Assembly: GCA_944392565.1 (NCBI GenBank)
Contig: CALXWX010000001.1
Location: forward strand, 65,444 to 129,443
DNA length: 64,000 nucleotides
DNA from: an uncultured Alphaproteobacteria bacterium
GTDB lineage: Bacteria > Pseudomonadota > Alphaproteobacteria > Rs-D84
Direction of reading: 5' to 3'
Every line of letters begins with the position of its first letter. Positions within the stretch are counted from its first letter, which is position 1. The position numbers were made by a program, and so were the translations under genes. This document shows, in pieces, positions 1-64,000 of the stretch. The notes under the pieces are model-generated. The model had not been told where the DNA came from. It saw nothing but the letters and a program-made list of their open reading frames with translations, and ran no database searches.

Positions 1-32
1 ACTAAAAAAATAATTTGGCAAGCATATAAACA

Positions 33-60
33 CGCCCCACAATAATATTATCATGGGGCG
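33..60 (-). terminator. Hairpin downstream of the autotransporter-like gene
   Basis: A 7-bp G/C-rich stem (33-39 with 54-60) encloses a self-complementary A/T loop. It lies 27 bases past the stop codon of the leftward gene ending at 88. The following U-run is weak, so termination is likely but not certain. Confidence 0.5.
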
Positions 61-87
61 CATTGCCGGACAAAATACTAAAAATAC

Positions 88-3000
88 TTATATCCCCAAT
101 CTGTGCGTCATTTTCATCATGAATATAGATTCATTACCAAATTCAGATGTATTGTTTGGATTTACCCGATATATAAACCCAATCGCCCCATCGGTAAATT
201 CACCAAAATTATGCCGATATGTGCCGGTAAAGCGAACCTCACGCGTATCAGGGCGCAGATTTAAATCCGCGACATACATATCTGTAATATTCAAATCATA
301 TTTACCGTCATCTGTTTCAATAATTTCATAATTTGCATATGGATACTGTATTGAACCGCTGCTGATTGCCAATGGCGCCGCAACAGCAAAACTGAAATTA
401 CCGGCATCCATCCCAAACGCAAAGGCATTTGAATCAATATCGGTCATCCCCAATATAAATTGCCCCGATGCATCCGCCGTTGTACGCGCAAATGTCGACC
501 GTAATTTAAATGCCAGCACATCCATCGGCGCCCAGCGCAATTCCGTATCAACATACATCGTGTCGCCATTGCCCATATCCAGCAATCCACCCGACATCGC
601 ACCCAATAAAGTATCTGTTTCGCGCATTGTACCAACAGATGCAGAAAAACCGAATTTATCGCCATTCCACGCAATATCAGATTGCGCACCATGCACCAAC
701 CCCAAACGCGCCGGCAAATATTGCGCCGCCAATGTCGGATCACTGTCCAGCATGGTTTCGTCTGTAATCGCACCTGAAAACGCGCGCGCACCAAAAGACC
801 AACGCCCCATATTATACGCAATATCCGATGTAATCGCATTTGATGCTAAATTCAGTATCGGATTTGCCATCCCGTCAAACCGCGATGCCCCATCTGTAAA
901 ATGACGCTGATACCCGGCGGCAAAATTCCAATCACCGCGCGCATAATCCAAACGCATATTATCCAATCCATTTAAATTATCTGCATACGGCTTTTCAGAC
1001 ACAGCCATTGAAAAACCAAAATTACCAAATTGTACGCGTTGCGGTTTTTCATCACGCGTTTTAAATTCACCCAACACATCACCCATATACAACCCGCGTT
1101 TACCTGTGGCGCCCAATGCGAATTCATTTTTCCAAACACGCGGCATACTCATTTCCCCATCAATACTTTCCAGAATATCAAAGAACGGCGCACTGATTGT
1201 TGATGTACCCGAACCAAATGCCGCAGATGGACGGAACACCGTATTACTGGCGGCACGCCAATATGCATTACCATTGCCAGATACAATATTGGTTCCATCA
1301 TAATAGTAAATCTTTTTGCCTGGCGTCATTGCGCGTTCCAAATTAATCAAGCCATATCCATATACTTCGGCAAACGCGTCTAAATAATCTTGCCCCAACA
1401 ACTGATCTGCATGATAATCTGGCGGCAAAGAAAACATTTCTTTCAAATACGCAACCAAACCATCAACCGTGAATGCATTACCCGCACTGTCTGTACCCAA
1501 ATATGGTCCATCCGCGGTCAGTGCCATCAATGTAAATATTGTTTGATTACTCATGTACGGGAATGCGCCCTTTAATGCGGCAACCGCCCCGGCGGCTGAC
1601 GCGGTTGCCATTTCTGCATTTGGACCCGCCGCCGAAAAACACCATGGGTCAACACCATTTATACCCAACCCCGCGATACCACATTTACGTGATGAATATT
1701 GAATATCATCCGATGTATCATCTGGGGTACCATTATTATCAACCCACATTGATAAATACAGCGGTCCATATTCTGTACCATTTCCATAATCTTCGATAGT
1801 ATCCGCATTAACCGGTCCATCTTTCAATGGATTACTGGACGCATGCTGAACCGCAACAACCGTCATAAACAAATGTTCCAAATTATTATATATTGCCGGT
1901 GCGTAATTTTCAAATGTCGCATCCAACACAGTCAACGATTTTCCATCCCCCAAACCATATTCAAATTCCCCGGCTGGCATAATTAAGATTGGCATTCCAG
2001 ACACATAATTACCCAAAACCTCATTTGCATATTGTCCTTGCGTTTTGGGATCCGTTTCATCTTTTTCATAATAATTATTTACCAGATTAATAAACGCCGT
2101 TAATTCGTTTCCTGCCAATGAAATATACGATTCCACCCCGCCGGTATTTACATATGAAATCTTGCGTGATTCTGGATTTAATGCAGTAATTGCAATTGAT
2201 GACAATCCATTCACCAGACTGCCACTGGTGCCAATTTCATAATTTTTTGGCATTTTATATAATGTTTCAAATGTTTTTATATCAATATCTTTTAATTCTT
2301 TTTGCGCATATAAATTATTATCACTTAAAACATATACCGCATCAATCGTATTTCCACCCTTTGTATTAAAATAATAAAATCCATCCGTCCCCTTGTATAT
2401 CGCAATATCAGAAACATCTTCGCAATCCGCCGGCGTATCACTGGTGCATGTTCCCTTTAATAAAGTACTGCCCGCGCCCAGTTTATATGTTGTACCATTT
2501 ATTTCGATTGTCGGATTTGTAACACCCGCATTATCCAACGCCGACGAAATCAGATATTTTTTCCCATTTATTGTAATTGTATCACCCGAATCTATTGAAT
2601 TTGCTGTCCCAGCCACACTGTCATCAGACACCGTTCCAACGACCGCACCCTGGGTTGGATTTTCTATATCAACCCACCCCTGACCATTACCAGTTCTGTA
2701 AATTGCCAATTGGCTGTTTGGCGCAAAACCAAACAAATCCCCATATGCGCGTTCACCCGCTTCCCATCCGGCAACAATTTTTGCCAACGCCGTATCAGAC
2801 ACCGTTGCAAATGGATTCATGGCGGTGCCACTGCCCGACAAATCAAACCCATCTATTTCAGCCCCCAAATTACCACCCGATGGCTTGTTATAATTTGCAT
2901 ATTTATCCGCAGAACTGGGGTCCGCACTTACAGATGTTGATGTTGCCCACAAAATACCTTCAGCGGTGCGTCCCGCTGACCCTGATGGATTTACACCATT

Positions 3001-3873
3001 TGCCGTAATTAATGCTGTGCGTATCGGTTGCCCCCCACCGGTTAAATTTTCAACCTTTACCGGATTTCTGGAACTGTCACGAAAAGTATACTGACCCATA
3101 TATCCATTTGCGAACGATGAATAGCCATGCATTAATAATAAATAGTTCTGCATTGTTGACGGCAATCCATCAACAACATAGTTATTTGATGGCTGATCGA
3201 TCGGTCTGAAATAATTGTAATCCAATTCACGAATACCGCCCGCCGATGGATTCCATTGTTGCAGATTTGCCAGATATGCCGACTGGCTATACGCAATTTC
3301 ACCATCTGATGTAAAATACGCCGGACCAATTGGTATCGATTCCGTTGAACTGGTTGTTCCATCGCCACCGCCGCCATCACCCTGTCCCGGTCTGTTGCCA
3401 CCACCGCTGCCTGAATTAGCATTTTCATTTCCCGGATCCAGCCAATCGGTCAGCAAGAACAGCCCCCCTACAACAACGGCGGCACCTGCCGCCGCCAATG
3501 CAATATTCTGGGCGGACGATAGCCCACTGAACAAACCCCCACTGTCTGTATCAGGCTTGTTTCTGGCTTCATATTGTTTTATCTGGCGATCACACTGGGA
3601 CGCATCTGCCCCATACATCTGTAAAATTTGCGCCGCCCGCAAATCATTATTCATCAGCGCCGTACAGACCAGCGACAACCCCGTGCTGTCCACATAGTTA
3701 ACATTTGCCCCACTGTTAATCAGCGCCTGGACCTGTTGAATATCGGCATTTTTTGCCGCCGACAACAACTGTGCCGCCACCATAAATTCATTATTCACAG
3801 TCGCTGCCGATGCCACAAACGCAGTTGCCGGAACCAAAAACAATGCAAACAAAAAAATTCTGATATATTTCAT
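88..3873 (-). CDS. Autotransporter-like protein with N-terminal ankyrin-type repeats and a degenerate subtilase (S8) passenger
   Basis: A 1261-residue protein starting at the ATG at 3873 (preceded by AGAGAG); an earlier in-frame ATG at 3909 would bury the signal peptide. Order: signal peptide (1-24, ending ASA), a short ankyrin-like stretch (about 33-95, with SGANVNYVDSTG), a hydrophobic segment (121-142), a Gly/Asn/Ser-rich linker (150-175), a subtilase-like region (about 285-790), and a C-terminal beta-barrel-like region (from about 960). The subtilase relation rests on GFAPNSQLAIYR (near 381-392), PILIMPAGE (near 628-636) and MATASAAGAVAALK (near 755-768). At the aligned positions the catalytic Ser is Glu754, the His is replaced in AKIVAG, and the oxyanion Asn is Glu. 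It is therefore probably a non-catalytic surface protein. The last residue is Ile, not the usual Phe. Domain assignment is by eye. Confidence 0.75.
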   Translation of the reverse strand: MKYIRIFLFALFLVPATAFVASAATVNNEFMVAAQLLSAAKNADIQQVQALINSGANVNYVDSTGLSLVCTALMNNDLRAAQILQMYGADASQCDRQIKQYEARNKPDTDSGGLFSGLSSAQNIALAAAGAAVVVGGLFLLTDWLDPGNENANSGSGGGNRPGQGDGGGGDGTTSSTESIPIGPAYFTSDGEIAYSQSAYLANLQQWNPSAGGIRELDYNYFRPIDQPSNNYVVDGLPSTMQNYLLLMHGYSSFANGYMGQYTFRDSSRNPVKVENLTGGGQPIRTALITANGVNPSGSAGRTAEGILWATSTSVSADPSSADKYANYNKPSGGNLGAEIDGFDLSGSGTAMNPFATVSDTALAKIVAGWEAGERAYGDLFGFAPNSQLAIYRTGNGQGWVDIENPTQGAVVGTVSDDSVAGTANSIDSGDTITINGKKYLISSALDNAGVTNPTIEINGTTYKLGAGSTLLKGTCTSDTPADCEDVSDIAIYKGTDGFYYFNTKGGNTIDAVYVLSDNNLYAQKELKDIDIKTFETLYKMPKNYEIGTSGSLVNGLSSIAITALNPESRKISYVNTGGVESYISLAGNELTAFINLVNNYYEKDETDPKTQGQYANEVLGNYVSGMPILIMPAGEFEYGLGDGKSLTVLDATFENYAPAIYNNLEHLFMTVVAVQHASSNPLKDGPVNADTIEDYGNGTEYGPLYLSMWVDNNGTPDDTSDDIQYSSRKCGIAGLGINGVDPWCFSAAGPNAEMATASAAGAVAALKGAFPYMSNQTIFTLMALTADGPYLGTDSAGNAFTVDGLVAYLKEMFSLPPDYHADQLLGQDYLDAFAEVYGYGLINLERAMTPGKKIYYYDGTNIVSGNGNAYWRAASNTVFRPSAAFGSGTSTISAPFFDILESIDGEMSMPRVWKNEFALGATGKRGLYMGDVLGEFKTRDEKPQRVQFGNFGFSMAVSEKPYADNLNGLDNMRLDYARGDWNFAAGYQRHFTDGASRFDGMANPILNLASNAITSDIAYNMGRWSFGARAFSGAITDETMLDSDPTLAAQYLPARLGLVHGAQSDIAWNGDKFGFSASVGTMRETDTLLGAMSGGLLDMGNGDTMYVDTELRWAPMDVLAFKLRSTFARTTADASGQFILGMTDIDSNAFAFGMDAGNFSFAVAAPLAISSGSIQYPYANYEIIETDDGKYDLNITDMYVADLNLRPDTREVRFTGTYRHNFGEFTDGAIGFIYRVNPNNTSEFGNESIFMMKMTHRLGI

Positions 3874-3924
3874 AAAAATTCTCTCTGTACACCTAATCTT
3901 AACACACAATTAAAATCTATGTCT

Positions 3925-3961
3925 AGAAAAAAAAAACAGTCCATCAAACGATGAACTGTTT
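3925..3961 (-). terminator. Rho-independent terminator
   Basis: Stem AACAGT (3935-3940) pairs with ACTGTT (3955-3960) and extends through CATC/GATG. On the minus strand it is followed by a long U-run. It ends the leftward gene at 3986-4738. Confidence 0.8.
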
Positions 3962-3985
3962 ATACATAAACATATCAATCAAGAA

Positions 3986-4738
3986 TTAACGCACGCGACG
4001 ATATGTTTTTACTTTTCTGATAATAACCGTGCTGGCGCCGTACGATTTGTTTGCCGGGACACGCACAGTATCTGCCGGCGCGCGATTGCCATAATAATGG
4101 ACATCACCATTAATAACGGTAATATTACCATTATTACTAGACCCATCATCTATATTAATAACCGTATTATTTTGCACCGGTTTGTCATCAGACACATAAA
4201 CAACGACCGTATCTCTTACTGGTGGTTGCGGCTGTGGCTGTGGTTGCGGCTGTGGCTGTGGATTTGGACGCGGCGGACGCTGACCTGAATTATTTTGTCC
4301 CCCACATGCACAGTCTCTTATACTGTCCAATTTTTCCCCATTTTGACGAACTAACTGTTTTATAGTATCCGTATCGGCATGCACATCACGAACATCTTCA
4401 TGCACGATTTCCAATGTATCCCGTATTGCACCAACTGTGCCACGCACATCGCGAACATCGCGATTTGTTGAATCAGCGATGCTGATTATCTGTTCAGTAT
4501 TTTGATTTATACGGTTCAACGCGCCATCGTTCTGTTCTTCTGCCCTGTCTGCACGACTGCATTGCGACATACCAAACACCAATGCCGCCGCCAACAGCGC
4601 ACTCATTCCACACATAACCGGCCAAAAGAATTTACCTTTTTTCGACGGTGCCGGTGTTTCTGGCGTTGATGATTCACGACCATCACCCTCTTCTGGTTCT
4701 GGTACAGGATCAATAATATCTTCTCTATCTTCACTCAT
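3986..4738 (-). CDS. Membrane-anchored coiled-coil protein with Pro-Gln linker, unknown function
   Basis: A 250-residue protein. The ATG at 4738 is chosen because AAGGGAAG lies just upstream; an in-frame ATG at 4783 has none and sits at the promoter. The N-terminus is acidic and Pro-rich (about 1-35), followed by one transmembrane helix (about 36-57, FFWPVMCGMSALLAAALVFG). Next come a heptad-like region rich in Asp, Arg and Val (about 65-140), a small DCACGG Cys cluster, a Pro-Gln repeat linker, and an Asn/Val-rich beta-type tail ending in KVKTYRRVR. The layout suggests a cytoplasmic N-terminus and a periplasmic stalk that reaches into the wall. No family was recognised. It has its own promoter (4768-4796) and terminator. 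Confidence 0.7.
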   Translation of the reverse strand: MSEDREDIIDPVPEPEEGDGRESSTPETPAPSKKGKFFWPVMCGMSALLAAALVFGMSQCSRADRAEEQNDGALNRINQNTEQIISIADSTNRDVRDVRGTVGAIRDTLEIVHEDVRDVHADTDTIKQLVRQNGEKLDSIRDCACGGQNNSGQRPPRPNPQPQPQPQPQPQPPVRDTVVVYVSDDKPVQNNTVINIDDGSSNNGNITVINGDVHYYGNRAPADTVRVPANKSYGASTVIIRKVKTYRRVR

Positions 4739-4767
4739 TTTGCTTCCCTTTGTTATTTTACATTTAC

Positions 4768-4796
4768 AATATAGACAAAACAAAACATTTTGTCAA
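4768..4796 (-). promoter_or_regulatory. Sigma-70-type promoter for the coiled-coil gene
   Basis: On the minus strand TTGACA (complement of 4791-4796), a 17-bp spacer, and TATATT (complement of 4768-4773). It reads into the gene starting at 4738. Confidence 0.75.
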
Positions 4797-4869
4797 GTAC
4801 AAAAGTCAAAATTAATTTTTTTTCTTTTATACACAAATGTTTTTTGATATAATTTTGCACAAGAGAGAA

Positions 4870-5736
4870 ATGAAACCAACCAAACTATTTTTTATACTTG
4901 GAATATCGATATGCCCGGCAATTGCGAACGCGGCATCGTGTTCTGTGGCAAATTTGACCCGATGCCTGGATTCTGCATGTGCGATAAATGTATCATCGAA
5001 TCCGGCGGCACGGTGCCAGTATTGCGGCACATCCAGTGCCGGCACACCACCGACCAATTCCGGCATGCGCAGTTTGTCGCTGGGTGCATCCGCCCGTTAT
5101 ACACTCAGTGAAGATGAACTGGACGATGCCCCAAACGACCCGGGGCAGCGTTATGCATGGGCAACCGTACAATGTATTAAAAAGGTTGATGGCTGTACCC
5201 CGGACGATGTATCTGATAATTACGACAAATTAATTGAACAATCATGCCGCGCCGCGGGGGTCAGTGCGCAATACGCATCCACATTATCCGAACGCGAAAA
5301 AACGGTCAGCAAATCAACATGCGAAACCAACATCCGTGCATGCCTGGTTGCGACAAACAGATGTGGCGCCGATTACAGCGCATGTGAAACAAATGCTGAT
5401 TTTGATAACTTTTTTGCCGCATGCAGTGTCCAGGCATCCGGTTGTGATGACTATATATCCGACATTCGCAGTGAATTGATTGCCGCGCGCGATTCTGCAA
5501 TTGAAAACGCGGACAGGGTTTTGGCATCAATTGTTGCAAATTATCAAACTGCGCGCGCGCAGAAATTAACCAGCGCGCAAAATGGATGTACTGATAATTC
5601 TGCGCGCGATGCATGCATTGAAACTGTTTGCGAAAATAATATGCCAAACAAATGTGGTGATGGTTATGAATCCGAACGCGCCAGTGCGACACAATTGTGC
5701 GAATTCTATGACACCGCATGCGCATTACTTGACTAA
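4870..5736 (+). CDS. Secreted Cys-rich repeat protein
   Basis: A 288-residue protein. The ATG at 4870 follows AAGAGAG and begins a clear signal peptide ending AIANA; the upstream ATG at 4837 lies in the promoter (TATAAT at 4848-4853). The mature part carries many cysteines. One segment, CETNIRACLVATNRCGADY followed by SAC, fits C-x6-C-x6-C-G-x-D-Y-x2-C, a motif that recurs in the proteins at 5757-7286 and 19660-22527. The Cys pairs imply periplasmic or surface disulfides. It is the first of three plus-strand secreted genes; 20 bases separate it from the next. No known family was recognised. Confidence 0.75.
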   Translation: MKPTKLFFILGISICPAIANAASCSVANLTRCLDSACAINVSSNPAARCQYCGTSSAGTPPTNSGMRSLSLGASARYTLSEDELDDAPNDPGQRYAWATVQCIKKVDGCTPDDVSDNYDKLIEQSCRAAGVSAQYASTLSEREKTVSKSTCETNIRACLVATNRCGADYSACETNADFDNFFAACSVQASGCDDYISDIRSELIAARDSAIENADRVLASIVANYQTARAQKLTSAQNGCTDNSARDACIETVCENNMPNKCGDGYESERASATQLCEFYDTACALLD

Positions 5737-5756
5737 CCGGATGTATACAAACGCAT

Positions 5757-7286
5757 ATGAAACATACATTTGAAAATCTTTGCCATAAAAATCCATCATC
5801 CCGCGCGGCGGGCATAACGACATGCGCGGCAATTATTGCGATTTTAACAGGGACCGCTGATGCCGCGGTGGTTTCGCGTGGCACTGCAACCGTATCGGCG
5901 CGCCCGACAAAGGCAACACGCATGAACATAACCGGACGCATGCCAACAATGACGGCACCCAGCACCAGCACATCTGGCACAACAAATTCGACAACATCAG
6001 AATCCGACACAACGGCTGATACCAGCGACGATACCGATGAACCAGATTACGAAATCGAAAACAAATCGTCACAATTCGATTCGGTTTTATCAACCGCCAG
6101 TACAAACCAAATAACCGATTCATCCACCGATTCATTGGCACAAATGATCCAGGCCCAGCGCGCCGCACTGGACGCGCAAAGTGCAATAACAACGGCAACG
6201 GCATCGATTGCCAGTGGTCAAAGTGCATGTGACATTGGTCTGCGTCAGTGCATGATACAAAAATGCGGTCAAAATTTTTACGATTGCCGTGGCGATACTG
6301 ATACCACATGGGGCAATAAAATGGACGCATGCCGCAATGATATTGATGCATCGTGTACCGGCGAAGAATACCGTTTGTTTTCAGCTGAAATCAAGGCTGA
6401 TCGTGATATGAACGCGCGCCTGGCATCATACAACGCGGTTATTGATTGCGGAAATCGGTATAACGATTGTATTATAACCGAATGCGGCACAACATTCAGT
6501 AAATGCCTGGGCAAATCTGCCGGGGACGCGGCGATTGCAAAATGCGAAAAAATTGCCGACGAATGTACACAGCAAGACAGCGGTCTGGCATCACGCGCAA
6601 TGTCCGTATTTGGCGCCCTGCGCCAGGATGCTGAGGTTCAGGTCCAACGCGATGAACAGCGTCTGTACGATCTGCGTGATCAGATGCGCGAACAATGCCG
6701 CATGTTGGGCGCAACATTGGATGAACGCAGTTTGGATTGCGTATTCACGGTCGAATTCTATGCGGGCGATGATTCAACACTGTACGCATCGAAAAAGGCA
6801 TATGCCGGTGGTGTATTTGACTGTACCCCAAATTGGTTTGGCATTGATATAACAACATTTATGGAAAATGCATATCGTTTAACACGCAGCCAGACATCCG
6901 CATCTGCATCATTGCTGGGTTCGGGCGTTGGTGTTGCGGCGGGTGCAATTGCATCGGGCGCAATTGATCGTGCAATCGACCGGCAGCGGGCTGAAAACGC
7001 CCTGAAAGACGCCCAGGCAGAACACAACGAAAACTTTGGCGATAAATCCGCCGCCGATACAGCCCCCGAAACAACAGATAAATCAACCCCTGATGATGAC
7101 GATGAGGATGCGGACGACGCAACACCCGCTGCCGCCACCCCTGGGAATGAAAGCGTGAGTGACCAAGGCACTGATGACCCAGAATCTGAAGAAGAAGAAG
7201 AATCTGAACAACCAGCTCAAGAAAAAGAAATAGAATCTGACACAAATACCGGAAACCGCAGCGTTGCCCCCAGACCACAACAATAA
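5757..7286 (+). CDS. Secreted Cys-rich repeat protein with acidic C-terminal tail
   Basis: A 509-residue protein with an N-terminal signal peptide (through about residue 37, TGTADA). A Thr/Ser-rich low-complexity stretch (about 40-100) follows. Two Cys modules come next: CDIGLRQCMIQKCGQNFYDC and CGNRYNDCIITECGTTFSKC, both C-x6-C-x4-C-G-x2-F-x2-C. A glycine/alanine hydrophobic segment near residues 382-400 could be a membrane hairpin. The last 90 residues are very acidic (Asp/Glu/Pro). There is no clear ribosome-binding site ahead of the ATG, and the gene starts 20 bases after the previous stop, so translational coupling is possible. Confidence 0.75.
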   Translation: MKHTFENLCHKNPSSRAAGITTCAAIIAILTGTADAAVVSRGTATVSARPTKATRMNITGRMPTMTAPSTSTSGTTNSTTSESDTTADTSDDTDEPDYEIENKSSQFDSVLSTASTNQITDSSTDSLAQMIQAQRAALDAQSAITTATASIASGQSACDIGLRQCMIQKCGQNFYDCRGDTDTTWGNKMDACRNDIDASCTGEEYRLFSAEIKADRDMNARLASYNAVIDCGNRYNDCIITECGTTFSKCLGKSAGDAAIAKCEKIADECTQQDSGLASRAMSVFGALRQDAEVQVQRDEQRLYDLRDQMREQCRMLGATLDERSLDCVFTVEFYAGDDSTLYASKKAYAGGVFDCTPNWFGIDITTFMENAYRLTRSQTSASASLLGSGVGVAAGAIASGAIDRAIDRQRAENALKDAQAEHNENFGDKSAADTAPETTDKSTPDDDDEDADDATPAAATPGNESVSDQGTDDPESEEEEESEQPAQEKEIESDTNTGNRSVAPRPQQ

Positions 7287-7294
7287 TAAACAAA

Positions 7295-10048
7295 GTGAAG
7301 AAAATATTTACAACAATCTTTGCCGTTTTATTCACCCTGCCCGCATTGGCAGACAAAACAATTACGGGAACGGTTGTTGACGCTGATACAAACGACATAT
7401 TAATTGGTGCAACAATCAGGGCAACAGATAATCTTAACATCGGAGCAATATCTGACCATAATGGATTTTTTCACCTGGAGGCACCAAACACAACAACACA
7501 AATTATAATATCATACATAGGATATGAGCCGGAAACTGTTAATGTACCCCCTAATAATAACATGGGTGATGTAAAATTAACTCCAACTTCTCTAGCTTTA
7601 GAAGAGGCTGTTATTGTCGGAAACTTTATCAGTAAGGACTGCAATGCAGAACAACTGAATGCAGTCAATGCAAAGTCCGGCAAAACGGCAATTGACGAGG
7701 CTGGCAAAATATACTGCGTCCCCGATTCATGCGTATATGGATACAAGTATGATCGACGCAAAAAAACATGCGATAAACTAAATTGCACTGGGCGCTATAA
7801 ATTAAATGCCGATGGTGACGATTGCGAAGATAAGGATGGCAAAGCATGTACCGAATATAACGATTCAAATGCAACAAAGGCAGAATATGAATGGGACGGC
7901 AATGATTTAAATTGCAAAATAACAAAATGCAACAAAAACTATGTCCCCAGTGACGATGGCACCAAATGCGAACTTAGCGAGGGTCCCTGTACCCCAGACC
8001 AACTGGAAAAAATTGAACATGCAACTGCTGGTGAATTAAAAAACAAAATATGCTATGTTACTGAATGTGATTCTGGATATAAAGTAAATAAAAAGACAAA
8101 TAGATGCGATGAACTAAATTGCACTGGGCGCTATAAATTAAATGCCGATGGTGATGACTGTGAAGACCAGGTTGGCAAAGAATGTAAATCCAGCGATACA
8201 AACGCAAAAAAGTCTGAATACAAATGGATAAACAAAGAACTGGTTTGCGTTATACAGAAATGCGTGGATGGTTATTTACCAAACGACAATGGCACCGCCT
8301 GCGAAAAAAGTGAGGGGCTATGTTCCGACGAACAATTAAAAATGATTGAACACGCAACCGCGGGCGAATTAAAGAAGGGTATTTGCCACGCCACCGCATG
8401 CGATGGCGGATATGAACCATCCGATGGAAAATGTGTTGCGATTTCTGGCGATTGCGACCCAATGCCCGAACACGCCACCGCGGCACATCGCGAATGGGAC
8501 ACAACAACAAATACTGAAATTTGCATAATTGACAGATGCGGCGACGAATACCGCCCCAGCAATGACCGGCGCAGCTGTATCCGCCCAACATTAACCGAAG
8601 AAGAATCCCAGAAAAAGATAGAAGAACTGCAAAAGAATGCGGACGCAATGCGGGAAACAGAACAATCCACCGCAAATAAATTATTGGGTGGTGCATCAAT
8701 TGCGGCGACGGGTATTGGTGGAATGCAATTGGCATCGGCAATTGCTGAAAATCGTGCGGATGACGCAGCTGAACGCGATATGGCGGCATATCTGGCAACA
8801 TTCCGCTGTGATTATGGTCAGGGTCGCAATATTATGGGCGGCGAAACAGATGTTCAATTACCCGGTGGGAATAATTTAATTGAACTAAAACAACAATTTA
8901 TGGAACTGGCGGCGGATTTAAAGGTTCGTAAAGATGCACTGGAAATGACACCCGGTATTGAGTCAGAGGTAATATTAGACAGCGCAAACATGGGACTGTA
9001 TGACGATGAATCATTGGGCATAACGGACGGTGCGTATACATCACTGTCGCGTGCATTATCAGACCCGGACGGCGCCGATGCCGCCGAATGGGCACAGCAG
9101 CGTTCGGACACAAAATCACAATTAACAACCGGTGCGGTTATGGCGGGCGTGGGTATTGTTGGTGGTGTGGTTGGCAATTTACTGATAAATCGTGATGCAC
9201 CGGATGAAAAATCTGATGAAATAAACCTGAAATACGAACCATTAAAGAAATTACGCGATGATACAGAAAAATTACCAGATAACAGCGTTGGCGCCCAATG
9301 CCCATCCGACGCAACCGGCACATATCCAGATTGCGAATGTACAGATACGAAACATGTATATAATGGTACTGCCAACAAATGCGAAGAATGTACGGGTGAC
9401 AAAGTCGCAATAACCAGCACAACATGTGGTTGTCCAGACGGTACAATATCAAGCACGGACGATACATGCATAGAACGACAAACCGGTAGAACACCAGAAT
9501 GTAATCCAGATACCCCAAATATCAAAGTAGATCTAGCCACAGGCAAATGTTTATGTATAAATGGCTATATATTAACAGACGCCAAAACATGTGAATGTCC
9601 CGACGATACACATAAAATCCTCCAAAACGGAGTATGTGTAGAAAAAACAGGCCAACAAATCACAATTCCAGAATGCGCCATTCTACCAGCAGAAAACTTA
9701 TTCGCTTTAAACAGCGCTCAGTTAACTGACGGCGCATTACTGGCAATTGGTGAATTTGCTGGCGATGTAAAAAACGCCCAAGGGGATGATAAAATTTATT
9801 GTATAACGGTTAACGGTTATACAGATACATCTGGAACGGAGACATATAACCAGAGATTGTCAACACAACGGGCAGAGGCTGTAAAAACGGCTTTGATAAA
9901 AGCAAAAATTCCAGAAACCAATATCCAGGCAAATGGTTATGGTGAAACAAATTGTAAATACGAGAACGGTAAACTTGTCCCCGATGGTATACGATATAAA
10001 AACTGTCGCCGGGTTGAAATCGGATTTTCACCAAATGCATGCCAATAA
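7295..10048 (+). CDS. Secreted fusion: carboxypeptidase-regulatory-like domain, Cys-rich repeats, OmpA C-terminal domain
   Basis: A 917-residue protein starting with GTG at 7295, nine bases after the preceding stop. Signal peptide (1-19, ending ALA) precedes a CarboxypepD_reg-like beta-sandwich (about 22-105, with GTVVDADTNDILIGA and ISYIGYEP), a domain typical of Bacteroidota TonB receptors. EGF-like Cys modules follow, with LNCTGRYKLNADGDDCED present twice almost unchanged. Hydrophobic Gly/Ala segments lie in the middle. The C-terminus is an OmpA-like domain (about 790-917) with NGYTDTSG, LSTQRAEAVK and CRRVEIGF; the peptidoglycan-contacting Asp and Arg are kept. It probably links the outer surface to the wall. 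Confidence 0.85.
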   Translation: MKKIFTTIFAVLFTLPALADKTITGTVVDADTNDILIGATIRATDNLNIGAISDHNGFFHLEAPNTTTQIIISYIGYEPETVNVPPNNNMGDVKLTPTSLALEEAVIVGNFISKDCNAEQLNAVNAKSGKTAIDEAGKIYCVPDSCVYGYKYDRRKKTCDKLNCTGRYKLNADGDDCEDKDGKACTEYNDSNATKAEYEWDGNDLNCKITKCNKNYVPSDDGTKCELSEGPCTPDQLEKIEHATAGELKNKICYVTECDSGYKVNKKTNRCDELNCTGRYKLNADGDDCEDQVGKECKSSDTNAKKSEYKWINKELVCVIQKCVDGYLPNDNGTACEKSEGLCSDEQLKMIEHATAGELKKGICHATACDGGYEPSDGKCVAISGDCDPMPEHATAAHREWDTTTNTEICIIDRCGDEYRPSNDRRSCIRPTLTEEESQKKIEELQKNADAMRETEQSTANKLLGGASIAATGIGGMQLASAIAENRADDAAERDMAAYLATFRCDYGQGRNIMGGETDVQLPGGNNLIELKQQFMELAADLKVRKDALEMTPGIESEVILDSANMGLYDDESLGITDGAYTSLSRALSDPDGADAAEWAQQRSDTKSQLTTGAVMAGVGIVGGVVGNLLINRDAPDEKSDEINLKYEPLKKLRDDTEKLPDNSVGAQCPSDATGTYPDCECTDTKHVYNGTANKCEECTGDKVAITSTTCGCPDGTISSTDDTCIERQTGRTPECNPDTPNIKVDLATGKCLCINGYILTDAKTCECPDDTHKILQNGVCVEKTGQQITIPECAILPAENLFALNSAQLTDGALLAIGEFAGDVKNAQGDDKIYCITVNGYTDTSGTETYNQRLSTQRAEAVKTALIKAKIPETNIQANGYGETNCKYENGKLVPDGIRYKNCRRVEIGFSPNACQ

Positions 10049-10051
10049 ATA

Positions 10052-10080
10052 AAACCGGGGACCTGCCCCGGTTTCTTCTT
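10052..10080 (+). terminator. Rho-independent terminator after the OmpA fusion gene
   Basis: AAACCGGGG (10052-10060) pairs with CCCCGGTTT (10066-10074), followed by TCTTCTT. It closes the three-gene plus-strand secretome block. Confidence 0.8.
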
Positions 10081-10101
10081 GCCCCCGCGGCAGTACAACC
10101 C

Positions 10102-10152
10102 CAGTTCCCCTCTATGGCGGGGGTGCCGCGCAGCGGCGGGGTGGTCCAAGAA
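10102..10152. repeat. Interspersed repeat, type B
   Basis: A G/C-rich palindromic unit (AGTTCCCCTCTATGGCGGGG, then TGCCGCGCAGCGGCGGGGTGG). Near-identical copies sit at about 45279-45330, 58477-58530, 58826-58880 and 59262-59315. It is intergenic and REP-like. Confidence 0.8.
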
Positions 10153-10191
10153 ACCCCAGGAAACTATAATTCCCCGTTATCCCGCGGTCCA

Positions 10192-11109
10192 TCACGCAAA
10201 CACGGAAAACAGTTCCCAATGCGCACTGCCCACGAATTGATCAACCGGAACCAGCGACACTAACCTGTATTTCTGTTTTAAAATTTCCGCATCGCGCGCC
10301 CATGTTTGCGGATTACATGAAATATATATAACGCGCCCAACATTTGATTTCACCAATTCCGTGCATTGCGCAATTGCCCCGGCGCGCGGCGGATCCATTA
10401 CAACACAATCGTATTTATTCAACATCCCGACCGTCAATGGATTACGAAATAAATCACGCCGCACCCCTGCGCCGACAATATCAAACCCATCTGCATTCAA
10501 TGCATATGTAAAATTCCCCAATCCACAAAATAAATCCGCACATCGGCGCGCCCCCGCCGCCGCAGCAACAACCATATTACGCAATATATCCGCACCGACA
10601 ACGGTTGGCTGTAAAAACGCGCCCGACGGATATTCCACACTGACATCGCCGAATTTAACAATTGGCGTTGCACTTTGAATCACAATGCGCCCATTCCATG
10701 TCACACGCAACACATCCAAATGCATCGCTGCATTTTTAAATTCAGAACTGAAATACGGCACAGCCGATGACACCGCAATATCAATACCATTATCACACGC
10801 TGTCACCAACACGGCACCCGCCCCACCCCACGGCAACGATGCCACCGCCGGCAATATATCATTTATCGCCGCACAACACAGCGGACAATGCTGCACCGGG
10901 ACAATATTCTTGGACCGATGCCGATAGAATCCAAACACCCCATCGGCAAATGCAAAATCTGCACGCCGGCGCGTACCGGCATCGATCCAAATTGCATTCC
11001 CAGTAATTGGCAAACCATCCAGTTCTGAAATTTTCTGCGCATGATAATCCGGCGATGTAAAATCATATTTACACCCACCACAAATCCCAAAGAACGGACA
11101 AGTATTCAT
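10192..11109 (-). CDS. TrmA/RlmD-family RNA (uracil-5-)-methyltransferase, short form
   Basis: A 305-residue SAM-dependent RNA m5U methyltransferase. The N-terminal Fe-S ligands CPFFGICGGC and a later HCPLC match the RlmC/RlmD type. DLFCGLGNFT (SAM site), DPPRAG, and SCNP with the catalytic Cys are present, as is the terminal TPVDQF-type motif (VPVDQFVGSAHWE). Family members usually have about 400-450 residues. The N-terminal TRAM domain is missing, and about 25 residues appear to be lost between IVGAG and DLFRNPLT, where the acidic SAM-ribose ligand normally sits. Activity is therefore uncertain. It starts 6 bases after the upstream beta-barrel gene without its own ribosome-binding site. Confidence 0.85.
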   Translation of the reverse strand: MNTCPFFGICGGCKYDFTSPDYHAQKISELDGLPITGNAIWIDAGTRRRADFAFADGVFGFYRHRSKNIVPVQHCPLCCAAINDILPAVASLPWGGAGAVLVTACDNGIDIAVSSAVPYFSSEFKNAAMHLDVLRVTWNGRIVIQSATPIVKFGDVSVEYPSGAFLQPTVVGADILRNMVVAAAAGARRCADLFCGLGNFTYALNADGFDIVGAGVRRDLFRNPLTVGMLNKYDCVVMDPPRAGAIAQCTELVKSNVGRVIYISCNPQTWARDAEILKQKYRLVSLVPVDQFVGSAHWELFSVFA

Positions 11110-11115
11110 ATCAAA

Positions 11116-11763
11116 TTAAAAATTCACACGCGCCCCAACGCGGAATTGATGCGCGGTTGGTGCAAAATCAGCAATATATTCAAACTTTGGTGAAAACATA
11201 TACATATATCTGTACCCAAAATCCAGCGTAAATCTGTCGCCTAATTCAACACCCAATCCCGCCATTGCGGATGCAACCGGACTGATTTTATTTTCTATTG
11301 TTGTACCATCAACACTGTTCCACGATACACCACCGCCAATGCCAACATACGGAACCAATCGCTGATTATAAAACAGGCGATAAATATTATCGATACGCGC
11401 ATCCAGTATAAAATTCAACATCGCTGTATCACCCGTTAATTCAAATGCATTCCATTTCGCAGATGTACGAATATAGTTTGCCTCTATCCGAAAAATATCA
11501 AACGGACGAACGCCGGCAACAACTTCAAAAGATGATGTATTTTTCCCATCAACATGCACTGTATCATCCGCGCCATTTGACCACATTGAAAAATCATATG
11601 CCCCACCAATATAAAACTGGCGCACACGGGCAAATGCCTGGTCATCATGCCCACCAACAGATTCCGGTGCGGGCATATTAACCTGTTCTACGCGATATGG
11701 TATTGCCGCATTTGCCGCGATTGGCATTATACACAATAAACCAAATAAAATTTTCGCATTCAT
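11116..11763 (-). CDS. Outer-membrane beta-barrel protein
   Basis: A 215-residue protein with AGGAAA upstream of the ATG and a signal peptide ending AANA. Alternating hydrophobic and aromatic strands (FEVVAGVRPFDIFRIEANYI, LVPYVGIGGGVSW, FTLDFGYRYMYMF) and the end FRVGARVNF, with a terminal Phe for BAM recognition, indicate an eight-stranded OmpA/OmpX-like barrel. It is the middle gene of a leftward three-gene unit with the barrel at 11786-12550 and the methyltransferase. Confidence 0.8.
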   Translation of the reverse strand: MNAKILFGLLCIMPIAANAAIPYRVEQVNMPAPESVGGHDDQAFARVRQFYIGGAYDFSMWSNGADDTVHVDGKNTSSFEVVAGVRPFDIFRIEANYIRTSAKWNAFELTGDTAMLNFILDARIDNIYRLFYNQRLVPYVGIGGGVSWNSVDGTTIENKISPVASAMAGLGVELGDRFTLDFGYRYMYMFSPKFEYIADFAPTAHQFRVGARVNF

Positions 11764-11785
11764 TTTTATTTCCTATATTTATCTG

Positions 11786-12550
11786 CTAGAAATTCACACG
11801 GAATGATGCCATAACATTACTGATATTATCAACACCACCGGCGCGAACATTCCACCCAAATCCATTGCCAATCATCATTTGATATTGATACATAATATCA
11901 ATACCAATCAAATCGTTCAGCATTATATTAAATCCAACTGTTGCCCGTGGCGCCGCAATAACAAATCCATCTGCCCCACCAGCACCATCAAACTTGTAAA
12001 CACCCGCCGCCGCACCAACGCCCATAAACGGCACAAAATGGCGACGACGCGTAATATCACCGGTCTGAACATATCGCCGTGCAAAATCAAAATACAGCAT
12101 ACCACCAACTGTTTGATATGTCGCCTGGGCATCTTTCAAATCTGAAAATTCAAATGTAGATTCTTGGAAATCGATTTCCGTACGAACATACGACGACAAA
12201 TTCCATCCCAAACCAATTTGGGTGGTCCAGCTGCCAGAGCTTTCATATCCCCTGTCCCCAATATGCGCATAATCCGTGGCAAAGCCTAAATTTAACCCCG
12301 CCCCGGCGCGCAAATACATTGATGTCGGAATAAACATCTGGATATCATCATCCACCGCCACACCAACCGACTGATACACATCCAGTCCTAATTCCCCCGG
12401 TGCCGCATCCGGCACATCAACATTTTCCCGCGTGGCGACCAAATCCACCCCTTCGGTAATTTCATCGATAAACATTTCATCAGTGTATTGTGCCATTGCC
12501 GGCGATACAACCAGAACAATAAAAATCCCCAGATATGATAATTGTTTCAT
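11786..12550 (-). CDS. Outer-membrane beta-barrel protein
   Basis: A 254-residue protein; GGATGG precedes the ATG, and the signal peptide ends PAMA. An acidic mature N-terminus (about 21-70) leads into amphipathic strands typical of small OMP barrels (WTTQIGLGWNLSSYVRTEIDF, FVPFMGVGAAAGVYKF) and the end VMASFRVNF. It ends like its neighbour at 11116-11763 (RVNF), suggesting an old duplication. Substrate or ligand is unknown. Confidence 0.8.
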   Translation of the reverse strand: MKQLSYLGIFIVLVVSPAMAQYTDEMFIDEITEGVDLVATRENVDVPDAAPGELGLDVYQSVGVAVDDDIQMFIPTSMYLRAGAGLNLGFATDYAHIGDRGYESSGSWTTQIGLGWNLSSYVRTEIDFQESTFEFSDLKDAQATYQTVGGMLYFDFARRYVQTGDITRRRHFVPFMGVGAAAGVYKFDGAGGADGFVIAAPRATVGFNIMLNDLIGIDIMYQYQMMIGNGFGWNVRAGGVDNISNVMASFRVNF

Positions 12551-12631
12551 ATTTTATCCATCCAATAATTATTACTTATAAAATGATAACATAAATTGCA
12601 ACTTGATTCCAGCCCGATTTATTCGTACCAT

Positions 12632-13465
12632 ATGAATAAAATGAAGAAAGATACAGATAAAAAAATTGCACTGGTTGCCGGTGCATTAGATTTGCCATTT
12701 TTTACACGCGACGCACTGCGTCGTGCTGGCTGGGATGTATATGTTGTGGGATTAAAAAACTTTTATGACCCGCGACTGAAACCTGACATTGTTGTTCGTC
12801 CGGCGGGTGGATGGCCAGCTGTTCGTGAATTTCGCCGGCGAGGGATAAAAAAATTAACATTTGTTGGCGCATTGGGTCACCCGAACCTGGGGGATATGCG
12901 CCCAGATTTATGGTCAATTGGATTATTATTCAGTATATTAAAACATCAACGGGGGTATGATTCTATGGCTGTTGCATTAAACAAGGCATTAGAAAAACGC
13001 GGCTTCGAAATTGTTGCCGCCCAGGATGTGGCACCAGACCTGACATTCCAAACACCGGGTGTTCAAACCAAGACCAAGCCAAGCGCCCGCGATAAACGCG
13101 ACATTGAACGCGCAATTGATGTATCACACACTATTGGCGCCGCCGATATCGGCGCATCCGTTGTTGTTGACAAACAGGTCATCGCTGTTGAGGCCGCCGA
13201 AGGCACCGCCAAAATGCTGGAACGCGTCGTTGATATGCGTAAAACAAAGAAAAAATCCAGCGGCGTTTTCGCAAAAATGACAAAACCTGGTCAAGATTTA
13301 CGCATAGACATCCCCGCAATTGGTGTTGATACAGTAAATGCGGTTGCAGCGGCAAAACTGCGTGGAATTATCGTTAATACAAAAACATGTTTTGTTGTGA
13401 ATAAACCTGCTGTTATAAAACAAGCAAACAAGCTAGGTATTTTTATAATTGCAATTGATGAATAA
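12632..13465 (+). CDS. lpxI: UDP-2,3-diacylglucosamine pyrophosphatase LpxI
   Basis: A 277-residue LpxI (DUF1009) protein, which hydrolyses UDP-2,3-diacylglucosamine to lipid X in lipid A synthesis at the cytoplasmic face. Family hallmarks seen are the N-terminal IALVAGALDLPFF, the central GALGHPNLGDMRPD-like stretch, and the C-terminal IPAIGVDTVNAVAAAKLRGI. Length is normal. ATG at 12632 or 12641 could start it; neither has a strong ribosome-binding site. It is not next to lpxA or lpxB here, unlike many alphaproteobacteria. The GT61 gene begins inside its last codons. Confidence 0.9.
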   Translation: MNKMKKDTDKKIALVAGALDLPFFTRDALRRAGWDVYVVGLKNFYDPRLKPDIVVRPAGGWPAVREFRRRGIKKLTFVGALGHPNLGDMRPDLWSIGLLFSILKHQRGYDSMAVALNKALEKRGFEIVAAQDVAPDLTFQTPGVQTKTKPSARDKRDIERAIDVSHTIGAADIGASVVVDKQVIAVEAAEGTAKMLERVVDMRKTKKKSSGVFAKMTKPGQDLRIDIPAIGVDTVNAVAAAKLRGIIVNTKTCFVVNKPAVIKQANKLGIFIIAIDE

Positions 13466-14675
13466 AAATAAACAAAAAAAGTTAATCAATATGATAAAAA
13501 CTTTTGTCCCTGAAAATGTTACAGATCACTATAACAAAATATTACAATTCACAAAGATAAAACCAGAACCCAAAATACACAAAATTCATGATGGAATAAT
13601 AGCCATAGATAATAAAAACGAGGCATTTGGTGTATTTGATAATAATAAAAATTTTATCAATGAATCAATATGCAGACGCGGCAATCATAAACGACATATT
13701 CCAAACAAAAACTGCATCAACAAAATTCAAAAATATGATTTTGATGTAATATACTGTGGTGGCAATACCATGCACCATTTCGGACACTTTTTAATAGAAG
13801 GTCTCAGCCGTGTTTATCCATATTTATATAAAAAATATCAACACTGCAAATTAATATTTATTGATAATCATTCACTACCTAATTATGCAAAGACTTTATT
13901 AAATCTGCTGGGTGTACCAGATGAAAATATAATCGTTTTGAATCACAGCGCACAATTCAGAACCGTATATATCCCAGACCAATCATTTGATATCACAAGT
14001 TACTCTTCAACAATACAAGCAAAGGTATACAAAAAAATTGCATCAAATACAAATGCACATGATAAATTCAATAAAATATATGTTTCACGCACTGCAATGG
14101 GAGACAGAAAAACATTTGGCGAAGAACAAATTCAAAACATATTTGAACAAAATGGTTATAAAATAATTTATCCGGAACAATTACCATTGCCCGAACAAAT
14201 CGGATTAATAAAAAATTGCAAATACTTGGCTGGGCTGGCAGGAACCGCACTTCATCTTGCCACATTTATGAAACCAGGTGGTACAGTAATACAAATAAAA
14301 CGCAACACTGTTATAGGCGACAATACATTTGCCCAAAACCTGATTAATAAAACAACTGGATTAAATTTCATTTTGATTTGGGGCAGCACAGAACCAGTAC
14401 CATCGGCACATTTTTCACAACAACCACAGATTGTCGGCATTACACCACAATTGCTTAAATTTTTTGATTGGGCAAAATTTAAATATTCTGATACAGACTT
14501 GCAAGAAAACACACAATCCGTACAAGAATATAAAACAGCATATTCACAATATATTAAAAATACGAAAAATAATAAAATAAAAAAATCCATTGCCAAAATA
14601 TGCAGTTGCTTTTTACCAACACGCCAACTGCGGCGAATGTTTCGTAATTATATTTCAACAAAACTTAAAATATAA
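13458..14675 (+). CDS. Glycosyltransferase family 61 protein (DUF563)
   Basis: About 405 residues if the ATG at 13458 is used; it overlaps the lpxI stop by 8 bases, and a later ATG at 13491 is also possible. GT61 signs are MHHFGHFLIEGLSRVYP near residue 103, IYVSRTAMGDRK, and PLPEQIGLIKNCKYLAGLAG with GTALH. The C-terminal 40 residues are basic. GT61 enzymes transfer pentoses or other sugars onto glycans or lipopolysaccharide, and pairing with lpxI fits a role in LPS decoration (inference). The gene is visibly A+T-richer than its neighbours, which may reflect transfer. Confidence 0.8.
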   Translation: MNKNKQKKLINMIKTFVPENVTDHYNKILQFTKIKPEPKIHKIHDGIIAIDNKNEAFGVFDNNKNFINESICRRGNHKRHIPNKNCINKIQKYDFDVIYCGGNTMHHFGHFLIEGLSRVYPYLYKKYQHCKLIFIDNHSLPNYAKTLLNLLGVPDENIIVLNHSAQFRTVYIPDQSFDITSYSSTIQAKVYKKIASNTNAHDKFNKIYVSRTAMGDRKTFGEEQIQNIFEQNGYKIIYPEQLPLPEQIGLIKNCKYLAGLAGTALHLATFMKPGGTVIQIKRNTVIGDNTFAQNLINKTTGLNFILIWGSTEPVPSAHFSQQPQIVGITPQLLKFFDWAKFKYSDTDLQENTQSVQEYKTAYSQYIKNTKNNKIKKSIAKICSCFLPTRQLRRMFRNYISTKLKI

Positions 14676-14703
14676 AAAATCCCGCGAAATGCGGGATTTT
14701 TTA
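14675..14703. terminator. Bidirectional Rho-independent terminator
   Basis: AAAAAATCCCGC, loop GAAAT, GCGGGATTTTTT. It serves the plus-strand GT61 gene and the minus-strand gene at 14723. Nearly the same hairpin recurs at 26033-26060 and 26541-26571. Confidence 0.85.
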
Positions 14704-14722
14704 CACCTTGTACGAATAAATT

Positions 14723-16810
14723 TTATTCACACGCACCATATGAACGCGCCACCGGATAGTTTTCTATACACACGCTGCCCGAAACGACACATGCCGAATT
14801 TATCAGTGTTGTTGATGTGGCATCTGCTGGCTTGTAATTCAATTTGGCATTTTCACATTGATTTAAATTCGTCAATGTACCACATGCGCGCCGCCATGAA
14901 TCACAATCAACCGCCGTGCCTGTTGGATATATTGTATCCGGCAAATTCAAATTCCATTTTACATAGAAATCGCGCAGCGAACCAATTGTATAAGACTTGC
15001 CATATCCAATTTGCGCCAAATCATCACCAACCCGACAATTAATATTACTGCGTTCAACAAATGCGGTTATTGCCGTTGCCAAACCACCCGCACCGGCACC
15101 AACACCAGCACCAATACCGACACTTTTCCACATATTAGACGCCTCGCCATTTTGCAACAGATCCTGAATTTCGGCGGTGAAAACATCATCCAGTCTGTCC
15201 ATATCTGCCTCTATCTCAACCGCTGATTTACAAGACTCATCCGCCGCACTTGCGCAATAAATGCTTTCACCACGCGCCCGCGCTAAATTCAACGGTTCAA
15301 ACGAACACAACGCATCATCTGTTTCTGTATCTGTTGTTTGTGACGCTTGATCTGCTTGCAAACTTGCTAAATACTCTGCGCACTCTTGTGCTGTCGTAAA
15401 ATTTCTCCCAATACATGGCGCCGCAATAGGTAACGCGCTAAAACAATCTTCCACTATATTATAATTAGAACAATCAACATTTACATCTGTAATTATTGTT
15501 GTCTCTGTTGCCACATCCACAGAATTGCACATTTTCAATGCTGATTCCAATTGCACATATTTATCATATAATTCGACAACTTCTTCACACTGTGATTGCG
15601 ACATAATATCAACTGTTGCCGGTATTCTGTTTTCTAAATATTCGCTGATTGTGCCAAATTGCCCATCTGCCCGTAATTCTTCAGTCAGCATTTCCCGGTG
15701 ATTTTCACGACTGCAATCAAATGCACGCGCGCCATGACCGGCAATTGCCCCAATACCGGCACCCAAAACCGTACCGCCACCAACACCAACAACCGCCGCC
15801 GTACGACTTTGATTCATTAACGAAAACCCAAACAAATCGCGATTACATGTAAATGTATCCCCGGCAACACGCCATACCTCTGCCGGCTGGTCATCACCGG
15901 CGGCACCAAACAGCCAACTGTTTTTAATATGCGTATTTTTATTATATGCCGCAACCCGCAGCCAGCATTCCGCCGTCTTTGGATCCCAGCGCGCATAATG
16001 ACCGCGCGCAGCATCTGTTAATCCATTTGTATTAACCTCTACCCCCTGGGGCTTGGTCTTAATTAACATATTTCCATTTTGATTATTGTACGCACCAACA
16101 ACCTGGTTGTATTCTGCGGTCACACCGCCACTGCCCGACACCGCATTAAACGATGAACCATATGTGTTTCTGTCCAATAACAGACATGTATTTTCCGCCT
16201 GATTTGGTGTCAACCCCGTTTTGCGTAATACAAAATTATAATATTCTGGCTGAACCCGGCGGGCATTAAAGTCAATCCACACATCAGACGACGACCGATA
16301 AACATTTTTACAATCGCGCCGAACATCAGTTATACATTTTTCAACCTGAATATGGCACAGCCCCATACCATTAATGATTGAATTTCGTACATCTTCATCA
16401 AACATATCATTCAATCCACCCGGCAACGCACCATTATTAATACACATTAATAAATCATTCATACAATTTTCAATTGTGTATTCAGAATTCTTGACGCCAC
16501 CATCTGGACATTCTGGTTCTGGCTGGGGTTCAGGATTATCCGGATTATCTGGTTCATCGCCACCACCACCGCCATTGCCTGAATTTCCACTGGGCAAATT
16601 CGGCGACAAATTTCCGACCGAATTTCCCGGCAATGTCGGCATTGTTGGCATACGCTGTGATGCGGCAGACTGTGTCACACCCGCACGGTTCAGCTGCGTT
16701 ACATTATACGCCGCCCGTCCCGTTGCATTGACAGCAATCGCATCATATCCAAATGCACACATTCCTAAAACAATAAATGATGCACCAAATTTTTTCAGCA
16801 TGCCCGGCAT
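14723..16810 (-). CDS. Large secreted Cys-rich protein, unknown family
   Basis: A 695-residue protein; AAGGGGGAG lies 6 bases before the ATG at 16810. A signal peptide (about 1-26) is followed by a Gly/Pro/Asn-rich linker (about 55-105) containing DEPDNPDNPEPQPEPE. C-x6-C units (CMNDLLMC, CHIQVEKC then ITDVRRDC) resemble those of the other Cys-rich genes here. Two glycine-zipper-like segments (VVGVGGGTVLGAGIGAIAGHGA near 340 and VGIGAGVGAGAGGLATAITAF near 570) could insert into a membrane. The protein ends in a Cys-containing tail (YPVARSYGACE). Envelope location is inferred; function is unknown. Confidence 0.75.
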   Translation of the reverse strand: MPGMLKKFGASFIVLGMCAFGYDAIAVNATGRAAYNVTQLNRAGVTQSAASQRMPTMPTLPGNSVGNLSPNLPSGNSGNGGGGGDEPDNPDNPEPQPEPECPDGGVKNSEYTIENCMNDLLMCINNGALPGGLNDMFDEDVRNSIINGMGLCHIQVEKCITDVRRDCKNVYRSSSDVWIDFNARRVQPEYYNFVLRKTGLTPNQAENTCLLLDRNTYGSSFNAVSGSGGVTAEYNQVVGAYNNQNGNMLIKTKPQGVEVNTNGLTDAARGHYARWDPKTAECWLRVAAYNKNTHIKNSWLFGAAGDDQPAEVWRVAGDTFTCNRDLFGFSLMNQSRTAAVVGVGGGTVLGAGIGAIAGHGARAFDCSRENHREMLTEELRADGQFGTISEYLENRIPATVDIMSQSQCEEVVELYDKYVQLESALKMCNSVDVATETTIITDVNVDCSNYNIVEDCFSALPIAAPCIGRNFTTAQECAEYLASLQADQASQTTDTETDDALCSFEPLNLARARGESIYCASAADESCKSAVEIEADMDRLDDVFTAEIQDLLQNGEASNMWKSVGIGAGVGAGAGGLATAITAFVERSNINCRVGDDLAQIGYGKSYTIGSLRDFYVKWNLNLPDTIYPTGTAVDCDSWRRACGTLTNLNQCENAKLNYKPADATSTTLINSACVVSGSVCIENYPVARSYGACE

Positions 16811-16910
16811 GAAAACTCCCCCTTAAAATTATCTTTTTAATTATACCCTAAATATACATGAAAAAAAAGTACTTTTTCGCCCAACACAATGAAATTTATA
16901 TCAATAATTA

Positions 16911-16938
16911 TTGACAAATAATATAAATTGTCTATATT
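16911..16938 (+). promoter_or_regulatory. Sigma-70-type promoter placed for a near-leaderless mRNA
   Basis: TTGACA (16911-16916), 16-bp spacer, TATATT (16933-16938). The start codon at 16947 lies only eight bases past the -10 box, about where transcription should begin. Confidence 0.7.
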
Positions 16939-16946
16939 TATATAAA

Positions 16947-17978
16947 ATGAAAATCGTACCAAACTTTTTAAAAACACACAAATATGCATTTATATGGACC
17001 GCATGCTATATTTTTGTAATGTGGGCAATTTTGCATTTTATGTTTAATTTCGATATGTTTTCTGGCACAGATTGGATACGACTGGCACATTCTAAATTAT
17101 ATGGATTTCCTGGATTTGTATTTGGATTATTAATATTGTCGGCAATCCCATTATATATTGCAACAACCGCAATTATAATTCGCAAGAAAAAACCACTGTT
17201 CACTATTCCATTACCTAAAATCATGGAACCCGTACCCGACGAAGCACATGTTAAACCAGAAACAAAACAAGACACATCGCCACAATCCGCGGAACCAACC
17301 GCGCCACAGCAAACACCCACGAACGAATTGCCGCGCAAAATTCCCGCAGAATTGCGACATCAATTTATACGCGCCCAAAATAGTATGGGACCAATGCAAC
17401 ATTCTGTATTCGATACACCCAACATAACCGCCATAAACGAACAAGAAAAAAATATATCAACCCAGCCACCATCCGCACAATCCACGAACGGATTGCCGCT
17501 GCCAAATGACTTTGATATACCATCTGAAAATATTGATCCAGATATAAATACAATAAACTTTACCCCTGTTTTCCAGGATATAGACTTTGATGAACCTGAC
17601 ACAAAACCAGAATCATTAACCGCACCCGATATAAATCCACCAACCGAGCAAAACAATGATGAAAATCAAACAATTATAAAATATCTGGAATCACATAACA
17701 TAAAATTTACAATTGAAAACGGCATTGTAATAACAGACCACGATGCAATCGCCACACATAATGACCCAGATTTTTGGATTGCAGACAATGAAACATGGTT
17801 CGCCGCCGGTCGGCAAAAACCATCCCCCGCGGACACTGTTTTATCAATATCCGCGGCGCGCGGCGTGCGCCCCGTGCTATATTTAGAGCAAACAAACATA
17901 ATGGATTTTGACGCACGCCGCGCGCAATGGCGTGATGATGGCATTACCGTCATAACATCACCATCTGAACTTGATTAA
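16947..17978 (+). CDS. Membrane protein with two transmembrane helices and a long Pro-rich tail
   Basis: A 343-residue protein starting at the ATG at 16947. Two N-terminal hydrophobic helices (about 13-36 and 52-78) with basic IIIRKKK after the second place the rest in the cytoplasm. A Pro/Thr/Asp-rich disordered region (about 95-235) leads to a compact domain (about 240-343: IIKYLESHNIKFTIENGIV, FWIADNETWFAAGRQKPSP, RGVRPVLYLEQ, WRDDGITVITSPSELD). That alpha/beta pattern vaguely recalls small nuclease-like folds, but no catalytic motif was identified. No ribosome-binding site is visible. Confidence 0.65.
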   Translation: MKIVPNFLKTHKYAFIWTACYIFVMWAILHFMFNFDMFSGTDWIRLAHSKLYGFPGFVFGLLILSAIPLYIATTAIIIRKKKPLFTIPLPKIMEPVPDEAHVKPETKQDTSPQSAEPTAPQQTPTNELPRKIPAELRHQFIRAQNSMGPMQHSVFDTPNITAINEQEKNISTQPPSAQSTNGLPLPNDFDIPSENIDPDINTINFTPVFQDIDFDEPDTKPESLTAPDINPPTEQNNDENQTIIKYLESHNIKFTIENGIVITDHDAIATHNDPDFWIADNETWFAAGRQKPSPADTVLSISAARGVRPVLYLEQTNIMDFDARRAQWRDDGITVITSPSELD

Positions 17979-17994
17979 TAATTAACCTTTCTAT

Positions 17995-19632
17995 ATGTTG
18001 AACCTCTGTCAGGTCCCATTGAACGCCTGCGGAATATCCACCACCAGTGCCGCAGATGCAGAAAAATCATTGATTTGGGATTTTGTCGTTGCACGCTTGG
18101 CATCTATGCGTGTGAATTCCTGTACCAATCAGGTCAAAGAATGTCTGCAATCTGATGATATGTGTGGGGCGGACTATACCCAATGCATTGGACTGGAAAC
18201 AGATACAATAATGCGCATGTGCCCGTATCAATCATTGGTCGGATGTCAACAGGTTTATGGCGAAGAAAATATTCAGGGTGATGATGTGTATGATGAACTG
18301 GCAAACATGGTCCAGGGCATTATGGTAAACATTGATAATAATCTATTAACAGAATGTCAAAAAGTAGCCGATGAATCAATGATACGCGTTTGCGGTGATT
18401 CCGAAGAGTGTTCTAATTTAACTACTGATGATAATATTGGTGCCAGATCACTGGAATATAAAATATGCCAGTATGAATTTGTTCCCGATTCAATGGATTT
18501 AACATATGGTAATTGCAGAAATGATGTTTCACAAATTACTGATGCAGAACTGGGGCGGGTTGAAGGTTCGACCACGGGTGAACTGGGACCGGTTACGCCA
18601 TTGGCGGGGATAATAGATGGGGTAATATATTGGGAAAGTGTCGAAATTGACAGTGAAGGTCATTTAAGTTCTGTTGATGAATATTTTGAAAAAATCGGTG
18701 AAACAAATATTTCCGATGCACAAAAAGAAAAGGTTCGAACAGAATTGGGGAATTTGCAAAAAAGTATTGATATGGCAATCCAGGCAATCGAAAATGATCC
18801 CAGTGTTCAATTCTGTCTTACAGGTCGTGAAGTACAAGGCATTTCAAAAAATTTAAGCACAATCAGGGATGATGGCACCAGTGCGCGTTTTCCAAATTTA
18901 ACAAAGCAAATGCGCATTATAATTGCAAATTCGGCACTGAAAATCGCCAAGGAAAATTATTATAAAAAGTATGACGAATTAACAGAACGCATGTTGCAAG
19001 ATTATGTTACAATGTCTGAACGCATGGCAGAAATACAACAAGAAAATGCGCTGGATGCGCGTCGCCACCAGGCACGATATGCGTGCGTTACATTGGCGGA
19101 TATGAGTTCATTACCCAAAACCCCGACACCAAAAAGTCTGGCGGGGACAATGATTACAATGGCGATGGTTGTTGCGGCAACAGTTGTTGTTACGGTCTTT
19201 ACAGCGGGGGCTGGTGGAATCGCTATTGCTGCGGGTCAAGCGGCTATAAGCAAAGCGGTAGCAAGTGGTACTATAACAGGGCTTATAGAAATTGGACAAG
19301 CTGCAGCTGCCGCTTCTTTGTCCACTAGTACTATCATTGCTGCCGCCGCCGGTGCTGGGGGGGCCAGATATTTGGGTGGAATGATTGGTTCTTTGACAGT
19401 TGGCGATAATTCATCGGTTGATATTAATGAATTGCCAATGTCGGGACGACATGAAACAAACCAATGGAATTTTAAAGAGGTTGTAACATCTGACTTTAAT
19501 TGGGAAACATTGGTTTGTCATAAATGTACGCGTACAACAAATTGCGAACAAACGCGCACCCCATTATTCGGCAATATGTATTGTAAAAAATGGGGCGAAC
19601 CGACCGAGGTTTGTAAAGATATACAATTTTAA
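17995..19632 (+). CDS. N-terminally truncated paralogue of the 955-residue Cys-rich protein
   Basis: A 545-residue reading frame from the ATG at 17995. It matches the C-terminal half of the protein at 19660-22527 from its first residue (MLNLCQVPLNACGIS) to its last (KDIQF against EDVQF). It keeps the CTNQVKECLQSDDMCGADY-TQC motif, but lacks the partner's signal peptide and first 478 residues. Residues about 383-466 form a hydrophobic Gly/Ala-rich insert not found in the partner, possibly two membrane helices. Without a signal peptide its cysteines would stay in the cytoplasm unless the insert directs it. It may be a decaying gene, but the frame is intact. It starts 16 bases after the preceding gene. 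Confidence 0.65.
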   Translation: MLNLCQVPLNACGISTTSAADAEKSLIWDFVVARLASMRVNSCTNQVKECLQSDDMCGADYTQCIGLETDTIMRMCPYQSLVGCQQVYGEENIQGDDVYDELANMVQGIMVNIDNNLLTECQKVADESMIRVCGDSEECSNLTTDDNIGARSLEYKICQYEFVPDSMDLTYGNCRNDVSQITDAELGRVEGSTTGELGPVTPLAGIIDGVIYWESVEIDSEGHLSSVDEYFEKIGETNISDAQKEKVRTELGNLQKSIDMAIQAIENDPSVQFCLTGREVQGISKNLSTIRDDGTSARFPNLTKQMRIIIANSALKIAKENYYKKYDELTERMLQDYVTMSERMAEIQQENALDARRHQARYACVTLADMSSLPKTPTPKSLAGTMITMAMVVAATVVVTVFTAGAGGIAIAAGQAAISKAVASGTITGLIEIGQAAAAASLSTSTIIAAAAGAGGARYLGGMIGSLTVGDNSSVDINELPMSGRHETNQWNFKEVVTSDFNWETLVCHKCTRTTNCEQTRTPLFGNMYCKKWGEPTEVCKDIQF

Positions 19633-19634
19633 AT

Positions 19635-19660
19635 AAAAATCCCCCAAATGGGGGATTTTT
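19635..19660. terminator. Shared bidirectional terminator between the two inverted paralogues
   Basis: AAAAATCCCCC, loop AAAT, GGGGGATTTTT. Plus-strand stop ends at 19632; the minus-strand TGA (19660-19662) touches the hairpin arm. Confidence 0.85.
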
Positions 19661-22527
19661 CAGAACTGAACATCTTCGCATGTTTCAACGGCATCATTCC
19701 ATTTGGCGCAATATTTACTGCGGAACCATGGTTTTTTGACCTGGGCGCATGTTTGGGTTCGAATGCATTTCTTGCATACCAGTGTATCCCAATTAAATGT
19801 TGTTGTTACATCTCTGATTAATGTTAAATTTTGACTGCGCGAACTTCCTGTTAAATCTGCCGCAGACAGTGCTTTATTAAATTGTTCGGCACTTTGCAGA
19901 TTACTTTTTCCGCTGGTATACGGCATTATTAATGTTGCCTGATTCAATGATGTTGAACTGACACTGTTGCTGTATGCTGTGGCGGTTGAAACCGGCGACA
20001 TTGCCACATTGGATGCATGCGCCAGGTTTATACATGCCTGGCGCGATGCCTCGCGACGGGCGTTTAATTGATCTTCTTCGGACAGTTCTTGTAATTTTTC
20101 ACCGACAACTTTAAAATCTTCGTACATTTTATCGATTCGTTTATCATATTCTGCATAATAATTTTCACGTGCAGTTCTTAATGCGGCATTTGCAATCGTT
20201 AATCGAATTTGGTCTGTTAAATGTGGAAAACGACCCGTTGTTTCTGTGCCTTCTGTGCCACTGCGGTCAACAATATTGCGAATGCCGTCAACAGTTCGCC
20301 CGTTCATACAGTATTGTACACGCTGGTCTGATTCTATGGCATCCATGGCATTATTAATGTTATTTTGCAGACTGCCTAATTCTGTTTTTATTAATTGACG
20401 TTCCGAATCGCTGACGGTTAAACCGGCGGTGGTTAAATATGTATCAACATCATATAAATTGCCGTTTTCATCAACATCTACATTTTCCCAGAATATTAAC
20501 CCGCTTAAAATACCTGCCAGTGGTCTGTTTTCGCGGTAATCTGCATCAGATATAACAGACGCGTCTGCAACACAGGTTGCATCATTATAGCTGATTTTAT
20601 TATCTTTCGTACTATACTCACAAATCTTGTATTGCAGAGAACGTGCGCCCAGATTTTCATCAACAGTTAAATTTTCACAATTATCGGCATCACCACAGAC
20701 CTTTATCATTGCTTCATTTGCGGCATTTTGGCATTCAGTTAACATATTGTTATCAATATTTAGCATAATGCCTTGAACCATATCATACAATTCTTCATAA
20801 ACGGCATCGCCACGAATGTCTTGACCTGCATAGACTTCTTGGCATCCGACCAGCGTGTCATATGGGCACAATCTAATAATAGCATCAGTATCCAGCCCGA
20901 TACATTGAGTGTAATCAGAGCCACAACGATCATCGGATTGCAGACATTCTTTAACCTGAGTGGTACAGGAATTCACACGCATAGATTGAAGTCTGGCAAG
21001 AACGAAGTCCCAGACCTGAGATTCAGCAGCTTCTTCTGCACTGTCTGTTGAAATTCCACAAGCATTCAGCGGTACCTGACACAGGTTCAACATGGTTTCT
21101 GGTCTGGTCAGACACATATCATAAGAGCCATCAGGGTCATTCGGATCCATCGTATCTTTACACGCCTGTTGGAAACAAGCAGAGATATTACCGATACAGT
21201 TTTGTCTGGCGTTATCTTCAGCGATCAGTTCTGCACTTTTTACCTGTGGCGCTACTTCTCGTAGAAAAGTATCCCAAACCTGATCCGCAACTGCAACGCA
21301 TTGTTTTGTAACGCTTTCGCACAATGGCTTTTTTGACAGCAATATATCATATGTTGATTTTTGAATTGCGATTTTGGTAACATCTCCCTTGATTTTATAT
21401 GTACTATCTTCATCATCACGGTTGGTACGGGTATTCGTTGCATCAAATGCAGCAATTGATGCACATCCCGAAAAATCATCCCCACAACCACCAGTACTAA
21501 TCATACAGTTTTTAAATTCAACAGTACATTGCCCCAAGTCATATTTATTCGCAATTTGATATTGTTCCAACGCCGCATCACGCAAGGCAGTTTCTGCGGC
21601 GTACAATTTTTGCTGGCTGGAATTCTTTTGTTGTTTCAAACTGTTTTCATACGCCGTGCAATCAGACTTTATCTGTTGTGAATACATCAATTGCAACATA
21701 GACATTTCGTTTGCACATTCTGGTATTTGTGCAGTACAAATTTGCGCCGCCGCAGAATACAGCGCATCACCCTCTTTCCCTTCTATTGGATCGGCGAATT
21801 CTGTATCTGAAAAAACATCATCATCTGTATCATACAGATAACTTGGATTATTCCACAATGATAAATCCAAACTGCGATCTTCTTCCTCTGCTGCATCAAT
21901 AATAGATTGCGCCACCGCATTTGCATTGGCAATCACTGTATCTGCGGAATCGCCCATTTCAATTCTTTCAACACCATATGTTGCCATCTGGTAACTGCGC
22001 TGATCCAATTCTTCTATTTGTGCCAAAACCGTATCCAATTCTGCATTTCTGTCGCTGCAAATACATCTGCCACCACTGTCGTTATCCAACATACAAAAAG
22101 AATCCATACACCCCATGTATTTCTGGCGGCATTCTTCGCTGACAATAATATTATCTGTTGCGGCGGCGACTTTGGTACCGGTACCAATAACCTTTTGTGT
22201 CGCAGCTGCACGGGCGCTAACCGTCGCACTGCGTGCCGCGGTCGATGACGATGTTCCATTCGTTGTTGTGGCACCACGGTTTACCGTTGTTCGACCCGCT
22301 GTCGCACTGCGCGCGGTTACATTTGATGTTGTCGGGGTGGCTGATCTGGCACTGACACCACTGCGGGCGGTGGTCGCACTGCGCGCCGTGGTCGCACGCG
22401 TTGATGTTGTTGATGCCGATGACCCACGACTGACCGCGCCACCCGCACGCGGGTTGGGTGCCTGGGCGGCAATCGATACGCCCACACCACACATCAACAG
22501 TACACAAATTATCGATAATCTTTTCAT
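19660..22527 (-). CDS. Large secreted Cys-rich repeat protein
   Basis: A 955-residue protein from the ATG at 22527 (GAAGGG upstream). Signal peptide (1-21) precedes a low-complexity TARSAT/Thr-rich region (about 30-112). Cys modules follow: CRQKYMGC near 133; CTVEFKNCMISTGGCGDDF-SGC near 334; CESVTKQC; CIGNISACFQQAC; and CTTQVKECLQSDDRCGSDY-TQC. The spacing C-x6-C is constant. A coiled-coil-like stretch lies near 290-330. The C-terminus ends with CKKCIRTQTCAQVKKPWF and a Cys tail. The second half is duplicated in inverted orientation at 17995-19632. No known function; probably a disulfide-bonded envelope protein. Confidence 0.8.
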   Translation of the reverse strand: MKRLSIICVLLMCGVGVSIAAQAPNPRAGGAVSRGSSASTTSTRATTARSATTARSGVSARSATPTTSNVTARSATAGRTTVNRGATTTNGTSSSTAARSATVSARAAATQKVIGTGTKVAAATDNIIVSEECRQKYMGCMDSFCMLDNDSGGRCICSDRNAELDTVLAQIEELDQRSYQMATYGVERIEMGDSADTVIANANAVAQSIIDAAEEEDRSLDLSLWNNPSYLYDTDDDVFSDTEFADPIEGKEGDALYSAAAQICTAQIPECANEMSMLQLMYSQQIKSDCTAYENSLKQQKNSSQQKLYAAETALRDAALEQYQIANKYDLGQCTVEFKNCMISTGGCGDDFSGCASIAAFDATNTRTNRDDEDSTYKIKGDVTKIAIQKSTYDILLSKKPLCESVTKQCVAVADQVWDTFLREVAPQVKSAELIAEDNARQNCIGNISACFQQACKDTMDPNDPDGSYDMCLTRPETMLNLCQVPLNACGISTDSAEEAAESQVWDFVLARLQSMRVNSCTTQVKECLQSDDRCGSDYTQCIGLDTDAIIRLCPYDTLVGCQEVYAGQDIRGDAVYEELYDMVQGIMLNIDNNMLTECQNAANEAMIKVCGDADNCENLTVDENLGARSLQYKICEYSTKDNKISYNDATCVADASVISDADYRENRPLAGILSGLIFWENVDVDENGNLYDVDTYLTTAGLTVSDSERQLIKTELGSLQNNINNAMDAIESDQRVQYCMNGRTVDGIRNIVDRSGTEGTETTGRFPHLTDQIRLTIANAALRTARENYYAEYDKRIDKMYEDFKVVGEKLQELSEEDQLNARREASRQACINLAHASNVAMSPVSTATAYSNSVSSTSLNQATLIMPYTSGKSNLQSAEQFNKALSAADLTGSSRSQNLTLIRDVTTTFNWDTLVCKKCIRTQTCAQVKKPWFRSKYCAKWNDAVETCEDVQF

Positions 22528-22617
22528 AATAATCCCTTCAACATTCATCTAATTTTAACATATTTAAGGAATTTAATAAAAGTATTTTTTTAAACGAATA
22601 ATTAAAAGCAAAAAATA

Positions 22618-22645
22618 TTGACAATTAATATTTTTGTACTATATT
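22618..22645 (+). promoter_or_regulatory. Sigma-70-type promoter
   Basis: TTGACA (22618-22623), 16-bp spacer, TATATT (22640-22645), reading into the gene at 22680. The same -10 sequence is used at 4768 and 16933. Confidence 0.7.
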
Positions 22646-22679
22646 AAATATAAATTAACAAAAAGTTGGAGACAAATAA

Positions 22680-23417
22680 ATGATACTTTCACCAGAATTT
22701 TGTCCTGCATACATAATAACCAATGAAGATTGGCGAACATTGCGCGGTATGACCCGCGACGCAAAACGCGTTCTGACCGTTGCAGGCAGCGGCGATCAGG
22801 CATTATCATACATTTTATCAGGCGCAACCCATGTTGACACATACGATATATCCAGATGCGCCCATATAATCCAAGACGTAAAAACAGCGGCACTTCAAAT
22901 ACTGACATATTCAGAATATATAGACCTGATACAAAAATTTGGCATCAATCCATCGTCGAACATGTCTTTACTAAAACCGATTATGCAACATTTACCCCCG
23001 GAAACCATCGCAGAAATTCATAAATACATAAATCAAATATCATTTCAGCGGAATGCACATTCATACTATCAAAATTATTTTAAAGAAACAGAATACATGT
23101 ATCTAAAATCAAAAATAACAAAACCGTTTAAATTTTACCTGGGTTCAATAGATAATCTATACACACAATTAACCGATCAATACGATTTAATTGACACATC
23201 AAACATCTTTGATTATGGTGCCGTCAATATTACAAACACATTAGCATCATTATTACCACATATGCGTATTGGTGGGCGCTTAATATATCTGCCTCAAAAT
23301 AAAAATCGGAATTATGACAAATACATAGAATTAAAATCTGGCGAACGCCTGGAATATGAAACAACCAAAATATTACCACACACTGCGCAAATGATAATAT
23401 TCCAACGCACCAGATAA
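22680..23417 (+). CDS. DUF3419-like SAM-dependent transferase
   Basis: A 245-residue protein with GGAGA ahead of its ATG. VLTVAGSGDQALSYILSGA near residue 38, followed by VDTYDIS, is the SAM-binding loop and acidic ribose-binding strand of the DUF3419 family. That family includes BtaA, the 3-amino-3-carboxypropyl transferase of betaine lipid synthesis. Later motifs (YDLIDTSNIFDY, LLPHMRIGGRLIYLP) fit strands 4 and 5 of the Rossmann fold. It is shorter than typical BtaA (about 400 residues), so the substrate is uncertain. It is a monocistronic unit. Confidence 0.7.
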   Translation: MILSPEFCPAYIITNEDWRTLRGMTRDAKRVLTVAGSGDQALSYILSGATHVDTYDISRCAHIIQDVKTAALQILTYSEYIDLIQKFGINPSSNMSLLKPIMQHLPPETIAEIHKYINQISFQRNAHSYYQNYFKETEYMYLKSKITKPFKFYLGSIDNLYTQLTDQYDLIDTSNIFDYGAVNITNTLASLLPHMRIGGRLIYLPQNKNRNYDKYIELKSGERLEYETTKILPHTAQMIIFQRTR

Positions 23418-23420
23418 ATA

Positions 23421-23450
23421 AAAAAATGCCCCAAATTGGGGCATTTTTTA
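23421..23450. terminator. Bidirectional Rho-independent terminator
   Basis: AAAAATGCCCC, loop AAATT, GGGGCATTTTTT. It lies between the convergent DUF3419-like gene and rplQ. Confidence 0.85.
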
Positions 23451-23466
23451 ATTAAAAATTCATCAA

Positions 23467-24006
23467 TTATTTTTTTGATGAGGCGCGGCGCTTTGCCGGC
23501 TTTTTCTCAGCCGGCGCGGCATCATCATCAGACTTTTTTGTTGTCTTGGATGCTTTTTCTTTTTTATCTGCCGCATCCGCCGCTTTTTCTGTTGCTTTAT
23601 TTTCTTTTTCTGCTGCTGGCTTTACCATTTTTTTTGCATTTTCATCACGGTCAACCAATTCAATAATTGCCATCGGTGCGGCATCGCCATAACGGAACCC
23701 CGCCTTTAATACACGGGTATATCCACCTGGACGTTTTGCATAGCGCGGTCCCAAAACCGTGAACAATTTTTTCACCGCTGCGCTGGAATTATTGCCCAAT
23801 TCAGTGGCAACCAGACGACGATTCGCCACGGTATCAACCTTGGCGCGGGTAATCAATTTTTCGACCACACTGCGCAGATCTTTTGCCTTTGGCAGGGTTG
23901 TTTTAATTTGTTCTTTTTCAATCAAGTTTTTCGCCAGCCCAATAAACAAGGCTTTGCGTGCATTAGTATCGCGATTAAATGTGCGACCTGCTCTCATGTG
24001 TCTCAT
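23467..24006 (-). CDS. rplQ: 50S ribosomal protein L17
   Basis: A 179-residue L17. The conserved start ([13 protein letters not shown]), LITRAKVDT and [17 protein letters not shown] are present. The bacterial core ends near residue 118; the remaining 60 residues are a Lys/Ala/Asp-rich tail, so the protein is longer than the usual 120-140. It is last in the alpha operon, but 375 bases of palindrome-rich DNA separate it from rpoA. Confidence 0.97.
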
Positions 24007-24191
24007 GACTACTCCTTTTTTATAATCTTCTGCCCCGACACGGGGGATTTTTCATAACATTGCGCCCCAAAATAAATTTCAGTAACGCAACCTACTTCGC
24101 TTTGCGCCGTGCATTCTAACACATCCAGCGCATTTGTAAAGTAATAAATTAATACGCCAACCAGACCTGTACCAGAAATTAAAGTTTATAA

Positions 24192-24255
24192 GACGATTGG
24201 AAACGATTGACGACTCGCAGTGTAGTAAACCTACATAAGAACCGACAATCGCGAC
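24192..24255. repeat. Palindromic element 1 between rpoA and rplQ
   Basis: CGATTG (24204-24209) pairs with CAATCG (24246-24251), and TGTAG (24221-24225) with CTACA (24231-24235) around loop TAAAC. It shares the TGTAGT-AACCTACAT core with element 2. Confidence 0.6.
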
Positions 24256-24278
24256 AAGCATCCATAAAATTTAATTGT

Positions 24279-24383
24279 AAAATTATTAGAGTGCGCCAGA
24301 TGGCGATGTTTTCCGATGGCGTAGTGTAGTTAACCTACATGAGCAATCGGAAAACGCGCCAGATGACACGCTATAATAATTTT
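24279..24383. repeat. Palindromic element 2 between rpoA and rplQ
   Basis: A nested inverted repeat of about 105 bp: outer arms AAAATTATT/AATAATTTT (24279-24287, 24375-24383), middle arms GTTTTCCGAT/ATCGGAAAAC (24308-24317, 24346-24355), inner TGTAG/CTACA (24325-24329, 24335-24339). The direct repeat GCGCCAGATG occurs at 24293 and 24356. The outer arm reaches the rpoA stop codon. Confidence 0.7.
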
Positions 24384-25410
24384 ATTTGTAGGGGTCTTCG
24401 TATTTTTTTGCCAACTCCGCAATATTTTCCGGTGGCCAACCTGGAACTTCCATCCCCAGACTCAGTCCCATTGCTTCCAATTGAACCTTGATTTCATTCA
24501 AAGACTTGCGGCCAAAGTTTGGTGTTTTCAACATATCCGCTTCGGTCTTTTGAACCAGTTCGCCCAACCAGTTAATCTTGTCGTTCTTTAAGCAATTATT
24601 TGCACGAACGGACAATTCCAATTCATCAACATGCTTTAACAGTTTCGGATCAAACGGCAACGCATCTTTGGCTTTTTCTTCTTCGGTTGGTGCATTAATT
24701 TGCGCCGGATCTTCAAAATTAATGAATACAACCAACTGGTCTGTCAAGATACGCGCCGCCAGTGCAATTGCATCTTCGGGTGATACAGAACCGTTTGTCT
24801 TGACGGTCATTTCCAGTTTGTCATAATCAGTACTTTGACCCACGCGGGTTTCCGAAACAGATGTTGCAACATTCAAAATCGGTGAAAAGATTGAATCAAC
24901 CGGAATAACCCCCAGCGGCAAACCATCTGCATGCGCAGACGCCGGCACATATCCACGACCCGTAGACAAGGTTATTTCCATATCTAAATCCGCGCCTTTG
25001 TCCAATGTACAAATTTCGGCATCTTTGTTCATAACTTCAACACCACCAGATGTTTCAATCATCCCAGCTGTAACAACAGCAGGTCCCTTGACTTTTAATG
25101 TCGCCTTGTGCTGCCCTTCGGTCAGTGCCTTGAAATATACGCCCTTTAAATTCAGAATAATATCTGTTACATCTTCACGAACGCCAGAAATACTGGAAAA
25201 TTCATGCTGAACGCCATCAATTTTGATATAAATCGGCGCACATCCCTGCAACGAAGACAGCAATACACGGCGCAACGCTGTTCCCAATGTTAATCCAAAG
25301 CCCTTTTCCAATGGTTCTGCAATTAAAGTTGCTTGATTTGGATTATGTTCATCAATTTTGATATTCAATTTTTTGGGTTTAATCAAAGTAACCCAGTTTT
25401 TTTCGATCAT
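24382..25410 (-). CDS. rpoA: DNA-directed RNA polymerase subunit alpha
   Basis: A 342-residue alpha subunit. The N-terminal dimerisation domain (about 1-235, with [20 protein letters not shown]) and the C-terminal DNA- and activator-binding domain (about 265-330, with [14 protein letters not shown] and [11 protein letters not shown]) are complete. It is separated from rpsK by two unrelated genes and a terminator, so it must use its own promoter. Confidence 0.98.
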
Positions 25411-25485
25411 AAAAAACCCCTTCGGCTTAGTTTATCATTTTCGCCAATTGGCTGCGCATGGAATCATTCCAACACGCCGTGGAAT

Positions 25486-25512
25486 TTTATATCACAAATA
25501 AACAAAAGTCAA
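25486..25512 (-). promoter_or_regulatory. Candidate rpoA-rplQ promoter
   Basis: On the minus strand TTGACT (complement of 25507-25512) and TATAAA (complement of 25486-25491), spacer 15 bp. The spacing is short, so this is tentative, but the terminator beside rpsK makes a separate promoter necessary. Confidence 0.45.
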
Positions 25513-25557
25513 ACTATTATTGACATTGCGTACACCCTGTTTTTACACACAAAAAAG

Positions 25558-25586
25558 TTGACAATTTATCAATATTGTCCTATGCT
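25558..25586 (+). promoter_or_regulatory. Sigma-70-type promoter for the small secreted gene
   Basis: TTGACA (25558-25563), 17-bp spacer, TATGCT (25581-25586). AAGGA (25609-25613) then precedes the ATG at 25620. Confidence 0.75.
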
Positions 25587-25619
25587 AAAAATACAAATAT
25601 AAAACTTTAAGGATACAAT

Positions 25620-26030
25620 ATGAAGAAAATTATTTTATCTGGCATATTCGCATCGGTCTTTTTTACTGGCGCATATGCATCTGATATGTACACAGAAACA
25701 GAAACCATTAACACATATGAAACAATATCCATCGACACCGTAACATATGTTGATACCGTATATGCCGCGCCTGTTCGTACTGTAAAACCGGCACGCATTA
25801 CCACACCATGTCGCGTGGCATCGTCAATTGATGTTGCCCGCAATAATTGCGGCTGCAATCAGCGTCCAGTTGCGCGCAAATTAAACCCTGTGCGCGTAAA
25901 GACATACAGCGAAGTCATTGATCATTACCAAGTATATCAACCCGTTGTTACATACAAGCCTGCTGGTGAATATACCACGCGTCGCTATATCGATGCCCCT
26001 AATCCACATTGTGGCACATGCGCACGATAA
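25620..26030 (+). CDS. Small secreted protein, unknown function
   Basis: A 136-residue protein with a clear signal peptide (1-20, GAYAS), a Thr/Tyr/Val-rich section (about 22-60), and four cysteines late in the sequence (NNCGCNQRP and a terminal CGTCAR). Promoter, AAGGA site and terminator are all present, so it is a complete single-gene unit. It is inserted, against the direction of ribosomal transcription, between rpsK and rpoA. No family was recognised. Confidence 0.75.
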   Translation: MKKIILSGIFASVFFTGAYASDMYTETETINTYETISIDTVTYVDTVYAAPVRTVKPARITTPCRVASSIDVARNNCGCNQRPVARKLNPVRVKTYSEVIDHYQVYQPVVTYKPAGEYTTRRYIDAPNPHCGTCAR

Positions 26031-26032
26031 CA

Positions 26033-26060
26033 TAAAAATCCCGCAAATGCGGGATTTTTA
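26033..26060. terminator. Bidirectional Rho-independent terminator
   Basis: AAAAATCCCGC, loop AAAT, GCGGGATTTTT, between convergent genes at 25620-26030 and 26058-26513. Confidence 0.85.
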
Positions 26061-26513
26061 TCTGGTATAAAATTTATTATAAAAATTGCGCGCTTTTACT
26101 AAGTCATCAAAGCGTTGAATAATCGCACCATTACCAGATTTTATTTTTGTGTCTTTACCACAATATATCCTGCCCTGATAACCTGGGTTCCATATACGAA
26201 TTATCTTTGCATTCATTGCAAAAATATCCCCAAAATTTAAACATGTAAAATCTGCATCACACGCAGATGGTAAAACTATATTTTCTGCATACTCTAGCCA
26301 AGGCGCGCGCACCACTTTTGCTTTTTCCAACACTAAATCTTTACATGCTGTCAAATTAATTAAATTGATAATACCCGACATTTCATTTAATAAAATATTT
26401 CGCGCAAACACAGTATATATTCCAGACTCATGGGCTAAATTATAAGAATCTTGATGCCCGTCACAAATATCTGACAATCTGGATAAAAACTTAAAACTAT
26501 TAACTGGAATCAC
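26058..26513 (-). CDS. Hypothetical protein with leucine-rich-repeat-like pattern
   Basis: About 151 residues starting at the GTG at 26513, which has AAGGA six bases upstream; an in-frame ATG at 26552 lies inside the terminator hairpin and is unlikely. Repeating hydrophobic strands (LTACKDLVLEKAKVVRAP, AENIVLPSACDADF, FAMNAKIIRIWNPGYQGRIY) recall degenerate BspA-type (LRR_5) repeats. No signal peptide is seen. It lies between the rpsK terminator and rpoA. Homology is suggested by pattern only. Confidence 0.6.
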   Translation of the reverse strand: MIPVNSFKFLSRLSDICDGHQDSYNLAHESGIYTVFARNILLNEMSGIINLINLTACKDLVLEKAKVVRAPWLEYAENIVLPSACDADFTCLNFGDIFAMNAKIIRIWNPGYQGRIYCGKDTKIKSGNGAIIQRFDDLVKARNFYNKFYTR

Positions 26514-26540
26514 AATTAATCCTTTTTTATTTGGCACATA

Positions 26541-26571
26541 AAAATCCCGCATTTTGCGGGATTTTTTATTA
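26541..26571. terminator. Terminator ending the rpsL-rpsK transcript
   Basis: AAAAATCCCGC, loop ATTTT, GCGGGATTTTTT, directly after the rpsK stop at 26572. It isolates rpoA-rplQ from the upstream ribosomal operon. Confidence 0.85.
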
Positions 26572-26955
26572 TTAAACACGACGAACTTTTTTCGGGCGGC
26601 ATCCATTATGTGGGATACGCGTCGTATCTGTAATAGACTGCACAATCAGCCCAGCATTTGCCAACCCGCGGACAGCAGATTCACGACCCTGACCAATACC
26701 ACGCATTAAAACATCAACTGTCTTCATGCCCATTTCTGCAACTTTTTTACCAACAGCATCGGCAACAACCGTTGCGGCATATGGTGTTGATTTTTTTGCA
26801 CCCTTGAAATTATTTGCACCAGCGGTTGCCCATGTTAATACGGCCCCCGACTGATCCGTGATTGTAATACGTGTATTGTTATTTGTCGCGACCACATGGG
26901 CAATACCGTGTGATACTTTTTTTACGACTTTCTTTTTTGCTTTTGTAACAGCCAT
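26572..26955 (-). CDS. rpsK: 30S ribosomal protein S11
   Basis: A 127-residue S11 from the ATG at 26955. NNTRITITDQSG, GAKKSTPYAA, and the terminal TRIPHNGCRPKKVRRV are diagnostic. A short Lys-rich N-terminus (MAVTKAKKKVVKKV) precedes the core. It is the last gene of the long leftward ribosomal transcript. Confidence 0.98.
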   Translation of the reverse strand: MAVTKAKKKVVKKVSHGIAHVVATNNNTRITITDQSGAVLTWATAGANNFKGAKKSTPYAATVVADAVGKKVAEMGMKTVDVLMRGIGQGRESAVRGLANAGLIVQSITDTTRIPHNGCRPKKVRRV

Positions 26956-27020
26956 TATTTTATACCTTTATTATTAGATGTCTTCAATTAACTATCGTGT
27001 TAATCTCTACCCTGTTAATA

Positions 27021-27398
27021 TTATTTACCCTTGACCGCGGAACCAGCAACGACAACGCGCTTGCCCTTGCGGGTGCGGGCATTTGTCTGTGTACGCTGCC
27101 CACGAACCGGCAAACGATTACGATGGCGAATTCCACGATAAGTTTTTAAATCTTGCAGCCGTTTAATATTCATCGCAACTTCACGACGAACATCACCTTC
27201 GACCTTGAAATTTTGTTCTATATATTTTGAAATTTTTATAACATCTTCGTCAGTCAAGTCTTTGGCGCGCAATCCATCTTTCAATTTCAGCGCCTTGCAA
27301 ATCTGTGCAGATTTTGCCGGGCCAATCCCATGAATGTATTGCAGCGCGATTTCAATACGCTTTTCTGTCGGAATGTTAACACCTGCTATACGTGCCAT
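27021..27398 (-). CDS. rpsM: 30S ribosomal protein S13
   Basis: A 125-residue S13 ([14 protein letters not shown] start; [25 protein letters not shown]). Length is normal. It follows secY after a 163-base gap in which no adk, infA or rpmJ reading frame is present. Confidence 0.98.
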
Positions 27399-27561
27399 TT
27401 TTCATTTTCCTTTTTATTTAACTGTGGTCGTAATAATTACGCCCGATACAAACATCACAAAACCACAACTGTTGAATTTTATGACGCATTTTATTCTGCC
27501 GCATTATTCTATAAAAAATGCCGCAAAAGTCAAATTTTTGTTTGTCCCATTAATATAAATA

Positions 27562-28878
27562 TTAACGGAACCGTCCCTTTTTCTGTGCTTTTTTAATAAC
27601 ACTTCTGTATTGCTTGGCAACCAAGTATGATTGCACCTGGTTCATGGTATCCAACACCACACCCGCAACGATTAACACACTGGTTCCACCAATTGCCAAC
27701 GGCATACCTGCATGCGTATTCAGTATAATTGGAACAACACACACAACAACCAAATATAACACACCGATTGCTGTTGTGCGCGACACAACCGAATCCAGAT
27801 AATGCATGGTCTGTTCACCTGGACGCACACCTGGGATATAGCCACCTGCATTTTTCAGATTATTTGCGGTTTCTTCGGAATTAAATACAACCGCCGTCTG
27901 AAAATACGCAAAGAACGCAATCAAAATTGTGTATGTGATGATATAAGACCATGTGCCATATGTAAAGAATCCCATTATTGATTGAACAATTGGATTTTCA
28001 CTTTGCACAAATCGCTGAATAAATGCCGGCAACATCATAATACTGGCGGCAAAAACAGGTCCCATAACCCCAGACATATTAACCTTTATCGGCAAATATG
28101 ATGCATTCGTATTCATAACACCATTTGCCATAACCTGGCGTGGATATAAAATCTGAATACGACGCTGTGCCTGTTCAAAGAATGCAATCAATGCAACAAT
28201 ACCAACAACGAACGCAACCACCAATGCAATCATTGCCGGTGAAATCTGTCCAACCGACCCCAGCGAGAATAATTGCGCAACCCCACCTGGAATTTCTGCA
28301 ATAATACCAGCAAAGATTAATAATGATGCACCCTGACCGATACCACGCGCAGTAATTTGTTCTGCCAGCCACATAACAAACACCGTTCCACCAACCAACG
28401 CAATAATTGCAGACAGTTCAAATGCAAATCCTGGATTTACAACCGCGGCAACACCGTTTACCGGCGCCATCGATTCCAAACCACGAACGACCGCCCAACC
28501 TTGCACAACCGCCAATAAAACGGCCAAATATCGTGTATACTGGTTAATCTTGATACGCCCTGATTCACCCTCTTTACGCAATTCATTTAACGATTTGCTG
28601 GTTGCAGTCAACAATTGCAATACAATCGATGCAGAAATGTACGGGAAAATATTCAATGCCAACACCGACATACGCGACAACGAACCACCCGAAAACATAT
28701 CAAACATTCCCATCATTCCACTGCCTTCGCCAGTGAACAGATGCAAAACGGCTGATGCATTAACCCCCGGTAATGGAATAAACGATCCGATTCGATACAC
28801 AACCAACGCACCAATTGTGAACAATATGCGCTTTTGCAAATCGGACATATTTCCAAAAAATTCTCTCAAAAATTTCAT
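27562..28878 (-). CDS. secY: Protein translocase subunit SecY
   Basis: A 438-residue SecY with ten predicted transmembrane helices, the plug region after helix 1 (GSFIPLPGVN), and a basic C-terminal tail (KKAQKKGRFR). It forms the SecYEG channel that exports the many signal-peptide proteins seen in this window. It follows rplO in the standard spc order. Confidence 0.97.
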   Translation of the reverse strand: MKFLREFFGNMSDLQKRILFTIGALVVYRIGSFIPLPGVNASAVLHLFTGEGSGMMGMFDMFSGGSLSRMSVLALNIFPYISASIVLQLLTATSKSLNELRKEGESGRIKINQYTRYLAVLLAVVQGWAVVRGLESMAPVNGVAAVVNPGFAFELSAIIALVGGTVFVMWLAEQITARGIGQGASLLIFAGIIAEIPGGVAQLFSLGSVGQISPAMIALVVAFVVGIVALIAFFEQAQRRIQILYPRQVMANGVMNTNASYLPIKVNMSGVMGPVFAASIMMLPAFIQRFVQSENPIVQSIMGFFTYGTWSYIITYTILIAFFAYFQTAVVFNSEETANNLKNAGGYIPGVRPGEQTMHYLDSVVSRTTAIGVLYLVVVCVVPIILNTHAGMPLAIGGTSVLIVAGVVLDTMNQVQSYLVAKQYRSVIKKAQKKGRFR

Positions 28879-28940
28879 GCGACTGAACTTCTAATTGTTT
28901 TGCATCCAAACGAATTAATTCATTTGGATGCAATTGTTAA

Positions 28941-29399
28941 TTATTTGTTTTTAATTGAACCACCTGCTTTTACAATTGCCGCCTCTGCGGTCTTTGACCA
29001 TTTATCAGCAATAATATTAACAGATGTTTTGATTTCACCCTTGGCTAATACTTTCAAGCCATCTTTTGTACGATTAATAATTTTTGCATTCATTAATGTA
29101 TCAATTGTAATCGGTGATTTTGCATCAATTTTACCAGACGCAATAAATTTTTCAATATCGCCCAAGTTAATTGTTGCATATTCTTTTGCAAACGGGTTAT
29201 TAAAACCAAACTTTGGGAAACGGCGCAAAATCGGCATCTGTCCACCTTGGAATGTTGCCTGCTTGCGTGATCCACTGCGTGATTTCTGACCTTTATTACC
29301 ACGACCAGATGTTTTACCCATGCCCGAACCAATACCACGACCAACACGTTTTGTACTTGCACGCGCACCGAAATTATCCATCAATGCATTCAGTTTCAT
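28941..29399 (-). CDS. rplO: 50S ribosomal protein L15
   Basis: A 152-residue L15. The N-terminal RVGRGIGSGMGKTSGRGNKGQ with SRSG and the QMPILRRFPKFGF segment are diagnostic. The C-terminal beta domain is complete. Spacing to rpmD is 81 bases. Confidence 0.97.
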   Translation of the reverse strand: MKLNALMDNFGARASTKRVGRGIGSGMGKTSGRGNKGQKSRSGSRKQATFQGGQMPILRRFPKFGFNNPFAKEYATINLGDIEKFIASGKIDAKSPITIDTLMNAKIINRTKDGLKVLAKGEIKTSVNIIADKWSKTAEAAIVKAGGSIKNK

Positions 29400-29480
29400 T
29401 TTTATTTTCCTTTTTTATCCTATGAATCAAAATTAATTGATTCTGTTACGCACATCAAATGATGTACTCGGTTTAACAAT

Positions 29481-29660
29481 TTATTTTTCAACAATTTCAA
29501 CCAGATGTGAAACTTTGGCAACCATGCCACGCACAGCTGGCGTATCTTCTATTTCACGTGTTTTACCAATACGCCCCAATCCCAACGCTGCAACAACCTT
29601 GCGCTGCGCAGATGGACGACCGATAACACTTTTAACCTGTTTTACAATTATTTTTGCCAT
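29481..29660 (-). CDS. rpmD: 50S ribosomal protein L30
   Basis: A 59-residue L30 read directly from the sequence, starting ATG at 29660 ([16 protein letters not shown]) and ending [22 protein letters not shown] and [14 protein letters not shown] match the family. It fits the expected place between rpsE and rplO. Confidence 0.95.
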
Positions 29661-29694
29661 AATAATTCTCCGTTTTTATTGGCGCAAATTTAAA

Positions 29695-30255
29695 TTATTT
29701 TGCATCTGCTGCGTTTGCATTTTCTAATTTCTTACCGTCACGCCCGGCAATAATTTCTGCAACAGATTTACCACGACGCGCCGCAACAGTTTTTGGTGAA
29801 TTCATTTTAGCAAACGCCAAAAACGCCGCACGAATCATATTATTTGGATTATTCGACCCCTGGGATTTAACAACAACATCCTGAACCCCCAAGCATTCAA
29901 ATACTGCACGCAATGCACCACCTGCAATGATACCAGTACCTGGAACCGCACTGCGAACAACCAACTTGCTGGCGCCATATTTTGCCGCGCTGTCATGATG
30001 CAATGTACGCCCCTCTTTTAATGGAACGCGTATCATTTTTGCTTTGGCTGCTTTTGTTGCTTTTTGTACCGCGCTTTGTACTTCCAACGCTTTACCTTTG
30101 CCAAATCCAACACGACCAGCCTTGTCCCCGACAACAACCAATGCCGAAAAAGACATATTACGACCGCCCTTTACAGTTTTAGAAACGCGGTTGATAGAAA
30201 CCAATTTGTCTACCAAATTATCCGTTTGTAATTTTTTATCATCAAAACGTGCCAT
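29695..30255 (-). CDS. rpsE: 30S ribosomal protein S5
   Basis: A 186-residue S5. The double-stranded RNA-binding N-domain ([22 protein letters not shown]) and the C-domain ([29 protein letters not shown]) are intact. A 20-residue Lys/Asn/Ala tail extends past the usual end. Confidence 0.97.
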
Positions 30256-30285
30256 TATAAACTCCGTATATTCAGAAACATCTGA

Positions 30286-30642
30286 TTAAATTCTAACACC
30301 ACCTGCGCGGATTGCTTCGCACAGCGCCTTGATACGACCATGATAGCGATATCCGCCACGATCAAAATAACAGTTATCAGCAATACCAGCCTTGACAGCA
30401 CGCGCGGCGAAATTTTTACCAACCTGTTCTGCGCCAGCGACATTCCAACCATTACCCTTGAAATCTTTTTCCTTGGACGATGCAGCACAAATTGTATGCC
30501 CTTTTACATCATCAATGGCTTGAATTTCAATATGACGCCCAGAACGAAAAACCGACAAACGGATTTTGCCCGGATTTTTTCTTTTCAACGCACTGCGATT
30601 TGCCAACTTGCGTCTTTCTTCTGCAGACAAATGTTTCAACAT
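30286..30642 (-). CDS. rplR: 50S ribosomal protein L18
   Basis: A 118-residue L18. The ATG at 30642 has AAGGAA upstream and gives the normal start (MLKHLSAEERRKL). RLSVFRSGRHIEIQAIDD and the FDRGGYRYHGRIKALCEAIRAGG end are typical. It binds 5S rRNA. Confidence 0.97.
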   Translation of the reverse strand: MLKHLSAEERRKLANRSALKRKNPGKIRLSVFRSGRHIEIQAIDDVKGHTICAASSKEKDFKGNGWNVAGAEQVGKNFAARAVKAGIADNCYFDRGGYRYHGRIKALCEAIRAGGVRI

Positions 30643-30694
30643 TTTATTTCCTTTTTTCTTATCCCCGTAACAGCGGGAATCAACCATTATTTAA

Positions 30695-31246
30695 TTATTT
30701 CTTTTTACCTTCTTTGCGGCGAATTCTTTCACCTTTATAGAAGATGCCTTTACCTTTATATGGATCAGCCTTGCGAACTTTATGAACCTTGTCAGCGAAT
30801 TGCCCAACCAAACATTTATCAATACCACGAATAATAAATTCTGTTGGCGCATCACCCATCTGAACGGTCAAACCATCAGGAATATTCATAATAACATCAT
30901 GTGAATAACCTGCAACCAAAACCAGTTTATTACCATTAACAGATGCTTTATATCCGACGCCTTTCATATACATTTCTTTTGCGAAACCGTCAGAAACCCC
31001 TTCGACTGCGGCGCGAACATTACGTGTCATCGTTCCCCACATTGCGCGCGAAGTTTTATCTTCTGCATCTTTTGGTGTAACAACAACATGATCTGCATCA
31101 ATAACAACATCAACCAAACCGGCATGCTTTGTATCCAATGGGATTTTAATTTCGCCTTTTGGACCTTTAATTGTCAGTGTATCGTTTGCAATTGCCGCCG
31201 ATACGCCGTCTTTCAATTTTACTGGATATTTTCCTGCACGAGACAT
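30695..31246 (-). CDS. rplF: 50S ribosomal protein L6
   Basis: A 183-residue L6. The second of two adjacent ATG codons is preferred (AAGGA spacing, MSRAGKYPV start). Both alpha/beta domains are present; the C-terminal DPYKGKGIFYKGERIRRKEGKKK region is the conserved rRNA-binding end. Confidence 0.97.
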   Translation of the reverse strand: MSRAGKYPVKLKDGVSAAIANDTLTIKGPKGEIKIPLDTKHAGLVDVVIDADHVVVTPKDAEDKTSRAMWGTMTRNVRAAVEGVSDGFAKEMYMKGVGYKASVNGNKLVLVAGYSHDVIMNIPDGLTVQMGDAPTEFIIRGIDKCLVGQFADKVHKVRKADPYKGKGIFYKGERIRRKEGKKK

Positions 31247-31267
31247 CATTAAATCCTTACTTCTAAA

Positions 31268-31666
31268 TTATATAACCTTGCACAGCACTTCGCCACCAAC
31301 ATTCATCAGACGCGCTTTGTGATCGGTCATAACACCATTTGGTGTTGAAACAATCGCAATGCCCAAACCATTCAGAACCTTTGGCATTTTTGCACTGCCG
31401 GAATACACACGGCGTCCCGGTTTTGAAACCACAGCAATATCTTGAATTGCACCATTTCCGCCAACATATTTTAATTCAATAACTAAATTGGCACGATGTT
31501 CGTCAATTTGTTCTTTGCGGAAATCTGTAATGAAACCTTCGTCCTTTAATACAGACAATACTGCCGCACGCAGTTTGCTGTTTGGAACAACTACAAATTC
31601 TTTACCGGCATTCTGACCATTACGAATACGGGTCAGCATATCTCCGATTGGGTGTGATAATGACAT
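31268..31666 (-). CDS. rpsH: 30S ribosomal protein S8
   Basis: A 132-residue S8 with the N-terminal DMLTRIRNGQ and the C-terminal GLGIAIVSTPNGVMTDHKAR motif that contacts 16S rRNA. Length is standard; order rpsN-rpsH-rplF is as expected. Confidence 0.97.
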   Translation of the reverse strand: MSLSHPIGDMLTRIRNGQNAGKEFVVVPNSKLRAAVLSVLKDEGFITDFRKEQIDEHRANLVIELKYVGGNGAIQDIAVVSKPGRRVYSGSAKMPKVLNGLGIAIVSTPNGVMTDHKARLMNVGGEVLCKVI

Positions 31667-31738
31667 CTTTTACTCCTTGTAAGCAACGGATAATCCGTTT
31701 TAACCCAGCAGCATTGTCCACAACTGGGGATTAAAATT

Positions 31739-32041
31739 TTACCAACTAGATTTGCGTACACCTGGCAATTTACCTTCGGACGCCATTGTACGAACCTGTT
31801 GGCGGCACAAACCAAACAAGCGGAAATATCCACGTGCGCGCCCTGTTACAGAACAACGATTGTGCAAACGCGTTGGGTTTGCGTTGCGCGGCAATTTGGC
31901 TAATTTTTTCATTGCCTCCATCCGTTCTTCGGGCGATGCATTCACAGACATTTTCGCCTTGATTGCTTCGCGTTTTTTTGCATATTGCGCGACCATTTTT
32001 TCGCGTTTTTTCTGCTTATTTATTAATGCTAATTTCGCCAT
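31739..32041 (-). CDS. rpsN: 30S ribosomal protein S14 (zinc-independent type)
   Basis: A 100-residue S14 with [20 protein letters not shown] and [10 protein letters not shown]. It lacks the four-Cys zinc site of the short form, as usual in proteobacteria. Confidence 0.97.
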
Positions 32042-32059
32042 TTTTCTTTACCTTTTTAA

Positions 32060-32605
32060 TTATTTCAAAACCAACGGCAATCCAATTTTTGTCAGCAATG
32101 CACGCGCTTCATCATCTGTTTTCGCCGTCGTTGCGATAACAATATCCATACCGCGAATTGCTTCGATTTTATCAACAGAAATTTCTGGGAAAATCAAATG
32201 TTCTTTGATACCGAACGCATAATTGCCACGACCGTCAAATTTTGATTTAGACAAACCACGAAAATCCTTTACACGCGGCAACGCAACTGTAATTAATTTA
32301 TCCAAGAAATCATACATTCTTTTACCGCGCAATGTAACTTTTGTTCCGATTGGCTGACCTTCGCGCAAACGATATGTTGCAATCGATTTCTTTGCACGTG
32401 TTATAACCGATTTCTGTGCTGCAATTGCAGTCAAATCTGCTGCGGCGGCATCCAATTTCTTTTTATCAGAAATCGCTTCACCAACACCCATATTTAAAAC
32501 AATCTTTGACAATTTCGGAACAGCTAATGGATTTGTATACCCAAATTCCTTTACCAATTCCGGAACAATTTGCTTTTCATAAATTTCACGCAATCTGCTT
32601 TGCAT
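32060..32605 (-). CDS. rplE: 50S ribosomal protein L5
   Basis: A 181-residue L5. [16 protein letters not shown] and [20 protein letters not shown] are diagnostic. It binds 5S rRNA and helix 84 of 23S rRNA. Length is normal. Confidence 0.97.
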
Positions 32606-32657
32606 TTTTTATTCCTTACTTTATATTCCCGTAACAGCGGGAACGAATTTGTTAAAT

Positions 32658-32960
32658 TTATATTTCCGCACCCGATTTTTTAGCAATGCGAACTTTCTTG
32701 TCCCCGTTAATTTTAAAACCAACACGTGTTGCTTTTTTTGTTTTTGGATCAACCAACGCAACATTAGAAGCATGAATTGGCGCTTCACGATCAACAATAT
32801 GCCCTGGCTGTTCCTGGGTCGGTTTTACATGCCATTTACGACGGTTAACCCCTTCGACAACGACACGGGATTCAGATGGACGTGCTTCCAGCACTTTGCC
32901 TTTAACACCCTTGTATTTTCCCGAAATAACTATGACTTCATCGCCTTTCTTGATTTTCAT
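32658..32960 (-). CDS. rplX: 50S ribosomal protein L24
   Basis: A 100-residue L24 with the N-terminal KOW motif ([19 protein letters not shown]) and [11 protein letters not shown]. It initiates 50S assembly. Length is standard. Confidence 0.97.
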
Positions 32961-33013
32961 TTTATAACCTTTTGTCTAAATTTGGACCCAAAATTTCATT
33001 AATGCCCAAATTA

Positions 33014-33388
33014 TTATATAACCTCTGGCGCCAAAGAAACAATTTTCTGAACATCGTATTTGCGACGAACTTCGCGCGCAATCGGTCCAAAGATACGCGT
33101 ACCAATTGGTTCAAAATTATTCTTGTTAATTAAAACAACCGCATTATCATCAAATCGAATGATTGAACCATCTGGTCGTTTTACAGGGAATTTTGTACGA
33201 ACAATAATTGCGCGTTGCACTGTTCCCTTTTGAACCTTGCCGCGTGGAATTGCTTCTTTAATTGCAACAACGATTTTATCACCCACCGTGGCATAACGAC
33301 GATGAGAACCGCCCAGAACCTTGATGCACATTGCCTTGCGCGCACCAGAATTATCTGCGACTGTCATAACTGTTTCATTTTGTATCAT
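33014..33388 (-). CDS. rplN: 50S ribosomal protein L14
   Basis: A 124-residue L14 ([16 protein letters not shown] start). [19 protein letters not shown] and the RTFGP-type [10 protein letters not shown] are conserved. A 114-base gap separates it from rpsQ. Confidence 0.97.
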
Positions 33389-33502
33389 TTATTTCACCTT
33401 ATTTCCTGCACGCGGGGCAATCCCCCACTGCTTTGTTATAGGTTCCGACTGCCCTGCCCCGATTAAACGAAGCGAACCTCAAAGAACCTGTTGTGAACCG
33501 TC

Positions 33503-33772
33503 TTAGTCTGCGACCTCAACACTTTCGTCCTTGGACACACCAACGCGCCCCTTTACAACCCAAGATTTTGTCTTGGAAATTGGACGATGTTCTTCGATTG
33601 CAACGATGTCGCCAACCTTATACTCGTTGTTTTCATCGTGCGCCTTGTATTTTTTATTCTGCTTTACGAATTTACCATACAACGGATGACGAAAGCGTCG
33701 TTCAACTTCGACAACAACAGTTTTGTCATTTGCTGTACTTTTTACCGTTCCTTGCAGTATACGTCTTGGCAT
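33503..33772 (-). CDS. rpsQ: 30S ribosomal protein S17
   Basis: An 89-residue S17; the OB-fold motifs [18 protein letters not shown] and [13 protein letters not shown] are present. A 134-base A+T-rich gap lies between it and rpmC, longer than usual for this operon; no reading frame or clear promoter was found there. Confidence 0.97.
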
Positions 33773-33906
33773 AACTATTATTCCTTACATTTGTTATATT
33801 AACTTGCACATTTTATAAAAATTGCGCAAATCAATCTGCTCTTTTTTAATCGATTTCGGCATATGATATCTAAAATTTTAGAAATCTCAACAAAAATCGA
33901 CAATTT

Positions 33907-34101
33907 TTATTTTTTTGTCGCATTTAATTGTGTTTTCACACGTGCGATTTCACGACGGGTCTGACGCATAACATGTGTCTTAGGCATCTGACCAGCAGCA
34001 TGCTGAAAGCGCTGATTCATCTGTTCTTTTTTCAGATTTTCCAATTTGCTTTGCAATGCTTCTGTCGTCAAAGATTCTTTTTCAACTTTTTTTTCTGCCA
34101 T
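33907..34101 (-). CDS. rpmC: 50S ribosomal protein L29
   Basis: A 64-residue L29 starting at the ATG at 34101 (AAAGGT upstream); the earlier in-frame ATG at 34143 gives an unlikely leader. LKKEQMNQRFQHAAGQM and REIARVKTQL are typical. It lies at the polypeptide exit. Confidence 0.95.
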   Translation of the reverse strand: MAEKKVEKESLTTEALQSKLENLKKEQMNQRFQHAAGQMPKTHVMRQTRREIARVKTQLNATKK

Positions 34102-34158
34102 TTCTTTACCTTTTTGCAAATACCCGTAAATATCGGTGTGCATTCAGTTTTGTTTTTT

Positions 34159-34572
34159 TTAGTTGATTTTGCGTTCAACAACTTTTGTTTTTACCGGCAA
34201 TTTTGCCGCCGCTAACGCAAACGCTTCATACGCAACTTCTGGCTTAACCCCGTCCAGTTCAAACAAGATGCGCCCTGGTTTAACACGGCAAATCCAGTAT
34301 TCAACCGCACCTTTACCTTTACCCATACGAACTTCGGCTGGTTTCTTGGTAACAGGCACATCTGGGAAAACACGAATCCATAATTTACCCATACGACGCA
34401 TATGACGCGTAATTGCACGACGCGCTGCCTCTATCTGACGCGCAGTAACGCGTTCCGGACTCATAGCTTTCAGACCAAATGATCCGAATGCCAATTCGCT
34501 GCCACCTTTGGCGACGCCATGAATGCGTCCCTTGTGCTGTTTGCGAAATTTTGTTTTATTTGGCATTAACAT
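34159..34572 (-). CDS. rplP: 50S ribosomal protein L16
   Basis: A 137-residue L16 ([50 protein letters not shown]). It contacts the peptidyl-transferase centre and A-site tRNA. Complete and of standard length. Confidence 0.98.
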
Positions 34573-34639
34573 AATAACAACCTTTTAATTTCTGTGTTTA
34601 ATTTTTGCCGTCCCGACACCATATAGATGCCGCCAAAAA

Positions 34640-35341
34640 TTACTTACTCTTTCTTTCGCTGGTGCCGGCATATTCGGCTGGACGTGCCATTTCAGATGCC
34701 AACTTTTCCTTGTTCACGACATCACCAGTATAAATCCAAACTTTTACACCGATAACACCGTATGTTGTTTTTGCCTGAATTGACGCATAGTCAATATCTG
34801 CACGCAAAGTATGCAGTGGAATGCGACCTTCGCGGATTTGTTCGCTGCGCGCAATTTCCGCACCATTCAGACGCCCCGAACACATAACCTTAATCCCCTG
34901 GGCGCCGGCTTTAACCGCATTCTGAACCGCTTTTTTCATTGCCCGTTTAAACGATACACGACCTTCGATTTGTTGTGCAATATTTTGTGCAACCAATTGC
35001 GCATTTAAATCAGGGCGGCGAACTTCATAAATATTTACAACAACCTGATCATTTTTTACCAATTTTTTGATATCATTACGCAACGCTTCGATATCTGCAC
35101 CATTTTTACCAATAATCATACCCGGGCGTGATGTATGAATTGTAACAACAACTTTTTTAGCAAAACGTTCAATAACAATTTTTGCCAAACCCGCCTTTTT
35201 CAACTTTTTTTCAATAAAGTTGCGAATTTTAATATCTTCTGCCAGTAAATTTGCATAATCTTTTTTACCAGCAATCCAGCGCGAATCCGTAATCTTGTTA
35301 ATAAATTCACGCAAAGAGATAGGTGATACTTTCTGTCCCAT
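34640..35341 (-). CDS. rpsC: 30S ribosomal protein S3
   Basis: A 233-residue S3 with the KH domain ([19 protein letters not shown]) and the C-terminal domain ([35 protein letters not shown]). It lines the mRNA entry tunnel. Length is normal. Confidence 0.98.
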
Positions 35342-35428
35342 TTTATTTTTCCTTAACTATTTACAGCAAGTGTTCTTGAAGCATTTTGCTTTATTCAGGA
35401 ACTTAATCCATACCACTTGCCATTTTTA

Positions 35429-35845
35429 TTATTTTGCTTTTTCCTTTGTTGTGGTTTTTTTTGCCACTTTTTTTGTTGGTGCCACACCCGATTCCAAAAC
35501 GATTGTCAAATTAGAAAACGGTTTTAAAATCGGACGCGCGCGCCCCTGCGATGCGGGCATAATGCGCTTCATTGTCAAAGCCTTGCCACACCAAATTTCT
35601 TTGACGAACAAACTGTCCGCAGGCAAGTTTTTGTTATGTTCCGCATTTGCAACCGCCGACAGCAAAGTTTTCAAAACTTCACCTGCCACGCGCTTTTTTG
35701 AAAATTTCAAGACATCAATTGCACGCGCAACCGGCAAACCGCGAACAGTATCACATACCAGATTTAATTTCTGGTGGCTGACGCGTATCAATTTATTGAA
35801 CGCGCGAACTTGATTATCTTTTATTCCATATCTTGTTGTTGCCAT
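35429..35845 (-). CDS. rplV: 50S ribosomal protein L22
   Basis: A 138-residue L22; typical length is about 110-127. The core VCDTVRGLPVARAIDVLKFS and RIMPASQGRARPILKP is intact, and a Lys/Thr/Ala tail extends it. The tunnel loop is present. Confidence 0.97.
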   Translation of the reverse strand: MATTRYGIKDNQVRAFNKLIRVSHQKLNLVCDTVRGLPVARAIDVLKFSKKRVAGEVLKTLLSAVANAEHNKNLPADSLFVKEIWCGKALTMKRIMPASQGRARPILKPFSNLTIVLESGVAPTKKVAKKTTTKEKAK

Positions 35846-35888
35846 AACTGTTTACCTTATATTTATAATACTACGCGATAACCTAAAA

Positions 35889-36167
35889 TTATTTAGCCGC
35901 TGCTTTTTTATTTGCCGCATGACCCTTGAATGTACGCGTTGGTGCAAATTCACCCAACTTATGCCCAATCATATCTTCGACAATGGACACCGGGATAAAT
36001 TTGTTACCATTATGAACTTCAAAAGTCAGCCCAACCATTGGCGGCACAATCGTGCTGCCACGCGACCAAGTTTTAATTGGCTTGTGGTCATTTTTTTCAT
36101 TCGCCACTGCAACCTTTTTCAGGATAGACGGATGAACATAAGGACCTTTCCATACTGAACGAGACAT
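35889..36167 (-). CDS. rpsS: 30S ribosomal protein S19
   Basis: A 92-residue S19 from the ATG at 36167 ([12 protein letters not shown]); an in-frame TTG one codon upstream is not needed. [14 protein letters not shown] and HNGKFIPV-type motif (HNGNKFIPV) and [13 protein letters not shown] are conserved. Confidence 0.97.
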
Positions 36168-36182
36168 CAATTACTCCGTTTT

Positions 36183-37016
36183 TTATTTTTTCTTTGCCAA
36201 ATGTCTGCTGCGAATAATCATCTTTGCAGTGCGTTTATTGCTGCGTGTACGATAACCCTTGGCTGGGATACCTGTACGCGATACAGGTTCATGACCCTTT
36301 GAATGACCGTTACCACCACCCATCGGATGATCAACCGGATTCATCGCCATACCACGAACTGATGGACGAATACCCAACCAACGCGCACGTCCAGCTTTAC
36401 CCAAGCTAACATTGCGTTGATCTTGATTAGATACAGTACCAACAGTTGCCAAACAATCAGAATGAACCTTGCGTAATTCACCGCTGTTCATTTTAATCTG
36501 GGCATAAACACCGTCTTTACCCATTAATTGCGCATAGCAACCTGCACTGCGCGCCAATTGACCACCAGCACCTGGTTTCAATTCAACATTATGAACAATT
36601 GTACCAATCGGCATATTTTTCAGTGGCATTGCATTACCCGGCTTGATATCTTCGCGTTCACCGGAAATAACGACATCACCTGCTTTTAAATCACGCGGCG
36701 CCAAGATATATGAACGCGCACCATCTGTATATTCAATCAATGCAATAAATGCCGTACGATTTGGATCATATTCCAAGCGCAAAACCTTTGCGGGAATACC
36801 TTTTTTCTTGCGCGCAAAGTCAATTAAACGATATTTGCGTTTGTGTCCACCACCCTGATGCATAACGGTGACATGACCAAAATTATTGCGTCCACCTTTG
36901 GACTTTAAGCCAACTGTCAATGCTTTTTCTGGGGCGCCACGGTGCAATTCACTGCGATCAACCAATGTCAAACCGCGTGTACCCGCTGTTGTCGGCTTGT
37001 AATGCTTCAATGCCAT
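36183..37016 (-). CDS. rplB: 50S ribosomal protein L2
   Basis: A 277-residue L2. [20 protein letters not shown] and the terminal [17 protein letters not shown], holding the His needed for peptidyl-transferase assembly, are conserved. Complete, normal length. Confidence 0.98.
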
Positions 37017-37089
37017 TTTTTCTTACCTTTTTATTTATACCACGACACTAACATCCTTGTAATTGGGTTCTCTGCCGCGGCTGTTTATC

Positions 37090-37422
37090 CTATATGCTTG
37101 CCGATAAATCCAATTTTGCATCTGCCGGCAAAGACACATATGCTTTTTTAACAGTACGCTGTGTTCCTGTTCCGCGTCCACGGAAAGTTTTCACTTTGCC
37201 TTTGACAACAACAATATTAACCTTGGTTGGTTTCACATTGTAAATTGCTTGTACTGCGCGTGCAACATCTTCCTTGGTTGCGTTTGCCGCAACTTCGAAT
37301 GCAACACCATTACTTTCAGACAGTTTTGCTGCCTTTTCCGAGATTATCGGACGACGCAGTATATCATAAATACCGGCGGTCGCAACGATTTTTTTCTCTG
37401 AATTAACTTTCTTTTCTGCCAT
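37090..37422 (-). CDS. rplW: 50S ribosomal protein L23
   Basis: A 110-residue L23 with ILRRPIISEKAAKLSE and the NIVVVKGKVKTFRGRGTG loop. It forms the docking site for trigger factor and SRP. A Lys-rich leader of about 15 residues precedes the core. Confidence 0.97.
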   Translation of the reverse strand: MAEKKVNSEKKIVATAGIYDILRRPIISEKAAKLSESNGVAFEVAANATKEDVARAVQAIYNVKPTKVNIVVVKGKVKTFRGRGTGTQRTVKKAYVSLPADAKLDLSASI

Positions 37423-37454
37423 TTTGTTTTACCTTTTCGTCATGCGCCCAAAAT

Positions 37455-38075
37455 TTATGCCAAGCGCGCTTCCACCGCCTTGACTGCATCTGCTGTCAAA
37501 ACCAGTTTATCATGTTTCAGAATATCCAAAACATTCAAACCAATTGTCGGCAACGCATCAACATTTGCGATATTTGCCGCAGATTTACGGAAATTTTCAT
37601 CCAACACATCTGCCCCAACAAACAATGCAGAATTCAAATCCAACTTTTTCAGTTGCTTTGCAAACGCCCCTGTTTTGGCAGATGCCAGTTTTTCAGAATC
37701 AATAACAATTAAATTGCCATCTTTTACCTTGGACGACAGCGCCATTTTCAACCCCAATGCGCGAATCTTCTTTGGCAAATCAATTGAATGATCACGAACA
37801 ACTGGTCCATGAACAACGCCACCGCCACGCATGTGAACATTGTATCTTTCACCCTGACGCGCATTACCTGTTTTCTTTTGCTTAAACGCTTTTTTACCAC
37901 TGCCTGCGACATCGGAAACAGTTTTCACTGCATGTGTACCTGCGCGTGATTTCGCGCGTTGCCATGTAACAACACGATGCAGAATATCTGCGCGCGGTTC
38001 AATCCCGAATATCTGGTCCGCCAAATCAATTTTACCAACTGACTTGCCATCAAAATTTATAACATCTATTTGCAT
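37455..38075 (-). CDS. rplD: 50S ribosomal protein L4
   Basis: A 206-residue L4. The ATG at 38075 follows AAGGTGG; a GTG nine bases earlier lies within that site. The loop with GSGKKAFKQKKTGNARQG reaches the exit tunnel. In many proteobacteria L4 represses this operon; no leader suited to that is obvious ahead of rpsJ here. Confidence 0.97.
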   Translation of the reverse strand: MQIDVINFDGKSVGKIDLADQIFGIEPRADILHRVVTWQRAKSRAGTHAVKTVSDVAGSGKKAFKQKKTGNARQGERYNVHMRGGGVVHGPVVRDHSIDLPKKIRALGLKMALSSKVKDGNLIVIDSEKLASAKTGAFAKQLKKLDLNSALFVGADVLDENFRKSAANIANVDALPTIGLNVLDILKHDKLVLTADAVKAVEARLA

Positions 38076-38105
38076 TTTATCCACCTTGCTGTTCTGTTGC
38101 CATTA

Positions 38106-38822
38106 TTATTCCGCAACAGTTTCTGTTTCGGGTTCGGTTGCCTTTTCCGCAGTTGCCATTTTTGTTGGTACCGGCAAATCAGCCTGTTCTTTCTTGATTG
38201 CATCTGCAACCAAAACAAAAGTGCCATTTGCACCCGGAACTGCGCCTTCTACAAATATTAAATTTTCTGCTTCGTCAACACCATAGACTTTCAGATTCTG
38301 AACTGTAACGGTTTCATTTCCCATTTGACCAGCCATTTTTTTACCTTTCAGAACGCGACCTGGCCATTCACGCATACCCGTACCACCAATAGAACGATGC
38401 GCCTTTAAAACACCGTGCGACGCTTCTTTACCGCCAAAATTATGGCGTTTCATCGCCCCCTGGAAACCTTTACCCTTGCTGGTTGCCTGGACATCGACAA
38501 ATTGACCAGCAATAAAATGTGCGGCTGATAATTGTGTACCTGCTGGGATAATACAATCATCAGACACGCGGAATTCAACAACTTTGCGATATGGTTTTAC
38601 CCCTGCTTTTTCTGCTGCCACTGCCTGTGGTTTTGCGACATGCTTTGCCTTGGCTTCGCGCATACCCAAAATATTTGCGACATATCCATTTTTATCCATT
38701 GTACGATTGCCAATAACTGTGCAATCACCAACCGACAGTACTGTCACAGGATGTGCAACACCGCTATCGTCATATAACCGTGTCATACCTATTTTTGTTG
38801 TTATTAATCCGCTACGTTTCAT
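38106..38822 (-). CDS. rplC: 50S ribosomal protein L3
   Basis: A 238-residue L3 starting at the ATG at 38822 (AAAGGC upstream). KGFQGAMKRHNFGGKEASHG and GSIG-type HRSIGGTGMREWPGRVLKGK are conserved. A 25-residue acidic/Thr tail (ending PETETVAE) extends past the usual end. Confidence 0.97.
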   Translation of the reverse strand: MKRSGLITTKIGMTRLYDDSGVAHPVTVLSVGDCTVIGNRTMDKNGYVANILGMREAKAKHVAKPQAVAAEKAGVKPYRKVVEFRVSDDCIIPAGTQLSAAHFIAGQFVDVQATSKGKGFQGAMKRHNFGGKEASHGVLKAHRSIGGTGMREWPGRVLKGKKMAGQMGNETVTVQNLKVYGVDEAENLIFVEGAVPGANGTFVLVADAIKKEQADLPVPTKMATAEKATEPETETVAE

Positions 38823-38902
38823 TTTATTTGCCTTTTCTTCTGTCAGTAGGTTGGATGCTGTACACACCATTGTTTTACACCCAACACAAACATTATTTAC
38901 CT

Positions 38903-39214
38903 TTACAATTTAATCTTTACATCGACCCCAGACGCCAAATCCAACTTCATCAACGCATCAACGGTCTGAGGGGTTGGATTAACAATATCGACAACCGCTT
39001 TGTGATTACGGATTTCGAATTGTTCGCGTGATTTTTTATCAACGTGTGGCGAACGGTTAACTGTAAATTTTTTAATCAATGTCGGCAAGCGAACGGGTCC
39101 AACTACATCTGCGCCTGTGCGCTTTGCAGTTTTGACAATCTCATCCACAGATTCCATTAATACCCTGTGGTCAAATGCCGTCAATTTGATGCGAATTTTA
39201 GATGCTGGTACCAT
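38903..39214 (-). CDS. rpsJ: 30S ribosomal protein S10
   Basis: A 103-residue S10 ([46 protein letters not shown], split here by line of text). It also partners NusB in antitermination. First gene of the S10 block, 85 bases after tuf. Confidence 0.97.
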
Positions 39215-39299
39215 TGTTCGTTTTCCTTATCTCGTTATTCCGGGTCGGTAATCTCTGGCGTTTTTTTTATCCAGATACACCGACCCGCGACTGTTTTAA

Positions 39300-40487
39300 T
39301 TATTTAATGATTTTTGATACAACGCCTGCGCCAACTGTGCGTCCACCTTCACGGATAGCAAAGCGGCGGCCTTCGTCCATAGCAATTGGTGCAATCAGTT
39401 GCACTGTGATACGGACATTATCACCCGGCAGAACCATTTCTTTATCAGCCGGCAGTGTAATTGTACCTGTTACGTCTGTTGTGCTGAAATAGAACTGTGG
39501 ACGATAGTTGCTGAAAAACGCTGTATGGCGTCCGCCTTCTTCTTTCGTCAAGATATATACTTCAGCTTCGAATTCTGTGTGTGGTGTAATAGAACCCGGT
39601 TTGCAGATAATCTGACCACGTTCTACATCTTCTTTCTTTGTACCACGCAACAGCAAACCTACATTATCACCGGCTTCACCCTGATCCAGCAATTTGCGGA
39701 ACATTTCAACACCGGTAACTGTTGTTTTCTGTGTCGGACGCAAACCAACGATTTCGCATTCGTCACCAACCTTTACAGTACCTGCTTCGATACGACCGGT
39801 AACCACTGTACCACGACCAGTGATAGAGAACACGTCTTCGATTGGCATCAAGAACGGTTTGTCAACTGGACGTTCTGGTAATGGGATATATTCATCACAT
39901 GCTTTCAACAATGCATCAATTGATTCTTTGCCCAAACCATCATTTTTGCCTTCCAGTGCAGAAACCGCAGAACCACGAATAATTGGCACATTTTCACCAT
40001 CGAAATCATTCGCCGACAACAGTTCGCGAATTTCCATTTCAACCAATTCCAACAATTCTGGATCATTTGCCAAATCGCACTTGTTCAGATAAACAACGAT
40101 TTTTGGAATACCAACCTGGCGTGCCAACAGAATGTGTTCACGTGTCTGTGGCATCGGACCGTCTGTCGCCGCCACAACCAAGATAGCACCATCCATCTGT
40201 GCCGCACCGGTAATCATGTTTTTAACATAGTCCGCGTGTCCCGGGCAGTCAACGTGTGCATAATGACGATTTTCTGTTTCATATTCAACGTGTGCTGTAT
40301 TAATTGTAATACCACGTGCGCGTTCTTCTGGTGCATTATCGATTTGATCAACACCCTTGGCTTGGTCTGCACCAACGCCATAGTAATGAACGATTGCAGC
40401 CGTCAGTGTTGTTTTACCGTGGTCAACGTGACCAATTGTACCGATATTAACATGCGGCTTGGTTCTTACATACTTTTCTTTTGCCAT
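39300..40487 (-). CDS. tuf: Elongation factor Tu
   Basis: A 395-residue EF-Tu. GTPase motifs [17 protein letters not shown] and NKCD are intact, as are domains 2 and 3. It delivers aminoacyl-tRNA to the ribosome. Only one copy is in the window, in the usual place after fusA. Confidence 0.98.
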
Positions 40488-40605
40488 AGTTTTCTCCTTA
40501 GGCTTGGCTTGTTAATTTGATTTATGAAATCTGATTTCCGATTCATTGGATTTCTAATAAATCATAAACCAGAAATCAAAAATCACAATCTTTTTTTATC
40601 TTTTT

Positions 40606-42687
40606 TTATTTTGTCAGTTTCTTTATAACTTCATCTGCAACATTCTGCGGCACTTCGTCATAATGCGACAATTCCATATACGGATTTGCACGCCCCTGGG
40701 ACAAAGAACGCAAAGTCTTTACATACCCGAACAAATTCGCCAACGGGACATATGCAGAAATCAGCTGATTACCAAACTGAGTTTCAATACCATTAATTTG
40801 TCCACGACGACTGTTCAGATCCCCAATGATATCACCGACATATTCTTCTGGTGTATTAACCGACAATTTCATAATCGGTTCCAGCAATTTTGGCGATGCC
40901 TTTTTCATTGCTTCACGGAAGCATGCACGCGCCGCAATTTCAAAGCACAGAACATTAGAGTCAACTTCGTGATACTTACCGTCAATCAATGTCGCTTTGA
41001 AATCCACAGTTGGATAGCCAATCAAAACACCTGTCTGTTGCGCTATCTTCAAACCCTTTTCAACGCCGGGGATATATTCTTTTGGAATTGCCCCACCGAC
41101 AATTTTGTTTTCGAATTCATATCCAGAACCTGGTTCCAATGGTTCAAAAACAATCTTTACCTGGGCGTATTGACCTGAACCACCAGACTGCTTTTTATGT
41201 GTGTATTCTTCGGTCACAGCCTTGCGGAATGTTTCACGATACGCAATGCGCGGTTCACCAACATTAACATCAACCTTGAATTCGCGCAGCAATCTATCCA
41301 CCAAGATTTCCAGATGCAATTCACCAACACCCGCCAAAATTGTCTGACCTGATTCTTCATCCACAGACACACGGAACGACGGATCTTCTTTTGCCAACGC
41401 TTGCAGCCCCAGCGACATTTTTTCAATATCCGCCTTGGTCTTTGGCTCAACCGCGATACTCATAACCGGTTCTGGAACATGGATGTTTTCCAGGATAATC
41501 GGATTTGCTTCATCACACAGCGTATCACCAGTAATTGTTTCTTTCATACCAACCAATGTGATAATATCACCGGCTGACGCTTCTTTGATTTCTTCGCGTT
41601 GATTAGAATGCATCAACAACATGCGTCCCACGCGTTCGCGTTTATCACGATTCGAATTATAAATATATGAACCCGATGTCAGTTTACCTGAATATATACG
41701 AATGAACATCAAGTTTCCAACAAATGGATCATTTGCGACCTTGAACGCCAGCGCGCTGAACGGTTCTTTTGGATCTGCATGCCGTTCAATAACGGTTGTT
41801 TTATCCATTGCCGTCCCCTTGATCGCCGGAATATCCAGCGGGCTTGGCAAATAATCAACAATGGCATCCAACAACGGTTGAACACCCTTGTTCTTGAACG
41901 CTGTACCACACAATACTGGGTTAAAGTTTTGCGCAATTGTACCCTTGCGAATTAATTTTTTAATTGTTGCAACATCTGGCACATTGCCTTCCATATAGGC
42001 TTCCATAATATCATCATCCAGCGTTACAACTTCTTCAATTAATTTGTTATGCAGTTCTTCTGCTTTTTCTTTTAAATCATCTGGGATATCAATGATATGC
42101 GGTTCCTTGCCCAGGTCGTCTTCCCAAACAATACCACGCATTTCGACAACATCGACAACCCCGCGGAAATCAGATTCCGAACCAATTGGGAAATTCACCA
42201 CCAATGGATTTGCACCCAAGCGTTCACGAATCATATCAACACAGCGGAAAAAGTTTCCACCAATACGATCCATCTTGTTTACAAAACAGATACGCGGCAC
42301 ATTATAACGATCTGCCTGGCGCCACACTGTTTCTGTCTGTGGCTGAACCCCGGACACAGATTCGAACACTGCAACCGCACCGTCCAACACGCGCAAGGAA
42401 CGTTCCACTTCCATTGTAAAGTCCACGTGCCCCGGTGTATCAATCAGGTTAATACGATGATCGCGCCAGAAACATGTTGTCGCCGCAGAAGTAATCGTAA
42501 TTCCGCGTTCTTGTTCCTGTTCCATCCAGTCCATGGTTGCGCCACCATCATGTACTTCACCGATTTTGTATGTTTTACCGGTATAGAACAAAATGCGTTC
42601 TGATGTGGTTGTCTTACCCGCGTCAATATGGGCCATAATACCAATATTGCGGTACATATGCAAAGGTGCGGTTTTTCCAACTGACAT
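40606..42687 (-). CDS. fusA: Elongation factor G
   Basis: A 693-residue EF-G with [17 protein letters not shown] and NKMD, and domains II-V complete ([21 protein letters not shown] in domain V). It drives translocation. It lies 54 bases after rpsG. Confidence 0.98.
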
Positions 42688-42741
42688 GTTATTCCTTTCC
42701 CTGTTGTGTTATTTATCTCGTTTACTTGCCCAATTTTTATA

Positions 42742-43215
42742 TTACCAACGGAAATGCGCAAACGCCTTGTTGGCTTCTGCCATCTTGTGGGTATCAATCT
42801 TCTTTTTAAATGCGCCGCCCTGACCATTCAATGCATCACGCAGTTCACCAAACAATCTGTCCTTCATCGACCGTTCACCGCGTTTACGCGCATATCCGAC
42901 CAACCAACGCAACGCCAATGTCTGCTGGCGCGCCGGTCTGACTTCGACCGGAACTTGGTATGTTGCACCACCAACACGGCGCCCCTTGACCTCAACCGAT
43001 GGTTTTAACGCATCAACCGCTTCCAAGAAAGCCGCCAATTCATCGCCATCTTTGGCAATTTTTTTCAGCGCATCCAACGCACCATAAACAATACCTTCGG
43101 CAACTTCTTTCTTGCCGTCCCACATAACAACATTAATACATTTTGCAACGACCAGATTATTATACTTTGAATCTGGCAGAATTTCGCGTTTGATTGCACT
43201 TTTGCGTCTTGACAT
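42742..43215 (-). CDS. rpsG: 30S ribosomal protein S7
   Basis: A 157-residue S7 ([50 protein letters not shown] end). It organises the 3' domain of 16S rRNA. Confidence 0.98.
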
Positions 43216-43285
43216 TTTACATTTCCTTTTGTTTCTTCATCCGGCATTGCCGAATTACTCACACGGGCGCACCCGCGTGTAATTA

Positions 43286-43657
43286 TTATTTTGCTGCCTT
43301 GGCACCGTACAGGGAACGCCCCTGCTTTCTGCTGTCGACACCCTTGGTATCCAGAACACCACGAATGATATGATATTTCACACCAGGCAAGTCCTTTACA
43401 CGACCGCCACGAATCATAACAACACTGTGTTCTTGCAGATTATGCCCTTCGCCTGGGATATACGCGGTCACTTCACGACCATTGGCCAGTTTAACACGCG
43501 CCACCTTACGCTGGGCAGAGTTAGGTTTTTTCGGCGTAGTTGTGTACACACGCGTACACACACCGCGCTTTTGCGGAGATTCCATCATATCCGGTGCCGT
43601 AGATTTTACAACGACCTTTTTACGTGGTTTCCGAATCAGTTGGTTTACTGTTGGCAT
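43286..43657 (-). CDS. rpsL: 30S ribosomal protein S12
   Basis: A 123-residue S12. [12 protein letters not shown] and [13 protein letters not shown] carry the wild-type lysines at the two positions linked to streptomycin resistance, so a sensitive-type S12 is predicted. First gene of the long operon, about 150 bases downstream of its promoter. Confidence 0.98.
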
Positions 43658-43804
43658 TCAAAATCTCTTTGTTTTTTCCTTAATTTTTGCTTGCACAAAA
43701 CCCGCCATCAGACTTATTTCAACGACCATGTCGCGATTATAAATCTGTCAAGATACGCAGATTTCTGTGTTTTTTCTTTCCTTATTTACACGGAAAGCGA
43801 ACAT

Positions 43805-43833
43805 ACTATAACCACGAACCCCAACATTGTCAA
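43805..43833 (-). promoter_or_regulatory. Main promoter of the rpsL-rpsK ribosomal operon
   Basis: On the minus strand TTGACA (complement of 43828-43833), 17-bp spacer, TATAGT (complement of 43805-43810). It is the best sigma-70 match upstream of rpsL in the 312-base gap 43658-43969, which holds no gene. Confidence 0.8.
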
Positions 43834-43969
43834 GAGAAAACTGGGAATTTTTATCAAAAAAACAGGTGGAAAATCCCAAAAATCTGGGAACTTGCCATTA
43901 TACAAAAATGACAAATTTTTTATTCGTGCAAGCGTTTGCCTGGACAAAGTTTTTTTTAGTCATTACAAA

Positions 43970-44728
43970 TCAAAATTCCACAGAAAATTCCACCCCGAAT
44001 TTCCACCAATCATCTGGCACACTGTTATCATTATCTGCATTTTCTGTTTTAAAGTGATATTTAATATACGGATGCACCGATGCAGTTCCCGACATATTAT
44101 AAACAATTCCAAATTCTGCGGCACGATTATATTGTGTTGGCTGGGCAATTTGTCGAAAGTTATATTCTAATTCAACCTTGGTCGCCATATCGGAACGAAA
44201 ATAATACATTGCCTCTGCATTCAGATTAATATTCCAAAAATCATCTGGACTGGCAAAAACAACCTGGCCCATTACTTTTAATGCCCATTGAAAATCACGC
44301 CATGCAACACCATGAATTCGCGCACCAAAATCAATATTATTTGCACCAATTCGATTATCAGTCCGTGCATTTTTTGTCCACGCAATGCCATAATCCGCCA
44401 TCAAGTCCAATTTAAAACTATCCCCCGTCAGCCATTTCCACTTTATCCCAACTTGGGAATCCGCATAGTCGTTATCTGTACTGAATGAAATTGTCCAATC
44501 GTCCAAAAATGTATAATCTAAATCCAACCCCAGTTCATGCACCCGTCCAGCAGTAATATCGGTTTGACTGGTTCCGTCTTTATTTTCCCCACTTTTAAAC
44601 GCGGCACCAAATGTTGCCGAAAATTCACCAGATTGTGTCAATCGACTGACATCCAATCGGGCGGCATTTGCATAATCCACACCAAACGCACAAAAAATTG
44701 CCCCAAATGCTAAAATTACTTTTTTCAT
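43970..44728 (-). CDS. Outer-membrane beta-barrel protein
   Basis: A 252-residue protein from the ATG at 44728 (GGGGG upstream). Signal peptide ends YANA. Alternating amphipathic strands (HELGLDLDYTFLDDWTISF, ATKVELEYNFRQI, ASVHPYIKYHF) and the terminal FGVEFSVEF with final Phe mark an OMP barrel, perhaps 10-12 strands. Monocistronic and divergent from the structured RNA. Confidence 0.8.
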   Translation of the reverse strand: MKKVILAFGAIFCAFGVDYANAARLDVSRLTQSGEFSATFGAAFKSGENKDGTSQTDITAGRVHELGLDLDYTFLDDWTISFSTDNDYADSQVGIKWKWLTGDSFKLDLMADYGIAWTKNARTDNRIGANNIDFGARIHGVAWRDFQWALKVMGQVVFASPDDFWNINLNAEAMYYFRSDMATKVELEYNFRQIAQPTQYNRAAEFGIVYNMSGTASVHPYIKYHFKTENADNDNSVPDDWWKFGVEFSVEF

Positions 44729-44797
44729 ATACGCCCCCATAAAAAATATAATTGCACCCCACCCCACATAATCGCAACGGGAACAAAATCATAGTAT

Positions 44798-44827
44798 TTG
44801 CATTGCATACGCATTTTATGATATAAT
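44798..44827 (+). promoter_or_regulatory. Promoter of the structured RNA
   Basis: TTGCAT (44798-44803), 18-bp spacer, TATAAT (44822-44827). Transcription would begin at the base of the first hairpin. Confidence 0.7.
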
Positions 44828-44830
44828 AAT

Positions 44831-44990
44831 CCCGCATTGGCTGATTACCAATGCGGGGTGTAGTGACCCTCTTAAAAGCGAAATATCTCCGACCACGGTT
44901 GGAGGGCTGTTAATATATCGAATACACAGCACTATTGCTTTTGATAGTCACTAACCTCCAACCGCCCTTAATCACGGCGGTGTTTTTATT
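44831..44990 (+). ncRNA. Structured RNA with terminator (leader of the XRE gene or independent sRNA)
   Basis: A perfect 10-bp hairpin (44831-44840 with 44848-44857) opens the transcript. TAGTGAC (44861-44867) and AAAAGC (44874-44879) pair with GTCACTA (44947-44953) and GCTTTT (44937-44942), closing a domain that holds CTCCGAC/GTTGGAG (44887-44893, 44898-44904) and GCTGT/ACAGC (44906-44910, 44926-44930). GGTTGGAGG (44897-44905) can instead pair with CCTCCAACC (44955-44963), which abuts the terminator stem ACCGCC/GGCGGT (44961-44981) and its U-run. The alternatives look like a switch. A 6S-type RNA was considered; no family is assigned. Confidence 0.6.
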
Positions 44991-45018
44991 AACCTAATAA
45001 AACAAGTGGAGAGAAAAC

Positions 45019-45267
45019 ATGATACTGGTCGATAATTCATACATTGGACACAGAATAAGCAGTGCGCGTAAAACAGCAAAAGTAAGACGAAACGATGCGG
45101 CAAAAATGCTGAGTATAACGCCAAAGAAATTATTAAGGTATGAAAGTGGTAAAGAATTAATACCTGAATTCGTATTGGAACGATTGTTCTATAACGCATG
45201 GGCAATGATGGCAGTGCGAAACGCGCAATATCGTGAATTGCCCCGCCGCCCACAGTGGGAAAAATGA
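45019..45267 (+). CDS. Small XRE-type helix-turn-helix protein
   Basis: An 82-residue protein with GGAGAG before the ATG. IGHRISSARKTAKVRRNDAA-KMLSITPKKLLRYESGKELI fits the XRE fold, with the recognition helix around ITPKKLLRYE. It starts 30 bases after the terminator of the structured RNA, so its expression may depend on read-through. DNA target unknown. Confidence 0.7.
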   Translation: MILVDNSYIGHRISSARKTAKVRRNDAAKMLSITPKKLLRYESGKELIPEFVLERLFYNAWAMMAVRNAQYRELPRRPQWEK

Positions 45268-45278
45268 AGCACTGTGCC

Positions 45279-45330
45279 AAGTTCCCCTCTATGGCGGGGT
45301 GCCGCGCAGCGGCGGGGTGGTCAGAGAACG
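45279..45330. repeat. Interspersed repeat, type B
   Basis: Copy of the G/C-rich palindromic unit also found at 10102 and in the 58-59 kb array. A partial type-A unit (TGTCATTGCGAGCGCGG then CGGCAATCCATT) follows at about 45350-45380. Confidence 0.8.
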
Positions 45331-45383
45331 CAAGAATGTACTACACATCTGTCATTGCGAGCGCGGCGCGGCAATCCATTTAA

Positions 45384-45413
45384 TAAAAAATCGCCCAAAC
45401 GGGCGATTTTTTA
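45384..45413. terminator. Bidirectional terminator
   Basis: AAAAAATCGCCC, loop AAAC, GGGCGATTTTTT. It ends the leftward gene at 45437-46201 and perhaps the XRE transcript. Confidence 0.8.
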
Positions 45414-45436
45414 TTATATATGTTGTATGTTGTAAA

Positions 45437-46201
45437 TTAGAATTCAACACCAAACATAACACCATATGCAAAGCCATCTTGAATCTTCCAAGTACCTTCA
45501 CCTTCATGTGTCATTTCTTTACCAACATATGCACCAACAAATTTGGCATCATCGATGTTATAGTTTACACCCAACTTTCCGGTCCAATAACCAGTATTAT
45601 CTTCCCAGTTGTCCAGGTCTGCATTATATTCCGCACCTAATAACAGTGACCAATTGCTGTTCATTGCAAAGAATGCATCAGCACCCAATTTCAAAGTATG
45701 GAATCCATCGTCACCCCAGTTGAATGATTCTGAATTTTCATAGTCAAATATTGCATGACCTGCGAATGTCCAAGAACCTGTTTCATAACCAACAACGACA
45801 CCAACCTGCCAATTATATGTTGTGAAATCTTCATCCAAGAATGTTTCACCATAGCCCCAAATTGGATTCAAGCTGTATGCACCAAACACATCTGCTTTCC
45901 AGTTTGCACCATCAAATACACGGTAATTCAATCCAACGCCGAAAGAATTCCAATTTGTCTGATCGAACCAATTTGCTTCGGACAATGATGTTGCCAAATT
46001 AATTGATAATCTATCTGTAATTCCATATCCGAAATTTTCTGTTAACGCGATTGCATTTGTTGTATCTGTTGATGAATGCAATCCTGTTACGCTGTAAAAC
46101 TTGCCCTGGTCCGGACGATACATCGGGTTATCATTGATAGCCGCGTTCGCACCAGTCGCCGCAAAAACCGCCAACAAAGATGTTAAAACTAATTTTTTCA
46201 T
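45437..46201 (-). CDS. Outer-membrane beta-barrel protein
   Basis: A 254-residue protein with AAGGATAT before the ATG and a signal peptide ending GANA. About ten amphipathic strands (FGYGITDRLSINLATSL, WNSFGVGLNYRVF, WQVGVVVGYETG, WSLLLGAEYNADL) end in GVMFGVEF with terminal Phe. Monocistronic; ligand unknown. The ending resembles that of the barrel at 43970. Confidence 0.8.
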   Translation of the reverse strand: MKKLVLTSLLAVFAATGANAAINDNPMYRPDQGKFYSVTGLHSSTDTTNAIALTENFGYGITDRLSINLATSLSEANWFDQTNWNSFGVGLNYRVFDGANWKADVFGAYSLNPIWGYGETFLDEDFTTYNWQVGVVVGYETGSWTFAGHAIFDYENSESFNWGDDGFHTLKLGADAFFAMNSNWSLLLGAEYNADLDNWEDNTGYWTGKLGVNYNIDDAKFVGAYVGKEMTHEGEGTWKIQDGFAYGVMFGVEF

Positions 46202-46374
46202 ACTATATCCTTATGGTTCTGTTAAAAAACTAGATTCACTACTACCTAGCTTAGGAATATTTTACCGCGCGATTCGAGATACTTGCAAGGTAAAAGATTT
46301 TTGCTTTTTCATGAAAAATATGCTATGCTGTGCGCGTTCGCGAATCGGACAAAAATCCCATTTAACAAATAAAA

Positions 46375-46399
46375 CGCCCAGATTTCGGGCGCTTTTTTT
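46375..46399. terminator. Hairpin with U-run in the gap between mltG and the barrel gene
   Basis: CGCCC (46375-46379) pairs with GGGCG (46387-46391), with T8 on the plus strand and a weaker run on the minus strand. It can end the leftward mltG transcript. The rest of the 46202-46462 gap holds no reading frame. Confidence 0.6.
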
Positions 46400-46462
46400 T
46401 AGTATAAACCAAACAAATTATTAAAACATTAAATCATTAAAAAATTTAACGATTACGCTTTT

Positions 46463-47485
46463 TTAATTTTTATTTTTCAAATTTTTTATCATGCGCCAGT
46501 CGGCATGATTTTTCATATGCTCTTCATATGTGCGTGCAAATCGATGACCGCCGCGCCCATCAGCAACAAAATACAGATAATTTGTATCCGCGGGTTGCAA
46601 AACAGCGCGTATTGCATCCATACCAACATTTGCGATTGGCGCCGGTGGCAAACCGTAATTAGTATATGTATTATACGGACTGTCTATCTTTAAATGCCCA
46701 CGCAACAGCGGTTTTCCCTGCATATCACCGCGCCCCCGCGTTAATGCATAAACAACTGTTGGGTCGGCTTGCAATCGCATTCCATCATTTAAACGATTTA
46801 AATAAACACTGGCAACAATTGGCATTTCATCTGCGCGCGGTGTTTCTTTCTGGACAATCGATGCCAAAGTTATTATTTCGTTCCAGTTTTTTAAGGGCTT
46901 TGGCGCGATTCGTCCCGCACGATTCCAATTTTCTTGCACTTGCACCATCTTTTTACGCATTAAATCCAGAAACGCCAACCGTGATGTACCACGCGCAACA
47001 CGATATGTATCTGGGAACAAATCACCATCATGCAAATTACATACGGGCAAATCAGTTCCATGTCCACATTCAACCGCACCCGTCAGTGTCGGATTCTGCA
47101 TCAACATTTCTTTGATTTGAATAACGGTTAATCCTTCTGGAATAACAATGGTTGTCGCAGCAACATTACCGCGTGCAAACATACGCGCAATACGCCACGC
47201 GCTGGCACCACGCGGTATATCATATTGCCCGGTTTGAACACTGCCCCCATTGGCACGCACCGCCAATTTAAACAACCCCGGCATATCAATCAGCCCGCGC
47301 GATTCCAATTGCGATGCGATTGCCGACACACTGGCGCCACGCGACACATTAAAAACAGCGTCCTGGCGCACAACAGAATACACACCAAAGACATATACCA
47401 GCGCAACCAGCACAATAATCGCAATTACACACAAAATATTTACATATTTATTTTTGGGAATAAATTTTCTTTTCTTCATGACCAT
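46463..47485 (-). CDS. mltG: Endolytic murein transglycosylase MltG
   Basis: A 340-residue YceG/MltG protein: a basic cytoplasmic N-terminus, one transmembrane helix (about 16-38), a LysM-like part, and the catalytic domain. IVQKETPRADEMPIVASVYLNRL (split) contains the catalytic Glu; SPYNTYTNYGLPPAPIANVG is the second signature. It cleaves nascent glycan strands in the periplasm. Two ATG codons (47485, 47479) could start it; no clear ribosome-binding site distinguishes them. Confidence 0.95.
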   Translation of the reverse strand: MVMKKRKFIPKNKYVNILCVIAIIVLVALVYVFGVYSVVRQDAVFNVSRGASVSAIASQLESRGLIDMPGLFKLAVRANGGSVQTGQYDIPRGASAWRIARMFARGNVAATTIVIPEGLTVIQIKEMLMQNPTLTGAVECGHGTDLPVCNLHDGDLFPDTYRVARGTSRLAFLDLMRKKMVQVQENWNRAGRIAPKPLKNWNEIITLASIVQKETPRADEMPIVASVYLNRLNDGMRLQADPTVVYALTRGRGDMQGKPLLRGHLKIDSPYNTYTNYGLPPAPIANVGMDAIRAVLQPADTNYLYFVADGRGGHRFARTYEEHMKNHADWRMIKNLKNKN

Positions 47486-47525
47486 GTAATTATTACAGAT
47501 AAAAAAATATTTGCAAAAATAAAAT

Positions 47526-47548
47526 CGCCCGCCATTTAATTGACGGGC
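47526..47548 (-). terminator. Terminator of the acyl-CoA synthetase gene
   Basis: Arms CGCCCGCC and GACGGGC around loop ATTTAATT; U-rich tract on the minus strand. It lies just past the stop at 47555. Confidence 0.65.
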
Positions 47549-47554
47549 ATATTT

Positions 47555-49237
47555 TTATTTTTCTTCTTCTTTATCCAAACCAATTGTTTTTTTAACCGGC
47601 TCAATAATATTTGCCTTTGCACTGTCCAGTGTTCGTATCAGCGCGCGCCGAATTTTACCACTGATTGTCATTGGTAAACTGTCAACGAATTCAATTACGC
47701 GCGGATATTTGTACGCGGCTGTTCTGCTGCGCACATGGTCTTGCAATTGCCGAATTAAAACATCTGTTGCCTGGAAATATTTATTCAGAACAATTGTTGC
47801 CTTGACTGCCATGCCACGCGATGGATCTGGCACGCCGGTAACTGCAACCTCGCGCACGGCGGGATGTTCCAGTAAAACACTTTCCACTTCAAACGGACTG
47901 ACCCGATACCCAGATGTTTTAATCAGATCATCATTGCGCCCAACAAACCAATAATATCCATCATTATCACGATACGCAACATCACCCGTATGATAAATAC
48001 CATCACGGAATGCCTTGGCTGTTAATTTCTCGTTTTTATGATACCCCTGGAACAACCCAACCGGTCGTCCATTTTTCAATGATATACAAATCTCGCCAAC
48101 GGTACCATCTGGGACGGGGCGCCCCCCTTCGTCCAACAACATAACATCCCAACCCGCCGCCGGCATCCCCATACTGCCTGGTTTTGGTTCAATCCACTGA
48201 TTCGTAAATAACATAACACATGTTTCTGTTTGACCGAATCCTTCGTGCAATTTAATGCCTGTTGCCTTTTGGAAACGTTCAAATACTTCTGGATTTAATG
48301 CTTCGCCTGCGACATCTGCTTTTTCCAATGCAGATAAATCATATTTACTGAAATCAGCATGTATCAGCATCTTATACACAGTCGGTGGCGCACAGAATGA
48401 CGTTATATGATTGTCTGCCATCGCATGCAATAAATCGTGTGCCGTTGCAATACCCGCAAAATCAAATACAAACACAGCCGCCCCCGCCAGCCATTGCCCA
48501 TACATTTTACCCCATGAACATTTTGCCCAACCCGATTCGGATAAAGTAAAATGTATATCACCATCATGCAAACGCTGCCAGAACAGTGCTGTATTTATAT
48601 GCCCCAATGGATAAACAAAATTATGCGCAACCATTTTTGGTAAATCTGTTGTACCACTGGTGAAATAAATCACCATTGTATCAGTATTTTCATTTGGCAC
48701 GCGTTCCAAAGTATCCGGCATTTTATCCAGCGCATCAGCAACATCAATGTTTGAAATTAATTGAATATCCCTGTTCCCAATTGCATTTTTAATTTCGCCA
48801 ACGATATGCCCATCATCAAATGCAACCACCGCCTTGCACCCCGCCTGGTCCAGACGATATTCGATATCTTCGGCTTTTAATTGATTTGTTGATGGAATTG
48901 GAATTACGCCCAGTTTATGCATTGCCAGCATTAAAATCCAATATTCCCAGCGCCGCCGCATAAATAATAGCACAGTATCACCCCGCCCCAGCCCACGTGA
49001 CGCCAGAAAATTCGCCGCCGCATTTGACATGCGCGACAAATCCCGAAAAGTAAACCGCTTTTTTTCACCCGAATCGTCGGTCCACAGCAATGCCAACTTG
49101 TCCGGTTCTTCATTTGCCAATACATCAATCACATCATACGCAAAGTTAAAATTATCTGGAACAATTGGCGCGCCATTTTGAACATAGTCTTCATAATTGT
49201 CAAATTTGGTTTTCTTTAAAAATTTTAATGCAAACAT
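47555..49237 (-). CDS. AMP-forming acyl-CoA synthetase
   Basis: A 560-residue adenylate-forming enzyme, which activates an acid with ATP and loads it on CoA. YFTSGTTDLPK (P-loop-like A3 motif, with Asp in place of the usual Gly), GFGQTET, HTGDVAYRD, and ISGKIRR with the C-terminal catalytic Lys are present. WAKCSWGKMYGQWLAG resembles medium-chain (MACS) enzymes. AAGGA precedes the ATG. Chain-length preference cannot be told. Confidence 0.88.
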   Translation of the reverse strand: MFALKFLKKTKFDNYEDYVQNGAPIVPDNFNFAYDVIDVLANEEPDKLALLWTDDSGEKKRFTFRDLSRMSNAAANFLASRGLGRGDTVLLFMRRRWEYWILMLAMHKLGVIPIPSTNQLKAEDIEYRLDQAGCKAVVAFDDGHIVGEIKNAIGNRDIQLISNIDVADALDKMPDTLERVPNENTDTMVIYFTSGTTDLPKMVAHNFVYPLGHINTALFWQRLHDGDIHFTLSESGWAKCSWGKMYGQWLAGAAVFVFDFAGIATAHDLLHAMADNHITSFCAPPTVYKMLIHADFSKYDLSALEKADVAGEALNPEVFERFQKATGIKLHEGFGQTETCVMLFTNQWIEPKPGSMGMPAAGWDVMLLDEGGRPVPDGTVGEICISLKNGRPVGLFQGYHKNEKLTAKAFRDGIYHTGDVAYRDNDGYYWFVGRNDDLIKTSGYRVSPFEVESVLLEHPAVREVAVTGVPDPSRGMAVKATIVLNKYFQATDVLIRQLQDHVRSRTAAYKYPRVIEFVDSLPMTISGKIRRALIRTLDSAKANIIEPVKKTIGLDKEEEK

Positions 49238-49382
49238 ATAATAATCCTTTTAATTAACCTTTTCCCCGTTTGACCCACAAAAGTATTGCAGATATTTTTC
49301 ACATAGTGAAATAAAAATAACAAATAAATTTGGTTGATTTTTTCGCAAAACAATTGCATAATCCAGCTGCTTACATAGTTTT

Positions 49383-49456
<74 letters not shown>

Positions 49457-49459
<3 letters not shown>

Positions 49460-50036
49460 CAAAATAAAAATCCACCCAACGGGTGGTTTTTGCTTTGTGC
49501 CGGGTTTGACGGGCGATACCACACATTGTGAAACAATGCCGGTTCGACAAGCAGTAGATTTGACCAGCATCGCGCAGTCAAATCGTTACGATTGCCCCGC
49601 AGGCATTTTATATGCCGAGGGACCCCAGGAACGAAGACCACAAAATAAAAATCCACCCAGCGGGTGGTTTTTGTTTTGTGCCGGGGTTGACGGGCGATAC
49701 CACACATTGTGAAACAATGCCGGTTCGACAAGCAGTAGATTTGACCAGCATCGCGCAGTCAAATCGTTACGATTGCCCCGCAGGCATTTTATATGCCGAG
49801 GGACCCCAGGAACGAAGACCACAAAATAAAAATCCACCCAGCGGGTGGTTTTTGTTTTGTGCCGGGGTTGACGGGCGATACCACACATTGTGAAACAATG
49901 CCGGTTCGACAAGCAGTAGATTTGACCAGCATCGCGCAGTCAAATCGTTACGATTGCCCCGCAGGCATTTTATATGCCGAGGGACCCCAGGAACGAAGAC
50001 CACAAAATAAAAATCCACCCAGCGGGTGGTTTTTGT
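49457..50036. repeat. 181-bp tandem repeat, three copies plus partial fourth, starting at the tRNA CCA end
   Basis: Units at 49457-49637, 49638-49818, 49819-49999 and a partial one at 50000-50036. Each begins CCACAAAATAAAAATCCACC and contains a terminator-like hairpin (CCACCC/GGGTGG), CATTGT/ACAATG, ATTTGAC/GTCAAAT, and GGCAT/ATGCC stems. Copy 1 differs at a few bases; copies 2 and 3 look identical. No gene is supported inside; open frames on both strands are by-products. Confidence 0.9.
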
Positions 50037-50049
50037 ATTAAACCTTTTT

Positions 50050-50104
50050 GTCATTGCGAGTGAAACGAAGCAATCCAGTAAATAAAACTTGTCGCGCAGC
50101 GACA
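50050..50104. repeat. Partial type-A REP element
   Basis: TGTCATTGCGAGTGAAACGA followed by AGCAATCCAGTAAATAA, matching the left half of the units at 58127-59142. Confidence 0.7.
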
Positions 50105-50122
50105 CAATATTTGCACTTTGAA

Positions 50123-50147
50123 AAAACGGGGCGATGCCCCGTGTTTT
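50123..50147 (-). terminator. Terminator of fabF
   Basis: ACGGGGC, loop GAT, GCCCCGT; flanked by A-run on the left (U-run on the minus strand) and T-run on the right. Abuts the fabF stop. Confidence 0.75.
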
Positions 50148-51401
50148 TTATTTTTCAAATCGTTTGATAATCAAACTGGCGTTTGTGCCACCAAATCCGA
50201 ATGAATTGCTTAACGCGACATTTACCGGACGCTGTTTTGCAACATTCGGCACCAGGTCGAAATCACCAACCGCATCTTCTGGATTTTCCAGATTGATTGT
50301 CGGTGGAACAATACCGTCACGAATCGCCATGACACAGAATATTGCCTCTACCCCGCCGGCGGCACCCAACAGATGCCCCGTCATCGATTTTGTTGACGAC
50401 ATTGAAACATTTGTACCGGCAAACAATGTTTGCACCGCGCTTAATTCGCCCAGATCGCCCAAACCAGTTGATGTACCATGTGCATTGATATAGTCAACAT
50501 CACCCGGTTGCATACCAGCATCTTTTAACGCCGCCTGCATGGCACGCATGCCACCTTCGCCACCTGGGGCGGGCGCAGTAATATGATATGCATCACCCGA
50601 CAGACCGTATCCGGCAACCTCTGCATAAATTTTTGCACCACGGGCAACCGCATGTTCATATTCTTCCAGAACCAGAATGCCCGCACCTTCGGCCATAACG
50701 AAACCGTCGCGATCTTTATCCCATGGGCGCGATGCTTTTTCCGGTGCATCATTACGCGTACTTAACGCCTTCATCGCACAGAACCCGGCAACACCAATTT
50801 TACCAACCGCACCTTCGGCACCACCAGCAACCATAACATCAGCATCACCATGTTGAATTAAACGAACCGCTTCACCAATTGAATGCGCCGCCGACGCACA
50901 CGCCGTAACCACAGAAATATTTGGGCCCTTTAATCCATACTTAATAGAAACATGACCGGCGGTCATATTAATAATAACCTTTGGTATAAAGAATGGACTG
51001 ATATGGCGCGGACCATTTGCGTACAGTTCAACGCAATTATCATATATCGTGTTCAATCCACCAATACCGGCACCAATTGATACACCCATACGATTTTTAT
51101 CACCATCATAATCAATTAATCCGGCATCACGAATCGCTTCATCTGCGGCAACCATTCCGTATACAATTGACTTGTCCATTTTACGCTGTTCACGCGCATC
51201 AACAATGGCATCAGGGTTATATTGCCCGGGTTCTGTACCAATAATTGGCAGCCCTGCGATTTGCGATGTTAAATCAGACGCATCAAAAGTGTCAATCTTG
51301 CGCACCCCTGAAACACCGTTTACAATATTTTTCCATGCATATTCAATACCTGTTCCAACCGGCGATACGATTCCCATACCGGTAATAACAACTCTTTTCA
51401 T
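50148..51401 (-). CDS. fabF: 3-oxoacyl-[acyl-carrier-protein] synthase II
   Basis: A 417-residue KAS II (start MKRVVITGMGIVSPVG). Catalytic Cys in VTACASAAHS, His in NAHGTSTGLGD and SMTGHLLGAAGG are present. It elongates acyl-ACP with malonyl-ACP. It follows acpP, as in many bacteria; fabD and fabG are not in this window. Confidence 0.97.
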   Translation of the reverse strand: MKRVVITGMGIVSPVGTGIEYAWKNIVNGVSGVRKIDTFDASDLTSQIAGLPIIGTEPGQYNPDAIVDAREQRKMDKSIVYGMVAADEAIRDAGLIDYDGDKNRMGVSIGAGIGGLNTIYDNCVELYANGPRHISPFFIPKVIINMTAGHVSIKYGLKGPNISVVTACASAAHSIGEAVRLIQHGDADVMVAGGAEGAVGKIGVAGFCAMKALSTRNDAPEKASRPWDKDRDGFVMAEGAGILVLEEYEHAVARGAKIYAEVAGYGLSGDAYHITAPAPGGEGGMRAMQAALKDAGMQPGDVDYINAHGTSTGLGDLGELSAVQTLFAGTNVSMSSTKSMTGHLLGAAGGVEAIFCVMAIRDGIVPPTINLENPEDAVGDFDLVPNVAKQRPVNVALSNSFGFGGTNASLIIKRFEK

Positions 51402-51538
51402 ACCTTATATCCTTTATAAGTGTTTAACACAACATTGACATGATACCCTGTTTTTTACCGCGGGTACAGAAAAAAATCCGTCACAGCCAAACAAACCACT
51501 GCAACGGATTTAATTAATTAAATCATTCTGTCCCAGAA

Positions 51539-51772
51539 TTATTTTTTATGCGCTTCGATATATTTAACAGCATCACCAACCGTTGTTAATTTTGCTGCTT
51601 CTTCATCTGGGATTGTAATATCGAATTCTTTTTCAACTTCCATAACGAATTCAACAACATCCAAAGAATCTGCACCCAAATCGTTAACGAATGAAGATGT
51701 TTCTTCGACTTTCGCTTCCTGAACACCCAATTTGTCGGCTACGATTTTTCTTACTTTTTCAAAAGTTGTCAT
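51539..51772 (-). CDS. acpP: Acyl carrier protein
   Basis: A 77-residue acidic ACP with the 4'-phosphopantetheine Ser in [14 protein letters not shown] precedes the ATG. It carries acyl chains for FabF next door. A hairpin (AAATCCGT/ACGGATTT, about 51475-51512) lies between the two genes and may reduce read-through into fabF. Confidence 0.98.
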
Positions 51773-51827
51773 TTTTTATCCTTTGTTTCAGTTAAATTTG
51801 TGGCCCAACCATGGGCGTCATTACTTT

Positions 51828-51856
51828 AAACTATCATTTTATACCAACAGTGTCAA
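51828..51856 (-). promoter_or_regulatory. Promoter of acpP
   Basis: On the minus strand TTGACA (complement of 51851-51856), 17-bp spacer, TAGTTT (complement of 51828-51833). The -10 box is imperfect. Confidence 0.5.
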
Positions 51857-51906
51857 GGAATTATAACAAACGATAACAAACGCTTGACAAACATGAAAAT
51901 ATATGT

Positions 51907-52905
51907 TTATTCCATAATTTCGACCAACAAGTTATTCATATTTGTACGAAATTCTTCCTTGTCAGATGCCCAAACAACCTGGCGCATCAAAAATTTATAA
52001 ACATCGTCCATTGTTAAATTTGGAATACCTGCCGCCGTCGCCACGCGTCGCCATGCAACACGCGGATCCGCCAAATGCCCACGACCACGACCTGGGAAAA
52101 CCCAGCGACTGTCCTGGGGCAAATCCTGCAATAATACAACAGCGGCATCCGACAATGGTCGATCACACCATGTATAATGATTAAAATCTAAATCCCGCCA
52201 CTGCATTGCAAACACCTGGGATTTTGGGGCAAAACCATATGCCAGCATTAAAAATGCCGCACGCAATACCGGTGATGATTCACGCGAAATCGCACGAATT
52301 AACCGTTGAAACCCAGATTTATTTAATGGGCGAACACGCCGCACCTGTTGTATTTTAGGCAACGACGCAACTGGATTTTCTTTTACATATCCCAATTCAA
52401 TTGCATACTTAAAAACACTTTGTAAAAATTCCTGCATCCGCGCCGCAATTGCCCGCCCATCTATTTTTGAAATTACCGCGACAATATCATCAGATTTTAT
52501 ATCTGATAAATTTTTATCAAACAATTGTGATAAATGGCGCTGGACAGCACGTTCCAATTTATCACGGGAATAACCATTGCGCCGCACACGATTCGTCACA
52601 TATATATTTAAAAATTTTTTAAATGTTATTTTATGGCGCCGCTGGACAGGCTGTTGCATCGCGCGCGCCAAAATTTCTGGGACTGTCCCACGCGCGGTTT
52701 CTATATCAACATCAGGATAATTACCAATAATAATTCGTCTGTCGCGCCCATGCACACGTTTTCTGACAAAGAAAGTTTTAACACCACGACTGGTTATATA
52801 CATTCGCAAACGCGGTTCCGATAAATCTTGGACAACATCAAACCCAACACTTGGGGCTGGCAAATTATCCAGTATAAACGGATTAAAAAAGAACTGGTGT
52901 GCCAT
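51907..52905 (-). CDS. Degenerate tyrosine-recombinase-like protein
   Basis: A 332-residue protein with AGGGGAAA ahead of the ATG. The N-terminal arm-type domain (about 10-85, LRMYITSRGVKTFFVRKRV and IGNYPDVDIETAR) and the core-binding domain are recognisable as in prophage integrases. In the catalytic part, the box I Arg (usual G-x-R-x-x-E) reads GFAPKSQVFAMQW, the HxLRR box reads DDVYKFLM, and no terminal Tyr is found. It is thus unlikely to recombine DNA but may still bind it. No phage genes are adjacent. Confidence 0.75.
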   Translation of the reverse strand: MAHQFFFNPFILDNLPAPSVGFDVVQDLSEPRLRMYITSRGVKTFFVRKRVHGRDRRIIIGNYPDVDIETARGTVPEILARAMQQPVQRRHKITFKKFLNIYVTNRVRRNGYSRDKLERAVQRHLSQLFDKNLSDIKSDDIVAVISKIDGRAIAARMQEFLQSVFKYAIELGYVKENPVASLPKIQQVRRVRPLNKSGFQRLIRAISRESSPVLRAAFLMLAYGFAPKSQVFAMQWRDLDFNHYTWCDRPLSDAAVVLLQDLPQDSRWVFPGRGRGHLADPRVAWRRVATAAGIPNLTMDDVYKFLMRQVVWASDKEEFRTNMNNLLVEIME

Positions 52906-52934
52906 ACTTTCCCCTTTTTGTTTTACAATAATTT

Positions 52935-53318
52935 TTATCTATTACATTGAATCTTGTTCATCCAAAATTTTTTCTTTTTATTTTTTATAATTCTGTAATC
53001 TTCACATGCCGTTATATATTTTTGATTTGCCGCAAAACCGGCACAATTTTCACCAACACATTCGGCACCATTTAAAACATTGTTGCACGGTTTAAAAATT
53101 CTGTATGTTGCAAAATCAGTCATACCATAATGCGACCGATTTTTGAATGTTACATTTTTACATACACACCCCATGCCATTATTCAACAGTTTTTTATAAT
53201 ACCGACAAATCTGTTTGCACTGTTTGCATTCCGCCAACACAGCCTTGTATTCTGTAATATCAGAATAAATATCACATACCCGACTGTCCAAGATATATTT
53301 AAATACATCTGTAAACAT
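52935..53318 (-). CDS. Small Cys-rich protein, tandem family member 4
   Basis: A 127-residue basic protein of the four-gene tandem family. It shares the N-terminal amphipathic pattern (VFKYILDS, DIYSDITEYKAVL), a middle Cys section, ECVGENCAGFAANQKYI near residue 87, and the C-terminal KKKKFWMNK. It has extra cysteines (CKQCKQIC near 31). No signal peptide is seen. It lies 4 bases after the next member, so all are probably cotranscribed. Function unknown; a metal-binding role is a guess from the cysteines. Confidence 0.65.
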   Translation of the reverse strand: MFTDVFKYILDSRVCDIYSDITEYKAVLAECKQCKQICRYYKKLLNNGMGCVCKNVTFKNRSHYGMTDFATYRIFKPCNNVLNGAECVGENCAGFAANQKYITACEDYRIIKNKKKKFWMNKIQCNR

Positions 53319-53322
53319 TAAT

Positions 53323-53727
53323 TTATTTTCCCCTAAATTTTGTTTTCCAATATTGCTTTCTTAAATTTTTAATATTTTCATACATCTGCTTTGATTTAAA
53401 GAATAAATCATTATTCGGCAAATACATACAATCATGATTACAACATGGTGTATTTAAATTAAAACTTGCACATTGCGATTTACACATACGAAAATCAAGA
53501 TTACCACCAAAATAGTCTTGATATACCTGGATACATTTTACAATACACCCATCGCCAGACAAGGTTGCATCATAATTTTGTTCCCCAAAATCCACAACCA
53601 GCGCATCATACGCATCCCAATACTTATCACGCAGCATATTTTCCATACGACATAACTTTCTGTATTCATAAAAATCATGTCGAATTTTTGACCACGGTGT
53701 AAAAATAATATATTTCAGTCCGTACAT
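53323..53727 (-). CDS. Small Cys-rich protein, tandem family member 3
   Basis: A 134-residue protein. The ATG at 53727 (GAGGG upstream) aligns the start with the other members; an ATG at 53739 is also possible. Family features: YIIFTPWSKIRHDFYEYRKL, CSQCASF-type central Cys (CKSQCASFNLNTPCCNHDC), and the C-terminal LRKQYWKTKF. It is the most divergent member. Starts 15 bases after member 2. Confidence 0.65.
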   Translation of the reverse strand: MYGLKYIIFTPWSKIRHDFYEYRKLCRMENMLRDKYWDAYDALVVDFGEQNYDATLSGDGCIVKCIQVYQDYFGGNLDFRMCKSQCASFNLNTPCCNHDCMYLPNNDLFFKSKQMYENIKNLRKQYWKTKFRGK

Positions 53728-53742
53728 CACAACCCTCATTTC

Positions 53743-54165
53743 TTATTTCTGACGCGCCAATAACTTATTTTTCCAGAAATTCTTTTTTTCTTCTGTTAAC
53801 AAATCATATTGCCGTTTCAGCATTGCGTAATGTTTATATTTTTTATATGACGGACACATTTCATTTTGACACAGATCACCACACTTTAAATCCCGTTCAT
53901 TAAAATTATTACAACTATGTTCAATAATAATTGGTTGCCCAGATTGATTTTCTTCATTAACCATCGGGAAATTAACTTCACGTCTGATACATGATACTAT
54001 TTCTTTTTCATGTGAAATATATGGTCGCACTAAAACACGCCGCGCATCGTCCAATCGATACAAGGCATCCGAACATCTGCGTTTTATAATGCCATATTCT
54101 TCTATATCAGCACAAATTTTTTTCCATGGATTTGCCAAAATATAATCAACAATATTTCTTAACAT
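53743..54165 (-). CDS. Small Cys-rich protein, tandem family member 2
   Basis: A 140-residue protein with AAGGAA before the ATG. Family features: IVDYILANPWKKICADIEEY, CGDLCQNEMCPSYKKYKHY near residue 95, and the C-terminal EEKKNFWKNKL. The middle (about 45-85) is variable. A 95-base gap without a reading frame separates it from member 1. Confidence 0.65.
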   Translation of the reverse strand: MLRNIVDYILANPWKKICADIEEYGIIKRRCSDALYRLDDARRVLVRPYISHEKEIVSCIRREVNFPMVNEENQSGQPIIIEHSCNNFNERDLKCGDLCQNEMCPSYKKYKHYAMLKRQYDLLTEEKKNFWKNKLLARQK

Positions 54166-54260
54166 TTTATTTCCTTTAATCAGATACTTTCAAACTCCGC
54201 CAAAATTGACAAAGGCGTGTTTTCAGAACATAACGAACAACAAAATGCACCATCCGTTTT

Positions 54261-54668
54261 TTATTTGGTACGGTTAAACTTTTCACGCCAAAAGCGCTTT
54301 TTCATATCACACACTGTTTTATAATCCTGTAATATGCGGATATAATTTTTGTTTTCAGCAAAGTGCGGGCAAGTCTCGTTAAGACACAGTGTTTCAGACC
54401 AATTATCGCATGCATGTAATGTTTCCGTGTAAGCTTCAACAACTTCGTTTTCTATGACGGGTGGACAACCATTATCTATAACCAAATCATATTTTTGACA
54501 CGTTTTGTAATTCGACACACAGGCACCAAATTCTTTCAATTTTGCATACGCGGTTTTCTTTCGCGCTTTTAAAGATTTATACTTTTGCTGCAGTGCTTTA
54601 TATTCTGCAAAATCACTGCGAATTGAATTGATATTGTTATTTAATAAATATTGTATAACATCAAACAT
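54261..54668 (-). CDS. Small Cys-rich protein, tandem family member 1
   Basis: A 135-residue protein from the ATG at 54668 (AGGAG upstream; an in-frame TTG two codons earlier overlaps that site). Family features: VIQYLLNNNINSIRSDFAEY, then a Lys-rich helix, CLNETCPHFAENKNYI near residue 96, and the end KKRFWREKF. It begins 30 bases past the lepA stop and could be cotranscribed with lepA. Confidence 0.65.
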   Translation of the reverse strand: MFDVIQYLLNNNINSIRSDFAEYKALQQKYKSLKARKKTAYAKLKEFGACVSNYKTCQKYDLVIDNGCPPVIENEVVEAYTETLHACDNWSETLCLNETCPHFAENKNYIRILQDYKTVCDMKKRFWREKFNRTK

Positions 54669-54698
54669 TGGCAACTCCTGTTTTTATTGTGTTCATTT

Positions 54699-56498
54699 CT
54701 AATTCGACACCTTCAATGCATTTATAAATGCGGATTGCGGAATTTCAACATTTCCAAATGTCCGCATTCGTTTTTTCCCCTCTTTCTGCTTCTCCAATAA
54801 CTTGCGTTTACGCGTTATATCCCCGCCATAGCATTTTGCGGTTACATCCTTGCGATACGCCGCGATTGTTTCACGGGCAATAATCTTGCCACCGATTGCC
54901 GCCTGTAATGGTATTTTAAATTGATGCCGCGGGATTAAATCTTTCAATTTTTCAACAATTTGTCGCCCGCGTTTTTCAGCCGCACTGCGATGACACATAA
55001 ACGATAATGGTTCTACATTTTCTTCATTAACCAGTATCGATACTTTTACCAAATCAGACGGTTGATATCCCTGAACGACATAATCAAAAGATGCATACCC
55101 CGATGACAATGATTTAACCCGGTCATAAAAATCGAATACAATTTCTGCCAACGGCAACTGATAAACCAATACCGCCCGATTCCCGACATACGAAATATTT
55201 TCCTGGATACCACGGCGTTCTGAACATAAATTCATAATTCCGCCCATATATTTATCAGGCATCATAATTGTTGCACGCACCCATGGTTCTTCAATCGATG
55301 CAATTTTTGTAACATCTGGCATATCCGCAGGATTTTCTAAATCAATAATACTGCCATCGCGCATATGCACCTTGTATAACACACTGGGGACAGTATTAAT
55401 TAAGTTCAAATTAAATTCACGCCGCAGCCGTTCGCTGATAATTTCCATATGCAACAAACCCAAGAATCCGCATCGCAAGCCAAACCCCAACGCCGATGAT
55501 TTTTCCACCGTGAACATAAACGACGCATCATTCAGCGCCAGCTTTTCTGCCCCATCACGCAGGTTTGGATAATCATCTGCCTCGACCGGAAAGAATGACG
55601 AAAACACCACCGGCACCGATGGCTTAAACCCCGGCAACGGTTCACAATTTGCGCCACCGCGGCTATCCACAATTGTATCGCCAACCTTGCAATCATGAAT
55701 TGTCTTCATACCTGTAATAATAAATCCAATTTCACCGGTATTCAGTGAATCCGCATCAACCATCTTTGGCGTAAAATATCCAATTTTTTCAATTGTGTAT
55801 TCTGCGGCGGTTGCCATAAATCGAATTTTCTGCCCCCGCATCAACCGCCCATCAACAACGCGAACTAAAATAACCACCCCTAAATAAGAATCATACCACG
55901 AATCAACCAACAGCGCGCGTGCCGGCGCATTTTCATCACCATCTGGGGCTGGTAATTTATGAACAATTTCTTCCAGCAATTCCGGCACCCCGGCACCAGT
56001 TTTACCAGACACACACAATGCCCCTTTTGCATCCAGACCGATAACATCCGCGATTTGGGCGCGCGCGCCATCAACATCACTGGACGGTAAATCAATTTTG
56101 TTTAACACTGGCAACATTTCCAAATCATTATCCAACGCCAGATATGCATTTGCCAGTGTTTGCGCCTGGACCCCCTGGGTCGCATCGACTAAAATCAGCG
56201 CCCCTTCACACGCCGCCAGCGACCGCGACACTTCGTACGAAAAATCAACATGCCCCGGCGTATCCATTAAATTCAGCTGATAATTTTGCCCATCACGCGC
56301 GGTATAGTTCAAACGCACTGTCTGGGCTTTTATTGTAATTCCGCGTTCGCGTTCAATATCCATAGAATCCAGAACTTGGGCTTTCATTTCGCGCGATTGC
56401 AACCCGCCCGTATATTCAATCAACCGATCCGACAGTGTTGATTTACCATGATCAATATGGGCAACGATTGCAAAGTTTCTGATATTTTTCTGATTCAT
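54699..56498 (-). CDS. lepA: Elongation factor 4 (LepA)
   Basis: A 599-residue back-translocating GTPase. [17 protein letters not shown] and NKID are intact; the LepA-specific C-terminal domain ([19 protein letters not shown]-type, here [17 protein letters not shown]) is complete. The ATG at 56498 is preferred to one at 56522 because it starts the conserved [16 protein letters not shown]. Confidence 0.97.
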
Positions 56499-56570
56499 AC
56501 AAACCCCAACGCTATGCGGCAATAATACACCAGTATATCAGAACTTGCAATCAGTTTTTTTATCAAAAAA

Positions 56571-57038
56571 TTACCGTGTTTTATTAACCAATGACTTTGC
56601 CATCAGCAAATTTGCATTTACCTTATGAAAACCATTTTTCGCATAAAAACTAGATGCCTGAACCGTTGGCGCCCCATACAGAATAATTTCAGACACATTT
56701 TTATCACGGCAATAATCTTCATACGCACGCAATAATTCATGTCCGATACCTGCCCGCTGATATTTTTTATCGACATACAGATTTTCAATTTTTGCCTGGA
56801 TGCCATATGGTGTATACAATTTAAAATCCGGCGTCTGTAAAATTTTACCCTTTATAAATCCCAACGGGAACGCCGCGCCATTAAACACAAACATAATATG
56901 CCCGCGTCTTTCAATATCTTCACGCAGCGTATGATACAACGCCACCGCCTCACCCGGTCTGGTTTGATCTGTAATCATATAACAGTCTTTCAGTAATTCA
57001 TCTGATACAGTAAAAATTTGTTGTATACCTGTTTTCAT
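56571..57038 (-). CDS. GNAT-family N-acetyltransferase
   Basis: A 155-residue GNAT protein. IENLYVDKKYQRAGIGHELL holds the acetyl-CoA-binding R-x-x-G-x-G loop; SSFYAKNGFHKV is the typical last motif. Its start overlaps the rbfA stop by four bases (ATGA), so the two are translationally coupled. The acceptor (small molecule or protein N-terminus) is unknown. Confidence 0.85.
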   Translation of the reverse strand: MKTGIQQIFTVSDELLKDCYMITDQTRPGEAVALYHTLREDIERRGHIMFVFNGAAFPLGFIKGKILQTPDFKLYTPYGIQAKIENLYVDKKYQRAGIGHELLRAYEDYCRDKNVSEIILYGAPTVQASSFYAKNGFHKVNANLLMAKSLVNKTR

Positions 57039-57391
57039 TTTTCATCCAATTTGTTCAGCAGTTTATCTATTCTCTCTGCCCTGTCCAAAGTGTCATCATA
57101 TTCGAATCGGATATCTGGGACATATTTTTGATTCATTCGCGCCCCCAGTTCATACCGCACCGTTTTTGTAATATCATTTAACCGGCGCTGTACTGCATCA
57201 ATATCATCATTACGCGAATAATAGAACAGCCGCACGAATTGCAGTCCCCCATGTGCCACCGCCCCAACCAACGACACCCCAGAAATTAATTTATCATCCG
57301 AATAATTATCGCGCAAAATTTCCGCCACCAGTGTTTGCACTTTACTGGCGACACGCGCACCCCGATTAGAATTATTTTGTTGTTTCATCAT
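57035..57391 (-). CDS. rbfA: Ribosome-binding factor A
   Basis: A 118-residue RbfA. The KH-like core RVASKVQTLVAEILRDNYSD, VRLFYYSRND and the C-terminal YVPDIRFEYDDTLDRAERID are diagnostic. It matures the 16S rRNA 5' end. In many genomes it follows infB; here it heads a two-gene unit with a GNAT gene and no infB beside it. Confidence 0.92.
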   Translation of the reverse strand: MMKQQNNSNRGARVASKVQTLVAEILRDNYSDDKLISGVSLVGAVAHGGLQFVRLFYYSRNDDIDAVQRRLNDITKTVRYELGARMNQKYVPDIRFEYDDTLDRAERIDKLLNKLDEK

Positions 57392-57462
57392 TATATATTG
57401 TAAATTATAAGATATTAATTTAGAATCAAGTAAATTTTTTTGACCAAGGAAAGGAAAAACAC

Positions 57463-58038
57463 ATGAAATTCGCAGAATATATACTCAGCAAATCAGAAAG
57501 TCGTGCATATTCATGGATAGTATTTATATTAACAATCTGCGAATCGATATTTTTATTTATTCCACCCGAAGTATTCATGACCCCACCGATTATTGCAAAC
57601 AAGCGGCGCGCGGTTCCAATAACGATTGCCGCATCATTGGGGTCGATTGTCGGCGGCATATTGGCATATATGATTGGCGCATGGCTGTGGGATTCACTGG
57701 GTCAATGGATAATAAATACATTTACAAACCCCGAATTAATTGAAACTGCGATAAAGCCGATGTTCAGCAAATATGGGATATTGATAATTGTTCTGACTGC
57801 TGTAACACCAATACCATATAAATTACTGGCAATATGGCTGGGCTTTATTGGGTACCCACTGTGGATATTTGTTGCCGTATCCGCAATATTCCGCACGGGC
57901 CGCTTTGCAATAATTGCAACACTGTTGTATTTTTTCCAAGAACGCGCGAACGCAATTGTAAAGAAATATTTTTGGCCATTAACGATTGGCGCAATTATCG
58001 CCGCCGGCCTGGGGGTTGGATTAATCACCCTGTTTTAA
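57463..58038 (+). CDS. DedA/YqaA-family membrane protein
   Basis: A 191-residue integral membrane protein; AAGGAAA precedes the ATG. Four to five hydrophobic helices with the family features FIPPEVFMTPPI, GGILAYMIGAWLWDS, and TPIPYKLLAIWLGF containing the conserved Pro pair. DedA-superfamily proteins help lipid scrambling or flipping and membrane homeostasis. Monocistronic; a repeat array follows directly. Confidence 0.85.
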   Translation: MKFAEYILSKSESRAYSWIVFILTICESIFLFIPPEVFMTPPIIANKRRAVPITIAASLGSIVGGILAYMIGAWLWDSLGQWIINTFTNPELIETAIKPMFSKYGILIIVLTAVTPIPYKLLAIWLGFIGYPLWIFVAVSAIFRTGRFAIIATLLYFFQERANAIVKKYFWPLTIGAIIAAGLGVGLITLF

Positions 58039-58039
58039 C

Positions 58040-59330
58040 TTGCCCCTCTGCCGCCCCGCCCCCATTGTCATGCGTGACGCAATCCACAATCTGTCATTGC
58101 GGACCGCGACACAATCCACACACTTGTCATTGCGAGTGAAACGAAGCAATCCAGTCGGTTATGCACGCGCATATGCGCGACATTATTATAACTGGATCGC
58201 CACGGTCGCGTTGCTCCCTCGCGATGACAAGAAACGAATAACGACCACACTCTCTTGTCATTGCGAGTGAAACGAAGCAATCCAGTAAATAATGCACGCG
58301 CGTATGCGCGACTCTATTATAACTGGATCGCCACGGTCGCAATGCTCCCTCGCGATGAATCCGAGTATGTGAAAACAAGCGGCAGCGCAGTTTGAACAAA
58401 TACGAGGATACGCACAGGACGCAACGCGTCCGAGCGACACATTAATAGAACACAATAAAAAATTAAGCACCACACCCAGTTCCCCTCTATGGAGGGGTGC
58501 CGCGCAGCGGCGGGGTGGTCAGAGAATGCAAGAATGTGCCGCGTTTCTCTATCATCCCGCGCCAAACACACTCCCTTGTCATTGCGCCCCCCCCCTTGTC
58601 ATTGCGAGCGCAGCGAAGCAATCCAGTAAATAATGCACGCACGCGAATGCGTGCGACTTTATTATTCACTAGATCGCTACGACCGCAATGCTCCCCTCGC
58701 GATGAATCCGAGTATGTGAAAACAAGCGGCAGCGCAGTTTGAACAAATACGAGGATACGCACAGGACGCAACGCGTCCGAGCGACACATTAATAGAACAC
58801 AATAAAAAAATAAAGCACCACACCCAGTTCCCCTCTATGGAGGGGTGCCGCGCAGCGGCGGGGTGGTCAGAGAATTCAAGAAAATATTATCACGCCCACA
58901 CACTCCCTTGTCATTGCGAGCGCAGCGAAGCAATCCAGTAAATAATGCACGCGCGTATGCGCGACTCTATTATAACTGGATCGCCACGGTCGCGTTGCTC
59001 CCTCGCGATGACAAGAAACGAATAACGACCACACTCCCTTGTCATGCGCGGTGCAGCGAAGCAATCCAGTAAATAATGCACGCGCGTATGCGCGACTCTA
59101 TTATAACTGGATCGCCACGGTCGCACTGCTCCCCTCGCGATGAATCCGAGTATGTGAAAACAAGCGGCAGCGCAGTTTGAACAAATACGAGGATACGCAC
59201 AGGACGCAACGCGTCCGAGCGACACATTAATAGAACACAATAAAAAATTAAGCACTGTGCCAAGTTCCCCTCCGTTGGAGGGGTGCCGCGCAGCGGCGGG
59301 GTGGTCAGAGAATACAAGAAAATATTACCA
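58040..59330. repeat. Composite array of REP-type elements (types A, B and C)
   Basis: No gene is supported in this 1.3-kb stretch. Type A units (CATTGCGAGTGAAACGAAGC ... GGATCGCCACGGTCGC, ending CTCGCGATGA, with inner palindrome CGCGCGTATGCGCG) lie at about 58127-58232, 58256-58358, 58596-58706, 58911-59022 and 59039-59142. Type C (GAATCCGAGTATGTGAAAAC to ATTAATAGAACACAATAAAA) follows three of them at about 58358, 58704 and 59143. Type B (see 10102) follows each type C at about 58477, 58826 and 59262. The order A-C-B is repeated three times. Confidence 0.9.
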
Positions 59331-59356
59331 CGCTGCCCCCAATGCCCCAGAATGAC

Positions 59357-59385
59357 AAAAAACGCGGGCAAACGCCCGCGAATTT
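59357..59385 (-). terminator. Terminator of the secreted fibre-like gene
   Basis: CGCGGGC (59363-59369), loop AAAC, GCCCGCG, with a U-run on the minus strand. Confidence 0.75.
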
Positions 59386-59420
59386 CATTTTCCATCCCGC
59401 AATATAACAACAATCTTGGT

Positions 59421-60992
59421 TTATTGAACCCAAATTTTGGCATAAGATGTTGCGGTTGCACTGCCCACTGGAATTTGAACATTCCCCTTGGTCACCGAAA
59501 TTTTTCCATTTGATTGCGTTACACTGGTTACAACATTACCCGACCCCGACGCAGTACTGACATCTAAATTATTAATTGCATTTTGCGCCGCGGTTGCCGT
59601 ACTTTGCGCCGCAGACGCTGCGTCCGCCGCATCATCCGCCGTCGATTGCGCCGCATCTATCGCGGCATTAACAACCTTGTTCTGAACTGGATTTGTACTA
59701 GTTGAACTTAACGCAGAATCAACCGTTATCGCCGCTGGAATTGTCGGCTTGTCCGTTAAGTCATTATAGCTGCCTGATGTTGCCACCTGTGCCAAATCAT
59801 CTGACTGAATTGCGGTATCCGCTTTGCCCAAAGATGTTTGAACATCTGATGCCAACTTTGTTTTTGCAATTGCCGCACTGGCGGAAATATCTGCATTAGT
59901 TATCGTCCCATCAGTAATTTCAGCACTGGTAACCGCACTTTTTGTTGCCAATGTTCCCAACCCTGAAACCTTTGTTGATGGAATTGTTGGTATATCGTTG
60001 GCCGTCAAAGACGCCCCAGCCGTAACTAACCCCTTGGCATCATATGTAATTTTCGTCGCCGTCCCAGCGGTTATAGCTGCATTTGCAGTAACTTTGCTGT
60101 TTGCAGCCGTTTGTGCGGCGGCGGCGGCATCGGCGGCATCATCGGCGGCGGTCTGCGCGGCGGTTATTTTCGCATTATATCCGTCATAGGTTGATACCTT
60201 GGTCGACGTAATCCCAGAATTCACCGCATTCAATTGCGCACCCGACAAAGTCGCCTGTTTCCCGGACAAACCGTTCGTTAATTCAGATTTTGTCGCATAT
60301 GTGGTTGTAATCACATTTCCTGACGCGTCCTGGGTCGCCTTGGTGGCACTTGTTGCCGTATCTGCCTGGGTTGCGCTGTTCACGGTCACGGCGCCATCGG
60401 TACCAACCGTAATATCACCCCCAGATTTCACACCACCCAGCGCATCCGCCGTTGCAGGCTTTAACTGATATTCATCTGGCAGATCCGCCGATGTAATAAA
60501 CCCACTATTGTTTTGTAATTGACTGGTTTGTGTCGGCACAGTGATATTAATTGTCTTGTTCGCAGACGCATTCGCAGTAAATGTATCAACAGTTGCGCCA
60601 TTTTTCTGTATTGTCAATGTTGCATTATTAACGGTTGGAATATCTTCTGCATCAGCCTTGGCATTTAATTCCGTTTTTGTGGCATAAGTCGTTGTAATAA
60701 CATTTCCTGACGCGTCTTGCGTTGCCTTGGTTGCACTGGTTGCAGTATCCGCGCTTGCTGCGGCGTCAACCTTGTCTATTCTTGTTGCAACGCCACTGGC
60801 ATTAACATAGACCGGATGCGTCGCATCCCCCACCGCGGTCCCGGCGGTGGCAACCTTTACGGCGGTGCTGGCATTTTGCTTTGCGTCAACCTGTTGATCA
60901 ACGTATCCCTGGGATGCAATATTTGCATATGCGCCCCCAACCACCATCATAGCTATAAATGAAACTGCGAAAATGCCCTTTGACTTTATCAT
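59421..60992 (-). CDS. Secreted fibre-like repetitive protein
   Basis: A 523-residue protein with a signal peptide (1-23, GGAYA) directly followed by NIASQGYVDQQVDAKQ, a start shared with the next protein. The body is Ala/Thr/Asp-rich with phage-tail-fibre-like repeats; TATSATKATQDASGNVITTT then YAT-K occurs twice. KLASDVQTSLGKADTAIQ and repeated DDAADAAAAAQTA stretches suggest trimeric coiled coils. It ends with SVTKGNVQIPVGSATATSY. It probably forms an extended surface fibre; no anchor or membrane domain is seen. Confidence 0.75.
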   Translation of the reverse strand: MIKSKGIFAVSFIAMMVVGGAYANIASQGYVDQQVDAKQNASTAVKVATAGTAVGDATHPVYVNASGVATRIDKVDAAASADTATSATKATQDASGNVITTTYATKTELNAKADAEDIPTVNNATLTIQKNGATVDTFTANASANKTINITVPTQTSQLQNNSGFITSADLPDEYQLKPATADALGGVKSGGDITVGTDGAVTVNSATQADTATSATKATQDASGNVITTTYATKSELTNGLSGKQATLSGAQLNAVNSGITSTKVSTYDGYNAKITAAQTAADDAADAAAAAQTAANSKVTANAAITAGTATKITYDAKGLVTAGASLTANDIPTIPSTKVSGLGTLATKSAVTSAEITDGTITNADISASAAIAKTKLASDVQTSLGKADTAIQSDDLAQVATSGSYNDLTDKPTIPAAITVDSALSSTSTNPVQNKVVNAAIDAAQSTADDAADAASAAQSTATAAQNAINNLDVSTASGSGNVVTSVTQSNGKISVTKGNVQIPVGSATATSYAKIWVQ

Positions 60993-61060
60993 ATCCGTAT
61001 TCTACCTAAAAAAACTGTTTCGTTCCACTGTTCGTTTATCGCAATCTGTTTTTTTTACCT

Positions 61061-61090
61061 GTGTGCGGTGCACATTTTAACACCGCACAC
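61061..61090. other. Perfect inverted repeat between fibre genes
   Basis: GTGTGCGGTG (61061-61070) and CACCGCACAC (61081-61090) around a 10-base loop. No U-run follows on the minus strand, so it is a stem-loop in the mRNA rather than a standard terminator. Confidence 0.7.
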
Positions 61091-61107
61091 ATATTGTTAC
61101 GCCGTTA

Positions 61108-62442
61108 TTATTCGGCATCGCCACGGGCAACATCTTCCCATTGAATAGTCCCGTCTTTTATCACTAATACACAATCTGAACCAGCACCCTGACAGCCTTC
61201 TGGTTTTTCAATAACACCTGCCAAGGCTTCTTCTAATCCAGCAATCTTTGCCATTGCGATTTCAGCAGTATTAGAGATATCAGCGTTGGTAATTGTACCA
61301 TCTGCAATTTTACCCGTTGTTACCGCCCCATCTGCGATTTGAGTAGAACCAACCGCATTAGCACCAATTTTTGCTTGGGTTACTGCACCGTTATCAATTT
61401 GGGCACTTCCAACAGTATTCATTGTTGCCAATGCACCTAAATTCAAACCTTCTATCGCATCAGTCGTAATGGTATCAATCGCTGTTGCAACTGCCTTTTC
61501 AGATGGATATTGTGTATCAGTCGCCGTTGCAGAATCTCTGATTGTTGTCACCAAATTTGTTGTTGTTTGCATATCTTCTGTTGCACTACTAATAGCAGTA
61601 TTCATTTGCGCTGTTGTTGAATAGGCGCCTAAATCTGCATCATCAACCTTGCCCGCCAATAAATCAGCAACAGCACCCGCCTGGGCAGCACCTGTATTAC
61701 CTGTTACTATACTTGTTGTAACTGTTGGCACAACACCGGTTGCTATCTTTGCTGCGGTTACTTGTCCATCACCAATCTTTGCGGTTGTAACTGCATTATC
61801 TTCGATTTCGGCTGTTCCAACTGTACTTTCCCATGCCAATGAACCCAACGCGTTCGTTGGTGTTACAACACCAGATTCATTAACATATACTGGCTGGGTT
61901 GTACTACCAACCGCTGTACCAGCTGTACCAACTTCAACGGCGGTATCTGCATCTTGCTTTGATGTCTGTAATCCCGCTACATCACCTTGGATTTCCGTGA
62001 TATCACCTTGAATTTCTGTAATTGTGCTCTCGTTTGCCAAACCAGTGGTTGCCTCTATAATTGCATCATTTACTGCCGCAGCAGATGGATATTTTGTGTC
62101 ATCTGTCTTACCTGCCTCCCAACCAGCTGTTTTTACCAAATTCGATTTAACCTGCATATCTGTAATATCTGCATTATCAACTTTACCGGCCAAACCTTCT
62201 GTCAAATCCGTTTTTGTGGCGCCATCTGTAATACCATATCCCGCCAATGTAGTTGCTTTATCTGCCTTACCTGCAATTTGTGTTGTATGTTCAGATACTG
62301 TGCCTTGTAACGTTGAAACCTTTGATGAAACAGTACCAACCCGATCATCAACATAGCCCTTGGACGCGATTTCCGCGTTTGCGGCGCCTGTTGATACAAC
62401 CGCCAATAATGTTGCAAAAATACCTGCTGTTAATTTTTTCAT
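61108..62442 (-). CDS. Secreted fibre-like repetitive protein
   Basis: A 444-residue protein; GGAAAG precedes the ATG, and the signal peptide (1-23, GAANA) is followed by EIASKGYVDDRV, as in the gene at 59421. The body has repeats like QIADGAVTTGKIADGTITNA (about 360-400) and VTTAKIGDGQVTAAKIATG, plus TKYPSAAAVNDAI, AQAGAVADLL units. The end (CQGAGSDCVLVIKDGTIQW) resembles that of the next protein. Beta-helical or trimeric fibre structure is inferred. A polypyrimidine repeat lies directly upstream. Confidence 0.75.
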   Translation of the reverse strand: MKKLTAGIFATLLAVVSTGAANAEIASKGYVDDRVGTVSSKVSTLQGTVSEHTTQIAGKADKATTLAGYGITDGATKTDLTEGLAGKVDNADITDMQVKSNLVKTAGWEAGKTDDTKYPSAAAVNDAIIEATTGLANESTITEIQGDITEIQGDVAGLQTSKQDADTAVEVGTAGTAVGSTTQPVYVNESGVVTPTNALGSLAWESTVGTAEIEDNAVTTAKIGDGQVTAAKIATGVVPTVTTSIVTGNTGAAQAGAVADLLAGKVDDADLGAYSTTAQMNTAISSATEDMQTTTNLVTTIRDSATATDTQYPSEKAVATAIDTITTDAIEGLNLGALATMNTVGSAQIDNGAVTQAKIGANAVGSTQIADGAVTTGKIADGTITNADISNTAEIAMAKIAGLEEALAGVIEKPEGCQGAGSDCVLVIKDGTIQWEDVARGDAE

Positions 62443-62456
62443 TTTTTCTTTCCTTT

Positions 62457-62522
62457 CTTTCTTTTTTTGTTATTTCTTTCTTTTTTTGTTATTTCTTTCT
62501 TTTTTTGTTATTTCTTTCTTTT
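62457..62522. repeat. 19-bp polypyrimidine tandem repeat, 3.5 copies
   Basis: CTTTCTTTTTTTGTTATTT repeated at 62457, 62476 and 62495, with a partial unit at 62514. It sits 15 bases before the start of the gene at 61108-62442 on the minus strand, in its leader or promoter region. Confidence 0.9.
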
Positions 62523-62537
62523 AAACTGTATTTACAC

Positions 62538-64000
62538 CTATTCCGTGGTTTCTGCGGGCGCCGTTACCGCAACCCATGCCAAATCACCTTCGGGGGTCAC
62601 AGACAACACGCACAGATTCGAATCTGACACACAGGCTGCTGTTGGTTTTGGTATTCTGTTATCAATATCTGCGACAACATCATCACTCAGTTTATCTTCG
62701 GTAACCGCATTGTCTGCAATTTTCGGCGTTGTCACCGCACCATTTGCAATTTTATCAGTTGTAATCGCATTTGAACCGATATTATCTGGATTAACGGGAA
62801 TACCCTCGGTCGATAACTGTTGAATCTGTTGATCTGTCCACGTGGTGATTGCGCCAATTGTCGGGAACAGTGTTTCAGACGATTTATTGCCATCATTGAT
62901 TAATTTGGTCTTATTCGATGTATCTTCTTTGCCCGCCAATCCAGACGTCAACGCACCCGTTGTTGCATAATCTGATGCATCGGTTAATTCCGCGACTGTT
63001 GTGGGAATATCCTCAATTGACGCCTTGCCCGCCAACGCTGTGGTCAAACCTGTAACCTTGTCCTGACCAATTGTCGCAGCGGATGTAATATTACCAGACG
63101 CATCAGTTGTCACGATATGATTTTCGTGACCGACACCCATTGCAATGTCTTGTTTCCCATCGATATCGGCAATTTGCCCCGCCAATGTTTCATCCAATTT
63201 ATCGCCCGTGATTGCACCATCGGCGATATCACCCGTGCCAACCGTACCATCGGCAATCTGGTCTGATGTAATTGTGCCATCTTGGATTGCATCACCATCA
63301 ATTGACCCCGGTGCCAATTCAGACGGATCAAATTCAACATTTTCAATTTGCTGTTGCGTCCATGCAGTAACCGCACCAACAGATGGATATAATGTATTTG
63401 CATCTTCGCCTTCACTGCCCGTAATGGCGGTTACTTTATTTGTTTTATCTTCCTTGCCATCTATTTCGGCATTTAATGCCGTATCCAAATCAGCCGATGA
63501 AATTGTACCATCTTTGATTTTATCTGTTGTTACGGAATCTGCCGCCAAATCTGCATTACCAACCGCGCCATCGGCAATTTCATCGGTTCCAACCGCACCC
63601 GTCTGGATATGTTCAGAACCAACCGCATCATCCGCAATTTTATCCGCCGTTACGGCATCATTTGCGATTTTATCAGTTGTGACCGCACCATTTTCCAATT
63701 TACTGCCAGAAATGGTCCCATCTTCGATATTACCCGGGTTAACTGGTAATCCAGTATCCGACAAATCCGCAATCTTTTTATTAGTCCATTGAACGATTGC
63801 ACCGACCGATGGATATGCTGTTGGCGATGTTTGATTACCTTCGTTGATTGCAGCCGCCTTGTTTGATAAAACTTCATATGTTGTTGCAGCGGTTGCAGAA
63901 TCCAATTTAGAATCCAGTTCCGTATCTAAATTACCAACTGTTTCTGTCAAGCCATCAACGGTTGTTCCAAGTTCTGTTACATCAGATTGCGCCTGGTTTG
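62538..64000 (-). CDS. Secreted fibre-like repetitive protein (partial, runs off the window)
   Basis: At least 487 codons; the frame is open to the right edge, so the N-terminus and any signal peptide are outside. Repeats of the type IADDAVGSEHIQTGAVGTDE, NADLAADSVTTDKIKDGTIS, and TAYPSVGAIVQWTNKKIADL/TLYPSVGAVTAWTQQQIENV/TLFPTIGAITTWTDQQIQQL are clear. The end (CVSDSNLCVLSVTPEGDLAW) matches the neighbour at 61108. With the two preceding genes it forms a tandem paralogous set. Confidence 0.75.
   Translation of the reverse strand, partial: NQAQSDVTELGTTVDGLTETVGNLDTELDSKLDSATAATTYEVLSNKAAAINEGNQTSPTAYPSVGAIVQWTNKKIADLSDTGLPVNPGNIEDGTISGSKLENGAVTTDKIANDAVTADKIADDAVGSEHIQTGAVGTDEIADGAVGNADLAADSVTTDKIKDGTISSADLDTALNAEIDGKEDKTNKVTAITGSEGEDANTLYPSVGAVTAWTQQQIENVEFDPSELAPGSIDGDAIQDGTITSDQIADGTVGTGDIADGAITGDKLDETLAGQIADIDGKQDIAMGVGHENHIVTTDASGNITSAATIGQDKVTGLTTALAGKASIEDIPTTVAELTDASDYATTGALTSGLAGKEDTSNKTKLINDGNKSSETLFPTIGAITTWTDQQIQQLSTEGIPVNPDNIGSNAITTDKIANGAVTTPKIADNAVTEDKLSDDVVADIDNRIPKPTAACVSDSNLCVLSVTPEGDLAWVAVTAPAETTE

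Follow-up and report, generated by a model that had tools for sequence, protein, structure and literature searches.

The array and its setting

The window, that is, the whole stretch of 64,000 nucleotides that was analyzed, belongs to a genome of 939,082 bases that is 99% complete. Its minus strand carries a run of four small co-directional ORFs at 52935-54668, encoding proteins of 135, 140, 138 and 127 residues. They are designated copies 1 to 4, and the interval between lepA and c2 in which they lie is termed the slot; G and L numbers refer to genomes and loci, respectively. The order of transcription in the window is lepA, copy 1, copy 2, copy 3, copy 4, c2, acpP and fabF, with the following coordinates.

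54699..56522, minus strand: lepA, at the 5' border of the slot (the ORF opens with a TTG; the start is likely the ATG at 56498)
54261..54668, minus strand: copy 1, Cys4 protein, predicted helical hairpin, 135 aa (137 aa from the TTG at 54674); ORF, alignment, profile
53743..54165, minus strand: copy 2, Cys4 protein, 140 aa; ORF, alignment, profile
53323..53739, minus strand: copy 3, Cys4 protein, 138 aa; ORF, alignment, profile, AlphaFold2
52935..53318, minus strand: copy 4, Cys4 protein, 127 aa; ORF, alignment, profile
51907..52905, minus strand: c2, 332 aa, P4-type tyrosine recombinase, truncated and lacking catalytic residues, at the 3' border of the slot; Pfam and alignment
51539..51772, minus strand: acpP, downstream border gene
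50148..51401, minus strand: fabF, downstream border gene

The array genes are separated from one another by 3-95 bp, from lepA by 30 bp and from c2 by 29 bp, and the array is probably transcribed as part of the lepA operon. An Rfam scan found no match inside the slot.

A preliminary description of this DNA had reported four tandem paralogues beside lepA, with shared N- and C-terminal signatures and no signal peptides, and all of this was borne out. The four copies align over their full length, with Y8, D20, E23-Y24, three cysteines, W119 and K122 invariant (numbering of the first sequence). The training set of an HMM comprised 54 relatives, all drawn from other genomes and excluding the window as well as the two genomes closest to it; this HMM matched the four copies with E values of 2.2e-27, 7.4e-27, 7.9e-23 and 2.9e-15. 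When the same HMM was applied to the 377 ORFs of the window and 200 shuffled copies, nothing else scored below 0.1 (next best 0.11). The independent profile scores and the shuffle control indicate that the four genes are true paralogues and that their likeness is not due to chance. No hydrophobic signal peptide was seen on inspection of the four copies, and the proteins are proposed to be cytoplasmic.

Several other features were recorded. Between an AMP-ligase gene and fabF, at 49455-50036 of the window, a 181-bp unit is repeated in tandem, its three copies being 99% identical, and clustered 131-bp intergenic repeats, which start CTTGTCATTGCGAG and resemble dispersed palindromic repeats, occupy 58123-59143. 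Another small cluster of CxxC...C proteins was seen at L040:3773-4499, between fabF and the AMP-ligase gene. A VirB4-type ATPase gene is located at L139:8806-11214 (G000:C1, about 295.8-298.2 kb); a complete secretion locus was not found.

The c2 gene encodes a catalytically dead integrase

The protein encoded by c2 matched Phage_int_M in Pfam above the cut-off (E 6e-8) and Arm-DNA-bind_3 just under it (E 6e-6), and with its arm-binding and core-binding domains it belongs to the P4-type integrase superfamily. The likeness to P4-type tyrosine recombinases, from which this neighbor derives, does not concern the array, and c2 differs from them in having no catalytic residues and in ending early. 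In an alignment of 38 c2-cluster proteins, 36 of which are slot copies from L034-L075, the catalytic Arg, HxxR and Tyr were missing in 36/36 slot copies, which read YGFAPK... and TMDDVxKF at these positions and end ahead of the Tyr. An active integrase in L066 shows ...GQRRQN... and HDLRRTF in the same alignment. By these features c2 is not an active tyrosine recombinase, in agreement with the earlier remark that the recombinase-like neighbor has no active site.

In the order sample, 165/190 genomes gave a match to c2, among them 21/23 of the sister-genus genomes; the catalytic positions were read in the slot copies alone. In many genomes c2 adjoins lepA with no array between, and its dN/dS is about 0.07-0.1. 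Since c2 is near-universal without catalytic residues and is clearly constrained, it was probably domesticated as a DNA-binding protein and is probably older than the array; its family-wide occurrence, often array-less, likewise suggests that the array arrived later than c2. It provides a clear case of a recombinase that lacks its catalytic residues and is nevertheless retained as a core gene. An apparent co-loss of c2 and the array (Fisher p 0.001) was withdrawn because the four c2-negative genomes that were checked also gave no lepA match, so that the locus may simply be missing from them.

Distribution of the family and variation of the slot

Members of the Cys4 family were detected in 117/156 congeners (87/103 among good assemblies). 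Outside the genus, matches were found only in G196 and G209, which represent two other genera of the same family, and both of these members also lie in the lepA-c2 slot. A class-wide sample of 385 genomes gave no match outside the genus. The Cys4 family is lineage-restricted.

The layout of the slot is lepA-[0-5 copies]-c2-acpP-fabF, and the variable copy number anticipated in the preliminary description was thereby confirmed at a single site in related genomes. In 35/35 array-bearing slots, lepA, the array and c2 are co-directional and in the same order, with a median gap of 18 bp. There is one copy in 19 of these slots, two in 7, three in 6, four in 2 and five in 1. An empty slot was seen in G139, G149, G160, G013, G121 and G111, and also in sister-genus genomes, e.g., G204, G207, G212 and G216.

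Seven more slots (L109-L113, L115 and L121) contain, from lepA to c2, look-alike ORFs with a helix, a Cys, a CxxC, a helix and FRFWK. Homology of these ORFs to the Cys4 family is not claimed, as the profiles align only a coiled-coil stretch with a probability of 21%. In a sister-genus genome, the slot holds extra Nudix-like and peptidase-like ORFs (L131:2500-3600), and extra ORFs with no assigned identity occupy the slot at L065:7951-9171; in these two cases the slot appears as if it were capturing cargo.

Conservation and predicted structure

An iterative search over 43 loci yielded 74 family members. The cysteines are present in 73/73 (C1), 73/73 (C2), 73/74 (C3) and 74/74 (C4) sequences of the family alignment, with the usual spacing C-x24/25-C-x8-C-x4-C. 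The preliminary description had named a Cys-rich core but not a fourth conserved cysteine, C1, which lies in a GC[IV] motif ahead of the CxxxxC pair. Strong conservation among the 74 members was also seen at Y, D, E-Y, N, Y, F-W and K. The least conserved segment, with 0.73 bits per column, is the one of 0-26 residues that separates C1 from the N-terminal helix, and the most conserved, with 1.58 bits per column, is the one around C2-C4. The family is basic (median pI 9.2), each helical arm carrying a charge of about +5 and the middle, or head, about -2. Some copies are truncated, e.g., L039:7962-8243.

AlphaFold2 was run on 13 sequences. The model of copy 3 (mean pLDDT 87) has helices at residues 2-13, 16-47 and 107-136 and strands at 48-54, 66-74 and 81-89. 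Judged by position, C1 (65) lies ahead of the second strand and C2 (90) after the third, while C3 (99) and C4 (104) run into the last helix. In the model of copy 1 (pLDDT 70) the helical arms are confident and residues 49-89 are disordered. The models suggest that the family fold is a helical hairpin that bears a beta/cysteine head. The near-invariant spacing of the four cysteines is compatible with a metal site, as the preliminary description had expected; it is plausible for zinc in particular, and on this sequence pattern the set is probably a zinc site.

Searches for known relatives

When 59 members were scanned against Pfam, PHROGs, NCBIfam and PADLOC, no family was matched by more than one member, the best E value being about 6e-4. 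Assignments to known families were dropped, each match having come from one member alone. Sequence matches in the PDB to occludin, MARVELD2 and gp32, at E 0.1-6, were dismissed as coiled-coil noise. Foldseek comparison of the copy 3 model with the PDB and viral predicted structures retrieved no fold at E <= 0.001. No Cys4 relative was found in phage records and viral contigs, PADLOC gave no defense family match for the array, and no defense, phage or effector family was matched by the array proteins. A search of the literature found no paper on the family. The Cys4 family is undescribed in the resources searched, as would be expected of the orphan family that the preliminary description had supposed.

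The array proteins bear some likeness to the DksA/TraR zinc-finger coiled-coil proteins, which are also small and cytoplasmic and combine a helical hairpin with a four-Cys site. The DksA/TraR zinc finger has two CxxC pairs in the arrangement CxxC-x17-CxxC, whereas the array proteins have the spacing C-x24/25-C-x8-C-x4-C and no Pfam, NCBIfam or fold match; by spacing and Pfam they fall outside the DksA/TraR family. A weak local likeness to the zinc region of T4 gp32 (PDB 2a1k), CxxxxC...NxxY...W, was also noted at E 0.2, but the match is not significant and the size, ligands and fold context differ.

Divergence and selection

The genes of the array have diverged far more than their surroundings. 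Compared with their orthologues in L034, from the near relative G189, copies 2, 3 and 4 are 56, 50 and 54% identical (dN 0.35, 0.44 and 0.34). In the same comparison the neighbors are 98% (LepA), 99% (FabF), 94% (RbfA), 93% (GNAT protein) and 89% (c2) identical, with dN values of 0.013, 0.008, 0.036, 0.035 and 0.063, respectively. Along the locus, identity falls sharply within the array and rises again at c2 and acpP. The dS of copies 2-4 is also raised, to 1.2-1.4, indicating that part of the divergence reflects replacement by divergent alleles or older splits. In the pair G038/G010, compared at matched dS, the Cys4 gene has dN 0.219 and dS 0.42, as against 0.011/0.59 for lepA and 0.029/0.65 for c2. 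Here amino acid change is truly fast, with a dN/dS near 0.5. The rapid divergence noted in the preliminary description thus holds at the level of amino acids, but exchange of divergent alleles accounts for part of it.

Whole-gene dN/dS of the family is mostly 0.2-0.6. Positive selection in the middle part, also put forward in the preliminary description, was suggested in one branch only, that of the out-of-slot copy described below, where the middle segment carries 10.5 nonsynonymous and 0.5-1.5 synonymous changes; the resulting ratio of 1.7-5 is not significant because the synonymous counts are too low. In other pairs the dN/dS of the middle segment is 0.0-0.64, and in G039/G049 nonsynonymous and synonymous change are both elevated there, a pattern that resembles mosaic replacement. 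These comparisons do not establish positive selection in the Cys4 family.

The tree, in which deep branches are weakly supported, contains no sister pair from one genome, and the window copies pair in order with the four of L034. The paralogues of one genome are therefore not recent tandem duplicates; each array combines old types that several species have in common.

Exchange between species

Copy 1 is 96% identical to its counterpart in L034 (dS 0.11) and 92% identical to that in L035 (dS 0.13, where the dS of lepA is 0.96). The tract of high identity extends into the 3' end of lepA and is the product of recombination between species. An initial view that only copy 1 shows introgression was withdrawn, as rbfA and a DedA-like gene, within 54699-57400 of the window, also have a dS of 0.11-0.13 with that genome, G163, against 0.96 for lepA. 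The chromosome around this interval is a mosaic of exchanged tracts.

A Cys4 copy outside the slot is common to G025, G029, G042 and G162.

L066:8289-8660: out-of-slot Cys4 gene
L067:8210-8581: out-of-slot Cys4 gene
L069:8120-8491: out-of-slot Cys4 gene
L140:7877-8248: out-of-slot Cys4 gene

Among the three that were compared, dS is 0.04-0.07, against 1.0-1.3 for lepA and fabF (lepA 1.2-1.3). The shared block of about 0.5-0.6 kb consists of the gene and up to about 250 bp upstream, and the flanks are otherwise unrelated. The out-of-slot copy is a recent horizontal transfer of a single gene. In L069 it is preceded by a good TTGACA...TATAAT-like promoter sequence. Transposase or repeat ends were not found at these copies. 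An active integrase, an HNH nuclease, an ankyrin protein, a serine recombinase and DNA methyltransferases are encoded within several kb of them; these neighborhoods fit variable chromosomal regions and are no proof of function. ComEC is absent, so natural competence by that route is unsupported as the mechanism of exchange.

Discussion

The interpretation that we tentatively prefer, with rather less than even confidence, is that the Cys4 proteins are zinc-stabilized basic adaptors whose variable head meets a changing partner, and that they form an exchangeable repertoire of a conflict type. The two helical arms would form a hairpin, and the four-Cys site, probably occupied by Zn2+, would pin the beta-rich head to the tip of this hairpin. 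The arms, which are basic and conserved (D-x-x-EY-x-x-L and FW-x-x-KF-x-x-x-[KR]), may dock on a shared cellular partner, for which nucleic acid and the neighboring DNA-binding dead integrase c2 are candidates. The variable head would contact the changing partner, which may be a phage, mobile element, competitor or host molecule, and the repertoire would turn over by gain and loss of genes in the slot, by swapping of alleles between species and by fast amino acid change. We infer a conflict or host-interaction role, as the preliminary description did, because a fixed slot, changing content, inter-species exchange and fast change are combined at one locus. The force of this argument is limited: relaxed constraint and recombination could explain much of the pattern, dN/dS being mostly 0.2-0.6; genes other than those of the array are exchanged too, as the low dS of rbfA and the DedA gene with G163 illustrates; and the searches for defense, phage and effector families gave no match.

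Lineage-specific tandem paralogue arrays with allele exchange occur in host-associated bacteria. The locus resembles them in its fixed place, variable copy number, inter-lineage exchange and fast divergence, but its types are old, recent duplicates were not seen, and the proteins, which are proposed to be cytoplasmic, are linked to lepA and a dead integrase. As an evolutionary style the exchangeable lineage-specific array is known; its pairing with a dead integrase in what is probably the lepA operon is new.

The possibility was considered that the proteins are housekeeping-linked regulators, basic zinc-hairpin proteins that act on RNA, the ribosome or RNA polymerase and are tied to the lepA operon, their divergence being fast drift since only fold and charge would matter. 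This explanation is a serious one, though on balance unlikely. It would account for the consistently basic arms, for the fixed place behind a translation factor gene in all array-bearing slots and for a dN/dS below 1 in most pairs. A core regulator would not be expected, however, to be missing from several congeners and most sister-genus genomes, and exchange between species and a copy number of 0-5 would be unusual for one.

Alternatively, c2 and the array may derive from one ancient integrative element, of which the array would be leftover exchangeable cargo and the slot a site of gene capture, retained irrespective of the function of that cargo. The occurrence of c2 alone throughout the family, often beside lepA without an array, argues against a common origin and makes this reading improbable, even though the dead integrase adjoins every slot array, the slots of L131 and L065 hold other ORFs and the out-of-slot copy has moved between species.

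It is more doubtful that a type IV-like secretion system delivers the proteins into a competitor or partner cell, with the basic FWxxKF C-terminus as the export signal. No type IV secretion locus was established, the export signal is a resemblance only, conserved reduced cysteines suit a cytoplasmic site, and the genes probably lie in a housekeeping operon; these points weigh against the conserved basic C-terminus, the VirB4-type ATPase encoded in the genome and the description of related reduced-genome gut alphaproteobacteria as probably partner-dependent (PMC12306168). That the copies are decaying relics under weak constraint with no adaptive role is disfavored as very improbable, for despite the high divergence and some truncated copies, the cysteines and FW are almost invariant over about 74 members, dN/dS is below 1 and the frames are open in most of the 117 species.

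As a speculation to which we give little credence, the lepA-c2 slot might be a domesticated conflict locus, in which c2 serves as a conserved DNA-binding anchor and the Cys4 hairpins as variable specificity factors aimed at phages, mobile elements or a partner cell in a lineage with reduced genomes. If true, the arrangement would represent a modular system of a new kind. Candidatus Enterousia, of the order Rs-D84, are reduced-genome gut bacteria thought to be partner-dependent (PMC12306168). Genomes of less than 1 Mb shed dispensable genes, yet more than 100 species still hold this fast-changing family at one place. Should these proteins be directed at phages, competitors or a partner cell, the slot would be the main arms-race locus of a common, little-studied gut lineage.
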